Source of the DNA: Planktothricoides sp. SR001
GTDB taxonomy: Bacteria > Cyanobacteriota > Cyanobacteriia > Cyanobacteriales > Laspinemataceae
DNA length: 64,000 bases
Reading direction: 5' to 3'
Assembly: GCF_001276715.1 (NCBI RefSeq)
Contig: NZ_LIUQ01000035.1
Span: 1 to 64,000 of the forward strand
The notes under the pieces were generated by a model. It searched no databases. It was not told where the DNA came from and worked only from the letters and a program-made list of their open reading frames with translations. Positions 1 to 64,000 of this stretch are shown piece by piece. Position 1 is the stretch's first letter; each line of letters starts with the position of its first letter. The position numbers and the translations under genes are program-made.

Positions 1-144
1 CAGAGGCTTTCTGGATTCCCGCATTCGCAGGAATGACAGGTTTTTTTGTACTTCATATCTCGTAAAAGTGCTATATCTCCGTATTTTATAAATCCGATAA
101 CTGCTATATCATATTCTATCGAAATCAAACTGGATAATTAGTCC

Positions 145-579
145 ATGATAGTTCTGACCAAATGCTTACCACCCAACGCAGAAATTCCGGTTAATTTCTC
201 TCTTTATCTCACCGCCGAAGAACGCACGAAAACTCGTCAGCGGCTAGAAACTGCTGACGGTCACAGTGTATCCCTGCGTTTACCCAGAGGAACGGTCTTA
301 AAAGATGGGGATTTATTGGAGTCAGACGTCGCAGAAATCATTATTAAAATTGTGGCTAAACCCGAACCAGTCCTAACAGTAACCGCAACCAACCCATTAG
401 ATTTACTCAAAGCCGCTTATCATTTAGGAAACCGTCATGTTCCCCTAGAAATTAAGCCCTCTTATCTTCGCCTTTCTCCCGATTCAGTTTTAGCCTCAAT
501 GCTGCTTCAGTTAGGATTACAAGTTCAAGAAGAAATTGCCCCATTTTTCCCCGAAACTGGGGCTTATGGACATCATTAG
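145..579 (+). CDS. ureE: Urease accessory protein UreE
   Basis: 144 residues, the usual UreE size. UreE is a cytosolic nickel metallochaperone that delivers Ni to apo-urease through the UreDFG complex. The N-terminal half reads as the UreE beta domain ([15 protein letters not shown]) and the C-terminal half as the ferredoxin-like nickel-binding domain ([12 protein letters not shown], with its conserved His). The tail is short and ends GAYGHH, so the long His-rich tail of some enterobacterial UreE proteins is absent. It is the first gene of the urease cluster, about 200 bp before ureF. The assignment rests on motif recognition and on the ureF-ureD-ureABC genes that follow. Confidence 0.93.
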
Positions 580-582
580 GAG

Positions 583-781
583 GAGCGGGGAGCTTTCGGG
601 GCAGGGTTTAGGGTTTAGGGGGAAGAGAGGGAAGACAGGGGAGAGAGGGAAGAGAGGGAAGACAGGGGAGAGAGGAGATTTTCTTCCCACACTTCGATGG
701 CGGCTTCCCACACTTCGATGGCGGCTTCCCACACTTCGATGGCGGCCGATGGCGGCCCTACACCCCACACCCATTTTTAAT
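583..781. repeat. Purine-rich tract and 3x21-bp tandem repeat between ureE and ureF
   Basis: From about 583 to 676 the plus strand is almost only G and A, with recurring GGGAAGACAGGGGAGAG-type units. It is followed by three exact 21-bp copies at 683-703, 704-724 and 725-745 (each begins CTTCCCACACTTCG) and a shortened fourth piece. The stretch is open in the ureF frame, so gene finders may extend ureF upstream, but the encoded repeats are not protein-like. It may form G-rich secondary structure. No function is shown. Confidence 0.85.
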
Positions 782-1495
782 ATGAATCAATCCCAGTTAC
801 TATTAAATTTGTTGCAATTAGCGAGTCCGGCTTTGCCCGTGGGCGCTTATAGTTATTCTGATGGGCTAGAAACTTTGGTTGAACAAGGTGTTATTCATAA
901 CCAAAATAGCTTAGAATATTGGTTAAATCAAGAGTTAATTTATGGGGCAATTCGCTTAGAAGCAGCGGTGATGTTGCGGAGTTATCGCTCTGTCGTTGAC
1001 CAAGATTTAGGCAAGATTGGTTATTGGAATGCCTGGTTAACTGCCAGTAAGGAAACCCTAGAATTACGTCAGCAAAGTTGGCAAATGGGCAATAGTTTGA
1101 TCAAGTTATTGGTGAGTTTATCTTCATCAAATCAGCCTGAAGAAAACCGGGCTTTAGTGTTGGGTTTAGAGGCTTGGGTTGATGCGGTTGGTCAACGCTG
1201 TAATTATGCGATCGCCTTTGGAATTTGTGCCGCTACCTGGCAAATTGAGGCCAAAAATGCTTTACTGGGTTATCTCCAGAGTTGGGCAACCAATCTGATT
1301 AGTGTGGGGGTTAAATTAATCCCTTTAGGTCAAACTACGGGTCAACAAATCCTCTTTAACTTCCAGAATCAGTTGGTGCAAGCTACTGAAGATATTTTAA
1401 CATTAAATGATGATGATTTAATGGCGTGTAGTTGGGGTTTAGCCTTAGCCAGCATGACCCATGAAACTCAGTATAGTCGTTTATTTAGAAGTTAA
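782..1495 (+). CDS. ureF: Urease accessory protein UreF
   Basis: 237 residues from ATG 782. I chose this start because the protein then opens with the typical UreF sequence ([21 protein letters not shown]) and because the in-frame sequence upstream to 536 encodes only low-complexity tandem repeats. UreF is an all-helical cytosolic accessory protein that, with UreD and UreG, forms the pre-activation complex on apo-urease and gates GTP-dependent nickel insertion. Conserved later segments include [19 protein letters not shown] and the C-terminal [21 protein letters not shown]. Its TAA directly abuts the ATG of ureD, which implies translational coupling. Confidence 0.93.
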
Positions 1496-2377
1496 ATGAA
1501 TAATTCGCAAATTAATGATTTAGGAGAAAAACAACTAGGTCAAGTCAGGCAAGCGGGATGGCAGGGAATCCTGAATTTAGTTTATGCTAACCACCAGGGT
1601 AAGACTCAGGTCACTGATTCTTATATGAAAGCCCCGTTAAAAATTCAACGACCCTTTTATCCCGAAGGGGAAACAATTTGTCATAGCGTGGTTTTACATA
1701 CTGCTGGGGGCATTGTGGGGGGAGATAGACTTGCTCAAAATTTCCATTTGCGAGAAAATGCTAAAGCCTTGATTACCACAGCAGCGGCGAGTAAAATTTA
1801 TCGCAGTAACGGCAATAATGCCCAACAAACCATTAATATTAAAGTAGATAATGATGCTTGCCTGGAGTTTATTCCTCAAGAAACAATTGTGTTTAATCAA
1901 GCCTTGTATCGGCAGGATTTAACTGTAGAATTAGCCCCTGGTGCCAGTTTTTTCGGTTGGGAAATTACCCGCTTTGGTCGTTCAGCTAGGGGAGAAAAGT
2001 TTCTCGCCGGGGCATGGCGTTCTAATACAGAAGTTTGGCAAGCCGGAGAACCATTATGGATCGATCGCCAATGTTTATTTGGTTCTGAAGAAATGTTTCA
2101 TAGTCCTAATGCTTTAAAGGGATACCCTTTGGTTGGGACTCTGTTTTGGATCGGTCAACCTGTTTCCGCAGATGCGATCGCATCTGCCCGGAATTTCTGG
2201 TATAATCGCAAAGGCGAAGGTGAAGCAGGAGTGACTCAAATTTTAAATGGATTAGTATGTCGTTATCGGGGAAATTCTACCTCAGAAGTGAGAAGCTGGT
2301 TTATCGATGTTTGGCATTTACTCCGTTTAAGTTATTTGGGAATTCCGGCTAGTAAACCTAGGGTTTGGCAACTCTAA
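1496..2377 (+). CDS. ureD: Urease accessory protein UreD (UreH)
   Basis: 293 residues. UreD is the scaffold that binds apo-urease and UreF and forms part of the nickel tunnel to the active site. Recognisable family blocks are the early WQGILNLVY, YPEGETICHSVVLHTAGGIV followed by GGDRL, and the acid-rich FIPQETIVFNQALYRQ. The start codon follows the ureF stop without a gap. About 230 bp containing a dispersed inverted repeat separates it from ureA. Length and motifs are normal, and there is no sign of decay. Confidence 0.93.
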   Translation: MNNSQINDLGEKQLGQVRQAGWQGILNLVYANHQGKTQVTDSYMKAPLKIQRPFYPEGETICHSVVLHTAGGIVGGDRLAQNFHLRENAKALITTAAASKIYRSNGNNAQQTINIKVDNDACLEFIPQETIVFNQALYRQDLTVELAPGASFFGWEITRFGRSARGEKFLAGAWRSNTEVWQAGEPLWIDRQCLFGSEEMFHSPNALKGYPLVGTLFWIGQPVSADAIASARNFWYNRKGEGEAGVTQILNGLVCRYRGNSTSEVRSWFIDVWHLLRLSYLGIPASKPRVWQL

Positions 2378-2429
2378 TTCGCTAATAGACATCTCCAGAA
2401 AACAATGTATTAATTTGGATTATTTTCTA

Positions 2430-2498
2430 GGGGCGAAGCACTTGGGCGACAATTTGACGGTGACATTAGAGATATGCCTATCCCTTATGCTTCGCCCT
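2430..2498. repeat. Dispersed inverted repeat, GGGGCGAAGCA family (copy 1)
   Basis: The ends GGGCGAAGCA (2431-2440) and TGCTTCGCCC (2488-2497) are inverted copies around a roughly 50-base variable interior. The same ends recur at 7947-8016 and 19435-19506, and a degenerate copy lies at 44894-44936. All are in spacers. The size and layout suit a short non-coding mobile or REP-like palindrome. No protein is encoded. Confidence 0.8.
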
Positions 2499-2607
2499 GG
2501 CCTAATCAGGCAGCCATAATTTATTTTTTGGAGATGTCTAATTAGAGATCGGCATTCCCTGAGATATATCCGTAGATATTATTTAGTATAGATGAGAAGA
2601 GAAAAAA

Positions 2608-2910
2608 ATGCAACTCACTCCCCAAGAAAAAGATAAACTGCTCATTTTTACGGCGGCTTTACTCGCAGAAAGACGCAAAGAAAAGGGATTAAAACTTAAC
2701 TATCCTGAAGCGATCGCCTATATTTCGGCGGCGATTTTAGAAGGGGCTAGAGAAGGGCGAACCGTGGCCGAATTAATGAGTTATGGCACCACCTTATTAA
2801 CTCGCGATTTGGTGATGGAAGGAGTGCCGGAAATGATTGATGAAATCCAAGTAGAGGCGACCTTTCCCGACGGGACAAAACTGGTGACAGTTCATCATCC
2901 TATTCGGTAA
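2608..2910 (+). CDS. ureA: Urease gamma subunit UreA
   Basis: 100 residues, the standard length of the free gamma subunit. It begins [20 protein letters not shown] and contains the hallmark [20 protein letters not shown], then LMSYG and the C-terminal [18 protein letters not shown]. With UreB and UreC it forms the cytosolic urease (alpha-beta-gamma)3 that hydrolyses urea to ammonia and carbamate. It lies about 80 bp before ureB and in the same direction, so the three structural genes are probably one transcript. Confidence 0.96.
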
Positions 2911-2989
2911 ATTAGGAGAAAATTAGGGGCAAATTAGGAAAAAATTTCGACAGTTATCTCACGAAAATTAGATCACAAATTCAACCATT

Positions 2990-3295
2990 ATGATTCCAGG
3001 TGAAATGATTATTCAACCGGGAGAGATTCTACTCAATGCCGGCCGTGAAACTCTCCGATTAACCGTAGCTAATAGCGGCGATCGCCCGATTCAAGTCGGT
3101 TCTCATTTTCACTTTTATGAAGTGAATAATAGCCTGATATTTGACCGAGAAAAAGCCAAAGGAATGCGGTTAAATATTCCCGCAGGGACGGCGGTTCGGT
3201 TTGAACCGGGGGATGAAAAAGAGGTGGAATTAGTCACCCTTGCCGGTACTCGCCAAGTCTTTGGCTTCAACAATAAAATTAATGGTTCACTCTAA
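2990..3295 (+). CDS. ureB: Urease beta subunit UreB
   Basis: 101 residues, the normal length. It starts [20 protein letters not shown] and contains [21 protein letters not shown], the conserved block of this beta-sandwich subunit. It contributes to the quaternary structure of urease and has no catalytic residues. It sits between ureA and ureC with short spacers (79 and 36 bp). Confidence 0.96.
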
Positions 3296-3331
3296 ATTAG
3301 GACTAAATTAGGAAATTAAAGGCCATTTAAT

Positions 3332-5038
3332 ATGAGTTATCAAATGGATCGTCGGGCTTATGCGGAAACCTTTGGCCCGACCGTGGGCGATCGCATCCGG
3401 TTAGCGGATACCGAACTGTTGATCGAAGTAGAAAAAGACTACACAATTTACGGGGATGAGGTTAAATTCGGCGGCGGAAAAGTAATTCGCGATGGCATGG
3501 GACAATCGCCGATTTCCTGTGCAGATGGGGCTGTGGATTTAGTAATTACCAATGCTTTAATTCTCGATTGGTGGGGAATTGTTAAAGCAGATATTGGCAT
3601 TAAAGACGGCAAAATTTTTAAAATTGGCAAAGCCGGAAATCCTTATATTCAAGATAACGTCGATATTATTATTGGCCCAGGAACCGAGGCGATCGCCGGG
3701 GAAGGAATGATTCTCACCGCAGGCGGAATTGACTCCCATATTCACTTTATTTGTCCCCAACAAATAGAAGTGGCGATCGCTTCTGGAATTACCACCATGA
3801 TCGGGGGAGGAACAGGCCCCGCAACGGGGACAAATGCCACCACTTGTACCCCTGGGCCGTGGAATATTTATCGAATGTTACAAGCGGCGGATGCTTTCCC
3901 CATGAATTTGGGTTTTTTAGGCAAAGGAAATAGTAGTCAACCCCAAGGATTAATTGAACAAGTCGTCGCTGGGGCAATGGGTCTAAAATTACATGAAGAT
4001 TGGGGCACGACTCCAGCGGCGATCGACACCTGTTTAACGGTAGCCGATCGATACGATATTCAGGTGGCCATTCACACTGATACGCTGAACGAAGCGGGAT
4101 TTGTTGAAGATACTATTGCCGCCTTTAAACATCGGGTAATTCACACTTACCACACCGAAGGGGCAGGCGGTGGTCATGCCCCAGATATTATTAAAGTTTG
4201 TGGGCAAGCTAATGTATTGCCATCTTCCACAAATCCCACCCGTCCTTATACGGTGAATACTTTAGAAGAACATCTCGATATGTTGATGGTTTGCCATCAT
4301 TTAGATCGAAGTATTCCCGAAGATGTTGCCTTTGCGGAATCGCGCATTCGCCGAGAAACGATCGCCGCTGAAGATATCTTACATGATTTGGGCGCATTTA
4401 GTATGATTTCCTCCGATTCTCAAGCAATGGGACGAGTGGGAGAAACCATTATTAGAACTTGGCAAACTGCCCATAAAATGAAAGTGCAACGGGGCTTTCT
4501 TTTCGGGGATTCGGAAAATGATAATTGCCGCGCCAAACGTTATATTGCCAAATACACGATTAATCCGGCAATTACTCACGGAATTGCCAATTATGTTGGT
4601 TCCATAGAAGAGGGTAAATTAGCGGATTTATGTTTATGGAAACCGGCATTTTTTGGGGTCAAACCAGAAATTGTCCTCAAAGCAGGTGCGATCGCCTGGT
4701 CGCAAATGGGCGATGCCAATGCCAGTATTCCCACCCCGCAACCGATCCAAATGCGACCAATGTTTGCCAGTTATGGCGGGGCAATTGCCGCCACTTCATT
4801 TACTTTCGTATCCCAAGCGGCCATTGATGCAGAAATTGGGGCAAAAATTGGCTTACAAAAACAGACATTAGCCGTCTCTAATGTTCGTCAATTAAGTAAA
4901 GCCGACATGAAACTCAATGATGCCTTACCCAACATCGAAGTCGATCCAGAAACCTATGAAGTCAGGGCTGATGGAGAATTATTAACCTGCGAACCGGCCA
5001 CGGTTTTACCCTTAGCCCAGCGTTATTTTCTGTTTTAA
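3332..5038 (+). CDS. ureC: Urease alpha (catalytic) subunit UreC
   Basis: 568 residues, the family norm. It carries the di-nickel active site of urease (urea amidohydrolase). Visible catalytic elements are the HIHFICPQQ metal-ligand pair, [10 protein letters not shown] with the carbamylated bridging Lys, [14 protein letters not shown], the [15 protein letters not shown] ligand His, the mobile-flap Cys/His in [20 protein letters not shown], and SSDSQAMGR with the Asp ligand. Nothing is missing, so the enzyme should be active if UreG is supplied from elsewhere. A duplicated hairpin and promoter-like block follows the stop codon. Confidence 0.97.
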
Positions 5039-5147
5039 TTTTTTAGGGTAAATTTCACCACAAAGACACAAAGGACACAGAGAGATAGCCTTGAAATATC
5101 ATTTCTCTGTGTTTCTCTGTGTCTTTGTGGTAAAAAATAAAAAAAAA

Positions 5148-5156
5148 TGCTATAAT
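5148..5156 (+). promoter_or_regulatory. Candidate extended -10 promoter, copy 1
   Basis: TGC TATAAT at 5148-5156 fits an extended -10 element and follows a long A-tract. No good -35 is evident. The identical element at 5294-5302 lies about 50 bp before the exoprotein start, so one or both could drive the cluster downstream. This is pattern-based only. Confidence 0.4.
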
Positions 5157-5293
5157 CATTTTCATCAATAAATAGATATTTAATTAAATAACCAGGTAAT
5201 TTCACCACAAAGACACAAAGGACACAGAGAGATAGCCTTGAAATATCATTTCTCTGTGTCCTTTGTGTCTTTGTGGTAAAAAATAAAAAAAAA

Positions 5294-5302
5294 TGCTATA
5301 AT
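5294..5302 (+). promoter_or_regulatory. Candidate extended -10 promoter, copy 2
   Basis: This is the second copy of TGCTATAAT, created by the tandem duplication, 52 bp upstream of the ATG at 5355. It is the better placed of the two for transcription of the secretion and signalling cluster. The preceding hairpin could terminate urease transcription or insulate the promoter. Confidence 0.45.
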
Positions 5303-5354
5303 CATTTTCATCAATAAATAGATATTTAATTAAATAACCAGGTAATTTAATTAA

Positions 5355-7928
5355 ATGAATTACTCCAATTTATTCAGCGGATTTCTGGTAATCTTGCTCT
5401 ATGTTATTTCCCCTAGGCCGCTATTAGCCCAGATTGTTTCCGATCGCAGCTTACCGAGTCAGTCCGTTGTCAATTCTCAAGGATCAGTGCAACAAATTAC
5501 CGGCGGAACTACCGCAGGCAGCAACTTATTCCACAGTTTTGAACAGTTTAATCTGCTCAACGGAGAAACGGCTTATTTCGACAATGCCATCACCGTTAAA
5601 AATATTATTACGCGGGTGACAGGCGGGCAAATTTCTCGGATTGATGGGCTGATTCAAGCTAATGGTTTGGCTAATTTATTTCTAATTAATCCCAATGGCA
5701 TTGTTTTCGGTGCCAATGCCAAGCTGAATTTGGGTGGATCGTTTATCGCCAGTACCGCAGATAGTATCAAACTAGCCGATGGTAGCTTTTTTAGTGCCAC
5801 CGAACGAAATGCCCCACCGCTATTAACAATTAATGTACCCATTGGGTTGCAATTCGGGACAAATACTGGGCAAATTCGGGTCGAAGGAACGGGACATAGT
5901 TTGAATTCTAATAATGAATTAGGTCTAGGATTTACCCCGGTGACAGGATTTGCTGAAAGTCCTCCTGGTTTGCAGATTAAACCGGGCAATACCCTGGCCT
6001 TAGTTGGCAGTAATTTAAGATTTAATGGCGGAATTTTAACCGCTCCCGGAGGACATATTTTTTTAGGCAGTGTCGGTTCAGGGTTTGTGAGTCTGAATCC
6101 CACTGATTATGGTTGGAAACTGGACTATGCAGCCGGAGCAAATTTCGGGTTAATTCAGTTATTATCTGAGGCTTTAGTTGATGCCAGTGGCGATAGTGGC
6201 GGGTCCATCTATGTCCAAGGGCAAAGATTAGAAATACGTGATGGTTCAGGGATAATTATCCAAAATCAGGGCAGCAAAGCAGCGGGCAATATTACAGTGA
6301 ATGCCGTTGAGTCTGTGCAGATTGTCGGCGTAAATGTTGCGGGTAATTTTCCCAGTACGATTAAGAATCAAACGGTGGGGGAAGGTGCGGGGGGAGATAT
6401 TAATATTTCCACCCAGCAGTTGATGGCTGAAAGTGCTCGAGATGCGATCGCGACTTCCACCTCTAGTGCGGCGCCAGGTGGTAATATTAATATTGTGGCT
6501 ACGGATGCCATAAAATTAATCGACGGCAGTGGCATTTACGCCATCAGCCTCAGTACCGGAAATGGCGGTAATGTCAATTTATCTACGGGACATTTAACGG
6601 CAATAAATGGCAGCTTTGTTTCTTCCTTGGCCGATAGTACGGGACACGCCGGAAATGCGATCGTTAATGCTACTGAATCGATAGAATTAAGTGGCATCTT
6701 GTTCGACCCAATAAGACCGGACACAAATATTAGACCCAGTAATTTGAGTTCTACATCTTTTAATTCAGGAAATGCCGGAACTTTAATCATCAATACAGCC
6801 CGATTAATTTTAAGGGACTCTGGCAGAGTTTCTGCTTCCGCTTTTTCCAGTGGCAATGCGGGAAATTTAATCATTAATGCATCGGAATCCATCGAGGTGA
6901 CAGGTCAATTACCCAAAAGCCGACCGAGTTTAATTTCTTCCGCTAGTTTTGTCAGTTTAGAAGATAAACAAGCAGGAACAACGGTGGCGGGAAATGCGGG
7001 GTCGATTATGATTAATACCCCCAGATTAATTGTCCGCGATCGCGGATTGGTCAATGCCACCAATGGTGGCGCGGGAAATCCCGGTCAAATTCTGATAAAT
7101 GCTGACCAAATTTTAGTCAGTAACCAAGGAGCAATTACCGCCGTAGCCACATCTGGGTCTGGGGCAACTATTGCCCTGAATGCGCGGAATATTCAACTGG
7201 ATCGAGGCAGCATTAATGCGTCCACTTCTGAGTCTGGAGAAGGGGGTAATATCCGGTTAAATATTGGGGAAGATTTAATTCTGCGAAATGATAGTTTCAT
7301 TTCCACCCAGTCGGGAACTGAAGCCCCAGGAGGTGGCAATGGCGGAAATATTACCATCCAAAGTCAAATATTAGGCGCCTTAGATAATAGCTATATTAAT
7401 GCCAATGCCTTCGCGGGCAATGGGGGAAATATCCAAATCACCACTCAGGGCATATTTTTACCGACTAATAGGACAATTACTGCTAGTTCTGAACGGGGAA
7501 TCGATGGTATCATCGAAATTAATACTCCAGAAAGTAGTCTAACTTCTGGGTTACTGGTTTTATCTCAAAACCCGATTAATATTGCCGATTTAATTCGCAA
7601 TGGCTGTACAGATTATCAGGGGAGTTATTTTGTGATTGCCGGACCGGGTGGTTTACCGAATCCCACCCAAGCGTTAGAAAGTCAGCAAGTTTGGCAAGAT
7701 TTTCGATTGTTATCTAGCCAAGAAATTTCCGAAATAACCGAAATAGAAAATTATCGTTTACGGCAAATTTTACCATTAATTGAGTCAAAATTTACCCAAT
7801 TTTTAGAGGCAACAAACTGGCGGATAAATCAAAAAAATAACATTGAATTAGTGGCAGAAATTCCTAGTTTTAGCCCTAATTTAATGGTAGGATATGGTTG
7901 TGCTGCCATACAGCGCTTTTCAGATTAA
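5355..7928 (+). CDS. Two-partner-secretion exoprotein with filamentous-hemagglutinin N-terminal domain
   Basis: 857 residues. A signal peptide (residues 1-25, hydrophobic, ending PLLAQ) leads into a TPS domain, roughly 26-150, with the typical QGSVQQITGGTTAGSNLFHS, NIITRVTGG and LINPNGIVFGANAKLNLGG blocks. The remainder is Gly/Asn/Ser-rich repeats (GGNI, NTPRLIVRDRG), as expected of a right-handed beta-helix, ending in a region with two Cys (CTDYQ, GYGCAA) typical of cyanobacterial homologues. Such proteins are exported across the outer membrane by a TpsB/ShlB transporter, and none is in this window. Linked genes downstream (CHAT, DUF928, CHASE2 kinase) suggest a regulated surface or secreted adhesin-like function, which is inference. 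Confidence 0.88.
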   Translation: MNYSNLFSGFLVILLYVISPRPLLAQIVSDRSLPSQSVVNSQGSVQQITGGTTAGSNLFHSFEQFNLLNGETAYFDNAITVKNIITRVTGGQISRIDGLIQANGLANLFLINPNGIVFGANAKLNLGGSFIASTADSIKLADGSFFSATERNAPPLLTINVPIGLQFGTNTGQIRVEGTGHSLNSNNELGLGFTPVTGFAESPPGLQIKPGNTLALVGSNLRFNGGILTAPGGHIFLGSVGSGFVSLNPTDYGWKLDYAAGANFGLIQLLSEALVDASGDSGGSIYVQGQRLEIRDGSGIIIQNQGSKAAGNITVNAVESVQIVGVNVAGNFPSTIKNQTVGEGAGGDINISTQQLMAESARDAIATSTSSAAPGGNINIVATDAIKLIDGSGIYAISLSTGNGGNVNLSTGHLTAINGSFVSSLADSTGHAGNAIVNATESIELSGILFDPIRPDTNIRPSNLSSTSFNSGNAGTLIINTARLILRDSGRVSASAFSSGNAGNLIINASESIEVTGQLPKSRPSLISSASFVSLEDKQAGTTVAGNAGSIMINTPRLIVRDRGLVNATNGGAGNPGQILINADQILVSNQGAITAVATSGSGATIALNARNIQLDRGSINASTSESGEGGNIRLNIGEDLILRNDSFISTQSGTEAPGGGNGGNITIQSQILGALDNSYINANAFAGNGGNIQITTQGIFLPTNRTITASSERGIDGIIEINTPESSLTSGLLVLSQNPINIADLIRNGCTDYQGSYFVIAGPGGLPNPTQALESQQVWQDFRLLSSQEISEITEIENYRLRQILPLIESKFTQFLEATNWRINQKNNIELVAEIPSFSPNLMVGYGCAAIQRFSD

Positions 7929-7946
7929 TAAACCACAAATTTTCTT

Positions 7947-8016
7947 AGGGGCGAAGCATTCCGGGAGGAAATTCCTGGTTTTCCGCCAAAAATATCTGCG
8001 GTCATGCTTCGCCCCT
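7947..8016. repeat. Dispersed inverted repeat, GGGGCGAAGCA family (copy 2)
   Basis: Terminal AGGGGCGAAGCAT (7947-7959) and its inverse ATGCTTCGCCCCT (8004-8016) flank a roughly 44-base interior unlike that of copy 1. It is preceded by AAACCACAAAT, a word also found beside the 19.3-19.5 kb copy, so the mobile unit may be longer than the palindrome. It lies between the exoprotein and CHAT genes. Confidence 0.8.
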
Positions 8017-8066
8017 ACAGAAATGGGATGATCTAATTTATCGAGGATGTTATAAGCATAAAAAAC

Positions 8067-10700
8067 ATGAAAAAACAAGTTAAATTTTTGATAACTCTGG
8101 CAGTTGTGACGTTTTTATTAGTGCTGCAAATGTCTCCCGGAGTCGCGAAAATTACGGCGGATCATTTTCGGTTTGAAAAGTGGGCTGATGTGGATGCAAA
8201 AATTTCTTTCTTTAGACTTGAGGAAGAGGCGATCGCCTTTAATGAAACTACCGATGTCACTTTAACTTTATTTGAAGAGGGAAAAAGTTTATTTGCCCAG
8301 GAAAATTATGCAGCGGCTGCCCAGATTTGGCAAAGAGTGGCTGACCAGCCTGAACAGGAAAATTTCCCAGCCCAAAAAGCCCTAGCTTTAACTTATGTTG
8401 CTTTAGCTTATCAAAAATTAGAGCAGTGGCTTGAGGCGAAACAAGCAATTGATCAAAGTTTAGCTATTTTCGCCAGATTAGAGTTATCATCTCAGGCAGA
8501 ACAAGTGATCGAAGCAATATTGGCTCAAGCTTTGAATACCGCTGGGTCAGTAGAGTTAAAATTAGGTCACATTGAAGCAGCTTTAGAAAATTGGGAAAAA
8601 GCCACGATCGCCTATACAGAAATTGGGGATACTATTGGCAAGTTAGGCAGCCAAATGAATCAGGCGATCGCCCTGCAAGGTTTGGGGATGTATCCGCGAT
8701 CGCAAACTATCTTAAAAGAAGTATTGACCCAGTTAGAAGCTGAACCTAATTCTCTGCTCAAAGTCAGCAGCTTACATCAGCTTGGCATCACTCTAAGTCT
8801 TACGGGAAAACTAACAGAATCTAGAGACATTTTAGAACAAAATTTAAGTTTAAGTAAAAATTTAAACGCTCCACAAATTACCAGTGCAATTTTGCTGAGT
8901 TTAGGCAATATTTATGAAAAATTAAAGGATAGCCAAGCGGCAGCTTTGTCTTATCAGCAAGCCGAAGAAATTGCCCCGACGATAACTCAAAAATTACAGG
9001 CTAATCTGAATTACCTGAATCTGCTGCGGGCTGAAGATAGTCCCTCAAAATTCCAAAAATTATATGCAACAATTAAGCAAGACTTAAATAAATTAACCTT
9101 AAGTAATAGTTCCGTAGAAATTAGAATCAACTTGGCAGATATTTTACTAAAAATTCCAGCAAATAATACGATAATTTTTCCCAGAGAAATCGCCGAAATA
9201 TTAACCCCTGCGATCCAAGGGGCTAGAACCTTAAGAACCCCCAAGATTGAATCTTATAGTTTAGGAACTTTAGGTAAATTATATGAACAAAATCAACAAT
9301 GGCAAGCAGCGGAAAAAATTACGGAAGAAGCCTTATGGATTGCCCAAAAAATTCAGGCATTAGATTTAATCGCTCGTTGGCAATGGCAATTTGGACGAAT
9401 ATTAACCAATCAAAGCCGAAAACATGAGGCAATTTCTGCTTATACCCAAGCGGTGAATAGCTTACAAAGGTTACGGAATGATTTTGTGAATATTGACCGA
9501 AATGTGCAATTTTCTTTTACGGAAACCGTAGAGCCAGTGTATCGGGAATTGGTGAGACTTTTGGTGCAAGAACCCAACAATCAAGCCAACCTTCAGCAAG
9601 CGAGACAAGTAATTGAATCTTTGCAGTTGGCAGAATTAGATAACTTTTTTCGCGAGGCTTGTTTAGCAGCCCAGCCGATCAAAATTGAGCAAATAGATTC
9701 CACTGCTGCGGTAATTTATCCGATTATTTTGGCCGATCGCCTGTCGGTGATTTTGGCGCGACCTGGTGCAGATTTAACTTACTATGAAACCCAATTACCA
9801 GAAAAAGAGATCCTAGGGCGACTGGAGCAGTTTCAACTATACTTAAATCCCGCTTTTTTTGATAGCGATCGCCTCCAAGTCTCCCAAACCCTGTATGATT
9901 GGCTAATTCGACCCACTGAACCGCAGTTAGCCGCCAGCAATATTCAAACTTTAGTCTTTGTTTTAGATGGGGCTTTGCGGAATTTGGCAATGGCTGCCCT
10001 TTACGACGGGCAACAATATTTAATTGAAAAATATAGTATCGCTCTCGCTCCCGGATTAGAATTATTAAATGTGGAGTCTTTGACTAAAGAAAAATTAGGG
10101 GTTTTGACCGCAGGACTCAGCGAAGCGCGAGGGCATTTTTCTGCTTTGCCCGCTGTAGAAACCGAACTCAGAGAAATTGCTCAAATCTTCAAATCCGATC
10201 TATTGTTAAATCAAAAGTTTACCAATGCCAATTTAACTGCGAAAATCAATTCTGCGAATCTTCCCGTGGTTCATATTGCCACCCACGGTCAATTTAGTTC
10301 CGACGTGGAAAATACATTTATTTTGACTTGGGATGGCAAAATCAACGTGCAGGAGTTTAACAGCATTCTGCGATCGCGAGAGCAAAAATTTAGTCATCCC
10401 CTGGAATTGCTGGTGCTGAGTGCTTGCCAAACCGCCACAGGCGATCGCCGTGCAGCCTTGGGTTTAGCAGGGTTTGCGGTGCGGTCTGGGGTGCGTACCA
10501 CCTTGGGCAGCTTGTGGCAAGTGAGCGATCGTTCCTCTGCGGACTTAATGATTCGGTTTTACCAAGAACTTGCGGGGGGGCAGCCAGCCACCTCAAAAGC
10601 CAAAGCCTTACAAAAGGCTCAGTTAGCCTTGCTGAAAAATCCCCAGTCCCAACATCCCTTTTATTGGGCTCCCTTTGTATTACTGGGAAATTGGCTATAA
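8067..10700 (+). CDS. Exported TPR-CHAT domain protein (caspase-like peptidase fold)
   Basis: 877 residues. The order is an N-terminal signal or anchor helix (residues 7-25), TPR-type helical repeats from about 65 to 470 (LFAQENYAAAAQIWQRVAD and similar), a connecting segment, and a C-terminal CHAT domain from about 600 to 877. CHAT is a clan CD (caspase/separase-like) peptidase fold. The likely dyad is His near residue 740 in HIATHGQF and Cys near 787 in LSACQTATGD, and both are present. LGLAGFAVRSGVRTTLGSLW and the terminal HPFYWAPFVLLGNW are characteristic. The gene sits between a TPS exoprotein and a DUF928 gene. Proteolytic processing of the exoprotein or another secreted partner is plausible but unproven. 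Confidence 0.88.
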   Translation: MKKQVKFLITLAVVTFLLVLQMSPGVAKITADHFRFEKWADVDAKISFFRLEEEAIAFNETTDVTLTLFEEGKSLFAQENYAAAAQIWQRVADQPEQENFPAQKALALTYVALAYQKLEQWLEAKQAIDQSLAIFARLELSSQAEQVIEAILAQALNTAGSVELKLGHIEAALENWEKATIAYTEIGDTIGKLGSQMNQAIALQGLGMYPRSQTILKEVLTQLEAEPNSLLKVSSLHQLGITLSLTGKLTESRDILEQNLSLSKNLNAPQITSAILLSLGNIYEKLKDSQAAALSYQQAEEIAPTITQKLQANLNYLNLLRAEDSPSKFQKLYATIKQDLNKLTLSNSSVEIRINLADILLKIPANNTIIFPREIAEILTPAIQGARTLRTPKIESYSLGTLGKLYEQNQQWQAAEKITEEALWIAQKIQALDLIARWQWQFGRILTNQSRKHEAISAYTQAVNSLQRLRNDFVNIDRNVQFSFTETVEPVYRELVRLLVQEPNNQANLQQARQVIESLQLAELDNFFREACLAAQPIKIEQIDSTAAVIYPIILADRLSVILARPGADLTYYETQLPEKEILGRLEQFQLYLNPAFFDSDRLQVSQTLYDWLIRPTEPQLAASNIQTLVFVLDGALRNLAMAALYDGQQYLIEKYSIALAPGLELLNVESLTKEKLGVLTAGLSEARGHFSALPAVETELREIAQIFKSDLLLNQKFTNANLTAKINSANLPVVHIATHGQFSSDVENTFILTWDGKINVQEFNSILRSREQKFSHPLELLVLSACQTATGDRRAALGLAGFAVRSGVRTTLGSLWQVSDRSSADLMIRFYQELAGGQPATSKAKALQKAQLALLKNPQSQHPFYWAPFVLLGNWL

Positions 10701-10919
10701 AATAGAGTCATCAAAATCATTACGCGTTTATGACTTTTACGCCTTATGGCGGATGACAAAGTTAGGTCGTTCAGAGGATATTTTATCTATCCCTGATGCT
10801 TCTATCCCATCGATCGATCAGAGTGGCGGCTCTCAAGTCAAGGGTTTCAAGCACTTGATCTCGATCGCCAGTCACTTAGCCTAGTCTATAACCGATTTAT
10901 CGAAATCAGGATTCAATCT

Positions 10920-11738
10920 ATGTATTTTTTGATGCCTAAAACTTTCAAAACTCTTCTGGCGCTGCTTTCTTGGGGAATGGTAATGGCATTTTCCTTGCCC
11001 GCATCAGCCCAAACAAAAAGCCACCTGGATTTACCAGCGGAAACGGCTTCAAATGAACAATTTTTGTCAGTCATTTTTGAACCCCCCACCGATGATAGAG
11101 CCGACGATTCCAGGGGTGGCGCTTCGAGGACGGCGGTTAAATGTCGGGACGATATTGCATCCGCAACGCTTCCCGAACAAATCCGTGAAATTCCCTTAAC
11201 TGCTTTGATGCCGGAAAATAATCGCGGGTTAACAATCGCCTCTCATCCCAGTTTTTTTGTCTATATTCCCACCACTTCCGCTCGGCAAATTTATTTTAGT
11301 TTAAAAGACGCAAATAATCGCGGAATTTATCAGGCAACGTTGCCCATTTCCGGGAATGCAGGAGTGGTGCAAATCTCACTACCCCAAGAGCAAAATCCTT
11401 TAGAAATTGGTCAAACTTATCAGTGGTCAGTGGGGTTAATGTGTCAGCGTACTCAAACAGATATGCCTTGGGTCACAGGTAAAATAGAACGAATTCAACT
11501 AGAGGCAAATCTGGCCAGTCAGCTATCGCCCACTCCGAGTCTGCAACAGGCGGTATTGTATGGTCAATCGGGACTTTGGTACGATCTTTTAACCACCCTG
11601 TTTCAACTGAATAAATCAGCCGGTTTGGATAATTTATCCGCCACTGACTCAAATTTATTGAATCAGAATTGGAGCAATTTATTAGGCTCTGTGGGACTGA
11701 GTGCGATCGCCCATGAAACCTTGTTAGAGCAACCCTAA
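10920..11738 (+). CDS. DUF928 family exported protein
   Basis: 272 residues with a signal peptide (hydrophobic to about residue 31, SLPASAQ). The body matches what I recall of DUF928: a short basic Gly/Ser motif (DSRGGASRTAVKC), LTALMPENN, HPSFFVYIPTTSARQIYFSL, and a Cys in VGLMC. The protein is of unknown biochemical function and is often encoded beside CHAT and CHASE2 genes in cyanobacteria. A copy of the GATATTGCATCCGCAACG repeat (11151-11170) lies within the coding sequence and encodes DIASATL in frame, a likely repeat-derived insertion. It ends 44 bp before the kinase gene. Confidence 0.75.
   Translation: MYFLMPKTFKTLLALLSWGMVMAFSLPASAQTKSHLDLPAETASNEQFLSVIFEPPTDDRADDSRGGASRTAVKCRDDIASATLPEQIREIPLTALMPENNRGLTIASHPSFFVYIPTTSARQIYFSLKDANNRGIYQATLPISGNAGVVQISLPQEQNPLEIGQTYQWSVGLMCQRTQTDMPWVTGKIERIQLEANLASQLSPTPSLQQAVLYGQSGLWYDLLTTLFQLNKSAGLDNLSATDSNLLNQNWSNLLGSVGLSAIAHETLLEQP
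11151..11170. repeat. GATATTGCATCCGCAACG repeat inside the DUF928 gene
   Basis: The core is identical to the tandem copies at 25.7 kb. It is contained in frame in the DUF928 coding sequence, just after the conserved Cys (VKCRDD), so the repeat has been accommodated as protein sequence. Where the insertion ends is not certain without homologues. Confidence 0.65.
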
Positions 11739-11740
11739 TC

Positions 11741-11782
11741 TGACAACAACCAACAACCAACAACCAACAACCAACAACAAAA
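11741..11782. repeat. CAACCAA heptamer tract before the CHASE2 kinase gene
   Basis: Short tandem AACAACC/CAACCAA units fill the DUF928 to kinase spacer, as in the heptameric short tandem repeats known from cyanobacteria. The GTG start of the kinase follows directly, and no clear Shine-Dalgarno sequence is visible. Similar tracts occur at 52.1-52.3 and 63.5 kb. Confidence 0.75.
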
Positions 11783-14700
11783 GTGAATTGGCTACTGTCA
11801 AAAATCAACAAAATTACCCCGCAGTGGCGGAGTATTTTATTAATTGCCCCTACCGTAACTTTTTGCGTGATTTGCCTCAAATATACCGGATCTTTGCAAC
11901 TCTTAGAATGGGCAATTTTAGATCAATTTTTTAATTGGCGGCCTGCGGAAAAAGTGGACGATCGCCTCTTAATTGTCACCGTAGATGAACAAGATATTGC
12001 CAGCGTCGGTCAATGGCCTTTATCCGATGCTATTTTAGCAGAAGTGATTCAGACTATCAATCGACATAACCCAGCGGGAATTGGCTTACTGTTTTATCGA
12101 GATTTGCCAGTAGAACCGGGGCATCAAACCTTAGCCCAAGTGATGCGATCGACCCCCAATTTAATCGGGGTGGAAAAAGTGATTGGTGAGCCAGTTCCCG
12201 CTCCTCCGAGTTTAGACCGGATCGGTCAAGTAGGCATCGTTGATTTATTATTAGATGCGGATAGCAAAGTGCGGCGGGTGCTGCTATCTTATCACAACTC
12301 CCAAGGCCAACTACAATTAAGTATTGGCGCTCAATTAGCCATCAACTATCTAAAAACTCACGGCATTACCCCCCAAGTAATTAAAAATAAAAATCAACCA
12401 GATCGGATTCAATTAGGTAAAGCGATTTTAGAACCATTTACTGGCTATAATGGCGGCTATGTGCGAGCCAATACTGCGGGGTATCAAATCTTATTAAACT
12501 ATCGCGGTGGCGATCAAATTTTTGAAAAAATTTCCCTGACCCAACTGTTAAATCCCGAATTTAATTCAGAATTAAAAGCCGAAAAAATATCCGGACGCAT
12601 TGTGTTAATTGGTTCCACCGCCACCAGTTTAAATGAGTTATTTTACACCCCCTACAGTAGCGAGTTAACGACAATCCCTAAAGCCACTCCTGGGGTGATG
12701 ATTCATGGGAATGCGATCAGTCATCTTTTGAGTGCCGCCATTGAGGGGCGACCAACCATTAAGTCTTGGTCAGAATTTACGGAATTTTTTTGGATCATTG
12801 CTTGGTCATTTATCTGGGCGATCGCCAGTTCATGGGCATTAAATCGGGAAAAATATCCCCATAAGCTGATGCTGCAATTGCTGAAACTTACCCTGAACAT
12901 TAGTCTAGGTAATTGTTTGTTATTTAGTATCACTTATTTAGCCTTTATACAAGGCTGGTGGCTGCCGGTGATTCCTGCCGCGATCGCCTTAACCACCAGC
13001 ACCATTAGCCTAAAAATTTATCAATCAATTCAGGTAGCACGCGATAGTGAAAAGCAGCTAATTCAATCCTTACAATGCTTACAAATTGGTGTTTTTTTAT
13101 ATACAAAAAATCACGAAATTATGTATATTAATAAAACAGCAAAAAAGCTGATTCAATCTCCCCCTGAAAATCGCATTTGTCCGGAAGAAATGATCACCTT
13201 TTATCAACTCTATGTCGCCGGAACTGACGAGCCATATCCTTGGGAAAATCTCCCAGTAATTCGAGCGTTAAAGGGCGAAAGCATTAAAGTTGATGATATT
13301 GAAATGCGTCACCCAGACCAAAAATTACTCTTAGAAGTCCAAGGTCAGCCAATCTTGGACAACCAAGGCAATATCCTTTATGCCTTGGTGACTTTTCAAG
13401 AAATTACTCAACGCAAACAAGCGGAAAAAATCTTAGCCGATTATAATCGCACTTTAGAAATCCAAGTAGCCGAAAGAACGGCAGCTTTAAAAGAAAGTGA
13501 CCAACGATTTAGACAGGCTTTTGAATATTCCGCGATCGGGATTTGTCTGCTGTCACCAGCGGGGCAGTTTTTACAAGTCAATCAGGCTTTATGTCAGATG
13601 ATGGGCTACTCTGCCGATGAGTTGCTGCAAAAACATTCTTACGATATCACCCATCCTGAAGACATCGAAGACAACTTCAGATATTTGCAACAACTCTTAT
13701 CGGGAAAAGAAGATGCTTTTTACCGAGAAAAAAGGTTTATTCATCAAAATGGTTCAATCATTTATGGCTTAGTTAGCGTCTCTTTGGTGCAAGATAAAAA
13801 TAACCAACCGCTGTATTTAATCGGTCAAGTGCAAAATATTACGGAACGGAAAAAAGCAGAAATTGCCCTCAGACAGCATGAAGCCCAGATGAATGCGATA
13901 GTCACCAATACCTCCGACGGTTTATTAATTTTAAATCACCAAGGAAAAATTAGCTTTGCTAATCCAGCGGCTGGGCAAATCTTCAATCAACCAGTAGAGG
14001 AACTAATTAACTCAGAATTTGGCATTCCTCAAGACAAAACCTTTGAGATTTATTTAATGGGAGAGCCTTGTCAAACTAAAACCATCGAGATGAAAATTGG
14101 CGAATATCAATCCCAAGGAAAATCCGCTTATATTGTCTCCTTAAGAGATATTAGCGATCGCAAGCAGGCGGAACTAGAGTTACAAAAAGCCAAAGAAGCT
14201 GCTGAAGTTGCCAACCGAGCCAAAAGTGCATTTTTAGCCAAGATGACCCACGAATTCCGCACCCCTTTACACGCTATTTTAGGTTTTAGCCGAATTATTC
14301 AGCGGGATGGGTCTGTGTCACCAGTGCATCAAGAATATTTAACCATTATCGGTCGCAGTGGCCAACATTTGCTGGAACTGATTAATGATGTATTGGATAT
14401 GTCGAAAATTGAAGCAGGGCAAGTCCAATTAAATGAACATCCGGTAAGCTTAAGTCAGCTATTAGTCTCTGTCCAGGAAATGATGCAGATTAAAGCTCGA
14501 TGCAAAAATTTACCGCTGATTTTTGACCGGGATGCTCAGGTGCCGGATTTGGTGAAAACCGACGAACAAAAATTACGTCAAGTTTTGATTAATCTGGTAG
14601 GAAATGCGATTAAGTTTACGGAACAAGGCCAAGTCCTTGTCCGACTGACCCAAATCAGCCCGGAAAATTCGCCCAATCTGCGATTATGCTTTACGGTAGA

Positions 14701-15847
14701 AGATACTGGACAGGGAATTGAACCGGAAGATTTCCCCTCATTGTTTCAACCGTTTGTGCAAACCGCCGCAGGTCGCCATTCTCAAGAAGGTACGGGTTTA
14801 GGGCTGGCCATTTGTCAACAATTTATTGAGTTAATGGGGGGTAAAATCACTGTTATTAGTCGAGGGAAAAAGTTTACCCCTGGATCGGCAATTTTGCCCG
14901 CACCAAACCCCGACCAAGGTGCGCGAAAGTCGGGAGCGACTTTTCAGTTTGAAGTGCAGGTGGCTTTAGTGGAAAGTCTGCCCCTTGGCAACCGACCGTC
15001 CTCCAGCCTCACTTATGGGGCGATCGCCTCAAATCTCACGGCGACAACAACCCTATCGACTTCCCCATCCTGCGATCGCGTCCTAATCGCCGATCCCCTA
15101 GTCGAAAATCATCGAGTTTTGACTAACTCCCTGATTTCCCTAAATTTTCAAGTTCGGGAAGTCACTAATGGCAAAGACCTGATCGAAACCTGGTCGAGTT
15201 GGCAGCCACATTTGATTTTACTCCATCAGCAAATTGCTCAAATCAATGACTTTGAAGTGATTCGACAGATTCGCCAACGGGAAAAAGATCGGCTGCCAGA
15301 GTTCAACTTTGATCCTCCAACATTTATGATGGTATTAATCACCAGTGAATCTAAAGAAGAGCGATCGGCTTTATTTTCCGCTGGTGCGAATCACTGTATT
15401 CACCAATCCTCTCCCACAGAAATCATTTTGCAGCAAATCGGCAAATCTCTCGGAGTCCACGATCTGTATTACACTACTCAGCCCCCTGTAAAATTTTCAC
15501 CGTTTGAGAGGGATAAAATCTCAGATATTTCTATGGTTTCATCGAGTCTTAGCTGGAAACAACAACCCGGTTCAGAGGCGACTTTATTTCCTAACCAAAC
15601 TTGTGTGGACGAACTCCCCAACAATGGACACCAAAATCTCCTAGAACCGGAAAGCTTGATGGTCATGCCTCATCAATGGATTTCGCAGCTATACCAAGCA
15701 GCCAGAAGCGCAGATCAGCATTGGATTTTTCAACTATTAGAAGAACTATACCCAATCAATCAGCCCTTGGCTCAGGAGTTAGCCAATTTAGTGCATGAAT
15801 TCAAAATAGATCGCCTTATTGAAATTATCAAACCTTTAATTAAATGA
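11783..15847 (+). CDS. CHASE2-PAS hybrid sensor histidine kinase
   Basis: 1354 residues from a GTG start. The order is an N-terminal helix, a periplasmic CHASE2 domain (about 40-320), two or three transmembrane helices (about 330-415), three PAS-like domains (about 430-800), a HisKA domain with H-box KMTHEFRTPLHAILG (His near 823), and HATPase_c with N-box LINLVGNAIKFTE, VEDTGQGI and GTGLGLAICQQF. The receiver-like domain (about 1095-1230) has PHLILLHQQIAQINDFE where the phospho-acceptor Asp should be (DxxMP), so it is degenerate. The C-terminal segment resembles that of the next gene. It is probably a membrane sensor for the adjacent secretion cluster. Its TGA overlaps the next ATG by 4 bp. 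Confidence 0.9.
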   Translation: MNWLLSKINKITPQWRSILLIAPTVTFCVICLKYTGSLQLLEWAILDQFFNWRPAEKVDDRLLIVTVDEQDIASVGQWPLSDAILAEVIQTINRHNPAGIGLLFYRDLPVEPGHQTLAQVMRSTPNLIGVEKVIGEPVPAPPSLDRIGQVGIVDLLLDADSKVRRVLLSYHNSQGQLQLSIGAQLAINYLKTHGITPQVIKNKNQPDRIQLGKAILEPFTGYNGGYVRANTAGYQILLNYRGGDQIFEKISLTQLLNPEFNSELKAEKISGRIVLIGSTATSLNELFYTPYSSELTTIPKATPGVMIHGNAISHLLSAAIEGRPTIKSWSEFTEFFWIIAWSFIWAIASSWALNREKYPHKLMLQLLKLTLNISLGNCLLFSITYLAFIQGWWLPVIPAAIALTTSTISLKIYQSIQVARDSEKQLIQSLQCLQIGVFLYTKNHEIMYINKTAKKLIQSPPENRICPEEMITFYQLYVAGTDEPYPWENLPVIRALKGESIKVDDIEMRHPDQKLLLEVQGQPILDNQGNILYALVTFQEITQRKQAEKILADYNRTLEIQVAERTAALKESDQRFRQAFEYSAIGICLLSPAGQFLQVNQALCQMMGYSADELLQKHSYDITHPEDIEDNFRYLQQLLSGKEDAFYREKRFIHQNGSIIYGLVSVSLVQDKNNQPLYLIGQVQNITERKKAEIALRQHEAQMNAIVTNTSDGLLILNHQGKISFANPAAGQIFNQPVEELINSEFGIPQDKTFEIYLMGEPCQTKTIEMKIGEYQSQGKSAYIVSLRDISDRKQAELELQKAKEAAEVANRAKSAFLAKMTHEFRTPLHAILGFSRIIQRDGSVSPVHQEYLTIIGRSGQHLLELINDVLDMSKIEAGQVQLNEHPVSLSQLLVSVQEMMQIKARCKNLPLIFDRDAQVPDLVKTDEQKLRQVLINLVGNAIKFTEQGQVLVRLTQISPENSPNLRLCFTVEDTGQGIEPEDFPSLFQPFVQTAAGRHSQEGTGLGLAICQQFIELMGGKITVISRGKKFTPGSAILPAPNPDQGARKSGATFQFEVQVALVESLPLGNRPSSSLTYGAIASNLTATTTLSTSPSCDRVLIADPLVENHRVLTNSLISLNFQVREVTNGKDLIETWSSWQPHLILLHQQIAQINDFEVIRQIRQREKDRLPEFNFDPPTFMMVLITSESKEERSALFSAGANHCIHQSSPTEIILQQIGKSLGVHDLYYTTQPPVKFSPFERDKISDISMVSSSLSWKQQPGSEATLFPNQTCVDELPNNGHQNLLEPESLMVMPHQWISQLYQAARSADQHWIFQLLEELYPINQPLAQELANLVHEFKIDRLIEIIKPLIK

Positions 15848-17772
15848 ATTACCATAACTCTCAAACTTTTAAAGCGGATATTTTGGTGGTTGACGATACC
15901 CCAGAAAACTTAAAACTCTTGTCAGCAATTTTGACGGAGGCGGGGTATAAAGTTAGACCTGTAACCAATGGTCAACGGGCTTTAGATGCGGTAGAAATGA
16001 ATCCACCTGACGTGATTTTGCTGGATATTTTAATGCCAGAAATGGATGGATATGAAGTTTGCCGCCGCCTGAAACAATCCCGAAACAGTCGAGATATTCC
16101 CGTAATTTTTTTAACCGCTCTCAACGATCCTGCTTCCCAAGTTAAAGGGTTTGAAGTTGGCGCATTTGACTATATTACTAAGCCATTTGATGAGCAAACT
16201 GTTTTGGCGCGGATTGAAAATCAATTAACCATTCAACGGCAAAAAGCTGAACTGCAAGCGGAGATTGTTTATCGCCAGCAGTTGGAAGCCCAATTACGCT
16301 ATGCCAAAGATATGGCTGAAGAAGCGAACCGGGCAAAAAGTGTGTTTATTGCCAATATGAGCCACGAACTCAGAACCCCGATGAATGCAATTCTCGGCTT
16401 TGCGGAATTAATGAAAACCGATCCCGCTTTGAGTGCAGATTATCGAGAATATATGGAAATCATTTATGAAAGTGGTCATTATTTACTATCTTTAATTAAT
16501 GGTATATTAGATTTAGCCAAAATTGAATCACAATCAATTAAGGTGATTAAAGAAACATTTGATTTAAACGATCTGCTCGATCACCTGAATGCCATTTTTA
16601 CTTTTAAGGCAAGCCAGCAAAATATTAAATTTTTAATTGAGCGAAATTCTGAGCTTCCTGAAAAAATTGAAACCGATCGGCAAAAACTGCGACAAGTGTT
16701 AATTAATTTGCTGGGAAATGCTTTGAAGTTTACCAAGCAAGGCCAGGTCATTTTACGCTTAACGGTACTAGATTTTGCGGGAACGACTTTGAAGCTGAAG
16801 GGCGGCGATCTAGATCGGCCGCAGCCAACGGAAAATCAACAACCTTTAACCATGCTGTTTGAGGTGATAGATACGGGTCTGGGAATTCCTCCAGAATATT
16901 TGAGTAAAATATTTCAGCCTTTTTTCCAAACTGAAATGGGGCAAAAGATTCCCGGAGGCACCGGGCTGGGTCTATCGATTAGTAAAAAATTTGTAGAAAT
17001 TTTGGAGGGAGAAATAATTGTTCATAGTGTGGTGAATGAAGGGAGTTCTTTTCAATGTTATTTACCCGTAATGATTCCCAAAAATGATCGGATTTTTCAA
17101 GAGTTGTCTAAAACAACATCCCTGAAATATCCGTCAGAAAAGCATCGGATTTTAGTGGTGGATGATGACCCAACCAACCGATTTTTGTTGCTGGAATTTT
17201 TGAACTTATTAGATGTAGAAACGCGAGCGGTAGAAAATGGCATCCAGGCGATCGCCGAATCGATGGTTTGGCAGCCGCATTTGATTTGGATGGATCTACA
17301 AATGCCGAGCATGGATGGATATGAAACCACTAAAAAAATTCGGGATATCCAAACCGACTTATCACCGAAAATTTTGGCGATGACTGCCAATTTGATTGAC
17401 CTAGAAGCATCGACCAAAATTCAGTTACTTTTTGATGATTTAGTGGGCAAACCATTTAATCAAAAAATTGTTTATGATAAAATTTTGGCGCATTTAGGCG
17501 TCGGTTGTATTTGTCAACTTTCTGCCTCGGAAGTTCTGGCATCTGCGGCCACCGAATTCCCGGAGTATCTCAGTAGTAAATCTCTGGAATTTATGCCTAC
17601 TTTATGGTTACAGCAAATTCACCAAGCCGCCTTACAATCTAGTCCGTCTCAGGTGATGAAACTCTTAGAAGACATTCCGCCTTCCCATGAGCAAGTCCGA
17701 GAGCGTCTCGTGGGTTTTGTCCAAAATTCTCAGTTCGCTCAAATTGTTGAATTGACCCTGTCCCCGAATTAA
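15844..17772 (+). CDS. REC-HisKA-HATPase-REC hybrid histidine kinase
   Basis: 642 residues, soluble. The N-terminal receiver (about 10-125) has the intact acidic pocket (VVDDT) and acceptor LLDILMPEMDGYEV. HisKA has MSHELRTPMNAILGF (His near 173), and HATPase_c has LINLLGNALKFTKQG, VIDTGLGIPPEYL and GGTGLGLSISKKF. A second receiver (about 435-560) has VVDDDPTN and WMDLQMPSMDGYE. All phosphotransfer residues are present, in contrast to the upstream partner. It overlaps that gene by ATGA and shares its C-terminal helical tail type, so the two probably form a translationally coupled relay. No DNA-binding output domain is encoded here. Confidence 0.92.
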   Translation: MNYHNSQTFKADILVVDDTPENLKLLSAILTEAGYKVRPVTNGQRALDAVEMNPPDVILLDILMPEMDGYEVCRRLKQSRNSRDIPVIFLTALNDPASQVKGFEVGAFDYITKPFDEQTVLARIENQLTIQRQKAELQAEIVYRQQLEAQLRYAKDMAEEANRAKSVFIANMSHELRTPMNAILGFAELMKTDPALSADYREYMEIIYESGHYLLSLINGILDLAKIESQSIKVIKETFDLNDLLDHLNAIFTFKASQQNIKFLIERNSELPEKIETDRQKLRQVLINLLGNALKFTKQGQVILRLTVLDFAGTTLKLKGGDLDRPQPTENQQPLTMLFEVIDTGLGIPPEYLSKIFQPFFQTEMGQKIPGGTGLGLSISKKFVEILEGEIIVHSVVNEGSSFQCYLPVMIPKNDRIFQELSKTTSLKYPSEKHRILVVDDDPTNRFLLLEFLNLLDVETRAVENGIQAIAESMVWQPHLIWMDLQMPSMDGYETTKKIRDIQTDLSPKILAMTANLIDLEASTKIQLLFDDLVGKPFNQKIVYDKILAHLGVGCICQLSASEVLASAATEFPEYLSSKSLEFMPTLWLQQIHQAALQSSPSQVMKLLEDIPPSHEQVRERLVGFVQNSQFAQIVELTLSPN

Positions 17773-17857
17773 TGATTGATTTCGGAATTTATTTCGGGAT
17801 TTTTTCTAGCACTCTGGTCATAGACGTTAAAATAGAGAGGTTAGAAGAAAAAGGAAG

Positions 17858-17956
17858 ATGCGATCCGTTGACTTAAACACAACTCTTAAATATAACTATA
17901 GAAGAGCTTGGCTGAGGAATAGCCGCACAGAAAGCTCTTCTGCCGCCTACTCGTGA
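17858..17956 (+). CDS. Candidate 32-residue basic small protein
   Basis: ATG 17858 to TGA 17954-17956, preceded directly by an AAGGAAG ribosome-binding-like sequence. The peptide begins MRSVDLNTTLKYNYRRAW and ends SSSAAYS. It is basic and rich in Arg, Tyr and Ser, with no signal or membrane segment. It is alone in the spacer between the kinase pair and the permease gene, whose ATG follows 27 bp after its stop, so it may be a leader ORF. I do not recognise a family with certainty. Composition and the ribosome-binding site make it look more like a real peptide than chance. Confidence 0.45.
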   Translation: MRSVDLNTTLKYNYRRAWLRNSRTESSSAAYS

Positions 17957-17983
17957 AGCCCCTGAAATCTCTTTGCTCTAATC

Positions 17984-19201
17984 ATGGATTTTTTTGAAAG
18001 TCTTTCAATGGCCAGCCGCACCTTGGTGGCGAATAAACTCAGAAGCTGTCTGACGATGTTGGGCATTATTATTGGTAATGCTTCGGTGATCGTGATGGTG
18101 GGGGTGGGACAAGGGGCGCAAAAATTAGCCTCGGAACAGTTTGAAAACCTTGGGCCAAATGTGTTGTTTGTGGTCCCCGGTTCGCGAGAAACTCAAAATA
18201 CCAGCTTGGATTTTCCCCGGACTTTGGTGTTAGCGGATGCGGAGGCGATCGCCAATCAAGTGCCTTCGGTGGCAGCGGTAGCCCCACAACGACAGAATCG
18301 CCAATTTATTACTTATCGCAACAAAAATCTGCAAACCCTGGTGGTGGGGACAACCCCAGAATTTATGGCTGTCCGCAGCTTTGAGTTAGATCGAGGCCGG
18401 TTTATCACGGATTTAGATGTGAAACGGAATAATCAAGTGGTGGCGATCGGGTCGGATATTGCCGACCGTGTGTTTGGTTCTACCGATCCGATCGGCGAGT
18501 CTTTGCGGGTTAAAGGGGTCAGCTTTCAAGTGGTGGGGGTGATGAAACGCAAAGGGGCTTTTATGGGAGTGAACCAAGATGATGCCATTTATGTGCCGAT
18601 TACCACAATGGTGAATCGGGTTACGGGTCGCACCTCTCCTTATGGCTTGGATTTGACCTTTATTTCTATTTCCGCCGTGAATGAAGCCAGCGTGCCAGCG
18701 GCGCAATTTCAAATTACCAATTTACTCAGACTGCGGCACCAAATTACCACCGAAGATGATTTTACCGTTGAGAGCCAAAAAGATATTTTGCAGATTGTCG
18801 GTGCGATCACCGGGGCGTTGACCATCATGCTGGCGGCGATCGCGGGTATTTCCCTAGTGGTCGGGGGTATTGGCATTATGAACATTATGCTGGTGTCGGT
18901 GACGGAACGCACCCAGGAAATTGGTTTACGCAAAGCGATCGGCGCTTCCGAGCAAGATATTTTAATTCAATTTATGATTGAAGCGGTGATTCTTTCCCTG
19001 GCTGGTGGCTTAGTCGGCACCAGCATCGGCGTGAGTGGCATCATCCTGGTGGCCACCTTTACCCCCTTAAAAGCCGGGATTTCTATAGGCGCGATCGCCT
19101 TAGCCACGGGAGTCTCAGGGGCGATCGGTTTATTTTTTGGGGTGCTACCTGCCCAACGGGCTGCCCAACTCGATCCCATCGTCGCCTTACGCACCGCCTA
19201 A
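17984..19201 (+). CDS. MacB/FtsX-type ABC transporter permease
   Basis: 405 residues. The architecture is TM1 near 25-45 (NKLRSCLTMLGIIIGNASVI), a periplasmic MacB-PCD domain (about 50-260), then three C-terminal helices with the typical VVGGIGIMNIMLVSVTERTQ, EIGLRKAIGASEQDILIQF, and the terminal ALPAQRAAQLDPI-type ending (VLPAQRAAQLDPIVALR). Such permeases pair with a MacB-like ATPase and a membrane-fusion protein to export peptides, lipids or glycolipids, or act as mechanotransmitters. Neither partner gene is adjacent, so the partners are unknown. The possible small ORF just upstream might be co-transcribed. Confidence 0.92.
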   Translation: MDFFESLSMASRTLVANKLRSCLTMLGIIIGNASVIVMVGVGQGAQKLASEQFENLGPNVLFVVPGSRETQNTSLDFPRTLVLADAEAIANQVPSVAAVAPQRQNRQFITYRNKNLQTLVVGTTPEFMAVRSFELDRGRFITDLDVKRNNQVVAIGSDIADRVFGSTDPIGESLRVKGVSFQVVGVMKRKGAFMGVNQDDAIYVPITTMVNRVTGRTSPYGLDLTFISISAVNEASVPAAQFQITNLLRLRHQITTEDDFTVESQKDILQIVGAITGALTIMLAAIAGISLVVGGIGIMNIMLVSVTERTQEIGLRKAIGASEQDILIQFMIEAVILSLAGGLVGTSIGVSGIILVATFTPLKAGISIGAIALATGVSGAIGLFFGVLPAQRAAQLDPIVALRTA

Positions 19202-19593
19202 CCGCCTAAATCATCTGTCTAAGTAAATTTGCTTAAGCTATCGGTAGGGTGTGAAAGCGCGAAGCGTAACGCACCAAGACACCATATAGTCGTTGCGTAA
19301 GTCCTACAGCAATTTTCTCCGCGAGTAAACCACAAATATCTGTAGGGGCCCGCTCGTGGTTTAGTAATCTGAAAGCCGCTGTAAGTAAGTCTGTTTATCG
19401 CGGTTTTCTAGTGAGTAGACCACAATCTCTGGGTTAGGGCGAAGCATGACCGTATAAAATTTTTGATTTTGTCCCAGAGATGATTTGCCGGAATGCTTCG
19501 CCCCTACCATTGCCTTTGTGGTCTATATCAATCAAAAATCGCTCTCAAGTAAATCCGCCTAAGTAATCTGTTCTTATCATCTGTTCTTATCCT
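19202..19593. repeat. Palindrome-rich spacer (GGGGCGAAGCA family copy 3 and others)
   Basis: There is no gene here. It contains a REP-like GGTAGGGTGTGAAAGCGCGAAGCG element (from 19246), an inverted repeat TAAACCACAAA...GTGGTTTA at 19327-19362, and the third GGGCGAAGCA...TGCTTCGCCC element (19435-19506). The third element is itself bracketed by AGACCACAA and TTGTGGTCT, giving a larger inverted unit of roughly 19417-19525. Confidence 0.75.
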
Positions 19594-21021
19594 ATGAATG
19601 CAACCGATTTGGCCTTTTCCCCGGCACTGGAACAAGCGCAACTGATTCGCCGTAAAGAAATTTCGCCCATAGAGTTAACCCAAGTTTATCTTGATCGCAT
19701 TGAGCAACTAAATCCTCAACTGGGGAGTTATTTCACCGTCACGGCGGAACTTGCCACTGCGGACGCGATCGCCAAAACCGAACAACTGACCACCCTTGAC
19801 CCAGGCGAACTGCCGCCATTTTTCGGCGTCCCCATCAGTATTAAAGACCTAAATCCCGTTGCCGGTGTCCCTTGTAGCTACGGGGTCGCCGCCCTGCGAT
19901 CGCAAATTGCCGGTCACGATGATGGGATTGTCCAACGACTCAAACAAGCGGGGGGCATCATTTTGGGCAAAACCGCCACTTCCCAACTCGGCAGCCTGCC
20001 CTATACAGAACCGCCCGGATTTGCCCCAGCCAGAAATCCCTGGAATTTAAATTATACTGCCGGGGGTTCCAGTGGCGGCGCCGCTTCCTCCGTAGCCGCT
20101 GGCTTATGTGCGATCGCTCAAGGATCTGACGGCGGCGGTTCCATTCGCGGCCCTGCGGCTTGCTGTGGCGTCGTCGGCGTCAAACCGTCCCGGGGTCGGA
20201 TCAGCTTTGCCCCCATTGGGGACTGTCTCAGTGGCATTGCCACCAATGGATCCCTTGCCCGCACCGTGACCGATGCCGCTGCTTTCTTGGATGCCGTCTC
20301 CGGCTACGTCACTGGCGATCCCTACTGGTTGCCAGACCCCCATCCTTCCTTTCTCGCCGCTGCCACCGACGCCAATCCGGGCGGCCTCCGCATCGCTTTT
20401 GCCAGCAAGATTCCCCCTGTCGGTCAAGCTTCCCCAGAATTACAGCAAGCAGTGCTAACCACCGCTCAAATACTAGATGCCCTCGGTCATACCTTGGAAC
20501 CAGCGGGATTGGATTTTAGCGGCTTAATCGAACCCTTTGTCACGGTGTGGCAAACCAGTGTGGCCTTTTTTGGCATTCCCCCTGAAATCCTCCAGCCGAT
20601 GAACCAATGGCTGCTCGATCGCGCCAATGCGGTCAACAGCGGTCAATACTTACAAGCGGTTGCCCAAATGCAAATCGTTGCCCGTCGATTAGTTGCCTTT
20701 TTCGAGCGCTATGATGCCTTAGTCCTGCCAGTGTATCTCCATCCCCCCATTGCCATTGGTCAATGGGCTGACCTCTCCCCCGAAGCGATTTTACAAAATG
20801 TAATTAATTGGGTGGCTCCTTGTCCGCCCTTTAACGCCACCGGGCAACCAGCGATCGCCCTGCCAATGGGCTTTGATGCGGTGAATGTTCAGCAAGGTTT
20901 GCCCCTGGGAGTGCAAATCATTGGTCGCCCTGGGGCGGACTCCACCTTATTGGCTTTGGCGGCACAAATAGAAGCGGCGAAACCTTGGCACCAACAGCGA
21001 CCGGCGATCGCCAATCAGTAA
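19594..21021 (+). CDS. Amidase-signature family amidase
   Basis: 475 residues. The Ser-cisSer-Lys catalytic triad is readable: Lys in ISIKDLN, the cis-Ser in AGGSSGGAASS, and the nucleophile in GSDGGGSIRGPAA. The GVVGVKPSRGRIS block follows, as in all amidase-signature enzymes. Substrate cannot be read from the sequence. GatA is unlikely because no gatB/gatC neighbours are present and the C-terminal half differs, so a general amidase or hydrolase of small amides is more likely. It is an isolated gene, and the neighbour downstream is convergent. Confidence 0.9.
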   Translation: MNATDLAFSPALEQAQLIRRKEISPIELTQVYLDRIEQLNPQLGSYFTVTAELATADAIAKTEQLTTLDPGELPPFFGVPISIKDLNPVAGVPCSYGVAALRSQIAGHDDGIVQRLKQAGGIILGKTATSQLGSLPYTEPPGFAPARNPWNLNYTAGGSSGGAASSVAAGLCAIAQGSDGGGSIRGPAACCGVVGVKPSRGRISFAPIGDCLSGIATNGSLARTVTDAAAFLDAVSGYVTGDPYWLPDPHPSFLAAATDANPGGLRIAFASKIPPVGQASPELQQAVLTTAQILDALGHTLEPAGLDFSGLIEPFVTVWQTSVAFFGIPPEILQPMNQWLLDRANAVNSGQYLQAVAQMQIVARRLVAFFERYDALVLPVYLHPPIAIGQWADLSPEAILQNVINWVAPCPPFNATGQPAIALPMGFDAVNVQQGLPLGVQIIGRPGADSTLLALAAQIEAAKPWHQQRPAIANQ

Positions 21022-21086
21022 TCGGCAGTTACCACCAAAAATGCCAAAATTTGACGAGCATAAGCCAAAAATGACTAAAACCGGCA

Positions 21087-22325
21087 TCATTGCATCGGCA
21101 TGGTAAAATAAAAGCAATTACCTAACCCTGGGGTTGACTCAACCCAAAAGCGTCCTCCATAACTTTCCACAATCTTGCGGCAAATTAACAAACTCATGCC
21201 CATAGATCGGTCTTCTGGTGATTCATCTAGGTACGGAAAACTGGCAAAAATGTTTTCCAAATCTTTGGCCGCCATGCCGATGCCATTATCTTGAATCGCC
21301 AGCCGCCATTCCCCATGAGTATTGGGGTTTTTTTTGCCTATATCCGGCTCAGAAATCCGCTCAGAAACCCGCTCAGAACTGCTGGGCAGATTCGCTTCTG
21401 GCTGACATTCTCGATACTCAGCAAATACTTTAATTTCCGGGGAGACTTCTGCACGAGTAAACGTCAAAGCATACCGAAGTAAATATTCAAATAACTGCTT
21501 AATTTTTTTTCGGTCTCCCCGAATATTTGGTAATTTTGAATAAGTAATAGTTGCCCCGGTAAGTTGAATTTCTGTGGCTAAATTTTTCAGGGTTTCTCGG
21601 AGAATCGTTTGACAGCTAATCGATTTTAATTCCAGGGAATTATAGGGGGCGATCAAGCAAGCATAATCCACCAGATAATTGATTAGCTGTTCCATCGCCA
21701 GAGTCGCTTGGAAAATCTGGTTGGCATGATGCGGGGCATCCAGGGGTGGTAAATATTCCGTTTTTAGGCGTTCTAAATTCTGGGCAATTAAGTGCAAAGG
21801 GAATTTAATCTCTTGATAAATTCGGGCAATCCAGGTAATTAGTTCATTGGTTTCTTTAATTAAACGATTATTAATTTGGGATAATATCTGATTTTCTTGC
21901 TCTAGTTCCTGATTTTTATGCCTAAGTTCTTTTTGATATAAACTAATCTTAATTTGATTTTCTATTCTGATCAAAATTTCAGAAAAATAAAAAGGTTTAG
22001 TAATATAATCTACGCTCCCGTAGCTCCAAGCCTTCACCTTATATTCAATATCATCAAGAACCGTTAAAAAAATTACGGGAATCTTGGCCGTTTTTTCACA
22101 AGCCTTTAACTGTTCACACACTTGATATCCGTCCATGTCTGGCATGATAATATCCAGCAAAATTACATCAGGAGGTTCTTCCATAACCGATTTTAAAGCG
22201 ATTTGTCCATTTAAAGCTTGACGTACTTCATATCCTTTTTGAAGTAATAGATTTGATAAAACTTTCAAATTGTAAGGAGTATCATCAACGATTAAAATTT
22301 TGCCGATATGTTTTTGCGGGTTCAT
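21087..22325 (-). CDS. Receiver plus histidine-kinase-like protein with eroded catalytic motifs
   Basis: 412 residues. An intact receiver (about 8-125: LIVDDTPYN, LLDIIMPDMDGYQV, DYITKPF) is followed by a coiled coil (135-165) and a kinase-like C-terminus. Where HisKA should have SHELRTPL the sequence reads YQEIKFPL, so the phospho-accepting His is a Gln. Where HATPase_c should have NLLGNALKFT it reads EYLLRYALTFT, so the key Asn is lost. The G1 box DNGIGM remains. It is therefore probably not an autophosphorylating kinase and may act as a phospho-receiver with an output scaffold. A decayed paralogue lies just upstream on the same strand. Confidence 0.85.
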   Translation of the reverse strand: MNPQKHIGKILIVDDTPYNLKVLSNLLLQKGYEVRQALNGQIALKSVMEEPPDVILLDIIMPDMDGYQVCEQLKACEKTAKIPVIFLTVLDDIEYKVKAWSYGSVDYITKPFYFSEILIRIENQIKISLYQKELRHKNQELEQENQILSQINNRLIKETNELITWIARIYQEIKFPLHLIAQNLERLKTEYLPPLDAPHHANQIFQATLAMEQLINYLVDYACLIAPYNSLELKSISCQTILRETLKNLATEIQLTGATITYSKLPNIRGDRKKIKQLFEYLLRYALTFTRAEVSPEIKVFAEYRECQPEANLPSSSERVSERISEPDIGKKNPNTHGEWRLAIQDNGIGMAAKDLENIFASFPYLDESPEDRSMGMSLLICRKIVESYGGRFWVESTPGLGNCFYFTMPMQ

Positions 22326-22429
22326 CTTGGTTATTTATTTTTTCGGGTAATTTTCAAAGTGAATTTCAGAGTTACTTTGAGAGTGAATGAAGATGATTTG
22401 ACTGTTTCATGGGTAAAATAATTCTAGAC

Positions 22430-23731
22430 CTTGCCCCGGATCCCAGGGTAGGCAATCAAGATTTCCCTGGTGTACTTCTACCACAATTTGATAACTAATG
22501 GAATGGACAATCCTAAGCCAGTTCCCTTCACCACTGCCTTGGTGGTAAAAAATGGATGAAACAATTGTTTTCTGACGTTTTCAGTCATTCCTGGATCCTT
22601 ATCAGCAATGGTGATTTGTACTCAGTGGGCATCAATTAATTCTGTGCTAATCTCAATCGTCGGTTGAAAGCATTCTGACTGGTTACGGCAGACTGGATCG
22701 TCAATCGCAACCGGGGATGATTTTTGCTTTGGGTGAGTTAAGGCATCGATATTGCATCCCCAACGCTTCGCGAACGCCTTTGTCAAAATATTAATAAAAA
22801 CTTGGTTAACTTCTCCAGCATAGCATTCAAGGGAATTTGTTGATAATTTTTAATTACCTGAATTATGGGGCGATCGCTCTCCCGATCGTAGAAGCGATGT
22901 TGCCAAATCATCAAACTACTTTCCAGCGTGAATATCCACTTTCTTTAACTTTGACTCACGCCAGAAAAAACTCGTAAATAATCAACAATTTTTTTAATTC
23001 GTTGACCCCCCACATTCATCCATTGCCAAATTTTTTGAAAATCGTCTGAAATAAATTACCAATCAATTTATTCGGTTGTACAATGGTTTTTGGCGTATTT
23101 GGCAAAGCTGCTTCATCAAGCTTGACTAACTGTAATAAATCGGCAGGATAATAATTTATATGACTAATATTACCTTGAATAAAATTTACTGGATTATTGA
23201 TTTCGCGATCGATGCCCGCCACTAACTGCCCCAAGGAAGCGATCTTTTCAGTTTGAATTAACTGGTTTTGCGTCTGTTTTAGTTCTTGCAAGGTTTTTTA
23301 TAAAAAAATATTTTTTTCTTTCTACGTTGGAGCGATCGCAGATTTAGCTGATTTTCGATTATTAACAGCACATCCACAGGTTGAAACGGTTTAGTAATAT
23401 AGTCTACCCCACCACAGCTAAAAGCTTTCACCTTATCCCCCAACTCATCCAAACCACTAATAAAAATTACCGGAATCTCAGAGGTTTTGGGATTTTATTT
23501 TAACTTTTGGCAAACTTCATAACCATCAATGCCCCACATTTTAAGATCCAGGAGAATTAAGTCCGGTAAAATCTCACTAGGTTTGGCTAATGCCGTCAAC
23601 CCATCTAAGGCTTGGAAAACTTCATACCCTTTTCGTTGCAAAATTCCCGCCGCCAAACGGATATTATAAGCCGTATCATCAACGACTAAAAATTTTTTTC
23701 ACTGAAAATTACCTGTTAAATTGTCATTCAT
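22430..23731 (-). pseudogene. Decayed REC-histidine kinase gene
   Basis: Read from ATG 23731 downwards, pieces of a REC-HisKA-HATPase protein are recognisable in more than one frame. First come a receiver (VVDDTAYNIRLAAGIL, LILLDLKMWGIDGYEV) with in-frame stops, and a 23291-23016 segment with QTEKIASLGQLVAGI and EINNPVNFIQGN. The His-box there reads DREINN instead of AHEINN, so the phosphorylated His is gone. Much farther on is a HATPase end with FFTTKAVVKGTGLGLSI, broken by a frameshift. A GATATTGCATCC-type repeat (22748-22778) lies within it. Its layout is like that of the following gene, so it is probably an old tandem duplicate. Confidence 0.8.
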
Positions 23732-24153
23732 GTTGCATCATATATTCAATATAAAATTAATTATTAAAAATTTAAAAAATAAGCAAAAAATAAAAAGTTA
23801 ACCAGATAAATTACAGTTAAATTAGCAGTAAATATTAAATTTTAGCCTCATCGTTCGCTGCCTAATCAGCACGGTTGAATCAAAATATCCGGGAAATGCT
23901 TCAATATGGCAAGTGATATGTAACAATATAACAATATATTGGTTAATATTGCTTCTATTCAAGAGCGATCGCTCCAAACCCATTTTTCAGGGCGGCCTCT
24001 GATAATTTTCCCAAAGGTCTAATCATCAAGCTTTGTCGCAAGTTTAGATAAAATCCCCGATGCTGTTATTATACAAAGATAAATGGCGATCGCACCCATT
24101 CACAGCTTTATTGCCGTTTTGTTTCTTCTTGAAAAATTAGCGAGTTTTCAGTT
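23732..24153. other. AT-rich spacer before the lysozyme gene
   Basis: 422 bp between the divergently oriented decayed kinase and the lysozyme gene. It is AT-rich with short direct repeats (AACAATATA). No ORF, RNA gene or strong promoter is recognised, but promoters for both flanking genes must lie here if both were ever expressed independently. Confidence 0.6.
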
Positions 24154-25623
24154 ATGTGTGCACGTGGCATAGATGTTTCCGACTGGCAGGATCCAGTAAA
24201 CTGGCAGGCCGTGGCCAACTCTGGCATGGCCTTTGGTTTCACCAAAGCCACTGAAGGATCTAATTTTGTGGCGGAGACTTTTAATCGCAATTGGCGCGAT
24301 ATCAAGGCTGTTGGTTTAGCCCGGGGAGCCTATCACTTTTATCGACCCAAACATAGTCCCCAAGCCCAGGCGGACATCTTTCTCCGCACGGTTAAATTAG
24401 AGCCGGATGATTTGCCCCCAGTATTGGACATTGAAACCACCGATGGGATGCCCAACGGCACAATTATCTCTGGGATTACCCAATGGTTGCAAATCGTCGA
24501 AAAAGAAACAGGGCGTCAACCGATTATTTACACCTATCCCTACACCTGGGAAATCTTCGGTAATCCTACCAGTTTTTCTGATTACCCCCTGTGGATTGCC
24601 CACTACACCACCGCCTATCAACCGATCATTCCAGCGGGATGGGATGGTTGGACTTTTTGGCAATACACCGATCGCGGCCAAGTCAATGGCATTGCCGGAG
24701 GGGTGGATGTCAACTGGTTTAATGTCTCCCGACAAGGGGCCAAAGGATCTCATGTGGCCTATATTCAAAAAGTTTTAAATCAAAAAGGATTTTATTCAGA
24801 TTCCGTCAATGGGATTTTCAGCGATCGCGTCACCCAGAGTGTCATGGCCTTTCAACGGGCGATGAATTTAGTCGTAGATGGAGTCGTGGGAATTCAAACC
24901 TGGAGAGCCTTAGTTTCTCAGATCCAACCGCCCCGACCCACGCCGACGCCTGCCCCTGCGCCAGCACCTGCCCCTGCCCCTGCCCCTGCCCCTGCGCCCA
25001 CGCCCGCGCCTGCGCCTGCGCCCACGCCCACGCCCGCGCCGATCATTGGTTTGTTAGATGTTTGTCGTTTTTATCGCAATTTGCCCAACCAAAACTATGC
25101 TTTAGACTGGCTGCACCAACAAGTATCCGCCTCAAACTTGAATGAATTCGCCCGTCGGTGGCGCAATGATCCGGCATCAGCGTCTCCTCGTCCAATTCAT
25201 CTGGCCAATGTTTTCAAGTATTATCAGGGACTACCGCATCAAGAAAATGCTCTGTTGTGGCTCCAAAATCAACTGTCTCGGGATATTCTCCAACAATTTG
25301 CCCGTTTGTGGCGATCGACCAACACCCAAGCAGTGAGTCAATCAACCCCAATTCGCTTAAGCGATGTGTGCGAATATTATCGGGGGTTAAGCAATCAACA
25401 GCAATCGCTCAATTGGCTGCAAGCACAAATCCCCAGCTTTACCCAACAAGAATTTGCCCGTCGCTGGCGCAATCAAACCACTTTTCAAGGATCGACCATT
25501 AGTTTAATCAATGTCTGCCAATTTTATCAGGGCCTGCCGCATCAATATCAGTCTCTTCTGTGGTTACAAAGCCAAATTAGCACCTCGGTGTTAGAGGCAT
25601 TTGCCCGTCGCTGGCGAGGTTAG
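24154..25623 (+). CDS. GH25 lysozyme with peptidoglycan-binding domain, Pro-Ala linker and four C-terminal repeats
   Basis: 489 residues. GH25 muramidase domain (about 3-190): GIDVSDWQ with the N-terminal Asp, GFTKATEGSNF, ARGAYHFYRP, catalytic PPVLDIETTD (Asp92/Glu94) and WTFWQYTDRG. A PG_binding_1-like domain (about 197-255) has VLNQKGFYSDSVNGIFSDRV and VDGVVGIQTWRAL. Then come a (PA)n/PT linker of about 45 residues and four roughly 45-residue repeats, each reading approximately LxxVCxFYxGLPxQxxSLxWLQxQ...FARRWR. It cleaves peptidoglycan. The repeats may bind a wall or cell-surface ligand, but I do not recognise the family. No classical signal peptide is present, so export must use another route, or the gene may be phage-derived. 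Confidence 0.9.
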   Translation: MCARGIDVSDWQDPVNWQAVANSGMAFGFTKATEGSNFVAETFNRNWRDIKAVGLARGAYHFYRPKHSPQAQADIFLRTVKLEPDDLPPVLDIETTDGMPNGTIISGITQWLQIVEKETGRQPIIYTYPYTWEIFGNPTSFSDYPLWIAHYTTAYQPIIPAGWDGWTFWQYTDRGQVNGIAGGVDVNWFNVSRQGAKGSHVAYIQKVLNQKGFYSDSVNGIFSDRVTQSVMAFQRAMNLVVDGVVGIQTWRALVSQIQPPRPTPTPAPAPAPAPAPAPAPAPTPAPAPAPTPTPAPIIGLLDVCRFYRNLPNQNYALDWLHQQVSASNLNEFARRWRNDPASASPRPIHLANVFKYYQGLPHQENALLWLQNQLSRDILQQFARLWRSTNTQAVSQSTPIRLSDVCEYYRGLSNQQQSLNWLQAQIPSFTQQEFARRWRNQTTFQGSTISLINVCQFYQGLPHQYQSLLWLQSQISTSVLEAFARRWRG

Positions 25624-25683
25624 GCGTGGTTAATCGCAGTTAATGGTTGAATCACGATTAACCCTGATGAATTCACCGGCTGC

Positions 25684-25764
25684 GATATTGCATCCGCAAC
25701 GCCGAAGCGCGATATTGCATCCGCAACGCCGAAGCGCGATATTGCATCCGCAACGCCGAAGCGT
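25684..25764. repeat. Three tandem 27-bp GATATTGCATCCGCAACG repeats
   Basis: Exact 27-bp units start at 25684, 25711 and 25738 (core GATATTGCATCCGCAACGCC, then GAAGCGC). They lie in the short spacer between the convergent lysozyme and MBL genes. The period is a multiple of three and reads RFGVADAIS on the minus strand, so such units can be absorbed into coding frames. The same core occurs at 11151, 22748, 35402 and 49519. Confidence 0.9.
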
Positions 25765-25801
25765 GATCGCACAAAATAGCGCTTGAGTGGATTGACGCTG
25801 T

Positions 25802-26671
25802 TTAGTGGTCTTCTTGATTGGCGCCGATCGCGATCGCCATTCCTTCCCGGGCAAGGCAACTATTGGGAAAAGCTTGCTGCACATCGGCTTCCACCCGATC
25901 CAAAAAGTCATCATCATGGGCAGGATCGTGGTGAAAAATCACTAACTTTCTCACATTCGCCGCTAAAGCAACTTTGACTGCTTCTTCCCAAGTGGAATGA
26001 CCCCAACCCACTTTCGAGGTTTTGGGATGGTAGTATTCTTCATCGGTGTAGGTGGCGTCGTAAATTAAAACATCCGCATCCCGGACTAAATGCAAGACAT
26101 TTTCATCGAGGCGATCGGCATAATGTTCCGTATCCGTGCAGTAAACCGCCGTACCGCGATCGCTAGTGACTCGATACCCAATTGCCTGACCGGGATGATT
26201 CAATAAACTCGTTTCGATGGTTACATCGTCAAGCTGAATAATCTCTTGGGGCTTAACCGTATAAAACTTTAAATCTGACTGCATTCCTTTCAAAGGAATA
26301 GGAAAATTAGGATGAAGCATCTGGTCAGAAAGACGCTGTTTCATCGTATGTCCCGTGGGCGCCATTCCCCCATAAATATGGAAGCGATTCCCCGGCACAA
26401 AAGCCGGAACAAAAAAAGGAAATCCTTGAATATGATCCCAATGAGAGTGAGTAAAAAATATATGCGCTTCTACGGGCATTTGTGATAGCAAGTTTTTACC
26501 CAGTACCCTGATGCCTGTACCGCCATCAAAGATCAGACGTTTACCGGCGACCTGCATCTCCACACAGGAGGTATTGCCACCATAGCGAACAGTTTCTTTG
26601 CCTGGGGTAGGAATGCTTCCTCTTACCCCCCAAAAACGGACTAAAAAATCAATGGAAGTGCTGGTTTCCAT
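25802..26671 (-). CDS. Metallo-beta-lactamase-fold hydrolase
   Basis: 289 residues from ATG 26671. An upstream in-frame TTG at 26710 is possible but adds an unlikely tail. The fold motifs are GVRGSIPTPGKETVRYGGN, THSHWDHIQGFPFF (the HxHxDH dinuclear metal site), VYCTDTEH, an Asp-containing DADVLIYDATYTDEEY, GHSTWEEAV and IFHHDPAHDD. This arrangement is that of cytosolic MBL phosphodiesterase-like enzymes (PhnP/CpdA-like or RNase Z-like small subfamilies). The substrate is unknown. It is convergent with the lysozyme gene and separated from it by the 27-bp repeats. Confidence 0.85.
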   Translation of the reverse strand: METSTSIDFLVRFWGVRGSIPTPGKETVRYGGNTSCVEMQVAGKRLIFDGGTGIRVLGKNLLSQMPVEAHIFFTHSHWDHIQGFPFFVPAFVPGNRFHIYGGMAPTGHTMKQRLSDQMLHPNFPIPLKGMQSDLKFYTVKPQEIIQLDDVTIETSLLNHPGQAIGYRVTSDRGTAVYCTDTEHYADRLDENVLHLVRDADVLIYDATYTDEEYYHPKTSKVGWGHSTWEEAVKVALAANVRKLVIFHHDPAHDDDFLDRVEADVQQAFPNSCLAREGMAIAIGANQEDH

Positions 26672-27036
26672 ACTGGCTTTTCCATCAAACTGTTGTGGAC
26701 GATGTGCCAAGGCTGAATTAACCCAGCCTCGACCAGATTTACTGGGGATGGGGATGCTTGCAATATATCCCCCAAGACCTTGACTAATTATAAATTTGTT
26801 CTGGTTGCTCAGTGGGGACTCCGGAGAGTTTCACCCACCAAAATCAACCCACTCAAATCAACCCGTTCAAAAACCCAAATTTTAACATTAATCATTTGTA
26901 GCCTATCTTAAAGTGAAATATCTGGCTAGAAAAGCTGACGTTATCAAAAAACCCTGTCTTTTGTTTCCCGACTCAGAGGCAGGAAGCTATCTTGGTGGGA
27001 TTAATTGCCAGTCCGCTACCTGCCCCTGGGCGATCG
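26672..27036. other. Spacer between ppa and the MBL gene
   Basis: 365 bp. Short open frames here have no protein-like composition, and no RNA, promoter consensus or terminator stands out. It must hold the 5' region of the MBL gene and the 3' region of ppa, both on the minus strand. Confidence 0.5.
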
Positions 27037-27549
27037 CTACTTGCTACCGGCTCTTGTGTACTTTTCCACCAGGGGGGCTACTTGGTCAATATCTTGCCAA
27101 CCCAGGATTTCTGTCACCTTTTTCTCAAGATTTTTATAGGTTCTAAAGAATTCGGCAATTTCGTCTAAGCGATGCTTGGCTACATCTTTTAGGGATGTCA
27201 CGTTGGCATAGCGGGGGTCTTTGTCGGGAACGCAGAGAATTTTTTCGTCGCGATCGCCTCCATCAATCATTTCCAGCATCCCAATCGGTCTGGCGGTAAT
27301 CACGCATCCTGGAAAAGTCGGCTGATCCATCAACACCATGCCATCTAAAGGATCTCCATCATCGGCCAAGGTATTGGGGACAAAGCCATAATCATAAGGA
27401 TATTGCACCGAAGAAGACAGCACGCGATCCAAGGCGAATGCGCCCATCTCTTTATCGAACTCGTACTTATTTTTACTCCCAGCGGGAATTTCAATCAGAA
27501 CATTAATCAGACCGGGCTTTGGTTGAGCGGGAATCCGCGATAAATCCAT
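27037..27549 (-). CDS. ppa: Inorganic pyrophosphatase (soluble, family I)
   Basis: 170 residues. It hydrolyses PPi to two phosphates and drives biosynthetic reactions forward. The family I active-site blocks are present: [26 protein letters not shown] and the signature [12 protein letters not shown] (three metal-binding Asp), then [14 protein letters not shown] and the C-terminal [11 protein letters not shown]. Length and motifs are standard and it is most likely essential. The gene is monocistronic, with about 480 bp of non-coding sequence upstream. Confidence 0.96.
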
Positions 27550-28033
27550 AAATAACTCCTTTTTTTACAAGTAAAATCTTGCATCGGCCAGACCGCGATC
27601 GGCAGTTTGACTGGCGTATCCACACCGTTCCCCTTGCGGAGGGCGAGGGAATCACCGTCAGTCATCCTACCAGAAACCATCCCTTCACAGACGACTGAAA
27701 TTAAGAGATTTCCAAATTTATCGATCAATATCGATAAATAATTCGTAATTAGCAATAATTTACTCTCAAGGACTCCCGGATACTCCAAACCGCGAGGAAT
27801 GTCCCGGAAAAACCTCTCCTCAAAAAAACCCGGTTTTTTGAGAAACCGGGTTGCCTGATTTTTTGGATAATTTCCCAATTGTGGGAAATTTAATATTTTC
27901 TTAAACAAAAATGATATTCAAGGGAATCGATCAATTTTTATCCAAGTATTCTAGTGGGTTTAGGGAGCAAAACCCGCTCTAAAAAATGTTTCTGACATCA
28001 TATTTATGCCCTCTGAGAAATTGTGAACCGGCA
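27550..28033. other. Non-coding spacer upstream of ppa
   Basis: 484 bp. It contains a strong hairpin near 27823-27852 listed separately. The remainder shows no convincing ORF. The ppa promoter should lie in the left third. Confidence 0.5.
27823..27853 (-). terminator. Rho-independent terminator-like hairpin
   Basis: On the minus strand AACCCGGTTT, a short loop and AAACCGGGTT run into TTTTTTT, which fits an intrinsic terminator for the small membrane protein gene at 28034-28219. The plus strand also ends in a T-run a few bases later, so it could work both ways. AACCCGGTTTCT palindromes are also a common dispersed motif, so a repeat origin is possible. Confidence 0.6.
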
Positions 28034-28219
28034 TCACTTTTCCAAGGTGGGAATCTGATATCGACCTTCCCCAAAAGTTTGACTATCTGCCTGAGAGTAA
28101 TAGCCAATTACCCATAACGGCAAGAGTAAAGTCAATAGCGCGATCGCCATCCCAAACAGATTTTCCCACCTCTGGGAAGGTTGTTCACTAGATCGGACGG
28201 AGGATTCACCTGATTGCAT
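28034..28219 (-). CDS. Small single-pass membrane protein
   Basis: 61 residues. A polar N-terminus (about 1-18), one clear transmembrane helix (about 22-43: FGMAIALLTLLLPLWVIGYY), and a short acidic and polar tail ending YQIPTLEK. I do not recognise a named family. The distribution of residues and a terminator-like hairpin downstream support a real gene. It may be a small subunit or regulator of a membrane complex, but nothing in the context says which. Confidence 0.6.
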   Translation of the reverse strand: MQSGESSVRSSEQPSQRWENLFGMAIALLTLLLPLWVIGYYSQADSQTFGEGRYQIPTLEK

Positions 28220-28633
28220 AACCTGGTTAATTGTTAAGGATTATATGAGTCTGTTGCATAGTGATTATGATTATAACCAACTAATCACTACTGCATTGTT
28301 TATTTTGAACTTATTTAAATTGCCAGAAGTTCCTGGCTGTTAGCTTTCACCTTGGGTATTGGTGTAGCTAAAATTATTAAAAATGATTTGTTAATATCCT
28401 ATCATAAACTTATATCATAAACTTGTGAAGAAGTTGTGAAGCGCGATCGCCCATTTGCTGTTGATTGATTATTGGTTGGTGGTTATTGGTTGGTGGTTAT
28501 TGGTTGGTGGTTATTAGTTATTGTTTAGGAGATTTATGCGGCAAACCACAAACAACCACCAACGAATAATAAATAGCAAATAACTAATAACTGATAACTA
28601 ATAATTAATAACCAATAATTAATAAATAATTAT
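28220..28633. repeat. Repeat-rich spacer with 3x14-bp ATTGGTTGGTGGTT
   Basis: Three exact 14-bp units at 28471-28484, 28485-28498 and 28499-28512 are followed by long runs of AATAACTAATAACTGATAA type. This is simple-sequence DNA between two minus-strand genes. No coding potential was found. Confidence 0.8.
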
Positions 28634-29308
28634 TTAACGAATCGTCACCTGAGAACGGAGGAGAATCACCCCAGGTGCATCCACCATAAAGACCCAAAAA
28701 CCGCGATCGCTCAGAGTTTGCAGGACTTTTTTCGCGGTATTTTGGTTGTCGGTAAATTCGGCTAACAAATAAGGACGTTGCTGATAGGAGACAAGACCGA
28801 CGCTCTGTGGTAATAATTGCTGTAATTCTACGGCGACTTGGGGATTGTTAAAATAATCGACTAACACCGCATATCCCTGACGCAAGGGTTGAGGATTGTA
28901 TGGTTCACTTACCGTGCGGATTCTAGGTGGCATACTGGAATCATCCTGGGGAACGGCAACAAAGGCAGATAATCCGAAATTGGTATTAATATATTGAGCC
29001 CAATTACTAGCTGCGTTGATGCTGGGAAACCCCTCAACTCTGAGCACCACATCATCTAAATACTGACAAGCGGTAGCGATGACTTGTGGGGGCAGGATAC
29101 CCATCACTTGCTGCTGAGTTTCATTGCTATTCGTGACGATTAACAGGAGGGACTCACCAAATTTCGGCGGTTGACAAGGGAGAAACCCCGCCCCGTTTGT
29201 GTTATTGGCTGGGGCTTTTGTGGGTGTGAACCATGCCGCGATCGATAAGACCAAAGCACCGAATCTTTGTAAATATGGCGATCGCCTGCGATAGAAATTT
29301 TGACTCAT
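28634..29308 (-). CDS. Conserved-type exported protein of unknown function
   Basis: 224 residues with an N-terminal signal or anchor (RFGALVLSIAAWF, about 15-28) preceded by an arginine-rich start. The rest resembles two alpha/beta sporulation-related (SPOR-like) half repeats: VVLRVEGFPSINAASNWAQYI (about 86-106) and, near the end, YLLAEFTDNQNTAKKVLQTL. Both follow the pattern of a strand, then a helix that begins with N-A/T-A. A peptidoglycan-proximal role would fit, but this is inference. No named family is certain. Confidence 0.65.
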   Translation of the reverse strand: MSQNFYRRRSPYLQRFGALVLSIAAWFTPTKAPANNTNGAGFLPCQPPKFGESLLLIVTNSNETQQQVMGILPPQVIATACQYLDDVVLRVEGFPSINAASNWAQYINTNFGLSAFVAVPQDDSSMPPRIRTVSEPYNPQPLRQGYAVLVDYFNNPQVAVELQQLLPQSVGLVSYQQRPYLLAEFTDNQNTAKKVLQTLSDRGFWVFMVDAPGVILLRSQVTIR

Positions 29309-29498
29309 AGCCGAATTAAGCCACCTTTGTGGAATCTTTGATCATTATATTGACTGTTGACGGATCCGGGCGAACGCAAGAACGCCCCTACAGACCGGCG
29401 AAACATAACCAATCGACCCATGTCAAGGAGAAAACAGCGATCGCCCAATGCAATAGGTTAAACTCAAAATCGCCATCTCGATCGAGGTTATATCCAAC

Positions 29499-31523
29499 AT
29501 GGCTTTAGAGCACCAGACAGAAACCTTCTCCGCTGAGGAATTACAGGGAGGATCGCCGGAAATGCATCATAACGGCGATTCTCTTCGGGATAGCTTCGCT
29601 TCACGACCGTCCCCCAGCAACGGAGAAACCGCTTGGACAATCGAAGACAGCGAAGAACTGTATAGAATTAAAGGCTGGGGAGAACCCTATTTTTCCATTA
29701 ATGCCGCTGGTCATGTCGCCGTTTGTCCCAGAGGCGATAACAGTGCCTCTTTGGACTTGTATGAACTGGTAGAAGCGCTGAAACAGCGCAATCTTTCCTT
29801 GCCGTTGTTAATTCGGTTTTCCGATATTTTACAAGACCGGATTGAACGGTTAAATGCTTGTTTTGCCAAGGCGATCGCCCGCTACAAATATCCGGGAATC
29901 TATCGGGGGGTATTCCCGGTTAAGTGCAATCAACAAAAGCATTTAATCGAAGATTTAGTCCGCTTTGGTCATCCGTATCAATTAGGACTAGAAGCTGGTT
30001 CTAAACCAGAATTAATGATTGCCTTAGCCTGCTTAAAACATCCTGAATCTTTACTGATTTGTAATGGGTACAAAGACCGAGAATATATTGAAACCGCGAT
30101 GTTAGCCACGCGGCTGGGTAAAACGGCAATTATCGTCATTGAACAGCTTGAAGAAATCGAAACCGTGATTTCTTTGAGTAAATCTTTAGGCATTAAACCT
30201 GTGGTGGGAGTTAGAGCCAAACTCAGCAGTCGAGGGGTTGGTCGTTGGGCAGAATCTTCGGGAGAAGGGGCGAAGTTTGGCCTAATGATTCCAGAAATTA
30301 TTGCCGTGGTAGATCGCCTCTCAGAAGAAGGAATGCTAGATAGCTTGCAACTATTGCATTATCATATTGGTTCGCAGATTTCTTCCATCAGCGTGATCAA
30401 AGATGCCATCCGAGAAGCCAGCCAAATTTATGTAGAATTGGCCAAGTTAGGCGCTAACATGAATTATCTGGATGTGGGCGGTGGTTTAGCCGTGGATTAC
30501 GATGGGTCTAAGACTAATTTTCACGCTTCCAAAAACTACAATATGCAAAACTATGCCAATGATATTGTGGCAGAGGTGAAGGAAGCGTGCGAACAAGCAG
30601 AAATTTCTGCTCCTGTGTTAATTAGTGAAAGTGGTCGGGCTTTGGCTTCCCATCAGTCGGTGTTAATTTTTGATGTACTCGGCTGTAGTAATGTGAACAC
30701 GGAACCCCCGGAAAGAACCGGAGAAAAAGAACCTCTAATTATCCGCAATCTTTACGAAACTTATCGCGATATTAACCCGGAAAATTACCAGGAAGCTTAT
30801 CACGATGCGATCCAGTTTAAAGAAGAAGCCATTAGTATTTTTAACTTTGGTTATATTTCCTTACGCGATCGCGCCAAAGCGGAACAACTCTATTGGGCTT
30901 GTTGCCGGAAAATTGATGAAATTGTCAGCCATCAAAAATATATTCCCGATGACTTAGAAGCCTTGGAAAAAAACATGGCATCGACCTATTACATCAATCT
31001 TTCCGTGTTTCAATCCATGCCGGATAACTGGGCGATCGATCAACTATTTCCCATCGTCCCCATTCACCGTCTAGACGAAGAACCCACCGAACGGGGAATC
31101 CTGGCTGATTTGACCTGTGATAGTGATGGCAAAATCAATAAGTTTATTGACTTATTAGATGTGAAAACCGTCCTAGAATTACATCCTCTGAAACCCAAAG
31201 AACCCTATTATTTAGGCGTGTTTCTCAGTGGGGCTTATCAAGAAATTATGGGTAATTTACATAACTTATTTGGCGACACTAACGCCGTGCATATTCAGCT
31301 AACCCCCAATAATAGCTATAAAATTAAGTATGTGGTCAAAGGGGACACGATTACTGAAGTTTTAGGTTATGTGCAATATGATGCGGAGGATATGATTGAA
31401 AGTATTCGCCAACAAACGGAAGATGCTTTAGAAACTGGGCGGATTACTTTAGAAGAGTCTCAACGTTTGTTACAAAACTATGAACAGAGTTTAAGCCGCT
31501 ATACTTATTTATCCCAGTCCTAA
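29499..31523 (+). CDS. speA: Biosynthetic arginine decarboxylase
   Basis: 674 residues. PLP-dependent conversion of arginine to agmatine, the first step of polyamine synthesis. PLP lysine region: GVFPVKCNQQKHLIEDLVRFG. Further blocks are GLEAGSKPEL, LICNGYKD, LHYHIGSQISSI, DVGGGLAVDYDGS, SESGRALASHQSV, and the C-terminal LDEEPTERGILADLTCDSDG. A segment near residues 27-36 (DSLRDSFASR) is encoded by a dispersed repeat (29574-29605) also found in the pseudokinase gene at 56.5 kb. It lies in the variable N-terminal region and so is probably tolerated. Confidence 0.95.
   Translation: MALEHQTETFSAEELQGGSPEMHHNGDSLRDSFASRPSPSNGETAWTIEDSEELYRIKGWGEPYFSINAAGHVAVCPRGDNSASLDLYELVEALKQRNLSLPLLIRFSDILQDRIERLNACFAKAIARYKYPGIYRGVFPVKCNQQKHLIEDLVRFGHPYQLGLEAGSKPELMIALACLKHPESLLICNGYKDREYIETAMLATRLGKTAIIVIEQLEEIETVISLSKSLGIKPVVGVRAKLSSRGVGRWAESSGEGAKFGLMIPEIIAVVDRLSEEGMLDSLQLLHYHIGSQISSISVIKDAIREASQIYVELAKLGANMNYLDVGGGLAVDYDGSKTNFHASKNYNMQNYANDIVAEVKEACEQAEISAPVLISESGRALASHQSVLIFDVLGCSNVNTEPPERTGEKEPLIIRNLYETYRDINPENYQEAYHDAIQFKEEAISIFNFGYISLRDRAKAEQLYWACCRKIDEIVSHQKYIPDDLEALEKNMASTYYINLSVFQSMPDNWAIDQLFPIVPIHRLDEEPTERGILADLTCDSDGKINKFIDLLDVKTVLELHPLKPKEPYYLGVFLSGAYQEIMGNLHNLFGDTNAVHIQLTPNNSYKIKYVVKGDTITEVLGYVQYDAEDMIESIRQQTEDALETGRITLEESQRLLQNYEQSLSRYTYLSQS
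29574..29605. repeat. In-frame dispersed repeat in speA
   Basis: GGCGATTCTCTTCGGGATAG then CTTCGCTTCACG, inside the speA coding sequence. It matches the two ends of the longer element at 56551-56606 (inverse orientation) and gives the same peptide, DSxxx RDSFASR. This is a compact version of the same family. Confidence 0.75.
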
Positions 31524-31651
31524 ATTCCAGTCCGATATCTTGTCCTGAGTTTGCCAAGCTAAACGTCAATTTGTCTGGGATGATTATTGGTATGGGAATT
31601 TATATCAATTGGTTAATTCATATAAATTCCCATAGCCATAATCGATGGGGA

Positions 31652-32818
31652 TTACTTATGTTCGTTTTTGAGAATTTCCGCGATCGCCTGTTGTTCTTCT
31701 GGTGGCTTTGCCAGGGGACTTTGGCGACTATCGGTAATTAACCAGTCTAATGCCGCAGCTTGCATATCAAAGGACACACCATGTTTATCCACACAGTAAC
31801 GACCAAATACCAATTTTTCGATTAAGCGCACATTGGGACCTAAACGGGAATACTCAAAAATCACGCTATTATCAATCGTTGCCCCACCAGAAATATGACA
31901 ACTTGGCCCAATCATAGTTGGCCCGATAATCGTAGCGCCATCTTCAATTTTAGTCATCCCGCCAATATACACCGGGCCTGTAATATCTACTTTGTCTAAA
32001 TTCATCGCCACATTTAAGCCCGTGTAGATCCCAGGGCGAATTTCTTTCCCCGGAATGGAAACATTTTTCACCTTGCCCGCTAACACATCCCGAATTGCCT
32101 GCCAATAGTCAGGGACTTTGCCAATATCGACCCATTGAAAGTCCATTGTTAACCCGTAAAAGGGTGCTTTTTTGGCCACTAATTGAGGAAATAAATCTCC
32201 GCCAATGTCATATTCGACCCCAGAGGGAATGTAATCTAAGACTTCAGGCTCAAAAATGTAAATCCCGGTGTTGATATCGGTACTGAGGGCTTCTTCAACC
32301 GGGGGCTTTTCTTGGAATGCTTGAATCCGATTATTTTGATCGGTGACGACCACCCCATAGCTGGAGACTTGATCTTTCGGCACAGATTTCATAATAATTG
32401 TGGCGATCGAGCCTTTTTCTTTGTGCCACTTCACCGCAGCAGTTAAATCCAAGTCAATCAGCGCATCTCCACAGAGCACCACAAAGGTATCATCAAAATA
32501 GGGATAAAAGTCTTGAATCCGGCGCATTCCTCCCGCTGAACCCAACGCTTCCCCGATTAGTTTTCCTTCAACAATTCTCCCTTCAAAAGAATAGGCAATT
32601 TGCACGTCAAAACGGCTACCATCGCGAAAATAGTTTTCAATTTCATTCGCCAAGTGACTGACGTTTACCATGATTTCGTTAAAGCCATGTAAACGTAACA
32701 GTTCTACTAAAAATTCCATCACTGGTTTAGTTAGGATGGGAATCATCGGTTTAGGAACGGTATAGGTAATGGGGCGGACGCGGGTGCCTTTTCCTGCCGC
32801 CAAAATCATTGCTTTCAT
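31652..32818 (-). CDS. Nucleotidyltransferase / NDP-sugar synthase (mannose-1-phosphate guanylyltransferase-like)
   Basis: 388 residues from ATG 32818 (a second ATG at 32824 would add two residues). The N-terminal Rossmann-type domain has MILAAGKGTRVRP (nucleotide loop), PKPMIPI, VLCGDALIDLDL and FQEKP. The C-terminal left-handed beta-helix of hexapeptide repeats runs through VYIGGMTKIEDGATIIGPTM, GPSCHISGGATIDNSVIFE. It activates a sugar-1-phosphate to NDP-sugar, probably for cell-wall or exopolysaccharide. Mannose or glucose specificity cannot be settled by eye. It is a monocistronic, convergent neighbour of speA. Confidence 0.88.
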   Translation of the reverse strand: MKAMILAAGKGTRVRPITYTVPKPMIPILTKPVMEFLVELLRLHGFNEIMVNVSHLANEIENYFRDGSRFDVQIAYSFEGRIVEGKLIGEALGSAGGMRRIQDFYPYFDDTFVVLCGDALIDLDLTAAVKWHKEKGSIATIIMKSVPKDQVSSYGVVVTDQNNRIQAFQEKPPVEEALSTDINTGIYIFEPEVLDYIPSGVEYDIGGDLFPQLVAKKAPFYGLTMDFQWVDIGKVPDYWQAIRDVLAGKVKNVSIPGKEIRPGIYTGLNVAMNLDKVDITGPVYIGGMTKIEDGATIIGPTMIGPSCHISGGATIDNSVIFEYSRLGPNVRLIEKLVFGRYCVDKHGVSFDMQAAALDWLITDSRQSPLAKPPEEQQAIAEILKNEHK

Positions 32819-33171
32819 AGGCATCTGTAGTTTAAGAAGCTAGGGTCAACTAATTGTATCAATTAGCCGTGGTAACCTTTTCAATATACTTACTACTTGA
32901 AATTAGGCCAATCAGTAGTGGACATCATGGAAAACCTTTTCTGGGGAAATTTTTCCTGAGATTGAACAGTTAATTTACATAAATTAATTGAAAAGTTTTC
33001 TCTCCTTGTGGGACTCAGGATGGTTTGGGTTTCCTGGTTAAAGAGAAAAGCTAGGGGGCGATCGCGATCGCCGCAAATAATACTCTTAGAAACATAGAAA
33101 TGTCCCGTCTCGGAGAGGGGACACTGAATCAATCTAAATCCAATCTAAATCAATCTATAGTTATTTTAAAT
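32819..33171. other. Spacer upstream of the group II intron
   Basis: About 350 bp without a convincing gene. It ends in AATCTAAATC tandem words (33124-33155), and nearly the same words reappear at 34174-34190 downstream of the intron. The intron may therefore have entered a pre-existing AT-rich repeat tract. Confidence 0.5.
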
Positions 33172-34046
33172 GTGCGATTCGTTCCCCTCCAAAGTGGAAG
33201 CAAAACGGCTGAAACGTCGTGTGGGTGTCGGTTTGAGTAACGAATAGTCTAAGCCGATGAACGGCTCCACAAACCCTTATAACTGTGGTGAAAGTTGTCC
33301 AATAAGGAGGACAATACCCGGATTTCCTGGAATTATAATTACATTCCAGGGGTAATAGGCAAACGCCCGTCCTGAACCCTCTTAATCACTAAGTAGCGAA
33401 ACTGGTTGATCCGCTGCGTTCAAAATGGATAACATGGGGAATAAGTGGGTAATTATTTGATTAACCCACAAAAGTCAAAGTAAGCAGTAGACAAGGCTTT
33501 GATATTGAAGTCCTAAAAGTACCCAGGGGGATAGGGTGGACTATTAGCTAATTATACCCGAAACCACGGAACGAAGTATCCCCCCCTATTGGCTCTCAAA
33601 GCAATTTGAGTAGTGATAAGTGTAAGGGCAAGCCTTTGTGGGGGTCAGATGTATCCAGAAGCAAAAGACTGGGGTAATGCCTGGTATATGCAGAGGGGAT
33701 ACGGCGGTAAAGTTAGTCCTAACATGGTTTACCTGAATACGTTATCAGCCACCTGCAAGGGTAGGAATAAATTAAAACATTCATTGTGCGTACAGTGAGC
33801 GAAAGCTGAGTGGGTAATTGCCCCCAAGATGCATTTGAATGCAATACATCGAACGGCCTGAACCGAACCATCAAGGCGGCATCGTCCCACGGGTCAAAGT
33901 GAGAAGACTATGCCAAACGGGATAGTGCAAGCTACCCTAGTAGGAGCCAAGTAAAGCGAGTACCGCCCGGAGCGGCAGGGTCGTGAAAGTGGCACGTTCC
34001 GTTTTGAATGGGAGGTCAGAGGAGCGATTCTCTGATCTACCCCTAC
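33172..34046 (+). mobile_element. ORF-less group II intron
   Basis: It begins GTGCGATTCG, matching the group II 5' consensus GUGYG, and ends in a domain V/VI pair. Domain V lies near 33970-34006 (GAGCGGCAGGG, loop GTGAAAGT, CACGTTCCGTTTT) with the catalytic AGC triad and a GNRA-type loop. Domain VI spans about 34011-34046, with a single bulged A about 7 bases before the end and a terminal TAC. It is about 875 nt, and no open frame longer than 61 residues lies within it, so no maturase is encoded and any mobility needs a protein in trans. It lies in a spacer, so there is no disrupted host gene. The second intron at 35.6 kb has a very similar domain VI. Confidence 0.82.
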
Positions 34047-34081
34047 TAAAAATGTAAAAATGAGACATTTAATCTCTGTTA

Positions 34082-34136
34082 GTAGGGGCGTCCAAGCGAA
34101 CCTCTCCTACATAGGGGTTCGCTTGGACGCCCCTAC
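34082..34136. repeat. Perfect 21-bp-arm inverted repeat, TAGGGGCGTCCAAGCG family
   Basis: Arms 34082-34102 and 34116-34136 are exactly complementary around a 13-base loop. It begins GTAGGGGCGTCCAAGCG. It could be transcribed as a hairpin. A longer relative with CTACGTCCAAG arms is at 39934-40067. It lies directly after the group II intron. Confidence 0.85.
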
Positions 34137-34350
34137 ATAATTGTATTAATCTTATTTGAAATAACGATAAACCAATCTAAATCAATCTACATCAACCAAA
34201 AAAAACAAAGTCTGGGGCAATTTTTCCCGAAACCTTCAGTCAAGCCGATAGGAAACAGCGGATCTCTCGGAGATTTCCGCTCGTCAGACCGATGGTCGAT
34301 CTCCGAGATAGCTCGCAAAATTTATGTATTTTATATGTATTTTAACTGTC

Positions 34351-35184
34351 TTACATTGCCTGTAAATTCATGGAGATAGAAATCGAGCGAATTTTTAAAT
34401 CCTGGTAAAATTCTTCCTGACAGAGCTCAACTTTCGACTGTGCCGACAGCAGCAACAGCGCCCAGAAAACCCCTACCCGGTCATAATGTTTGTGGGATCC
34501 AGGATTTTTGTGGCTGCCATTGGCCGATCCTTGAAAGTTAGAAATTTTCCATCGCTCCACTAAATCATCAATTTCTAGCCAATCATCATTGTCGGTTAAC
34601 TCGTGCCACTGGTCAGAAAGAAATTGATCCAAGGCTTTGGCGACTTCCGCAAGATTTTCTTGGGTGGCAAATTCACTCAGCGCCCGCACCGCCGCTTTAG
34701 ATTGAGCTTTATTGGGTTTAGGGCGGTTGGTGCTGCGCTTGGGAGTATATTCTTCCAGGGTTTGAGACATCAGTTGTAGCTGATCGATCAACTCTTGTAA
34801 GGTGACGCGGCGTTTTTTTGGCACGGGAGCCACGGCCCGACGGCGGAGTTGTTTCTCCAGTCTCAAAGGCATCAGGGAATTTTGCTCATCAGCATCCAAG
34901 TCTTCGACCTCTGCTTCGGGAGATTCCTCTTCGTCGGACAACGATTCAGCCCTCACCAGGTTATCCGCTTTGAGTAATACCAACATTGAGGCATATAAAA
35001 AAGCTTGTCCAGACCGAGATAGAGCGACTTCTCGCTCCACTTGACTGGCGTCATGTACGGGCACCAGTCCACTTAAGTATCGGTCAATTACATCAATGAC
35101 TTGCACATCCCAGGGATCGATTTCTCCCTGGTTGGCCAAGTCAATTAGTAGTGCGATCGCATCTTGCGCCAGAGAACCACTCAT
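34351..35184 (-). CDS. scpA: Segregation and condensation protein ScpA
   Basis: 277 residues. It is the kleisin of the bacterial SMC-ScpAB condensin complex. N-terminal motif: IALLIDLANQGEIDPWDVQVIDVIDRYL. Then come a helical FLYASMLVLLKADNL segment, an acidic linker (DEEESPEAEVEDLDADE) and the C-terminal winged-helix end. Length and termini fit cyanobacterial ScpA. It is the only clear housekeeping gene within the mobile-element-rich block, so it marks the border of host DNA. The ATG at 35184 follows no strong SD. Confidence 0.88.
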   Translation of the reverse strand: MSGSLAQDAIALLIDLANQGEIDPWDVQVIDVIDRYLSGLVPVHDASQVEREVALSRSGQAFLYASMLVLLKADNLVRAESLSDEEESPEAEVEDLDADEQNSLMPLRLEKQLRRRAVAPVPKKRRVTLQELIDQLQLMSQTLEEYTPKRSTNRPKPNKAQSKAAVRALSEFATQENLAEVAKALDQFLSDQWHELTDNDDWLEIDDLVERWKISNFQGSANGSHKNPGSHKHYDRVGVFWALLLLSAQSKVELCQEEFYQDLKIRSISISMNLQAM

Positions 35185-35587
35185 ATTTAACCCAAAAAAT
35201 ACCTGCGAGCAGCAAAGAAATAATTTCAGAACATATGGATATTTTCGGACTGCACGGAAAAATCTTTCTTCCTCCCTTGATTCCCGCCAATCTTACCCGC
35301 CAATGAAAGCTTTGTCATCCATCAGATATCTGACAAACAGATATCTGACAAAATTGGCCTGTCTGCTGCCGACGATTGATTGCCTCGGACACGAAGTCCG
35401 CGATATTGCATCCGCAACGCCGAAGCGAACGCCCCTTGACCGGAAAAGTAATGCGGTATGGCGGTTGAGCAAAAATATTCTCTCTCGGTTAGGGGGTTAA
35501 AGCAGAGGTGGCACCAATATGACCGAATATGACCGAACCAGCACAATCCGTGATTAGTCCAGGTGATTCACTTCCTTACTTTATCCC
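35185..35587. other. Spacer between scpA and the intron remnant
   Basis: About 400 bp. It contains a GATATTGCATCCGCAACG repeat (35402-35434) and short direct repeats (AGATATCTGACAAA at about 35326-35352). No gene is supported. Confidence 0.55.
35402..35434. repeat. GATATTGCATCCGCAACG repeat (scpA-side copy)
   Basis: A single unit GATATTGCATCCGCAACGCC, then GAAGCGAACGCCCC. It has the same core and flank as the 25.7 kb tandem copies. Confidence 0.8.
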
Positions 35588-36093
35588 ATTAGGGGTAGAT
35601 GGGGAAATCGCTCTCCCCACCTCCCATTCAGAACCCAGCGTGCCACTTTCATGGCACTAGGCTAGGCTCCTACCCACGTTGACCCCTTACATGGGTACGA
35701 CTACCAGAGTGGTAATTCTTCCTCCGCCCTTGGGCGCTTCCGCCATATCTTGACTTTAAGTCGTGACAATGAGCATGAAGCAATTGCAGGTTTTTGTATT
35801 CATCCTTTCCGCCTTGGCTTCTAGGAATGATATGGTCTACTTCTAGCAGGTCGCTGCTTGTGAAGTATTGTCCGCAATATGGGCATTTACCCTTTTGCTG
35901 AAACAGCAATTTTGCCACTCTCGTAGGGGCTTCGATGTCTTGTCCTCGCCTGGTACTCCAGTAAAACCAGTTTCCGTCGAATGGTGATTTGTCAGGCTTG
36001 ACTAGGGTATGTCGTTTGATTTCGACATCCGCGTGTTTCCATAGCGTCAGTCCGTCTTTTGTTGCAAACGTCCATTTGCCGTGTCTACCTTAC
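35588..36093 (-). mobile_element. 3' remnant of a second group II intron
   Basis: Read on the minus strand, the end of a maturase/HNH reading frame is followed at about 35668-35588 by domain V (TAGCCTAGTGCC, then ATGAAAGTGGCACGCTGGG) and domain VI with a bulged A and the same GGGAGGT...CTACCCCT ends as the intron at 33.2-34.0 kb. The 5' three-quarters are missing. A TnpB remnant starts on the opposite strand just beyond 36093. Confidence 0.75.
35670..36093 (-). pseudogene. Truncated group II intron reverse transcriptase/maturase (C-terminus plus HNH)
   Basis: The frame stays open from about 36093 to 35670. It reads GRHGKWTFATKDGLTLWKH, then a domain-X-like HADVEIKRHTLVKPD and GNWFYWSTRRGQ, then an HNH nuclease with KGKCPYCGQYF (first zinc Cys pair), LLEVDHIIPRSQGGKDEYKN and LQLLHAHCHD. 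These are the maturase and endonuclease ends of intron-encoded proteins. The reverse transcriptase domain is lost, so the protein cannot be functional in mobility. The last 82 residues alone could be made from a GTG at 35918. Confidence 0.8.
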
Positions 36094-36099
36094 CAGTCA

Positions 36100-36780
36100 T
36101 GCTATATCCCAAAATCTGCCGTTAAGCCTCGGGGCATATACCACAAAATTTTGGGTCAACTTGACTATGCAGAAGAGTTGCCGGAAAACTTTGGGGACTG
36201 TCGGTTAGTTCTTGTCCGCGGGCAGTATTATCTGTGCGTCCCCTCATCCGGGCCTACCACCCATCAGCCCGACAACCAAGGGCGGGTGGTAGCCTTAGAC
36301 CCTGGAGTTAGAACATTCCTAACCTTCTTTTCTGAACAGAAAGTCGGGAAGATAGGAGAGTCAGATTTCTCCAGGATTCAACGTCTATGTCATCACCTCG
36401 ACGATCTGATTTCTCGATTTAGCTGCGTAAGCGCCCCGCAACGGCGGCGGATGAAAAAAGCCGCTGACAGGATCAGGGTCAGGATTCGCAACCTGGTAGA
36501 TGAATTGCATCCGCATTGCCGCCAGATTTCTGGTAGACAACTTTGATGTAATTCTCCTGCCAACGTTTGAGACTTCAAATATGAGCCGCAAGGCCACAAG
36601 AAAAATCCGCTCAAAGACTGTGCGGAATATGCTTTCATTTGGGCATTACCGTTTCGAGCAATTCCTGAAACATAAAGCAACAGAGCGCGGGTCTCTGGTG
36701 GTGGATGTCTGTGAAGCGTACACCAGCAAAACGGTTAGCTGGACTGGTGAGATTCGAGCAATTGGCGGGGCGAAAACGGA
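36100..36780 (+). pseudogene. tnpB: Broken IS200/IS605-type TnpB gene
   Basis: Recognised in two frames. The first (to 36546) has PRGIYHKILGQLDYAEELP, YYLCVP and the RuvC-I motif VVALDPGVRTFLTFF. After a frameshift near 36510-36525 the second frame gives VDNFDVILLPTFETSNMS (catalytic Glu) and VRNMLSFGHYRFEQFLKHK, then VVDVCEAYTSKTVSWTGEI and GGAKT, where homology stops. The N-terminal third, the zinc-ribbon end and the third catalytic Asp are missing. TnpB is the RNA-guided nuclease of these elements, and this copy is dead. No TnpA is present. Confidence 0.78.
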
Positions 36781-36888
36781 TACCTTTTTGCTAACTTTCA
36801 TTAACAAATGCAAGATGCTCACTCATCCAGGGCGTATCTACCAAAGCCCGCAAGAATATCCCGCGAGCGCCATTTACGTCTCGATCCA

Positions 36889-38145
36889 TCACCTTTCCAT
36901 CAAGAGCCGACTTAATGGGTCATCTCGGTAATGCTTACGAATCATTGCCGGGGATGTGTCCAGCAACGCGGCGATCGCCTCTTCCGACATCCCAGACTCT
37001 AACCAACGATTCTGGGTAGTGTGACGGGAATGGTATGTTGGGAGATACTCGCTGATTTCCCCGGCATCTACCAGTGACTCAACGACCGGCTTAAATATCC
37101 GATTGGTAAAATTGTCAATGGTGATATACCAACGACGGGGTGACGGAAAAACCAGATCGGGGTAGTGAGGCCGGTTGATAGTTTTTAGATGACGGGAAAT
37201 TCTTGGCTCACGGTGAATCGTCTCTTTTCTGGGAATTGCCATGATTAAATCTGCCAGTTCTGAGTTAACCGGAAAAACCCGTGGTGTATTTTTGCCGTTG
37301 CGATCTCCTTTACTAGGCTTGAGAATCCCATCTGTATAGGCACGGTCAAAGTAAATCTTGATAGGCCGGTCCCGTTCCCAGACGATTTGTTCCCACTCCA
37401 GAGGGATCGCCAGTTGCGGTCAGGCCCCGGTTAGAAACAGAAATTTTAAAAACTGACCATAGTAAGAATGCTTGATATAGGCATAGGGTGAGGTAAAGCG
37501 GTCAGTGGCGATCGCTTTGAGAATTGTCATGGCTTCAGAGTCAGAGTAAGCTTTACCAGATTTCTCAGGATTTTCACACTGACTCTTTAAAATGGCTAAA
37601 TCACGGCTATAAGGATTTTTTTCCCAGATGTCTTGTTTTACAGCCCAATTAGCGCAAGCGGATATCTTTGTGTAGTAAAAAACCAAGGTGCTTGGTTTGT
37701 AGTGCTTGGTTAAGAAACTCAAAAGTTCTTTAGAATTACTTAATCTCAGTAACTCTGGGTCAACTTTTGTGAGCATTTTTTCAACGCGGGGATAAGCATC
37801 TGTCAGGGTTGTTTCTTGAACTTTCCCTTGCTGAGTTTTGAAATCAACAAACTTAACCCAAGCATCTAGCAATGATGGGATTTTTGGCGCCACGGCAATT
37901 TTCAACCCAGGGCGATACTTTTGCAGTGTTGGATCGAATGCCGGTGGTTGTAATCCTAGAAAATCATGTTTAATATCTTGTCTAATGATATCTGCAATTT
38001 TTTCAGCCTTACGGCGGTCCCGTCGGTCATCCCATTTAAGTGGCAAGGTCATCTCATAATTTTTCTGCTTACCGTCTTGAGTCAGTCGAAACCTGATAAA
38101 TATGGACCCAGTTTTTTTGGGCTTAGGGGTGATTTTAGGAATCAT
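36889..38145 (-). pseudogene. Tyrosine recombinase/integrase interrupted by one in-frame TGA
   Basis: 418 codons plus stop in one frame from ATG 38145, broken only at 37420-37422. The N-terminal part has a basic arm domain (KKTGSIFIRFRLTQDGK) and a core-binding region (TKHYKPSTLVFYYTKISACANW). The catalytic part reads FLFLTGA-stop-PQLAIPLEWEQIVW. In relatives the residue after TGA(stop) is the first catalytic Arg (TGARPSE), so a CGA to TGA change removed it. The rest is intact: RVFPVN, YHSRHTTQNRWLESGMSEEAI and HYRDD with the probable Tyr. It may have mobilised the island that includes the intron and TnpB remains. Readthrough would be needed for activity. Confidence 0.85.
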
Positions 38146-38267
38146 ATATTATTTATTAGGGAACAATGGATCTGACTCCGATAATACCCCAAGTGGCTAT
38201 GAAGGTGGCGGTAACGGGGAAACAAACAGCTTACAACCTATATATAACAAGACTTGTAAAGAACTCC

Positions 38268-39572
38268 ATGAAAAACTCTTTCGATCTCAACCCAGCAAAA
38301 ACTCCTCCAGAACAACAGCGGCTTTATCATCACTGTACGACCATCGTTGACGAAAAATCTCCAGAAGAATTAATCGCTCTCATCCAAGCATTGTGGATTA
38401 ATGGCACGAATTATCCCAATGAGCAAGTCGAGAGTGCTCGAGATACTTTGCTATCTTATAAAGTCGAGCAAGAAGCGTTTAATATCTGTCTGTATAAATG
38501 TTGTCAAATTTTAATTGAAGCCTGGGAAAAAACACCGGCAACGGCAGAATTCATTCCCAAGCTAGTGGGTCTATTCACCGGCCCGGCAAATCCTGATGCG
38601 GACGCTTACTGGCGATCGCGCACCGCCTTACGCTTACATGAAAGGTTGCAAGCATTCCGTAAAAGCGAACAATGCCAATCTCTGCAACATTTCTTGGGAC
38701 TTTTGCAGCCCCAGGAAATTACCGTCAATCAGATCGAAAATCAGCCATTACAGTCATTACTCTATCGTTATCCTTATTTATATCCTTATAGTGTCAGCAG
38801 TGAAGACAGCGGTTCTTTATCAGCAACATTGCGAAGACTCAAATCTAAAAAAACCAAAGAATTTGATACCAATTTATCCCAATATGTGATTTCTCAAGTG
38901 CGGCGATCGCTCCCAGAAGCTAACGAGCATCAAACCACCAAAAATTCCCTGAGAATTTTTAGTAAAAATAATCCCACCTTTCTCACGGACAAAGAACTCA
39001 ATCGCGCCTTGCAAGAATATCTGGGCAAAGTAGACGGACATCCGAGTAATCGAGACTTAGCCCAAAGCTTCTCCAATTATCAACAGTCTAATATTAACTT
39101 TTATGGAGATTTCAAAAAACTCTTTTATCAATATCTAACCAAAACCCTCAATTCCAGCTACGGCATCCGTCAATTTAGTCCCCTGTTAGAAAAACACCTA
39201 GAAACCATTTTCCCGGCCAAAGCCGATGACCCAATCAGTGATTTTTTAAGTCTCAGAACTTGTACCGCTACATTACAATTTTTAGTGGTCGATATGACCC
39301 CGCCTTACAAGCACGTCATCTTTATGAATTTAATCTCTAATCTGGGGGCGATTCGCACCATGAGTTTACTGATGAAAATTATCTTAATTTGTCCTCAAGC
39401 CCGCCCTCAGCTAGAAAAGCAATTATGGATTTTATTTAAAAATTATGCAGCATCCCCTTGTCCGCAAGTCAAAGGACTAATTAAAATTTGGGAAAATTAT
39501 AATGTAGCCCAGGCTGCTTACTTTGGCAAAGCGGATTTATCTTGGTGTTTACAAATTCCTCGGACTAATTAG
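38268..39572 (+). CDS. Unrecognised cyanobacterial-type protein
   Basis: 434 residues from ATG 38268. An upstream in-frame ATG at 38166 is open, but its extension overlaps the recombinase promoter area and is poorly protein-like, so I prefer 38268. It is mostly helical, with no signal peptide or transmembrane helix. The text runs LNPAKTPPEQQRLYHHCTTI, IQALWINGTNYPNEQVESA, CLYKCCQILIEAWE, RYPYLYPYSVSSED, and a C-terminal KIWENYNVAQAAYFGKADLS. No domain is recognised with confidence. It follows the broken integrase and may be the host gene beside the insertion point. Confidence 0.6.
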   Translation: MKNSFDLNPAKTPPEQQRLYHHCTTIVDEKSPEELIALIQALWINGTNYPNEQVESARDTLLSYKVEQEAFNICLYKCCQILIEAWEKTPATAEFIPKLVGLFTGPANPDADAYWRSRTALRLHERLQAFRKSEQCQSLQHFLGLLQPQEITVNQIENQPLQSLLYRYPYLYPYSVSSEDSGSLSATLRRLKSKKTKEFDTNLSQYVISQVRRSLPEANEHQTTKNSLRIFSKNNPTFLTDKELNRALQEYLGKVDGHPSNRDLAQSFSNYQQSNINFYGDFKKLFYQYLTKTLNSSYGIRQFSPLLEKHLETIFPAKADDPISDFLSLRTCTATLQFLVVDMTPPYKHVIFMNLISNLGAIRTMSLLMKIILICPQARPQLEKQLWILFKNYAASPCPQVKGLIKIWENYNVAQAAYFGKADLSWCLQIPRTN

Positions 39573-40166
39573 TCCTGATTTCAGCCTACAGATATAGCGG
39601 TGGGCAACGGATGGGATAACGGATTGTAAATAATAATATCATGCAAAATTATGCAAATAATATCATTAACTCCTCTGTGTCCCTCTGTGTCTCTGTGGTA
39701 AAACCTCTAAGAGTGGGCAACGGATGGGATAACGGATTGTAAATAATATCATTAACTCCTCTATGTCCCTCTGTGTCTCTGTGGTAAAACCTCTAAGAGT
39801 GGGCAACGGATGGGCTGACTATTTTATTTATGCCGGAAATAGTGGTGGGCAACGGATGGGCTGACTATTTGATGGATGAAATAGTGATTGTCTGGTAGGC
39901 CGAAGCCCACATAACCTGGGTCTTGGTGTATTTGTAGGGGCGCTACGTCCAAGAGCCCTTACGTCCAAGCGCCCCCAGATCAGAACCGGATCCCGAGAAT
40001 TCGGGGGGCGCCAGCGGGGGTCGCCAGCGGGGGCGCCAGCGGGGGCGCTTGGACGTAGCGCCCCTACATAAAATAACATCGTCGATTTCTCGTCATTAAA
40101 TTTATCACCAAGACGTAGGGTAGGCATTGCCCACCCTACGAATCTAGTTAATAGGTCATAATAACT
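39573..40166. repeat. Long repeat-filled spacer
   Basis: GTGGGCAACGGATGGG occurs four times (from 39600, 39713, 39799 and 39845), the middle two as part of an 86-bp tandem duplication that also carries CTCTGTGTCCCTCTGTGTCT. A 134-bp inverted repeat at 39934-40067 (GTAGGGGCGCTACGTCCAAG and its inverse) contains three CGCCAGCGGGGG units. A perfect hairpin CGTAGGGTAGGC/GCCCACCCTACG lies at 40114-40140. No gene was found. Confidence 0.85.
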
Positions 40167-41105
40167 TTAGAAATAATTAGAATCAGCTTCTATGATGTTA
40201 CTGCTATCTTCAGCGGAGTTAGAGTGAGTAAATTCCTCAATATTATTCTCAATCCCCTGACAAATTTTATCCAGGGGTAAATCATTATGGTCGTAACCAA
40301 AGGGATTTTCTATTTCTACGCCAATTTCCTCAATACCAAACAAAGCAAAACTGACAATAGCAACAAATATCCCTGTCCAAAAACCTAGTTCTTTGACCAC
40401 CTGAAAGGGCAACATTAAACAATAGAGGAGGATCAGTTGATTCAGATGAATCACGTAAGCTGGGGGAATTGGTGTTCTCAAAATCCGTTCGCAACCGCCC
40501 ACATTATCCATTAAACGAGTCATCAGAGTATGAATACTAGCCAGTTGGTTTACCGTTAAAAGACCTCGGTTGTATTCTTGCTGTAAATAATCCCCTAACC
40601 AGTGAGTAATTTTTAGGGGCATATTTTGAGTATGTTGCAAAACTTGGTATTGAGATGGGGAAACCCAAGGTTTTAACTCATCACTGGCAGCTTGATAACG
40701 GAGATGGAGTTTTTTCGCGATCGCCAAGGCTGGTAATAAACGTAAGGCTTGAATTTTGCGATCGCGATCGCCCGGTTCAACTTCCTTAATGCTGACCGAA
40801 AATTGCCAAGCTAAATTGCGGATCGTATTCACCGTACTGCCCCAAAGTTTTCTGCCTTCCCAAAAGCGATCGTAAGCGGTATTAGTTCTAAAAACTAGCA
40901 ATAAACCTAAAACAATACTAGGAATTACACTGCCTAAAATCGGTTGAGAAACCGGCCATTGATTCAAGTAAAGAAAAGAAATCAGCAGGCCAAATGCTCC
41001 ACATAATAGAGACCGTTTCCAAACTCCCCGCAACACAGAACCTTTCATGCTAAAAGTTTTTCTTAGCCAGATAGTTTTGGACTTAAAGGACATTTTTTTT
41101 TCCAT
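40167..41105 (-). CDS. Bestrophin-like (UPF0187) anion channel
   Basis: 312 residues from ATG 41105. An ATG at 41093 and a TTG at 41123 are alternatives. Bestrophin-family features are FSMKGSVLRGVWKRSLLCGAF, SIVLGLLLVFRTNTAYDRFWEGRKLWGS (the family core) and NTIRNLAWQ. The remaining helices are present, then QVVKELGFWTGIFVAIVSFALFGIEEIGVEIENPFGYDHNDLP near the C-terminus. It forms a pentameric Cl-/bicarbonate channel in related proteins. In photosynthetic organisms homologues regulate thylakoid ion balance. It lies 18 bp downstream of a truncated crcB, so the two are probably cotranscribed. Confidence 0.88.
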   Translation of the reverse strand: MEKKMSFKSKTIWLRKTFSMKGSVLRGVWKRSLLCGAFGLLISFLYLNQWPVSQPILGSVIPSIVLGLLLVFRTNTAYDRFWEGRKLWGSTVNTIRNLAWQFSVSIKEVEPGDRDRKIQALRLLPALAIAKKLHLRYQAASDELKPWVSPSQYQVLQHTQNMPLKITHWLGDYLQQEYNRGLLTVNQLASIHTLMTRLMDNVGGCERILRTPIPPAYVIHLNQLILLYCLMLPFQVVKELGFWTGIFVAIVSFALFGIEEIGVEIENPFGYDHNDLPLDKICQGIENNIEEFTHSNSAEDSSNIIEADSNYF

Positions 41106-41123
41106 AAAATTGTCAACAATCAA

Positions 41124-41408
41124 TTATTCAGGGGATGATTTTATAGGTAATCGAGCTAATCTCACTCCGAGATAGATGCCCAGCATCCCTAGGAACATAC
41201 TACCATACCAGTAATTAAACGCTAAGGGTAAATTGGGTTGAGCCAAAAAAGTGCTAGTTTCTAGCCCAACGGTAGAAAAAGTGGTATAACCGCCACAAAA
41301 CCCAGTGGTTAAGAGTAATCGGAGTTCAGGGGGAAAATTCTTAATTTTTTCCCCTGCCCTATTCTCGAAATAAGCAATCAGGATACAACCCGTGATATTA
41401 ACGAGCAA
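41124..41408 (-). pseudogene. crcB: 5'-truncated fluoride channel gene (CrcB/FluC)
   Basis: The frame is open only from just after a TGA, and the first usable start is a TTG at 41408. It reads LVNITGCILIAYFE, LRLLLTTGFCGGYTTFSTVGLE and the final helix, so the first transmembrane helix with the GALGALLRY-type motif is absent. FluC proteins are usually about 125 residues, and this piece has 94. The channel motif GFCGGYTTFSTVGLE is intact. It is probably non-functional, unless a companion subunit completes it or a sequencing error hides the 5' end. Its operon partner is a bestrophin-like channel. Confidence 0.7.
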
Positions 41409-41449
41409 TTGGCATAAGCTGGTGAGATTCTGCCATCAATCAAAAATTT

Positions 41450-42445
41450 TTACCGACACATAACCAGATTTCCGGCGGAAATAAATCCGGGAATTGGGGC
41501 GGTAATTTGCAGCCATTTGCGGTTGGCATCATTTGGGTCAGGAATTTCCTGATAATTTGGCACTAAATAAACATCGCCACCGGGTTCTACTCCCCCTAAA
41601 TAAGCCGCCGAACTCGACGCATTCGCCCGAATTGCTAAACCATTGGGGGCAACTCGCTTTTCTACCCGCCGACAAAGTTCGGGATTCTTTTCTGTGGATG
41701 TGGAATTGGTCGTGGTATTTGTTGCTGCCGGAGTTTCTGTGGTAGAAATTTGGGGATTTTCCGGAATCTGCCCTACATCGTCACAGGGAATCAGGTTAGC
41801 TGCCGCTACAAATCCCGCGATCGGTGCAGCAATTTGCACCCAATTTCGGTTTTCTCCATTTTGATCCGCAATCAGTTGATAATTCGGCACCAGCATCACC
41901 CGTCCACCAGGGGGTAAACCTCCACGATAGGTGGAACCTTTCGATGCTTCTGCATGAATTGCCAAACCTTCCGGGGCTAGTTCACCAGAAACTTGACGGC
42001 AAAGATTTACCATCGCCTCCCGATCCGGAGAATTTTGGGGTTGGTTAACCGATGTTTCTTGAGATGTTTCTTGACAATCAATGAGATTCACTTCACTATT
42101 AGGATATCCCACGGCAACATATCCATTAATCGGTGACACAATTTCTACCCAAAGTCGCCCATCGGGACCGGGAATTTTTCTCGCACCTTCCGCGAGAGTT
42201 ACTTGTTGATTGCTCTCTAATCCGCCGATTTGCTCAGAGTTCGGATCCGGGCGCGATCGCACCGCCAATCCTTTCTCGCTATTCACTTTGCGGCAAAGAT
42301 TTGCCGATGCTTGGGCGACGATCAAATCACCTTCAAGCGCACCTTCAAGGGGAGTTGCTGGAGTTTTTAATCCCCCGAAAGAGGAAGCCATAAAAGTGAA
42401 AAATATCAGCCATTGACTCCAATGATTTAAGTGTTTTTTTGACAT
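41450..42445 (-). CDS. Exported triple SH3-domain protein
   Basis: 331 residues. A signal peptide (about 1-25, WLIFFTFMASSFGGL) is followed by three SH3b-like domains with recurrent C-R-K/Q/R-V openings: LCRKVNSEKGLAVRSRPDPN (about 50-125), LCRQVSGELAPEGLAIHAEA (about 147-226) and LCRRVEKRVAPNGLAIRANA (about 254-331). Each ends in a GYVAVG/GFVAAANL/GFISAGNL plus Cys block. Domains 2 and 3 are most alike. Bacterial SH3b domains commonly bind peptidoglycan, so a periplasmic or wall-associated role is likely. A Thr/Asn-rich linker lies before domain 3. Confidence 0.82.
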   Translation of the reverse strand: MSKKHLNHWSQWLIFFTFMASSFGGLKTPATPLEGALEGDLIVAQASANLCRKVNSEKGLAVRSRPDPNSEQIGGLESNQQVTLAEGARKIPGPDGRLWVEIVSPINGYVAVGYPNSEVNLIDCQETSQETSVNQPQNSPDREAMVNLCRQVSGELAPEGLAIHAEASKGSTYRGGLPPGGRVMLVPNYQLIADQNGENRNWVQIAAPIAGFVAAANLIPCDDVGQIPENPQISTTETPAATNTTTNSTSTEKNPELCRRVEKRVAPNGLAIRANASSSAAYLGGVEPGGDVYLVPNYQEIPDPNDANRKWLQITAPIPGFISAGNLVMCR

Positions 42446-42704
42446 ATTATTTCCTCCTCTTTTTGGTAAAGCAATATTATTTTAATTGCTGTGGGATTTG
42501 AGCGATGAGGTTGGGTTTCCAGCCATTCGCCCCCACCGTTGACGGTGGATCATGGTGGACGGTTTCCCGTTGGCAGAAATCATCACTCCTGGATAAAATA
42601 TCAGAAAATAACCAAACCTTAAACTACCCTAAATCCTATTTTGCCTAAAATTTTAGGAAATCTATGATTGGCGATCGCCTTTACTCCTTACCCAATTAAG
42701 CCAA

Positions 42705-44846
42705 ATGAAAATTAAACGTAGACATTTCCTCATGTTTCTCGGTATGAGCATTGGTGCGGCTTGTACTGGTCGCCCCAATGCCCCCGTCTCCCAAGATATT
42801 ATCAGCAAAACCACTGGTCTAAGCTTTCAGCCCATCTTTGGACCAATGCCTTTAGATGTGAATCAGATTAATGTGAGCGAACAAGCCCAAGCATTCAGTA
42901 ACTATGAAGTAATGGATGATTTAGTCTTACCAGAAGGTTTCAGCTATGAGGTAATTGCTGCCTGGGGGGATAAATTAGGAGCTTCTCGTGTCGGTTACAA
43001 CAATGACTATCTTTCCTTTATTGCCACCAGTGAAAATGAAGGATATTTGACCGCTAATTTTGAATATATCAGCGGCAAAACTTGGATGCAGACTTATGAG
43101 AAATTCATCGGTAAATCCCTGCCTTTTGCGGAAGTAATCAAAGCCCTAAAAGACAAAAAAGGTAAAATTGATGCCTATAGTTTGCCAGAGAACAATCCCC
43201 TGAAAGAAAAAATTCGGCAAATTTCTCTAGAAGCTTTAGAAGACCAGGGAATGGGGGTAATGTTCCTCCGCCGAGACAGCCAGGGGAAATGGCAGCGCGT
43301 CCCATCCCCAGGGGAACGGCGCATTTCTGGAATTGCTGGGTTAAAAGGTCATTATTTAAAAGCAACTGGCCCCGCAGTCGCGATTTTTAACCAACAAAAA
43401 AAACAAGGATATGATGATAATTTAGGGGCAAAAATTGTCGGCACTTTTGCCAATTGCGCCGGAGGAACTTCGCCTTGGGGAACGGTATTTAGTGCTGAAG
43501 AAAATTTCCAAGATCAAGTGCCAGAACCAGTCTATGCTGATGGTTCTTCTTTTGCCCCAGGGGAACGACCGTTTGTGATTTCTGGAGATATTGACGGACA
43601 AGGAAATGTTTTGGGTTTAGCGGGGAATAAATACGGCTGGATGGTGGAAGTTGACCCGGCTAATCCCAATGATTATGGCACGAAACATACTTGGTTGGGA
43701 CGGTATCGCCACGAAGCGGTGGCATTTTTGGCGGTAGCGGGTAAACCTTTGGCGGTCTATTCTGGGTGCGATCGCCGGGGCGGTCACTTCTACAAATTTG
43801 TCAGCAAAGGCATTGTTTCCCAGCCCAAAGATAAGGCAAATTCCCAATTAATGAATGAGGGAATGTTGTACGCGGCAGTATTTGAACCGGGAGGAAAAGG
43901 CCGTTGGTTGCCCCTGAGTCCAGAAACTCCGGTTAATCCCGTGATGCCTTCCACCGTTGCCGGGGGAATGGTGTTATTGCCCAAACGTCCAGAGGGGGGT
44001 ATTTTTGAGATTAAAAAAGATCAAGAGGCGATCGCCTTTAAACAAAAATACAAAACCCTTGGGGATTTATATAATGGCAATGCCCAAGAAAAACAAGGGG
44101 CAATTTTAATTGATGCTCACTTTGCCGCCAATGCTGCGGGAGCCACCTGCACTGCCCGTCCCGAAGACTCAGAAACCGGAACTGATGGCACTATTTATAT
44201 TGCCTTTACTTCTGGTTCTCCCGGTGGAGATGGTAGCCCGGATTTACAAATATTTTCTGGTCCCAATGGAGAACCCTGGGAATATGGGTGGATTATGAGC
44301 CTAAAAGAAGATGAAAATAACCCCAGTTCCCTGACTTTTCAGTGGGATATGTTAGCAATGGGCGGTGAACCCGCCGATGGGGGCGCGGGTTTTTCTAATC
44401 CTGATAACGTAATGATTGATCCAGCCAATAATGTCTGGATGGTCACGGATATTTCCACCGATAAACATAACAATCCCAAAGACAAAAAACGTCAAGGTTG
44501 CTTTGGCAATAACTCAATTTGGCATATTCCCACCAGTGGAGAAAATGCCGGAAATGCTTACTTATTTGGCATAGGTCCAATGGATTGTGAAATGACCGGG
44601 ATATTTTTTACCCCGGATCAAAAAACCTTATTTTTATCAGTCCAACATCCGGGAGAACAGAATGGAATTCGCCAAAACAGCGCCAGTGAAACTCGTGATT
44701 TTGTGATGAAAACCACCGATGGCCAAGAGTTTACCCAAAAACGCATTGTTCCCATTGGTTCTAATTGGCCTGGTAAAGAGGAAAATGACCCACCTCGACC
44801 GGCGATCGTGGCTATTCGCCGCTTAAATTCCCAGGCAATTACCTAA
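42705..44846 (+). CDS. PhoX-like alkaline phosphatase (DUF839), Tat-exported
   Basis: 713 residues. The start KIKRRHFLMFLGMSIGAAC is a twin-arginine signal with a possible lipoprotein Cys. Family features are TSENEGYLTANFEYISG, FANCAGGTSPWGTVFSAEEN (metal ligands and the catalytic-centre Cys/Glu of PhoX) and YGWMVEVDPANPND. Further blocks are GRYRHEAVAFL, YSGCDRRGGHFYKFV and PDNVMIDPANNVWMVTD. PhoX enzymes are Ca/Fe-dependent periplasmic phosphomonoesterases active under phosphate limitation. No clear Pho box is visible upstream. It is a single gene, with an Fe/Ca cofactor inferred from the family. Confidence 0.87.
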   Translation: MKIKRRHFLMFLGMSIGAACTGRPNAPVSQDIISKTTGLSFQPIFGPMPLDVNQINVSEQAQAFSNYEVMDDLVLPEGFSYEVIAAWGDKLGASRVGYNNDYLSFIATSENEGYLTANFEYISGKTWMQTYEKFIGKSLPFAEVIKALKDKKGKIDAYSLPENNPLKEKIRQISLEALEDQGMGVMFLRRDSQGKWQRVPSPGERRISGIAGLKGHYLKATGPAVAIFNQQKKQGYDDNLGAKIVGTFANCAGGTSPWGTVFSAEENFQDQVPEPVYADGSSFAPGERPFVISGDIDGQGNVLGLAGNKYGWMVEVDPANPNDYGTKHTWLGRYRHEAVAFLAVAGKPLAVYSGCDRRGGHFYKFVSKGIVSQPKDKANSQLMNEGMLYAAVFEPGGKGRWLPLSPETPVNPVMPSTVAGGMVLLPKRPEGGIFEIKKDQEAIAFKQKYKTLGDLYNGNAQEKQGAILIDAHFAANAAGATCTARPEDSETGTDGTIYIAFTSGSPGGDGSPDLQIFSGPNGEPWEYGWIMSLKEDENNPSSLTFQWDMLAMGGEPADGGAGFSNPDNVMIDPANNVWMVTDISTDKHNNPKDKKRQGCFGNNSIWHIPTSGENAGNAYLFGIGPMDCEMTGIFFTPDQKTLFLSVQHPGEQNGIRQNSASETRDFVMKTTDGQEFTQKRIVPIGSNWPGKEENDPPRPAIVAIRRLNSQAIT

Positions 44847-44893
44847 AATTATGCCCGGTTTTTTTGATTTTTTTATACCCTTTTTTTATCCCC

Positions 44894-44936
44894 GTAGGGG
44901 CGAAGCATATAGCCCTACGGGCATGGCGAAAGCATA
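44894..44936. repeat. Degenerate GGGGCGAAGCA-family repeat (copy 4)
   Basis: CGTAGGGGCGAAGCATATAG, then CCCTACGGGCATGGCGAAAGC. The left end is intact and the right end is changed or rearranged. It lies after the PhoX gene. Confidence 0.6.
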
Positions 44937-45080
44937 TCCAGGCAAATAATCTATCGGATAAAATCAACAATTTATTACCCGAATGCAATGCTGCCCTATC
45001 TCCTATACGCCAGCATGCTTGAAATCAATGGATTGTCCTAAAATTTTGGGCAATGCCCAGCTTAGACATTGCCCATTGCC

Positions 45081-45659
45081 TTAACCAGAAGCCTCTGACA
45101 TTTCAATCACTCGCCCTTCAATATCTTTTACCAGGAAATTGAGTGGCTTATCCCGGCGAATTTTATACTTAACTCCATAGCTTTGAACCCGCAATAGAAG
45201 TTGTTCTAAACAGTCATGGTCAAAGGCTACATGACGTTGCCGGTTTTTATTCCCTAAACTCGCACCCGATATGACATGAAGTTGGGTATTTTTTTTAATC
45301 TGATACCAGAGTCCCTCAGTTCCATTCATTTCCGTCCGGGTGGGTGCCGTAGTTACAGGGGACATATAAAGCGGATCGATACTGGCACTACCGAGGGTTT
45401 GCTCGTAGTTATAGTAATAGTGTAGGGGAACTTCCGCCGCTGGCAGTTCCAACAAACCTTCATAAAACTGCTTGGCAATTTCCAAATCCGACACCATTAC
45501 GGTGTAAACTTTGGGCGCACTGGTGAGGAACATCCACATGGCTACTGCATAAGCAGCCAGCAGCATCACCATGATCCCTTGAGTGGATAAGAGACTATCC
45601 AGGGGGAATGATGCGAAGAGGGTGGTTAAACTAGACATTAGACTAACGGTTAAGACCAT
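45081..45659 (-). CDS. Membrane-anchored VOC/glyoxalase-fold protein
   Basis: 192 residues from ATG 45659. Alternative ATG 45638. An N-terminal anchor (about 28-47, IMVMLLAAYAVAMWMFLT) is followed by a vicinal-oxygen-chelate domain: VYTVMVSDLEIAKQFYEGLL, LPLHYYYNYEQ-type region and HVAFDHDCLEQLLLRVQS, ending LVKDIEGRVIEMSE with a metal-ligand-type Glu. VOC proteins carry out glyoxalase, dioxygenase or resistance reactions, and the substrate here is unknown. The anchor is unusual and is seen in cyanobacterial members. Confidence 0.75.
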   Translation of the reverse strand: MVLTVSLMSSLTTLFASFPLDSLLSTQGIMVMLLAAYAVAMWMFLTSAPKVYTVMVSDLEIAKQFYEGLLELPAAEVPLHYYYNYEQTLGSASIDPLYMSPVTTAPTRTEMNGTEGLWYQIKKNTQLHVISGASLGNKNRQRHVAFDHDCLEQLLLRVQSYGVKYKIRRDKPLNFLVKDIEGRVIEMSEASG

Positions 45660-46054
45660 GCACTTTTCTTGAGTTAAAAAACTATAGTTAAAATAAATCC
45701 CAGAACGGCAGTAGCTTGTCAGAGTTCAGAAAAGGATTCGCACACTTATCCTAATTTTAACCAGTCGCTCAGACTCCTGAGCCAGGTTGGATGGAGCGGC
45801 GATCGCCTTTCCACAGTCTGATATCAATATATATAGACATATTACCTGCCATTCTGCTTGTTGTCGGAATCATTAGCTATCGGCAGTCAGATATCAAGCA
45901 TCAGATATCTAGTATCCGGTATCCGGTATCCGGTATCCGGTGTCCGGTGTCCGGTATCAGGCGCGATCGACTCCCTTTGCTTATCAAATCTGCGTATTAA
46001 ATATTCAGTAACTTACATCAGTAACTTACAGTCACTTACATTCAGTCACTTACA
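45660..46054. repeat. Spacer with seven 7-bp GTATCCG units
   Basis: It contains seven tandem 7-bp units (GTATCCG/GTGTCCG) at 45912-45960, preceded by AGATATCAAGCATCAGATAT. Three ATTCAGT/CAGTAACTTACA words follow close to the next gene (46004-46050). This is typical cyanobacterial heptameric short tandem repeat DNA. No RNA or second gene was seen. Confidence 0.75.
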
Positions 46055-46678
46055 ATGGTTCAACTGCCTGATTTTCCAGAAACCAACCACCCCACGATTC
46101 AATCCCTGTTTCATTACAGCGATCGCGAATTACTCACCCTATTTCAGCGTTATCCAGAAGAGGGTAAATATTTCACCGCCATTTACTGTCGGTATGGTTC
46201 CATTGTCTATAGTTTGATTCAACATCAGGTCAAATCTCCCGTCCAAACAGATTATTTATTTGCCTTAACTTGGCGACATATTTTTCACGAACTCAGAGGA
46301 TTAGATTTATCAGGCAGAGATCGAGAAAACGCGCAAATGACCCTCCAAAGTTGGTTAATTAACACCACCGCCCTTTGTATTAAGAGTTTCCCACTGCCCC
46401 AAGTAGAATCAATTCACTACTCTTTGCAAATCTCGCCTCCGCCCTTGTGGATTTATATCCAACAAGCTTTAGATTTAATGCCTGCATTGCTCCGCATCAC
46501 TTTAATTATGGAGCAAACATTTCATTGGAGTCCCACTCGGATTGCCGCCTACTTACAAGCCGAAGGTGAATCCATTTCCCCGGCGGATATCACAGGGTTA
46601 TTGAAAGAAGGGTATCGCCAAATTGAATCTTTGCTCCCCCCCGATATCCGCAGTTTTTATTGTGCCGCAGCAACTTGA
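46055..46678 (+). CDS. Sigma-70-like (ECF-type) region-2 protein, probable
   Basis: 207 residues. It has the layout of a sigma region 2: YSDRELLTLFQRYPEEGKYFTAIYCRYGSIVYSLI, then DYLFALTWRHIFHELRGLDL. The C-terminal part (about 130-190: LDLMPALLRITLIMEQTF, SPTRIAAYLQAEG) resembles region 4 with an abnormal helix-turn-helix. No neighbouring anti-sigma gene is seen. Cyanobacterial relatives are annotated as RNA polymerase sigma factor-like proteins. The DNA-binding residues look weak, so promoter recognition is not certain. Confidence 0.6.
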   Translation: MVQLPDFPETNHPTIQSLFHYSDRELLTLFQRYPEEGKYFTAIYCRYGSIVYSLIQHQVKSPVQTDYLFALTWRHIFHELRGLDLSGRDRENAQMTLQSWLINTTALCIKSFPLPQVESIHYSLQISPPPLWIYIQQALDLMPALLRITLIMEQTFHWSPTRIAAYLQAEGESISPADITGLLKEGYRQIESLLPPDIRSFYCAAAT

Positions 46679-47183
46679 TCTCTGCGAGCCATTCTAGTCT
46701 CACGACGGCAACAAATCAGCCTATAAAAGCGCTGAGATATTCATTTTTTTTATGAAGCATACCATCAGCTAAAATCTCCTGGATTCGCCAGAAAGAATTA
46801 AGCGTAGTCGTGACCGGCGAATCAGTAGTTTGGGTTTCGTGCGTCAACCCAACCTACTAAGTTAATCAAAAATTGCCAAAAAAAAACACTAGCTAGGTTG
46901 ATAGCTAGTGATAATGATAAAGATGAGAGCCTAGATTCAATTTAGTTAGCCGTCAATTTGTTGTAGCTAAAATTTATAGCAGCCGTTGCCATTTCCATTA
47001 ATCTTTAGGAGTTTAATGGTAGCTATCTTGGAATATTTTTTGAGGTTTGGTAAACAGAGGTTGGTAAATTTTAAATGTTTTTGAGACTAAATTACTGGGA
47101 AGGTAATTTAAATCTAATGCTGTGTTGGGAGTTGTTAAGCAAGTCTGGGAAAGGTTCCCTCTAAACCGAACAGATATCTGAGT
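46679..47183. other. Spacer between the sigma-like gene and hlip
   Basis: About 500 bp. It has a terminator-type hairpin (listed separately) and a GTTTGGGTTTCGTGCGTCAACCCAACCTAC repeat of the kind common in cyanobacterial spacers (46828-46857). No gene is recognised. Confidence 0.55.
46879..46912 (-). terminator. Intrinsic terminator for the HLIP gene
   Basis: CACTAGCTA and its inverse TAGCTAGTG flank a short loop, and on the minus strand the stem runs into nine or more T residues. It lies about 270 bp beyond the HLIP stop in the direction of HLIP transcription. Confidence 0.7.
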
Positions 47184-47396
47184 TTAGAGACTGTGTAAAA
47201 ATCCGATTACTCCTTGACCCGTGAATGCTTCTAAAGCTATCAGAGAAATAAATCCAATCATTGCCAGACGACCGTTGAGCTTTTCTGCATATTCAGTAAA
47301 GCCAGTGCGAGGAGTTTCATCCACATACATTGTGGGTTCGACTGCAAAGTTGTTCAATCTATTTTCTTCGCTGTTGACAAAACCGGAACGTGCCAT
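47184..47396 (-). CDS. High-light-inducible protein (HLIP)
   Basis: 70 residues from ATG 47396. An upstream in-frame start at 47450 would add a basic, unlikely tail. The single transmembrane helix carries the chlorophyll a/b-binding motif AEKLNGRLAMIGFISLIALE, where the Glu and Asn/Arg ligate chlorophyll. HLIPs bind chlorophyll and carotenoid at photosystem II assembly intermediates and protect against excess light. About 45-60 bp before the start lies a TTTACAAA/GTTACATT pair that resembles the RpaB-binding HLR1 element, with wider spacing. Confidence 0.9.
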   Translation of the reverse strand: MARSGFVNSEENRLNNFAVEPTMYVDETPRTGFTEYAEKLNGRLAMIGFISLIALEAFTGQGVIGFLHSL

Positions 47397-47440
47397 GTTG
47401 TTTTTCCTGCTTTTCGATTTGTGTTTGCCTGTTGTTAAGT

Positions 47441-47460
47441 AATGTAACAAACTTTGTAAA
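47441..47460 (-). promoter_or_regulatory. Possible HLR1-like (RpaB) element
   Basis: Read on the minus strand: TTTACAAA, four bases, GTTACATT. Canonical HLR1 has the two octamers separated by two bases, so this is an imperfect match. Position upstream of a high-light gene is suggestive. Confidence 0.3.
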
Positions 47461-47539
47461 GTTTTGCAACATTTTTTTACATTGTTTCGGGCTAAATCGC
47501 CTGAATCTCTCTCCCAGAGCGGAAAAAATTTTTTTTATT

Positions 47540-47700
47540 TGGTAAAAGGGAGCGGAGGAGTGGAGTCGCCCGCCGTCGGCAGAGGCGCAGAGGCGCAGAG
47601 GCGCACAGGAGCGGAGGCGCACAGGAGTGGCTCCCCTGCCCCCATGCACCCCTGCCCCCATGCCCCCATGCACCTCTTACCCTGAGCCCTGAGCCTGTGG
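47540..47700. repeat. GAGGCGCA / CCCCCATGCACC low-complexity tracts
   Basis: Between about 47578 and 47625 a GAGGCGCA-type unit repeats several times. From 47634 to 47675 CCCCTGCCCCCATGCA units recur. This is non-coding, GC-rich compared with neighbours, and lies in the HLIP to ADP-ribosylglycohydrolase spacer. Confidence 0.75.
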
Positions 47701-47782
47701 AAGGGTCGAAGGGCCTGCACCCGATGGCAGCCCCACACCGATAAACCAGTCAAAATACAATAATGAAAAAAATTGAAGGTGA

Positions 47783-48730
47783 ATGAAGATGATGCAGGGT
47801 TCTCCGGTTTTGTCAGGGTTGATGGGTGTTTGTGTGGGCGATGCTTTGGGGGTGCCCGTGGAGTTTACTTCCCGTGGCGATCGCCTAAAAAATCCGGTGA
47901 CAGCGATGATCGGTTGGGGGACATACAATCAGCCACCGGGTACTTGGTCTGATGATAGTTCTCTGACTTTTTGTTTGGCGGATTCTTTGTGTCAGGGTTT
48001 TGATTTAAATGCGATCGCCCGTTCTTTTTGTCGCTGGTTTCGTGAGCGTTATTGGACACCCCATTGGGAAGTGTTTGATATTGGCAATACGACCTTACAA
48101 GCGATTTGGAATTTACAACACGGCGCCCCACCGTCTGAGTCGGGGGCAAGGAGCGATCGCAGCAACGGCAATGGTTCTCTGATGCGAATCTTGCCGATGG
48201 CATTTCTGTATAAAAATCTACCGTTTACCGAGTTAATTGACCGAACCCATCAAGTATCAGGGATTACTCATGCTCATCCGCGATCGCTGATAGCCTGTGG
48301 AATTTATCTGAGTATTGCCATCAATTTATTACAAGGAAAAGATTTAAAATCTGCCTATCTGCAAGGACTAGAAAATATTAGTCCCCTCTATCAATCCGCC
48401 CCCTATGTTCAGGAACTTAGTCATTTTAAACGGGTATTTAATGGAGACATTGACCGCCTCAGCATCAATGAAATTCATTCTAGTGGATATGTGATTGATA
48501 CCTTAGAGGCATCTCTGTGGTGTTTACTCAATACCGATAACTATGCGGACGCGGTGTTAAAAGCGGTAAATTTAGGACAAGATACCGACACCACTGCCGC
48601 CGTCACCGGGGGTTTAGCGGGAATTTATTATGGGTTTGAAAATATTCCCCAAGAATGGGTAGATCAAATTGCCAGAAAAGACGATATTATCAAACTAGCG
48701 AATCGTTTGGATGTTTCTCTTTCGTCCTGA
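47783..48730 (+). CDS. ADP-ribosylglycohydrolase family protein (DraG-like)
   Basis: 315 residues. Family motifs are VGDALGVPVEF, WSDDSSLTFCLADSL (dinuclear Mg ligands, three acidic residues), GNGSLMRILP, THAHPRSL, and GQDTDTTAAVTGGLAGIYYG near the end with the other metal-binding Asp. All ligand motifs are present, so hydrolysis of ADP-ribosyl-arginine or a related ADP-ribose bond is plausible, and the substrate is unknown. A good GAAGGTGA ribosome-binding site precedes ATG 47783. A degenerate relative lies at 62.1 kb. Confidence 0.9.
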   Translation: MKMMQGSPVLSGLMGVCVGDALGVPVEFTSRGDRLKNPVTAMIGWGTYNQPPGTWSDDSSLTFCLADSLCQGFDLNAIARSFCRWFRERYWTPHWEVFDIGNTTLQAIWNLQHGAPPSESGARSDRSNGNGSLMRILPMAFLYKNLPFTELIDRTHQVSGITHAHPRSLIACGIYLSIAINLLQGKDLKSAYLQGLENISPLYQSAPYVQELSHFKRVFNGDIDRLSINEIHSSGYVIDTLEASLWCLLNTDNYADAVLKAVNLGQDTDTTAAVTGGLAGIYYGFENIPQEWVDQIARKDDIIKLANRLDVSLSS

Positions 48731-48955
48731 TGATTCGTGGCGAAAATCTCCCGACAATTATAAATCGAGAGATCAATTTATGCATATGACTGATTCCCCG
48801 AAACCTTCTCGGAAAGCCAGATTATTTTAGATCATTATTTTAGATCACTGAATGATGGTAAAACAATGATTTGGGCATTTGCATGAGTTATCCATTGGGG
48901 ATTTGGCGTCTAGACTTGCTCATTAATTATTGAAATTTTTCTGGTTTTTGCCCAA

Positions 48956-49393
48956 ATGATCCGTGACAAAAGTCAACATATTTTAGTGATCGAAGGGAAT
49001 CCTCGGTTTCAAGAGGTCATCCTGAAAACTTTGGCAAAAATTTCGCCAAAAAATCAGGTTCATTTCGTGAATGATCCCCAAGATGCCCTCAATTTTTTAA
49101 CTCAGAAAAACGACAATGCTGTTTCACCTCTTCCTCACCTGATTTTGCTGAATGTGAATGGTCAGGAGACGAATGAGCGAGATTTTTTAGCCCGGATTAA
49201 AAGTGACGATTTACTCAAAATTATTCCGGTGATTGTGCTGACGGATTCAGAAAATTGGGAGGAAATTTTGATGGGCTATCAACTCCACGCGAATTGTTAT
49301 GTGCATAAACCTGTGGAGTTGGATGATTTCGCTAATGTTGTGGAAATATTGGGCGAATTTTGGCTCAAGTGTGTCCAGCTACCGTCGATTTAA
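48956..49393 (+). CDS. Receiver-domain protein lacking the phospho-acceptor (Rcp1-like)
   Basis: 145 residues and only one domain. Layout and length follow cyanobacterial phytochrome-partner receivers: ILVIEGNPRFQEVILKTL, LILLNVNGQETNERDFLARI, PVIVLTDSENWEEI, CYVHKPVELDDF and a terminal LGEFWL. The acidic pocket VEDN is IEGN, and the acceptor LLDLNLP is LLNVNGQ (Asp to Asn). Thr/Ser and Lys are still present. It is therefore a pseudo-receiver unless it works by another trigger. No phytochrome gene is adjacent. Confidence 0.85.
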   Translation: MIRDKSQHILVIEGNPRFQEVILKTLAKISPKNQVHFVNDPQDALNFLTQKNDNAVSPLPHLILLNVNGQETNERDFLARIKSDDLLKIIPVIVLTDSENWEEILMGYQLHANCYVHKPVELDDFANVVEILGEFWLKCVQLPSI

Positions 49394-49783
49394 GGGGACA
49401 ATGCCGCTCAGGAATGGCTGGAGATGTCACGACTATAACCCCGGCAAACCGGACGCCAATCGTCAGTGAGTCGATCAACTTACCGTCGATCGGTAGAGTG
49501 GGCGGATTTGTTGAGTGCGATGTTGCATCCGCAACGGGTTGCGGGTTCGCGCAACGCGGATCCCCGTTACGGGAATCCCGCTGAGGACTTACGCAAGACA
49601 ACGCCATTGGAGCGAGGGGAACATTCTCAAGCATCTCCCAAGAAAAAATTTCTGACTGACTGCGTAAGTCCTCGCTATATTTTAGGGGGTGAGAAAAACG
49701 CGGCGACAAATCCGGGAAAAATTTGCCCAAAATTTGCCCAATTACCCCCTCGCGCAGAGTTCTACTCTACTGACTTGAATCCC
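49394..49783. other. Spacer after the pseudo-receiver gene
   Basis: 390 bp. It contains the GATGTTGCATCCGCAACGGG repeat at 49519-49538, followed by a GCGCAACGCGGATCCCCGTTACGGGAATCCCGC palindromic region. No gene is supported on either strand. Confidence 0.6.
49519..49538. repeat. GATATTGCATCCGCAACG family, diverged copy
   Basis: GATGTTGCATCCGCAACGGG, one base different from the common core. It lies between a pseudo-receiver gene and hemL. Confidence 0.7.
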
Positions 49784-51082
49784 TTACAATTGAGACATCA
49801 CTTGACGGGCAGCGGCCAAGGTGCGATCGATATGTTCTTCGGTATGTGCCAGAGAAGTAAAGCCAGCTTCAAATTGAGAAGGCGCTAAGTAAATTCCCCG
49901 TTCCAGCATTCCCCGATGGAAGCGACCAAATTTACTTAAATCGGATTTTTTGGCATCTTCGTAATTATGCACGGGGCCGGCGGTAAAGAAGAAACCAAAC
50001 ATGGCGCTGATGCTACCACCACAAGCTTCATGGCCGGTTTCTTTGGCGATCGCCAACAAGCCATCACTCAACTTCTTAGTAATCTTTTCCAGATAATCAT
50101 AAGTCCCTGGTTTATTGAGTAACTCCAGGGTCTTAATCCCCGCAGTCATGGCCAAAGGATTTCCCGAAAGAGTGCCTGCTTGATACATCGGGCCTGCGGG
50201 AGCCACCATTGACATAATATCGGCACGACCGCCGTAAGCGCCCACGGGCAACCCGCCACCAATTACCTTACCCAAGGTAGTCAAGTCGGGGGTAACGCCA
50301 AATTTTTCCTGGGCTCCGCCATAAGCAATCCGAAATCCGGTCATCACCTCATCAAACACCAATAACGCCCCATATTCTTGGGTGAGTAACCGTAATCCTT
50401 CCAAAAATCCCGCATCTGGAGGAATAAACCCAGAGTTGCCCACCACGGGTTCGAGGATCACCCCGGCAATTTCATTGGGGTTTTCCTCAAATAAGGCTTT
50501 GACCGCTTCTAAGTCGTTATAAGGTGCGGTGAGGGTATTGGTGGTGGTAGACTTGGGAACGCCGGGAGAGTCAGGCAAGCCGAGGGTGGCCACCCCTGAC
50601 CCTGCTTTGACTAAAAACATATCGGCGTGACCGTGGTAGCAGCCTTCAAATTTAATAATTTTTTCCCGTCCGGTGAAGGCTCGCATCAACCGCAGGACTG
50701 ACATACAAGCTTCAGTTCCAGAGTTGACAAATCGCACCATCTCAATGCAGGGAACTGCGTCAATCACCATTTCGGCGAGGACGTTTTCCAGCACACAGGG
50801 AGCGCCAAAGCTGGTGCCTTTTTCCAAGGCGGCTTTGAGAGCGGCAATGACTTCGGGATGGGCATGGCCACAGATCGCCGGCCCCCAAGTGCCAACATAA
50901 TCAATGTATTGGTTGTCGTCTACATCCCAAATATAAGGGCCCTGTACCCGGTCAAAGACGATCGGTTGACCGCCAACGGATTTAAAGGCGCGAACTGGGG
51001 AACTCACTCCCCCAGGCATCAGTTTAAGTGCGTCTGCGAAAATTTCTTCGGATCTTTTTGTATTAAAGGTAGTTGTCACCAA
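49784..51082 (-). CDS. hemL: Glutamate-1-semialdehyde 2,1-aminomutase
   Basis: 432 residues from TTG 51082 ([13 protein letters not shown]). A GTG at 51079 is an alternative, and further-upstream open sequence to 51115 looks unlike this family. It makes 5-aminolevulinate for haem and chlorophyll in the C5 pathway. PLP features are [51 protein letters not shown], the [11 protein letters not shown] Asp, and the Schiff-base Lys in [18 protein letters not shown]. All are standard. It is an essential gene for tetrapyrrole supply, monocistronic here. Confidence 0.95.
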
Positions 51083-51234
51083 AGTGCTTCTCCTTGGTTG
51101 GACGAATATGTACACTGTGCGGATTTTGAGTTAGTTGCAAGGGCGATCGCCCCGACAACACAAGAATCGATTATCTCATGGAGATGGATCATCGGTGACA
51201 GAGTGAATTTCAAGATTAATTAGCCATAAGTAAA

Positions 51235-52110
51235 ATGCGTGTCCTGATCGTAATTCCCCATGTTTTTAATCCTGATGGCGGTGGAAAATATGCGTCTTTA
51301 AGCGCCGATCCACAGCCGAGAATTTTGGCTTTGACTGAATGTGTTAGAGCCTTGCATGGTCTGTATGGGTCGGATCAGATTTATTTTAAGTACGATCGCC
51401 ATCAACTCTACCAATTACCGGCGAACCAAAATCCATCGATGCAAGTGGATATTATCATTGCCACCACTCAAGGACTTCATGTGCTCGATCGCCTTCCGGT
51501 GACCTCGGATTTTTATCAACACCATCCCACGGACTGCGATCCGATGTTATTAGGGTTTCAATGTCATGGTATCCTGAAAAAAAATCTGGGTGCTTATGAT
51601 TATTACGGTTATTTAGAAGATGATTTAATTTTACACGATCCGGCTTTTTTTCAAAAGTTGCGTTGGTTTAATTCATCGGTCGGGGATGGGTGGGTACTTC
51701 AGCCGAATCGCTTTGAATGGGTGCAAGAAGCGAATTTAATTAGAAAAAACTATATCGATCCAGAACTACTATTTAAAACGGGTCAACCGGGAGAGTTTGC
51801 CCATTATTTTACCGATAATTTAACCATTTTAGCCAGATTGATGGGTGAAGAAATTGTCATCAAACGGGCAGAAAACCCCCACTCTGGTTGTTTCTTTTTA
51901 AATCAAAAGCAAATGGAGTATTGGGCGATTCAAGATTATTTTGGCCAAATCGATTGTCGATTTTTTGGCCCTCTAGAAAGTGCGGCATCCCTCGGTTTAG
52001 CCCGGACTTTTAGAATTTATAAGCCCGCTCCAGCAAATGCCAATTTTTTAGAAATTCAGCATTTTGGGGATAAATGGAGTGATAAAATTAAAAATACGGT
52101 ATTCTATTAA
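51235..52110 (+). CDS. Glycosyltransferase-like protein (GT-A fold), unconfirmed
   Basis: 291 residues. It starts MRVLIVIPHVFNPDGGGKYA and has a Rossmann-type VDIIIATTQGLHVLDRLP, then a candidate metal-binding DxD near residue 125 in YYGYLEDDLILHD. A distal EEIVIKRAENPHSGCFF and HFGDKW follow. The pattern of a GT-A nucleotide-binding half with an acidic motif followed by an acceptor half fits a family 2-like glycosyltransferase, but similarity is not strong. The substrate is unknown, with no cell-surface gene cluster around it. It is monocistronic. Confidence 0.6.
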   Translation: MRVLIVIPHVFNPDGGGKYASLSADPQPRILALTECVRALHGLYGSDQIYFKYDRHQLYQLPANQNPSMQVDIIIATTQGLHVLDRLPVTSDFYQHHPTDCDPMLLGFQCHGILKKNLGAYDYYGYLEDDLILHDPAFFQKLRWFNSSVGDGWVLQPNRFEWVQEANLIRKNYIDPELLFKTGQPGEFAHYFTDNLTILARLMGEEIVIKRAENPHSGCFFLNQKQMEYWAIQDYFGQIDCRFFGPLESAASLGLARTFRIYKPAPANANFLEIQHFGDKWSDKIKNTVFY

Positions 52111-52314
52111 TAATTGTTGGTTGTTCTTTGTTCTTTAGTTCTTTGTTGGTTGTTGTTTGGGCAAATTCAACAATCAAAGAATCCCTACCCAACCACCAAC
52201 CACCAACCAACAACAATGAACAATCAACTACCAACAAAAAACAACTAACAACCAAAGAATCCCTACCCAACAACTAACAACCAACAACTAACAACTAACA
52301 ACTAACAACTAATT
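52111..52314. repeat. CAACAACCAAC tracts and AAAGAATCCCTACCC units
   Basis: This is the entire glycosyltransferase to hisIE spacer. It has runs of AACAACCAACA and AACTAACAAC-type words and two copies of the 15-bp AAAGAATCCCTACCC unit (52176-52190 and 52254-52268). That unit is identical to the five tandem copies at 63.4 kb. Non-coding. Confidence 0.8.
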
Positions 52315-52950
52315 ATGGAAAATTTCAATACCGCAATTCCTGTAGAACAAATTCGTTACAATGAGCAAGGATTAGTCCCCGCGATCGCCCAAGATTATCT
52401 CGATGGCACCGTGTTAATGATGGCTTGGATGAATCAGGAATCATTGCAAAAAACTTTGGCAACTGGGGAAGCCTGGTATTGGAGCCGATCGCGGCAAGAA
52501 TTGTGGCATAAAGGGGCGACTTCTGGACATATCCAAAAAGTCAAATCTCTGCGCTACGATTGTGATAGCGATTGCCTACTAATTGGCATCGAGCAAATCG
52601 GCGATATTGCCTGTCATACCGGGGAACGCAGTTGTTTTCATCAAGTCGATGGGCAAATTTCTGCCCCCCCAGCCGATACATTATCTCAGGTATTTGAGGT
52701 AATCTGCGATCGCAAAAATAATCCCAATGAATCCTCTTATACTTGTAAACTATTGGCCGGTGGGGATAATAAAATCCTCAAGAAAATTGGCGAAGAAAGT
52801 GCCGAAGTGGTGATGGCTTGTAAAGATGATAATCCCGAAGAAATTGCCGGGGAAGTAGCTGACTTATTTTATCATGCAATGGTGGCATTAGCTCATCATA
52901 ATGTTCCCTTAAGAGCGGTTTATCGCAAATTGCAAGAACGCCGAGGATAA
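52315..52950 (+). CDS. hisI: Bifunctional phosphoribosyl-AMP cyclohydrolase / phosphoribosyl-ATP pyrophosphatase
   Basis: 211 residues, a HisIE fusion catalysing steps 2 and 3 of histidine synthesis. HisI part: [45 protein letters not shown], and the zinc-related Cys/His segment [10 protein letters not shown]. HisE part (about 120-211): [39 protein letters not shown] and the acid-rich [12 protein letters not shown]. Standard length and no oddities. Not clustered with other his genes. Confidence 0.93.
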
Positions 52951-53055
52951 GTCAATTAGCCCCATCAATAGCCTCATCTTTTAGGCGATGTTTCATCCGC
53001 GATCGCAACCTTTTAGGCGATCGCGGGTTAGCCAGAAACCATCAAATATCGGCCA

Positions 53056-53094
53056 AAAACTAGGAGCAAAAACTAGGAGCAAAAACTAGGAGCA
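53056..53094. repeat. Three tandem 13-bp AAAAACTAGGAGC units
   Basis: Units at 53056-53068, 53069-53081 and 53082-53094, just upstream (plus sense) of the terminator-like hairpin. Confidence 0.85.
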
Positions 53095-53096
53095 AA

Positions 53097-53158
53097 AAAA
53101 TCGGGTTTCGGTAATAATTTCAGCATCGCTGTCAGAAACCTATTCAGAAACCCGATTT
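53097..53158 (-). terminator. Terminator-like inverted repeat at the end of the tail-protein cluster
   Basis: ATCGGGTTTC (53100-53109) and GAAACCCGAT (53147-53156) pair around a 37-base loop, and on the minus strand a run of T follows. This fits termination of transcription of the minus-strand cluster. It is also a possible AAACCCGATTT dispersed palindrome. Confidence 0.45.
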
Positions 53159-53212
53159 CTAAAATATCTGAAATATCTGAAATTTCTAAACCAAAACCTC
53201 AAAAACAAAACC

Positions 53213-53677
53213 TCAAACTTGATCCACTTCTGTTAAGGTCAAATCAACTCGCGCTTGTACCGGAGTCCCATCCCGTAAAAATCGCGTCAATCTATAACTT
53301 ATTTGCTGCACAAAACAGCGGATGTATTGCTGTTGTCCCCAGGTAAACACATAAATTGGAGGACGTTTATCTTTGCCGCTGCCTTTCGTAGCAAATTCTA
53401 CAGATTTTTTCAGTTTATTAATATACTTATCCATAACATTGCTGCCATCTTCATAAGTATCAAAAACAATATTGCTAATCGTCAGAGTGTAAGGTTCTGG
53501 ATAGGCAAAACTGACTTTTGGCAGACCCCTTTTGGTGCGGGCGCCTTTACTGGCATTCACCTGAATGGATCTTTGAAAAACCAATTCATTCGGATTAAAC
53601 ATAAACTCGATCGTGTCACTTTCTTGGGAAATTAGTTTTGCTTTTTCGAGTTTGCCAGACGCTGCTGAATTTGCCAT
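53213..53677 (-). CDS. Phage-tail/CIS tube-type protein (LysM-gp53-like)
   Basis: 154 residues. It reads FMFNPNELVFQRSIQVNASKGARTKRGLPKVSFAYPEPYTLTISNIVFDTYE, then YVFTWGQQQYIRCFVQQISYRLTRF, then ARVDLTLTEV. These are the characteristic beta-hammock text of contractile injection system (Afp7/Pvc7-like) and T4 gp53-related tail proteins. No LysM domain is fused, so only the N-terminal core is present. In such systems the protein bridges the tube and baseplate. It is the most downstream gene of a minus-strand group with a tail tube gene. Confidence 0.78.
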   Translation of the reverse strand: MANSAASGKLEKAKLISQESDTIEFMFNPNELVFQRSIQVNASKGARTKRGLPKVSFAYPEPYTLTISNIVFDTYEDGSNVMDKYINKLKKSVEFATKGSGKDKRPPIYVFTWGQQQYIRCFVQQISYRLTRFLRDGTPVQARVDLTLTEVDQV

Positions 53678-53813
53678 AATGATTTTTTTAATCAGGATTT
53701 CAAGAGGAATTTATAACCGGGAAACCGGCAATTGTTCAGGATTTTGTAGGGGCAATTCCCCCCGTGGTTGCCCCCATTGATTGAATAAATGCGTAAGTCC
53801 AGTTAACCTAAGT

Positions 53814-54626
53814 TCACCAGGGTAAACGACCGGAATACGATCGCCCATTACGTTCTCGTTCGATTTGCAAGCGAGCAACCACTCGACGGTAAACTTCGCG
53901 GGCGATCGCATCTAAATTATCCGGGAGTTCGGGTTCTGAAGCCAAATACGGAGAAGTCAGGGTCACAGGTTGAATCACCGAGGGCGCGTAAGTATCTTCT
54001 TGGGGAGAAGATGGCCCAGAGGACTGACGCTGCTTGGCTTTCTCATCAGAATTTTGCCGCTGAAACCCCGTGGGAGTGAAAATAATTTCCTCCTGGGGAA
54101 AATTATCAAGATTACTCTCACTAATATTGTCTAGTAAGTCAGCCAGACTTGACCAAGAATTTGGCAATTCTGAATTAGCCGATAAAGACCCAGAAGCATT
54201 TTTTGGCCTGGGAACCAGACTGTTATTGCTGCCTGGGAGATCAAACACAATTTCTGGGGCGATCGCCCTGGATAATTCCATTGTAGCCTCATTCAAAGGG
54301 CGAATTTGACTCAAAGATTCCACCACTGTAGGCCAAGCATTTTGACTAAGTTTTGCACTCAAGTTTGACCGCCGTTGCTCTGCCGCATTTTCCCCAACAA
54401 GGGCTGAATACTTCTCACCTTTATCTTCCTCTGTCACCCCGTCATCATTGGGCGGAAATCTTGGGACAGACTTAGAGCGAGACTCAATCGCTTCCTCTGG
54501 CACAAACTCTGAGGAAATATCCCCAAAATTTTCGGGTAAAAACACCGTGGATAATCGGTGATTTTCACCTAAAGGTTTAGAGGGTAGTAAAGGATTTTGC
54601 AGACCGAGAGGTTTTACGGGAATCAT
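53814..54626 (-). CDS. Tail-cluster linker protein with conserved C-terminal helix
   Basis: 270 residues. Residues 1-235 are low in predicted structure and rich in Ser/Asn/Glu, with no domain I can name. The last 30 residues (LDAIAREVYRRVVARLQIER then ERNGRSYSGRLPW) form an amphipathic basic helix of a kind I associate with small proteins encoded between the two tube genes in contractile-injection loci. It probably occupies this place here. Confidence in function is moderate because only the terminus is recognised. Confidence 0.6.
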   Translation of the reverse strand: MIPVKPLGLQNPLLPSKPLGENHRLSTVFLPENFGDISSEFVPEEAIESRSKSVPRFPPNDDGVTEEDKGEKYSALVGENAAEQRRSNLSAKLSQNAWPTVVESLSQIRPLNEATMELSRAIAPEIVFDLPGSNNSLVPRPKNASGSLSANSELPNSWSSLADLLDNISESNLDNFPQEEIIFTPTGFQRQNSDEKAKQRQSSGPSSPQEDTYAPSVIQPVTLTSPYLASEPELPDNLDAIAREVYRRVVARLQIERERNGRSYSGRLPW

Positions 54627-54686
54627 ATTATTTTATTATGGTTTATTCTATCTAAAATTCATGATGAAAATGGCCGCTAAATACAA

Positions 54687-55184
54687 CTACTGAGGAAAGA
54701 AACCCGTCCCATCCCGCGCACTGAGTTCAGTCACACCACCTCCAGCGGTCTTCGCTTGCACATTTAATCCCTCATAGGCGATCGTCAATTCTTCAATAGC
54801 AAGACTCGATGAGTTCGCTTGTAGTCCCTCAGTTTTCCACGCAACCGGAACCGCCCCAATTAGTCGCCAACATTGTATCGTTTCACCAGCTTGATTAAAC
54901 AATAAAATATTAATATTGCGACGTTTCGGGGGTGAGCCTGTTGCCCAATCCCAAAAAGCCAGATCGTCAGTAATTCCCCGCTTTAAAGTCACATCAGAGA
55001 ATTCTTTATGTCCCAGAATAATTCGCTGTTGATCGTTAACTCCTCCTTCAAAGTAAGTCTCATATTTTAAGTTAACACTTAAACCGGAACATTCGCTAAA
55101 ACAAGCCGTCAGGCTGTTTCCTGGCTGCATTTCTATGTAAAAACGATTAGCGGTGACATAGTTTAGCCCATGTGTATCGGCCAT
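54687..55184 (-). CDS. Phage tail tube protein (gp19-like)
   Basis: 165 residues from ATG 55184. A TTG two codons earlier gives a longer version. T4-type tail tube text: VTANRFYIEMQPGNSLTACFSECSGLSV, then KYETYFEGGVNDQQRIILGH, KRGITDDLAFWDWATGS, ILLFNQAGETIQCWRL and the C-terminal LAIEELTIAYEGLNV. This is the inner tube (Hcp/gp19-like) subunit of contractile systems, secreted with the spike on contraction. No sheath gene is next to it. It lies 21 bp downstream of the 881-residue fusion gene. Confidence 0.85.
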   Translation of the reverse strand: MADTHGLNYVTANRFYIEMQPGNSLTACFSECSGLSVNLKYETYFEGGVNDQQRIILGHKEFSDVTLKRGITDDLAFWDWATGSPPKRRNINILLFNQAGETIQCWRLIGAVPVAWKTEGLQANSSSLAIEELTIAYEGLNVQAKTAGGGVTELSARDGTGFFPQ

Positions 55185-55205
55185 AATCAAAACCCCTGGA
55201 AATAT

Positions 55206-57851
55206 TTATTTTATGTTCTTGGAATTTTTTTTCTGGATTGTTTCTGGATTTTGCCTGGGAATCGACAGGTCTTTAATAGGAATTAAACCTGTTTGAGTGA
55301 GTAAACGCTGCATTTCTACCGTTCTCATAACTTCGCCAAATTTTTGCCCTACTGGTAATAGACGATTGTCTTTTAAATAGACTAAAGCCAGAGGATAAAC
55401 TAGGGGATAGCGTTGGGAAATTAATTCTGGTAAATTCGGGCCATAACTGCCTTTATTATTACATAAGTCATTGGCGGGCGTAATCGGTTGTTGATTGTTT
55501 TGGATTAGCGGGGAAATCGGTGTTTTTTGGTCTGCTTGTAAGGCTAAAGGATAGACGGAACATTGATTAAATACTTGGCTGAAAGGGCCAAAGGCGATCG
55601 CGCCTACGGGTTGTTCTTGTTCAAAATCTCCGATAATCCCTCGCAGCAGCTCAGTCATACTATTCGGCTGACTGATCGCCGGTTGTATCTGCACAAAACT
55701 ATTTGCTTGTTGTTCAGACTGTTGAGACTTTTGTAAAGCTTGAAACTCCCGAATCAAGTTACGATCTTGCAGCACCACATCCTCGAAAAGTTCCACCGCT
55801 TCTGGTTGATTAGGGATATATAATTTCACCGGCATATCTGGCCCACCCAATTCTTGCCAATTGGTAATTTTACCCGTGTACAGTTGACGCAGTTGCTCAA
55901 AAGTAATCTGGCCATTTAAATAAGTGGGAATACTATTTTCTCGTTGGTTATACCCAAAAGCGACAAAAAAGACTAAGCTATCATAGCCGATAATTTTATA
56001 GTCCAAATCTCGATAGATCAGATTTCGATAGAACTTTTCCACGCTGACCAGATTAGAAATGGCAAAATAAGCCTCTCGGTTACGAACTTTAGCGATCGCA
56101 TCTGTTGCCGAAGCTTGAGGTAGATAAATCAACTGGATCTGAGGCGGTTCCTGACCATCTTTCGCCGGAGGGTTTAAGCGTTTGGCTAACTCCTCCTGTA
56201 AAGTGGTTCCTTGGCGAATTAGATTTTCTCCTAATAAAACCCGATGCCAAGTGTCATTTTGCTTCGCCGTATAGGAAAAAATTCCCGTGGGAAAACCGGA
56301 CACTCGATCCACACAACAGACCACCGATGAATCCTTTATTTGACTGCGATCGCGAACCAGGAAAAACCAAATTAAATAACCAACTAGCAACACACTAGAA
56401 ATCCCGACTATCCACAAAAGAATTTGCCGCCAATTCCGTTTCTTTTTTTCTTCTACGGGCTTTTCTACCTCGGTAAATTCAACCTTCTCCACCAAATTTA
56501 CCGAAATTTTTAACAAAGCTAATCTAGCCATTTCCGCGCTGTCAAATTGGCGTGAAGCGAAGCTATCCCGTAGACGTTCCGCCTTCCCGTAGGGTAGAGA
56601 ATCGCCCAACTCCATCAAATTAAAAATAAAGTTTTTTAACTCTGGGTTCACCGACTCTGGCCAGTTTGCGTCTAGCATTGGATCTAAAGGATAACCCATT
56701 GTCCGATCTATAGAATCACCGGCTAACAAATAAAAAGCCAAATTCCCCAAATCTTTTAAATCTTGTTTAAGCGATCGGGCTGGCACTTGATTCGGTTCAG
56801 GATAAAACAAATCTTCCCACAAAGCCGGATCGCAAAGATAAATAAAAAACCCCTGTAAATTCGGCACAATAATCAACGTTTCCAGATTCAGATTTCCGTG
56901 AGGGATGCCTTGGCGAACTAATCCCGATCGCAAGCGAAACTTTTGCCGATGTAAACAATCTAAACTTTGGAGAACTTGGCTAAGAACCTGGTAGACTTCC
57001 CTGCTGGTCATTGCCCCAGTTTGTTCTAAGTAACTGGCCAAAGTTGGGGCAGTGTATAAATTAGTATGGTAAACTAGATAGCAGCGTTCTTGGTTCGCAT
57101 CAGCGATCGCCTCCGAAGGCAGAATCAGCCGAAAATCTTGAAATCGATTATCTGCTAAATTAAACCCGCCGATTCGCAAAAAAATTTCTTTCAACTGTCT
57201 AGTTTCTGTTGGGGAAAAATAACGCTTTGGTAACAAATACTCTTTAATAATTAATGCTTCTTGATTTGAAATTTGCACCGCCTGATAAAATCTCCCAATT
57301 CCTCGGTGTCCCAGGTAATTGTCGATTTGATAGATTTCTTTAGAACCCCGAATCTTAGTTTCCGGGGCTAACAAAGCCGGAAACCGACATTTTTGGCAAG
57401 ATTTAGCATCAGCAATTTGCTCAACAGTTTGCTGAGGAAAATCACAAAATAAAGGATTTCCCACTTCACAAGCATATTTCACATAAAGTGGTTTAACAAT
57501 CCTTGGTTTAACTGCCTCCTCTGTCATCGTTTCTTCCAGATTCAGTTCAGTTTCCTGAGTTTCTAATTCCCCAGCAAATTTATCTCTAACTGATTTCGGT
57601 AACTTTTTAATCAGCTTAGTGAATCTTTTAGATTTTTTCAGTTTGTTAACACCGGGAAGCTTATCGAGCTTAATCTGCGACTTTTTCAGATTTTCCATAA
57701 CAATGGGAACTATCCATTGAAATGGTCTTGGCACCAGGCGCGTCACTGAATAAAACAAGCGATTTTGCCTAGAAGAGATTTGGCTAGTCAATTTAGCAAT
57801 TTCTCTTCTTTTCCCTTCTGTGAGTAATTGTTTCCCAATGTTATCGCTCAT
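55206..57851 (-). CDS. Pseudokinase-transmembrane-phosphate-binding-protein-like fusion
   Basis: 881 residues. Basic N-terminus to about residue 115; a Cys-rich segment with Cys at about 128, 136, 152 and 155 (CQKC), possible zinc ribbon; kinase-like domain about 172-450 with GHRGIGRFYQA and Lys203 (LIIKEY). The catalytic loop reads HGNLNLETLI (HRD Asp replaced by Asn) and DFG is DPA, so it is probably catalytically dead. Residues 416-434 (GDSLPYGKAERLRDSFASR) come from a dispersed repeat. A single TM helix lies at about 478-498, then a PBP domain (about 507-860) with DKIIGYDSLVFFV, GKITNWQELGG and a substrate-binding layout. The kinase would be cytosolic and the PBP periplasmic. It is immediately upstream of the tail-tube gene, so it may be a membrane anchor or sensor for that assembly, which is inference. 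Confidence 0.82.
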   Translation of the reverse strand: MSDNIGKQLLTEGKRREIAKLTSQISSRQNRLFYSVTRLVPRPFQWIVPIVMENLKKSQIKLDKLPGVNKLKKSKRFTKLIKKLPKSVRDKFAGELETQETELNLEETMTEEAVKPRIVKPLYVKYACEVGNPLFCDFPQQTVEQIADAKSCQKCRFPALLAPETKIRGSKEIYQIDNYLGHRGIGRFYQAVQISNQEALIIKEYLLPKRYFSPTETRQLKEIFLRIGGFNLADNRFQDFRLILPSEAIADANQERCYLVYHTNLYTAPTLASYLEQTGAMTSREVYQVLSQVLQSLDCLHRQKFRLRSGLVRQGIPHGNLNLETLIIVPNLQGFFIYLCDPALWEDLFYPEPNQVPARSLKQDLKDLGNLAFYLLAGDSIDRTMGYPLDPMLDANWPESVNPELKNFIFNLMELGDSLPYGKAERLRDSFASRQFDSAEMARLALLKISVNLVEKVEFTEVEKPVEEKKKRNWRQILLWIVGISSVLLVGYLIWFFLVRDRSQIKDSSVVCCVDRVSGFPTGIFSYTAKQNDTWHRVLLGENLIRQGTTLQEELAKRLNPPAKDGQEPPQIQLIYLPQASATDAIAKVRNREAYFAISNLVSVEKFYRNLIYRDLDYKIIGYDSLVFFVAFGYNQRENSIPTYLNGQITFEQLRQLYTGKITNWQELGGPDMPVKLYIPNQPEAVELFEDVVLQDRNLIREFQALQKSQQSEQQANSFVQIQPAISQPNSMTELLRGIIGDFEQEQPVGAIAFGPFSQVFNQCSVYPLALQADQKTPISPLIQNNQQPITPANDLCNNKGSYGPNLPELISQRYPLVYPLALVYLKDNRLLPVGQKFGEVMRTVEMQRLLTQTGLIPIKDLSIPRQNPETIQKKNSKNIK
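56551..56606. repeat. In-frame dispersed repeat within the pseudokinase-PBP gene
   Basis: CGTGAAGCGAAGCTATCCCG, then TAGACGTTCCGCCTTCCCGTA and GGGTAGAGAATCGCC. It carries two inverted-repeat-like halves. On the coding strand it gives GDSLPYGKAERLRDSFASR, placed at the end of the kinase-like domain. The shorter version in speA gives DSLRDSFASR. The inner GCTTCGCTTCACG word identifies the family. Confidence 0.8.
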
Positions 57852-57971
57852 AATGTTTAATCGATTTAATCGGTTTAATCGGTTTAATCTGTAGTCAACC
57901 TAATCTGTCAACCTAAGCTATAATTAACCTTATATAATTATAAATATCAAAGGGCAAAGGAGCCGAAAATA

Positions 57972-58181
57972 ATGGCAGTAGAAGAAGTCGTAAGACTATT
58001 TAGAACCGTGCAACAATATCCTGAGATCAAAGAGAAGTTAAACTCAGCGCCGAACCTGGAAACCTTAGTACAAATGGCCGGAGAAATGGGTTATAGTTTT
58101 ACCGTTGAAGAATGGAAACAAGCCACCCGTTTTGAAGTAGAGGAATTAAAGTCTAAATTGTCAGAAATTCCTGGGATTTAA
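57972..58181 (+). CDS. Nif11-like small protein (possible leader peptide)
   Basis: 69 residues. The Nif11 signature is visible: VEEVVRLFRTVQQYPEIKEKL, then LVQMAGEMGYSFTVEEWKQA. Nif11-type leaders precede some RiPP core peptides, but there is no double-Gly site and no core-like tail here. The protein ends about 15 residues beyond the domain (LKSKLSEIPGI), so it may be a stand-alone Nif11 protein. It is divergent from the pseudokinase gene, with a clean ribosome-binding sequence (AAAGGAG) just before ATG 57972. No modification enzyme is nearby. Confidence 0.82.
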   Translation: MAVEEVVRLFRTVQQYPEIKEKLNSAPNLETLVQMAGEMGYSFTVEEWKQATRFEVEELKSKLSEIPGI

Positions 58182-58212
58182 AATGTCTAACAATTGCTAG
58201 ACATTTTTTGAC
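58182..58212 (+). terminator. Intrinsic terminator after the Nif11-type gene
   Basis: AATGTCTA, loop ACAATTGC and TAGACATT form a stem directly followed by TTTTTT. A second stem of the same words (GACAATTG/CAATTGTTAGACATT) follows within 25 bp. Confidence 0.75.
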
Positions 58213-58321
58213 AATTGTTAGACATTTTTTGACGGCTTCAGGCTGGGTTGAATCTTGAAACCCAGCCTCTAAGATTTCTCTCGACTCAGTATCAATCGTC
58301 AACGGGCTTGACCCTATATAT

Positions 58322-58939
58322 TTACTCCGAAACCGTAGTTTTCAAGGCTTCCTGAATGGCAGCGATCGCCTCTTCTGGAGCTAAAGTCTGAACATTTTCT
58401 GGATCCAGGCCATACTCTTGTAAATTCGCGATCGCCGCTTCATCTCCCGCTAACAACTTCTCATACAACTCTTGAGCTTGCTGCATCAGGTCATCCTCCT
58501 CTTCAGACTGAACCTGAACATCCTCCTCTTCTTTAGCCTCAACTTCCGGGGTCGCTTCCTCCTCCTCGGGGACTAACTCTGCCGAGTCCTCCTCTTCTTT
58601 AGCCTGAACTTCCGGGGTCGCTTCCTCTTCCTCGGGAACTAACTCTGCCGAGTCCTCCTCTTCTTTAGCCTGAAGCATCCCCGTTTCTTCTTCTGCCGTC
58701 TCTTTCGCAGAGATGCTAATATTCCCCAGGCTATGACCCAAGCTTGCTCCAAGTTCTTCTTTCCCTTGCAACTCTGGAACATTATCTGTGTCAGAAGATT
58801 CTTTTTCTAAATCAAAAGGACGGGACTCTAAAGCCGTTGCCACAGGCGCTACTTGAGCAACTTTTTCCCGATCTCGCTTTTGAATTCTGGTGCGAATGCG
58901 TTTCATCTGCGGAGTCCTCTTCTTTGCAACTGAAGTCAA
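58322..58939 (-). CDS. Acidic tandem-repeat protein with a CIS-associated-like N-terminal motif
   Basis: 205 residues. The N-terminus is strongly basic (RTPQMKRIRTRIQKRDREK). LGASLGHSLGNISISAKE near residue 64-81 resembles the LGHSFGNISI-type segment that precedes or accompanies DUF4157 proteins linked to cyanobacterial contractile systems. No HEXXH or DUF4157 core follows. Then come two 22-residue acidic copies (QAKEEEDSAELVPEEEEATP, then EV; DNA 58529-58594 and 58595-58660) and a helical C-terminus (LYEKLLAGDEAAIANLQEYG). A cargo or adaptor role in the adjacent tail system is inference from the motif and location. Confidence 0.65.
   Translation of the reverse strand: MTSVAKKRTPQMKRIRTRIQKRDREKVAQVAPVATALESRPFDLEKESSDTDNVPELQGKEELGASLGHSLGNISISAKETAEEETGMLQAKEEEDSAELVPEEEEATPEVQAKEEEDSAELVPEEEEATPEVEAKEEEDVQVQSEEEDDLMQQAQELYEKLLAGDEAAIANLQEYGLDPENVQTLAPEEAIAAIQEALKTTVSE
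58529..58660. repeat. Two 66-bp tandem coding repeats in the acidic protein gene
   Basis: Copies at 58529-58594 and 58595-58660 differ by a few bases, and a third partial copy follows from 58661. They encode 22-residue acidic units, so copy number could vary between strains without a frameshift. Confidence 0.85.
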
Positions 58940-59162
58940 ACTATCGTTGAGGTTAGCCGGAAACCTAACAAACCCGATCTTACTGACTTCAAAAAAAATT
59001 AGATATTAGACTTTTGGCGAATTTGCCAAAAAACATTATTTATTAGTTATTAGTCATTAGTTATTCGTTATCAGCTTCAAACAAAAAAGAACAAACAACA
59101 AATAGCAAATAATAAATAATAAACAATAAAATAACAAATAAGCAATTATAAATAATAAATAA
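58940..59162. other. AT-rich spacer
   Basis: About 220 bp of very AT-rich sequence, with runs of AAATAATAAATAA type, between two minus-strand genes. A hydrophobic open frame across it is composition-driven and is not reported as a gene. Confidence 0.5.
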
Positions 59163-61727
59163 CTAATGCTTACTTTGCAAAGCCGCTTTAGGATAAGCAA
59201 TCCGTTTATGATTAAACTGTTGCCAAACCTGAATAAAAATTTCCGCAATTTTAGGCATATCTTCTCGTCGCAGTCCTGACTCCACAAGCTGATTATCTTG
59301 CCAGCGAGCGCGGAAAATCTTATTCACCATACTTAACGCTTCCTCTGGAGTCGCATCTTTCAAACTGCGTAATGCTGCCTCACAAGAGTCTGCCAACATC
59401 ACGATCGCCGTTTCCCGGGACTGCGGAATCGGGCCATCGTAGCGAAAATCGGATTCGGCAACGGACGGCTGCCCATCAGCCGCTGCCCGTTGCTGGGCTT
59501 GGTGATAAAAATAAGCAATCAGCATCGTTCCCTGATGTTCCGGGATAAAAGCTTGTAACGCCTTGGGTAAGCGAGCCCGCTTGGCCATCACCAATCCTTG
59601 AGTCACGTGCTTTTTAATAATCTCGGCACTTTTCCACGGATCGTTAATTTCATCGTGCTTATTCACCCCATTCATTTGATTTTCAATAAATCCCAGGGGA
59701 TCGTGCATCTTGCCAATATCGTGATACAAAGTTCCTGCCCGAATCAGTTCGACATTACAGCCCAATTCTTTAGCTGCCGCCTCCGCCAAACTAGAAACAA
59801 ACAGGGTATGTTGGAAAGTCCCTGGCGCTTCTGCCGCCAATCGTTTGAGCAAAGGACGGTTCAGGTTAGATAATTCCGCCAAACGAATGGGAGTAATCAG
59901 GTCAAAGCCTTGTTCCAAATAAGGACTGACACCCAGGGCAATGATACTCCACGCCACCCCGAGCAGCGCCTGTAACCCAGAACTCATCAGGATAGTAGAC
60001 CATACAGCCGGGGCTGTGGCCGTCACAATCAGGGTGACAATCAAATAAACAATTCCCTGAGTCAATCCCACACCCAGTCCTAACAGGGCTAATTCTTCCC
60101 GTGTACGCATTTTTCCGCCCACAATTCCACCGAGCAATCCTCCGGCTACATTGGCGAATAAAATGGCGGCGTCTATTTCCATGCCCACAGGTAACAATAG
60201 ACCAATCAGTGAGACGACGGTGCCTGCGAGAGTAGAACCGTAAAAGTTACCAATCCATAGACCGATCGCCGGTAAGCTGACGATCGGTAGCTTGAAATAC
60301 AAGAGTAACGGGGTAGAGAGAGTTAGCAGTAGGATCAGCAGATGATCTCGTCGTCGCAGGGGGGAGTAATATCGATGTTCCACGAACCAAAACACTCCCA
60401 CCCCGATACCAACCCCCCCGGCTAACATGATTAAGCCCATCCAGTTAATCCCCCGCTGACTTAAGCCAAAGCCATCGAGTAACACCAAATGATTCGGCTC
60501 AATGATTTCACCGGCTTGGACAATCACTTCCCCGGCATTAATATTGACGTAGATCGTTTTAACTTCAGCGACCGCCTGTTTAGCAAGGTGATTGGTGGCC
60601 TCAGTGTCTTCAATCAAGTTATGCCTTAAGCTGGTTAAGAGGATCCTTGTGGCTAATGCTTCAGATCCTGCTGGGACTTGGGTTTGAAGTTGCAGTTTTA
60701 CGGCATTTTTGATCAGTTCCTGGGGTAGACCGGCAGGAATGCCTTGAGTCAGTATCAGTTGAGCGGTCTGTTGGATGCCCTGTTTAGTGATTTCCCATTC
60801 TCCGTCGGACAAATTGAAGAAAGTTTGATCGTAAATCAGTGTTGGGGAGTTGGATTTGCTGGCTCCCAAAGCGGTGATCGCTCTTGAATAGCGCTGACGA
60901 GACTCGATAATGGTATCAATTAAATAATTGAAACTTTCTGAATCACTTTGCCGTTGGTAAAGTTTCAGTTCGGCGATCGCCTGATTACCCAACTCGGTAA
61001 TCAGGCGATTGCTCAAAGCCCAGCGGACAATAATCGGCACATTCTCTGACCCTTGCTTTCTGACGGAATATTCTGAGGGATTTTGTGTCCCCTGTGGGCG
61101 GCGATTTTGTTTCACTTGTGAGAGAATGGTCAGCCATTCCCAGGGGCTGGCAGTCCTTAAATATTGTTGGGATGATTCCGACAATATCTGGGTCGGCGTA
61201 AAAGGATAGATGCCCAGGATTTCTCGGAGTTGATCTCCCTGAGTCAAATAGTGTTGTAAACTTTTCTGAATTTGCTCAGTCCGGTCAGGGTCTATCTTCA
61301 AGACCGGAATAGCCCCCCGTTGAGCCGCTTTCCGAATCTCTTCGGTAGTCTTGTGATCGGGAAACCGAGCCGTTCTCGGCGCAATAATCGTCTTCGGCGC
61401 CGGTGTACCGACGGCCAATCTTGGCTGATTGTAGAAGCGGGTGCCAATGACACTGGTCAGACAAATCACCGCCAACATCAACGATAAGGGCGATCGCGCT
61501 TTACTATGGCGAGAACAAACCGGCTTATTGGTTTGACTGACTCCAGCAAGGCTAAGGTGAGATAATTGTAAAAGCCATAAATTCATCTTACTGCGATCTT
61601 GAAGCGATCTAGTCAAAGGTTTGGCATGGCTTGTGCTGCTGTCACTGGAAGGCTTTTGCCTATCCGGTGCGGAGCAGCTTTGCCGCCATTTTTCAACGGT
61701 TTTAGTGAGTGACTGAATATTTTTCAT
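59163..61727 (-). CDS. 7TM-HD phosphodiesterase (PgpH/YqfF family)
   Basis: 854 residues. Soluble N-terminal part, one hydrophobic helix (LSLMLAVICLTSVIGTRF, about 80-98), extracytoplasmic 7TMR-HDED region to about 430, seven transmembrane helices to about 640 (GVGIGVGVFWFVEH, LLILLLTLSTPLLLYF and so on), then a cytosolic HD domain with HTLFVSSLAEAAAKELGCN, the signature LYHDIGKMHDPLGFIENQM, and HQGTMLIAYFYH. Such proteins hydrolyse cyclic di-AMP. The ligand motifs are all present. Single gene. Start at 61727 chosen because it gives the typical length. Confidence 0.9.
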   Translation of the reverse strand: MKNIQSLTKTVEKWRQSCSAPDRQKPSSDSSTSHAKPLTRSLQDRSKMNLWLLQLSHLSLAGVSQTNKPVCSRHSKARSPLSLMLAVICLTSVIGTRFYNQPRLAVGTPAPKTIIAPRTARFPDHKTTEEIRKAAQRGAIPVLKIDPDRTEQIQKSLQHYLTQGDQLREILGIYPFTPTQILSESSQQYLRTASPWEWLTILSQVKQNRRPQGTQNPSEYSVRKQGSENVPIIVRWALSNRLITELGNQAIAELKLYQRQSDSESFNYLIDTIIESRQRYSRAITALGASKSNSPTLIYDQTFFNLSDGEWEITKQGIQQTAQLILTQGIPAGLPQELIKNAVKLQLQTQVPAGSEALATRILLTSLRHNLIEDTEATNHLAKQAVAEVKTIYVNINAGEVIVQAGEIIEPNHLVLLDGFGLSQRGINWMGLIMLAGGVGIGVGVFWFVEHRYYSPLRRRDHLLILLLTLSTPLLLYFKLPIVSLPAIGLWIGNFYGSTLAGTVVSLIGLLLPVGMEIDAAILFANVAGGLLGGIVGGKMRTREELALLGLGVGLTQGIVYLIVTLIVTATAPAVWSTILMSSGLQALLGVAWSIIALGVSPYLEQGFDLITPIRLAELSNLNRPLLKRLAAEAPGTFQHTLFVSSLAEAAAKELGCNVELIRAGTLYHDIGKMHDPLGFIENQMNGVNKHDEINDPWKSAEIIKKHVTQGLVMAKRARLPKALQAFIPEHQGTMLIAYFYHQAQQRAAADGQPSVAESDFRYDGPIPQSRETAIVMLADSCEAALRSLKDATPEEALSMVNKIFRARWQDNQLVESGLRREDMPKIAEIFIQVWQQFNHKRIAYPKAALQSKH

Positions 61728-62132
61728 GGGGACGGCACTTCGAAACTATCAGAGATTGAGAGCCAAAGACCAAACTCACATTGGCTCTATTATAGATGCA
61801 GCAACAAAATATGATCCCCGATTTGATCTTAAGCCCGGATCGGTAAATCAATGATCGGTCAGCCCAGCATAAAGAAATCGTTCAGGGATGAGTTTTTTCT
61901 AACTGATAACCTAACCCTCCATCAATCTTGCCCTCACCACCGCTAATAGATAAATAACATTTGCTCTCCCATAAGCTTCTCAATTTAAATCATAAATTTA
62001 AGCCACAATTTCAGGAATTTCAGTTTCAATTTTAATCCTAATTAAAGCCCCAATTTGAACCAGACTAATTGTGCAGATTTTGGATTTATGACGATATTTG
62101 CTGCCCCCATAATTTTTGTTTGGTTTTGGGAA
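61728..62132. other. Spacer between the degenerate glycohydrolase gene and the 7TM-HD gene
   Basis: About 400 bp. No conserved ORF or RNA is recognised. It must contain the 7TM-HD promoter (right end is 3' of the next gene on the minus strand). Confidence 0.5.
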
Positions 62133-63023
62133 TTAAACAGGTGGAACCAACTGATGAGGATCTGTCACCATCATCATATGCCTTTGGCATGGGTTTTTTT
62201 CCATATGCTTGTCTACAGAATAAAGACCTAGCCAAGTGGCATATAGGCGATCGGCCACGGTAATAAGCTGGATATTATAACGATTGGGAGACAGATGGTT
62301 AGATTCCATCAATTGCCTAGTCATGGTAATTCCAGCGTGACTATTATAAGCCCCGGATAATGCAGCGGTGAGAAGCTTAGTCAGATTGGGTTCTGGGTGA
62401 GTTTGGGCAGCCCGCTGAATTGAAATCTGAAATTGTTCTGGAGTAGACAAAAAACAGTAAAGAGCGAGATAAATGGCCGCCGATTCAGAATGATTATTCT
62501 TGTTTAACCGATCGCCTACGGTTGCCAAACTAGGACATTCTGCCAATAAGCCATTGATTTTTGTCAAATTTTTGCCGATTAAGTCATCGGTTATTCCTGC
62601 ATTTTCTATACTTTTAATCAGGTCATTAATAGTCGTTTTTGCAGACCTTTTTTTGGTGAGTACATGGGCGATAGCCCAGCAGATTACCATGATATCAGCT
62701 TCTTTAAATTGACCCGCTGGCAAATGATTCATGGCGTTTTTTAGCTGCTTTTCTAACCAATATTCATCTTCATGGTAAAACAAAATGATTGGCAGCAAAG
62801 CTAACAATCTCGTTGCCAAGGAGATGCCACCACTTTCGGTGGCGATCTGGTGAGGTAGCCAATCCCTCAAATCCATCCCACCACAGCGAATTAAGCTTTT
62901 TGCGCTCTCCATCATTATCAGGGAATCGCGAGCGGCGAAATCCAAGATACCGTCGTGGCTTTCGGCGATCGCCACTCCCATAAACGTTCCTCTAAATCGG
63001 TTCAATAATGAGTAAGCCATCAC
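62133..63023 (-). CDS. Degenerate ADP-ribosylglycohydrolase homologue
   Basis: 296 residues. The fold text of the family is visible at the start (RFRGTFMGVAIAE) and in LYCFLSTPEQFQISIQRAAQT, then TAALSGAYNSHAGI in the position of the GQDTDTTAAVTGG motif of the intact paralogue at 47.8 kb. The WSDDS and DTDT metal motifs are absent, so catalysis is unlikely. Related cyanobacterial proteins exist as a separate lineage. It may act as a binding or scaffold protein. Length is close to the family norm, so it is not simply truncated. Confidence 0.72.
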   Translation of the reverse strand: MMAYSLLNRFRGTFMGVAIAESHDGILDFAARDSLIMMESAKSLIRCGGMDLRDWLPHQIATESGGISLATRLLALLPIILFYHEDEYWLEKQLKNAMNHLPAGQFKEADIMVICWAIAHVLTKKRSAKTTINDLIKSIENAGITDDLIGKNLTKINGLLAECPSLATVGDRLNKNNHSESAAIYLALYCFLSTPEQFQISIQRAAQTHPEPNLTKLLTAALSGAYNSHAGITMTRQLMESNHLSPNRYNIQLITVADRLYATWLGLYSVDKHMEKNPCQRHMMMVTDPHQLVPPV

Positions 63024-63762
63024 TAAATTTTACCGGAAACCCGACCTCGCCCACCATTTTTTAATAAAACTTGATAATTTCTGGATAATTCACTTAATCA
63101 ATCCTTTAGGCAACTTCCCACATTATAACACAATAACACAAATTAAGTCTAAGTGTTTTTCTTCAGATTAAATAAAAATTAACCCTTAAATCAAAACTAA
63201 CCAATCCATTGATTAAATATATGCAGCAATATATTCAGTAATATATGCAACAATCTGACTATTTGACAGGGTAAAATTTATTTTTAAAATAATTTTTTTA
63301 ACAACGTCATTGGCGATCGATAATTACTTGACCCCCCATATCCCTCTTACAAGGGTTTTCCTGTGTTTTTTTTCCTTTGTCCTTGGTTTTAACATTATTT
63401 GCTATTTGTTATTTGTTATTTGTTAACAGATCAAGAATAACAACCAAAGAATCCCTACCCAAAGAATCCCTACCCAAAGAATCCCTACCCAAAGAATCCC
63501 TACCCAAAGAATCCCTACCCAACAACCATCTTGCCCGCTCGCGAAGCCTTTATGGCAACCAACAACCAACAACCAACAAATAACAAATAACAAATAACAA
63601 ATAACAAAAAATTATTAGGATAATGCTGTATAAGCAATAACAAATGCTTAACAAGCATATAAGGATCCTTATATGCTTGTTAACATCAGATTGGTTTGTC
63701 CGCCTGACTGGAAGATAAAATTAGGAAAAGTTATCAAAAACTATTCCCCATGTGATATGCTT
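63024..63762. repeat. Repeat-rich spacer with 5x15-bp AAAGAATCCCTACCC and a 36-bp palindrome
   Basis: This is the longest non-coding stretch (739 bp). Five exact AAAGAATCCCTACCC units fill 63446-63520. A TTATTTGTTATTTGTTA tract lies before them and an AACAAATAACAAATAA tract after. A CGCTCGCGAAGCCTTTATGG piece (63537-63556) resembles a fragment of the in-frame repeat family. A perfect palindrome lies at 63648-63683. No gene was seen. Confidence 0.85.
63648..63683. repeat. Perfect 36-bp palindrome centred on GGATCC
   Basis: TTAACAAGCATATAAGGA and its exact inverse TCCTTATATGCTTGTTAA meet with no loop. No T-run follows on either side, so it is not a typical terminator. Possible uses are a dimeric-protein operator, a cruciform or a resolution site. 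It lies about 80 bp beyond the aroQ stop. Confidence 0.9.
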
Positions 63763-64000
63763 TTACACCGACATTGAGCAAAAAACCTGGGTTGATCGAA
63801 GATAATGCACTAATGCCAACAAACCCAGACGATAACTCTCTGGGCCAAACCCGCTGATTTGACCGATCGCCACTGGGGCGATATATGAATGATGTCGAAA
63901 CTCTTCCCGACGGTAAACGTTACTCAAATGAACTTCTACCGTGGGAATGGCTACACCAGCGATCGCATCACGAATGGCTACACTGGTATGAGTGTAAGCC
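63763..64000 (-). CDS. aroQ: 3-dehydroquinate dehydratase type II (partial, C-terminal end)
   Basis: The reading frame enters from the right edge and ends at TAA 63765-63763. The start is outside the window, so only about 79 residues are visible: [20 protein letters not shown] with the catalytic His, [38 protein letters not shown]. These are the characteristic His/Arg/Gly blocks of the type II enzyme, which removes water from 3-dehydroquinate in the shikimate pathway. The tail ([19 protein letters not shown]) is family-typical in position. Confidence 0.9.

What the first reader, a model, noticed from the sequence alone, without database searches (positions are those of the whole stretch)
5355..17772. 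Five-gene locus linking TPS exoprotein, CHAT protein, DUF928 protein and two kinases
All five genes read in the same direction, are compactly spaced in the later part, and end with a 4-bp kinase overlap. CHAT is a caspase-like peptidase fold with its His and Cys intact, and it carries a signal or anchor helix, so a regulated extracytoplasmic protease acting on a surface exoprotein is a reasonable model. The DUF928 protein has no known function. I recall that CHAT, DUF928 and CHASE2 genes are often neighbours in cyanobacteria; this is from general knowledge rather than checked here.
Basis: partly seen in the sequence, partly recalled or inferred. Interest (0 to 1): 0.65.

Follow-up and report, generated by a model that had tools for sequence, protein, structure and literature searches.

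The report
Cyanobacterial envelope-signalling gene cassette with caspase-like protease
Five neighbouring genes form one unit of a recurring cyanobacterial cassette that puts a secreted surface protein, a caspase-like protease and a periplasmic helper protein beside a membrane receptor whose inner signalling part is repeatedly exchanged; it suggests how a common receptor family with no known trigger (CHASE2) may be switched on from outside the cell.

Summary
In detail: TPS exoprotein, TPR-CHAT, DUF928, CHASE2 hybrid kinase and a second hybrid kinase lie in one direction at 5355-17772, with a 4-bp kinase overlap. An Oscillatoriales genome carries the same five genes in the same order with the same overlap. 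DNA similarity starts 11 bp before the first ATG and ends inside the last gene, in different surroundings, and all genes are under purifying selection. The association is general. DUF928 is confined to Cyanobacteriia; 36 of 59 DUF928 loci have CHASE2 within 1 kb, and 20 random stretches hold none of the four families. About 20 loci repeat TPS>CHAT>DUF928>CHASE2. DUF928 and CHASE2 co-vary within genomes (p=0.0002). The CHASE2 output is swapped repeatedly (kinase, adenylate cyclase, diguanylate cyclase; N-terminal CHAT, TIR, AAA or Ser/Thr kinase). CHAT is also fused directly to TPS proteins. Where DUF928 is absent, a secreted FecR-domain gene often sits beside CHASE2, and the DUF928 model best matches MtxA, another periplasmic protein encoded next to a CHASE2 cyclase. 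Best reading: a modular envelope receptor system in which DUF928 is the periplasmic partner of CHASE2, with the CHAT protease and exoprotein upstream. 'Protease cuts exoprotein' is possible but unshown.

The parts
5355..7928 (+). TPS-domain (FhaB/TpsA-type) beta-helix exoprotein, 857 aa, signal peptide cut about A25/Q26, NPNG motif
   Evidence: NCBIfam TIGR01901; 87% identical ortholog in L185
8067..10700 (+). exported TPR-CHAT caspase-like peptidase, 877 aa; TPR superhelix about 68-476, CHAT 605-875, dyad H740/C787
   Evidence: 72% ortholog in L185
10920..11738 (+). DUF928 periplasmic protein, 272 aa: signal peptide (cut about A30/Q31), flexible linker about 31-90, Ig/FN3-like sandwich about 100-191, helical tail 196-257
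11115..11129 (+). codons of the conserved linker motif G-G-[AG]-[ST]-R (window G66-G67-A68-S69-R70); candidate cleavage or docking site
   Evidence: motif in 109 of 149 DUF928 linkers, 9.7 expected in shuffled linkers
11783..15847 (+). CHASE2-PAS-PAS-HisKA-HATPase-(degenerate REC) membrane histidine kinase, 1354 aa, GTG start
   Evidence: 72% ortholog in L185
15844..17772 (+). REC-HisKA-HATPase-REC soluble hybrid kinase, 642 aa, 4-bp overlap with the CHASE2 kinase gene
   Evidence: 70% ortholog with the same 4-bp overlap in L185; REC/HK-type gene near cassettes in 23 loci

Best explanation
This is one member of a modular cyanobacterial outside-in signalling cassette. CHASE2 is the membrane receptor; DUF928 is its dedicated periplasmic partner (co-receptor or ligand adaptor), the counterpart of the FecR-domain and MtxA proteins encoded beside CHASE2 genes elsewhere. 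The exported TPR-CHAT protease and the two-partner-secreted exoprotein act upstream, outside the inner membrane: a change at the surface protein, or proteolysis by CHAT, alters DUF928, and CHASE2 passes this to a swappable cytoplasmic output. In this locus the output is a histidine kinase with a degenerate receiver that probably hands phosphate to the overlapping REC-HK-REC kinase. Shown: gene unit, general association, co-variation of DUF928 with CHASE2, intact CHAT dyad, output swapping, TPS-CHAT fusions. Inferred: DUF928-CHASE2 binding, direction of signal flow, CHAT proteolysis and its substrate, relay to the second kinase.
For: Ortholog block with identical order and overlap in different surroundings, dN/dS well below 1 for all five genes. 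DUF928-centred sample: CHASE2 within 1 kb 36/59, CHAT within 9 kb 26/59, TPS 22/59; 0 of 20 random stretches hold any of the four. CHASE2-centred named sample: DUF928 within 1 kb 63/79, CHAT within 6 kb 48/79. Within-genome DUF928-CHASE2 distance correlation 0.68 against permuted mean 0.47, p=0.0002; nearest-partner match 40/47 with 15.2 expected. Output domains need at least 16 changes on the sensor tree. CHASE2 without DUF928 has a FecR-domain secreted protein just upstream in 2 cyanobacterial loci of G036, in S. meliloti cyaK and Phyllobacterium, and two genes upstream in Paraburkholderia. DUF928 model best matches the MtxA C-terminal domain (Z 9.2, next 7.2, whole domain); MtxA has a signal peptide and its gene precedes a CHASE2-cyclase gene (PMC4439547). 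In S. meliloti an outer-membrane protein, NsrA, is genetically required for signalling through the CHASE2 cyclases (PMC7529298, PMC13001267). Campylobacterota CHASE2 cyclases cluster with FecR and TPR genes (PMC9239204).
Against: No physical interaction, cleavage or expression data. CHAT did not show within-genome co-variation with DUF928 or CHASE2 (p 0.54 and 0.45, only 22 pairs). About a third of DUF928 loci have no CHASE2 nearby, and some CHASE2 genes (G022, G014) have neither DUF928 nor FecR adjacent. DUF928 and MtxA show no detectable sequence similarity and Z 9.2 is only moderately above background.
Confidence: 0.68

Rival explanations
1. One reading: the exported CHAT protease processes or sheds the TPS exoprotein, under control of the two kinases; DUF928 is an accessory.
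For: TPS>CHAT adjacency in many loci; TPS and CHAT fused in one protein in this genome (three proteins) and others; CHAT dyad invariant.
Against: DUF928-CHASE2 is the tighter pair; many cassettes lack TPS; fusion makes CHAT a passenger rather than a separate processing enzyme; no cleavage evidence.
Confidence: 0.3
2. CHAT cuts the flexible linker of DUF928 at the conserved G-G-[AG]-[ST]-R motif, releasing or re-shaping DUF928 so that CHASE2 fires: a protease-gated receptor.
For: Motif in 109/149 linkers against 9.7 in shuffled linkers; it sits in a low-confidence (flexible) region of the model; more frequent in DUF928 beside CHASE2 (91/111 v 18/38, p 9e-5). Several proteases of the same clan prefer Arg at P1 (general knowledge).
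Against: Motif is not more frequent beside CHAT (54/71 v 55/78, p 0.47), though CHAT genes in trans are abundant (46 hits in this genome); it could equally be a CHASE2-docking motif.
Confidence: 0.2
3. No joint function: large cyanobacterial genomes hold many copies of these families and some fall together by chance or by shared regulation of surface genes.
For: 46 CHAT hits, 18 DUF928, 15 CHASE2, 18 TPS in this genome.
Against: Own-genome expectation exceeded (DUF928-CHASE2 8 of 13 against 0.33 expected, p 2e-10; DUF928-CHAT 7 of 13 against 0.97, p 1.5e-5); conserved order across families; conserved five-gene block; co-variation.
Confidence: 0.03

Closest known systems
FecR-domain + CHASE2 adenylate cyclase operons (S. 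meliloti cyaK with NsrA; Campylobacterota cluster, PMC9239204, PMC7529298)
   Same: CHASE2 receptor gene beside a secreted partner and TPR genes; an outer-membrane component is required for signalling in S. meliloti (literature); FecR beside CHASE2 seen here in 5 loci
   Different: Cyanobacterial cassettes use DUF928 in place of FecR, add a CHAT protease and a TPS exoprotein, and have many output types
MtxA of Magnetospirillum (PDB 4z29, PMC4439547)
   Same: Exported Ig-like plus helical protein; gene followed by a CHASE2-cyclase gene; best fold match of DUF928
   Different: No sequence similarity detected; different phylum; mtxA deletion had no visible phenotype in the cited paper
CHASE2-DUF928 neighbours in Nostoc punctiforme (PMC5587647)
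   Same: CHASE2 sensor and DUF928 genes in one array; the paper also cites sll1891 (DUF928) as responding to acid stress
   Different: Described there as particular to that species among seven; CHAT and TPS not mentioned in the passage
Metacaspase-CHASE2 fusion of Trichodesmium (PMC3501461) and CHASE2-GGDEF Dgc2 of Leptolyngbya boryana (PMC10581220)
   Same: Caspase-fold or GGDEF domain coupled to CHASE2; the Dgc2 paper states the CHASE2 ligand is unknown
   Different: No DUF928, CHAT or TPS partner considered; here the protease is also a separate exported protein

Membership tests
Two-partner secretion exoprotein (TpsA) | Sec signal peptide and N-terminal TPS domain with NPNG motif | tested here: met
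   Pfam TPS 25-285, E 2e-61; NPNG in the sequence
Two-partner secretion exoprotein (TpsA) | cognate TpsB transporter adjacent | tested here: not met
   No TpsB in the locus; 2 clear and 1 weak TpsB hit elsewhere in the genome. TpsB lies beside or fused to TPS in some related cassettes
CHAT (caspase-HetF-associated with TPRs) peptidase | CHAT domain with His-Cys dyad after TPRs | tested here: met
   Pfam CHAT E 5e-61, TPR_12; H740/C787 invariant in 90/90
CHAT peptidase | proteolytic activity | not testable with these tools
   needs assay; AF2 model of the CHAT part was of low confidence
CHASE2 receptor histidine kinase | N-terminal TM, CHASE2 ectodomain, further TMs, HisKA and HATPase_c | tested here: met
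   TM segments by reading
FecR family | FecR domain (PF04773) | tested here: not met
   DUF928 protein hits only PF06051; analogy of gene position only
MtxA family | sequence similarity to MtxA | tested here: not met
   profile of 14 DUF928 against PDB sequences: no hit at E 10
[quoted passage not shown]
   best match, Z 9.2, rmsd 4.1, 150 residues, whole domain; next 7.2
Type III-E CRISPR TPR-CHAT (Csx29) or other defence CHAT systems | cytoplasmic, linked to defence genes | tested here: not met
   signal peptide present; no meaningful PADLOC hit for TPS, CHAT, DUF928 or the CHASE2 kinase

The most novel reading that the evidence does not exclude
A protease-gated envelope receptor of bacteria: a caspase-like CHAT peptidase, itself exported or carried on a two-partner-secreted surface protein, cuts the conserved Gly-Gly-X-Ser/Thr-Arg linker of DUF928, and cut DUF928 is the ligand of CHASE2, which then drives whichever output (kinase, cAMP, c-di-GMP, TIR, CHAT) is plugged in.
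Probability: 0.13. Interest if true: 0.88.

Novelty: new variant of a known kind. Interest (0 to 1): 0.64.

Why it matters
CHASE2 is a widespread receptor domain whose ligands are described as unknown (PMC10581220). A secreted partner encoded beside it (DUF928 in most cyanobacteria, FecR-domain proteins or MtxA elsewhere) gives a direct, testable candidate for what CHASE2 senses, gives the DUF928 family a probable role, and places caspase-like CHAT proteases, numerous in cyanobacteria, in an envelope signalling pathway. One input module feeding kinase, cAMP, c-di-GMP, TIR or CHAT outputs is also a ready-made natural domain-swap series.

Tried and rejected
A DUF928 alignment was too divergent for pattern scanning, so CHASE2 was used for the named-genome scan; that sample is therefore chosen by likeness to CHASE2. 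AF2 of the TPR-CHAT protein gave a good TPR part but an unusable CHAT part, so no fold search was run on it. Sequence search of DUF928 against PDB found nothing. CHAT co-variation with its cassette could not be shown. Terminator and promoter scans give no clear break or start inside the unit and promoter matches are at chance level. Defence-system reading rejected. Chance association rejected. Paper searches joining DUF928+CHAT, CHAT domain+CHASE2, or CHAT domain+two-partner secretion returned no paper in the held library; subscription papers are not covered.

Full report
WHAT IS THERE. The window is contig C115 of a 7.07 Mb cyanobacterial genome. Five + strand genes run from 5355 to 17772. 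By Pfam they encode a TPS-domain exoprotein, a TPR-CHAT peptidase, a DUF928 protein, a CHASE2-PAS-PAS-HisKA-HATPase kinase and a REC-HisKA-HATPase-REC kinase. Gaps are 138, 219, 44 and -4 bp. The first three proteins begin with readable Sec signal peptides. The CHASE2 kinase carries a C-terminal receiver-like domain whose acceptor Asp is His (LILLH), while both receivers of the second kinase are intact; a relay between the two overlapping genes is therefore likely (inference).

IT IS ONE UNIT. In L185 (Oscillatoriales cyanobacterium S07.Bin090) the same five genes lie in the same order with the same 4-bp overlap, at 87, 72, 69, 72 and 70% protein identity. DNA similarity starts 11 bp before the TPS start and ends at 17499, inside the last gene; neither the upstream urease gene nor the downstream MacB-type gene is shared. 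Nei-Gojobori dN/dS are 0.067/0.273, 0.18/0.60, 0.184/0.524, 0.162/0.691 and 0.195/0.915, so all five are under purifying selection.

THE ASSOCIATION IS GENERAL. This genome alone has 46 CHAT, 18 DUF928, 15 CHASE2 and 18 TPS hits, arranged in further cassettes such as CHAT>DUF928>CHASE2 on C87 and C76, DUF928>TPS>CHAT on C42, CHASE2>DUF928 on C65 and C71. Chance proximity is excluded (8 of 13 DUF928 loci have CHASE2 within 6 kb, 0.33 expected; 7 of 13 have CHAT, 0.97 expected). Across genomes, DUF928 occurs in 17 of 24 Cyanobacteriia (the window's own genome included) and in none of 35 other genomes of the phylum. Of 59 scored DUF928-centred stretches from other genomes, 36 have CHASE2 within 1 kb, 26 CHAT and 22 TPS within 9 kb; 20 random stretches from the same genomes have none. 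Of 79 CHASE2-centred stretches from named species, 63 have DUF928 within 1 kb and 48 CHAT within 6 kb; this sample was picked by CHASE2 similarity. The exact order TPS>CHAT>DUF928>CHASE2 recurs in about 20 loci. TPS is present in 7 of 7 tested DUF928-bearing genomes and 1 of 7 DUF928-free ones of the class; CHASE2 in 7 of 7 and 3 of 7.

WHO PAIRS WITH WHOM. DUF928 and CHASE2 distances correlate within genomes, where species history cannot explain it (r 0.68, permuted mean 0.47, p 0.0002); the cassette with the nearest DUF928 in another genome also has the nearest CHASE2 in 40 of 47 cases, 15.2 expected. The same test does not show CHAT co-variation, with few pairs. On a tree of 137 CHASE2 sensors the kinase, adenylate cyclase and GGDEF outputs need at least 16 changes. 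N-terminal outputs also occur: CHAT, AAA_35 and Ser/Thr kinase and a triple TIR in Kovacikia minuta, divergent from a DUF928 gene. So the input module is constant and the output is exchanged.

CHAT AND TPS. CHAT His and Cys are invariant in 90 of 90 relatives. TPS and CHAT are joined in single proteins three times in this genome (1308, 2317 and 2705 aa) and in several others, which places the CHAT domain on the two-partner secretion route there. TpsB is unlinked in this genome, but is fused to the TPS protein in L161 and L178.

WHAT DUF928 MAY BE. The AF2 model shows a flexible linker, an Ig/FN3-like sandwich and a helical tail. Its best aligned solved structure over the whole domain is the MtxA C-terminal domain (Z 9.2, next 7.2), a moderate match without sequence similarity. 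Independently, MtxA has a signal peptide and its gene is followed by a CHASE2-cyclase gene (PMC4439547). CHASE2-cyclase genes without DUF928 have a FecR-domain secreted protein gene just upstream in both loci of the cyanobacterium G036, in S. meliloti cyaK and in Phyllobacterium; in Paraburkholderia a FecR-domain gene stands two genes upstream of a CHASE2 gene. The literature reports FecR and TPR genes clustered with CHASE2 cyclases in Campylobacterota (PMC9239204) and a genetic need for an outer-membrane protein, NsrA, upstream of the S. meliloti CHASE2 cyclases (PMC7529298, PMC13001267). The simplest joint reading is that CHASE2 receptors work with a secreted partner, and DUF928 is the usual one in cyanobacteria.

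A POSSIBLE SWITCH. The DUF928 linker holds a conserved G-G-[AG]-[ST]-R motif (109 of 149, 9.7 in shuffled linkers), commoner beside CHASE2 (91/111 v 18/38) but not beside CHAT (54/71 v 55/78). It may be a cleavage site for CHAT or a docking site; this is untested.

LIMITS. ORF calls are mechanical; signal peptides were judged by a hydrophobicity rule (random ORFs 28 of 221 positive, DUF928 132 of 149); the samples contain related species; no interaction, cleavage or expression evidence exists. The unit and its generality are shown; the mechanism is inferred.

Noticed in passing
L291:2078-5224 (Kovacikia minuta plasmid pB): A protein with three TIR stretches followed by CHASE2 (1049 aa), divergent from a DUF928 gene: an envelope receptor with a TIR output.
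   Followed up: partly
L149:4109-9577: One open frame holds a glycosyltransferase 2 domain, a TPS domain and CHAT; could be a real fusion or an assembly effect.
   Followed up: no
L161:2797-7122 and L178:1434-5825: TpsA (TPS) and TpsB (POTRA_2 + ShlB) in one protein, followed by a CHAT gene.
   Followed up: partly
L096, L158, L164, L261, L298:3352-4125: A metallo-beta-lactamase (in L298 of Anti-Pycsar Apyc1 type, directly beside a CHASE2-cyclase gene) recurs near CHASE2 genes; possible cyclic-nucleotide turnover enzyme.
   Followed up: partly
window 11743-11777, also 52267-52287 and 63559-63579: Heptamer repeat (CCAACAA)n between DUF928 and CHASE2 genes; a similar repeat stands before the CHASE2 gene in L185.
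   Followed up: partly
window 7947-8016, also 2429, 19492, 44896: Inverted repeat AGGGGCGAAGCAT...ATGCTTCGCCCCT between TPS and CHAT genes, whose arm recurs elsewhere in the window; the shorter TPS-CHAT gap of L185 (65 bp) suggests it is a mobile-type insert.
   Followed up: partly
loci L086, L125, L129, L132, L133, L138, L161, L168, L178, L181: A DUF1822 gene, in most of these loci with a further conserved gene that looks like a sigma factor, lies beside CHASE2 genes (mostly the CHAT-CHASE2 fusion class); plasmid p057_G of Nostoc sp. C057 has an annotated sigma-70 gene and DUF1822 before its CHASE2.
   Followed up: no
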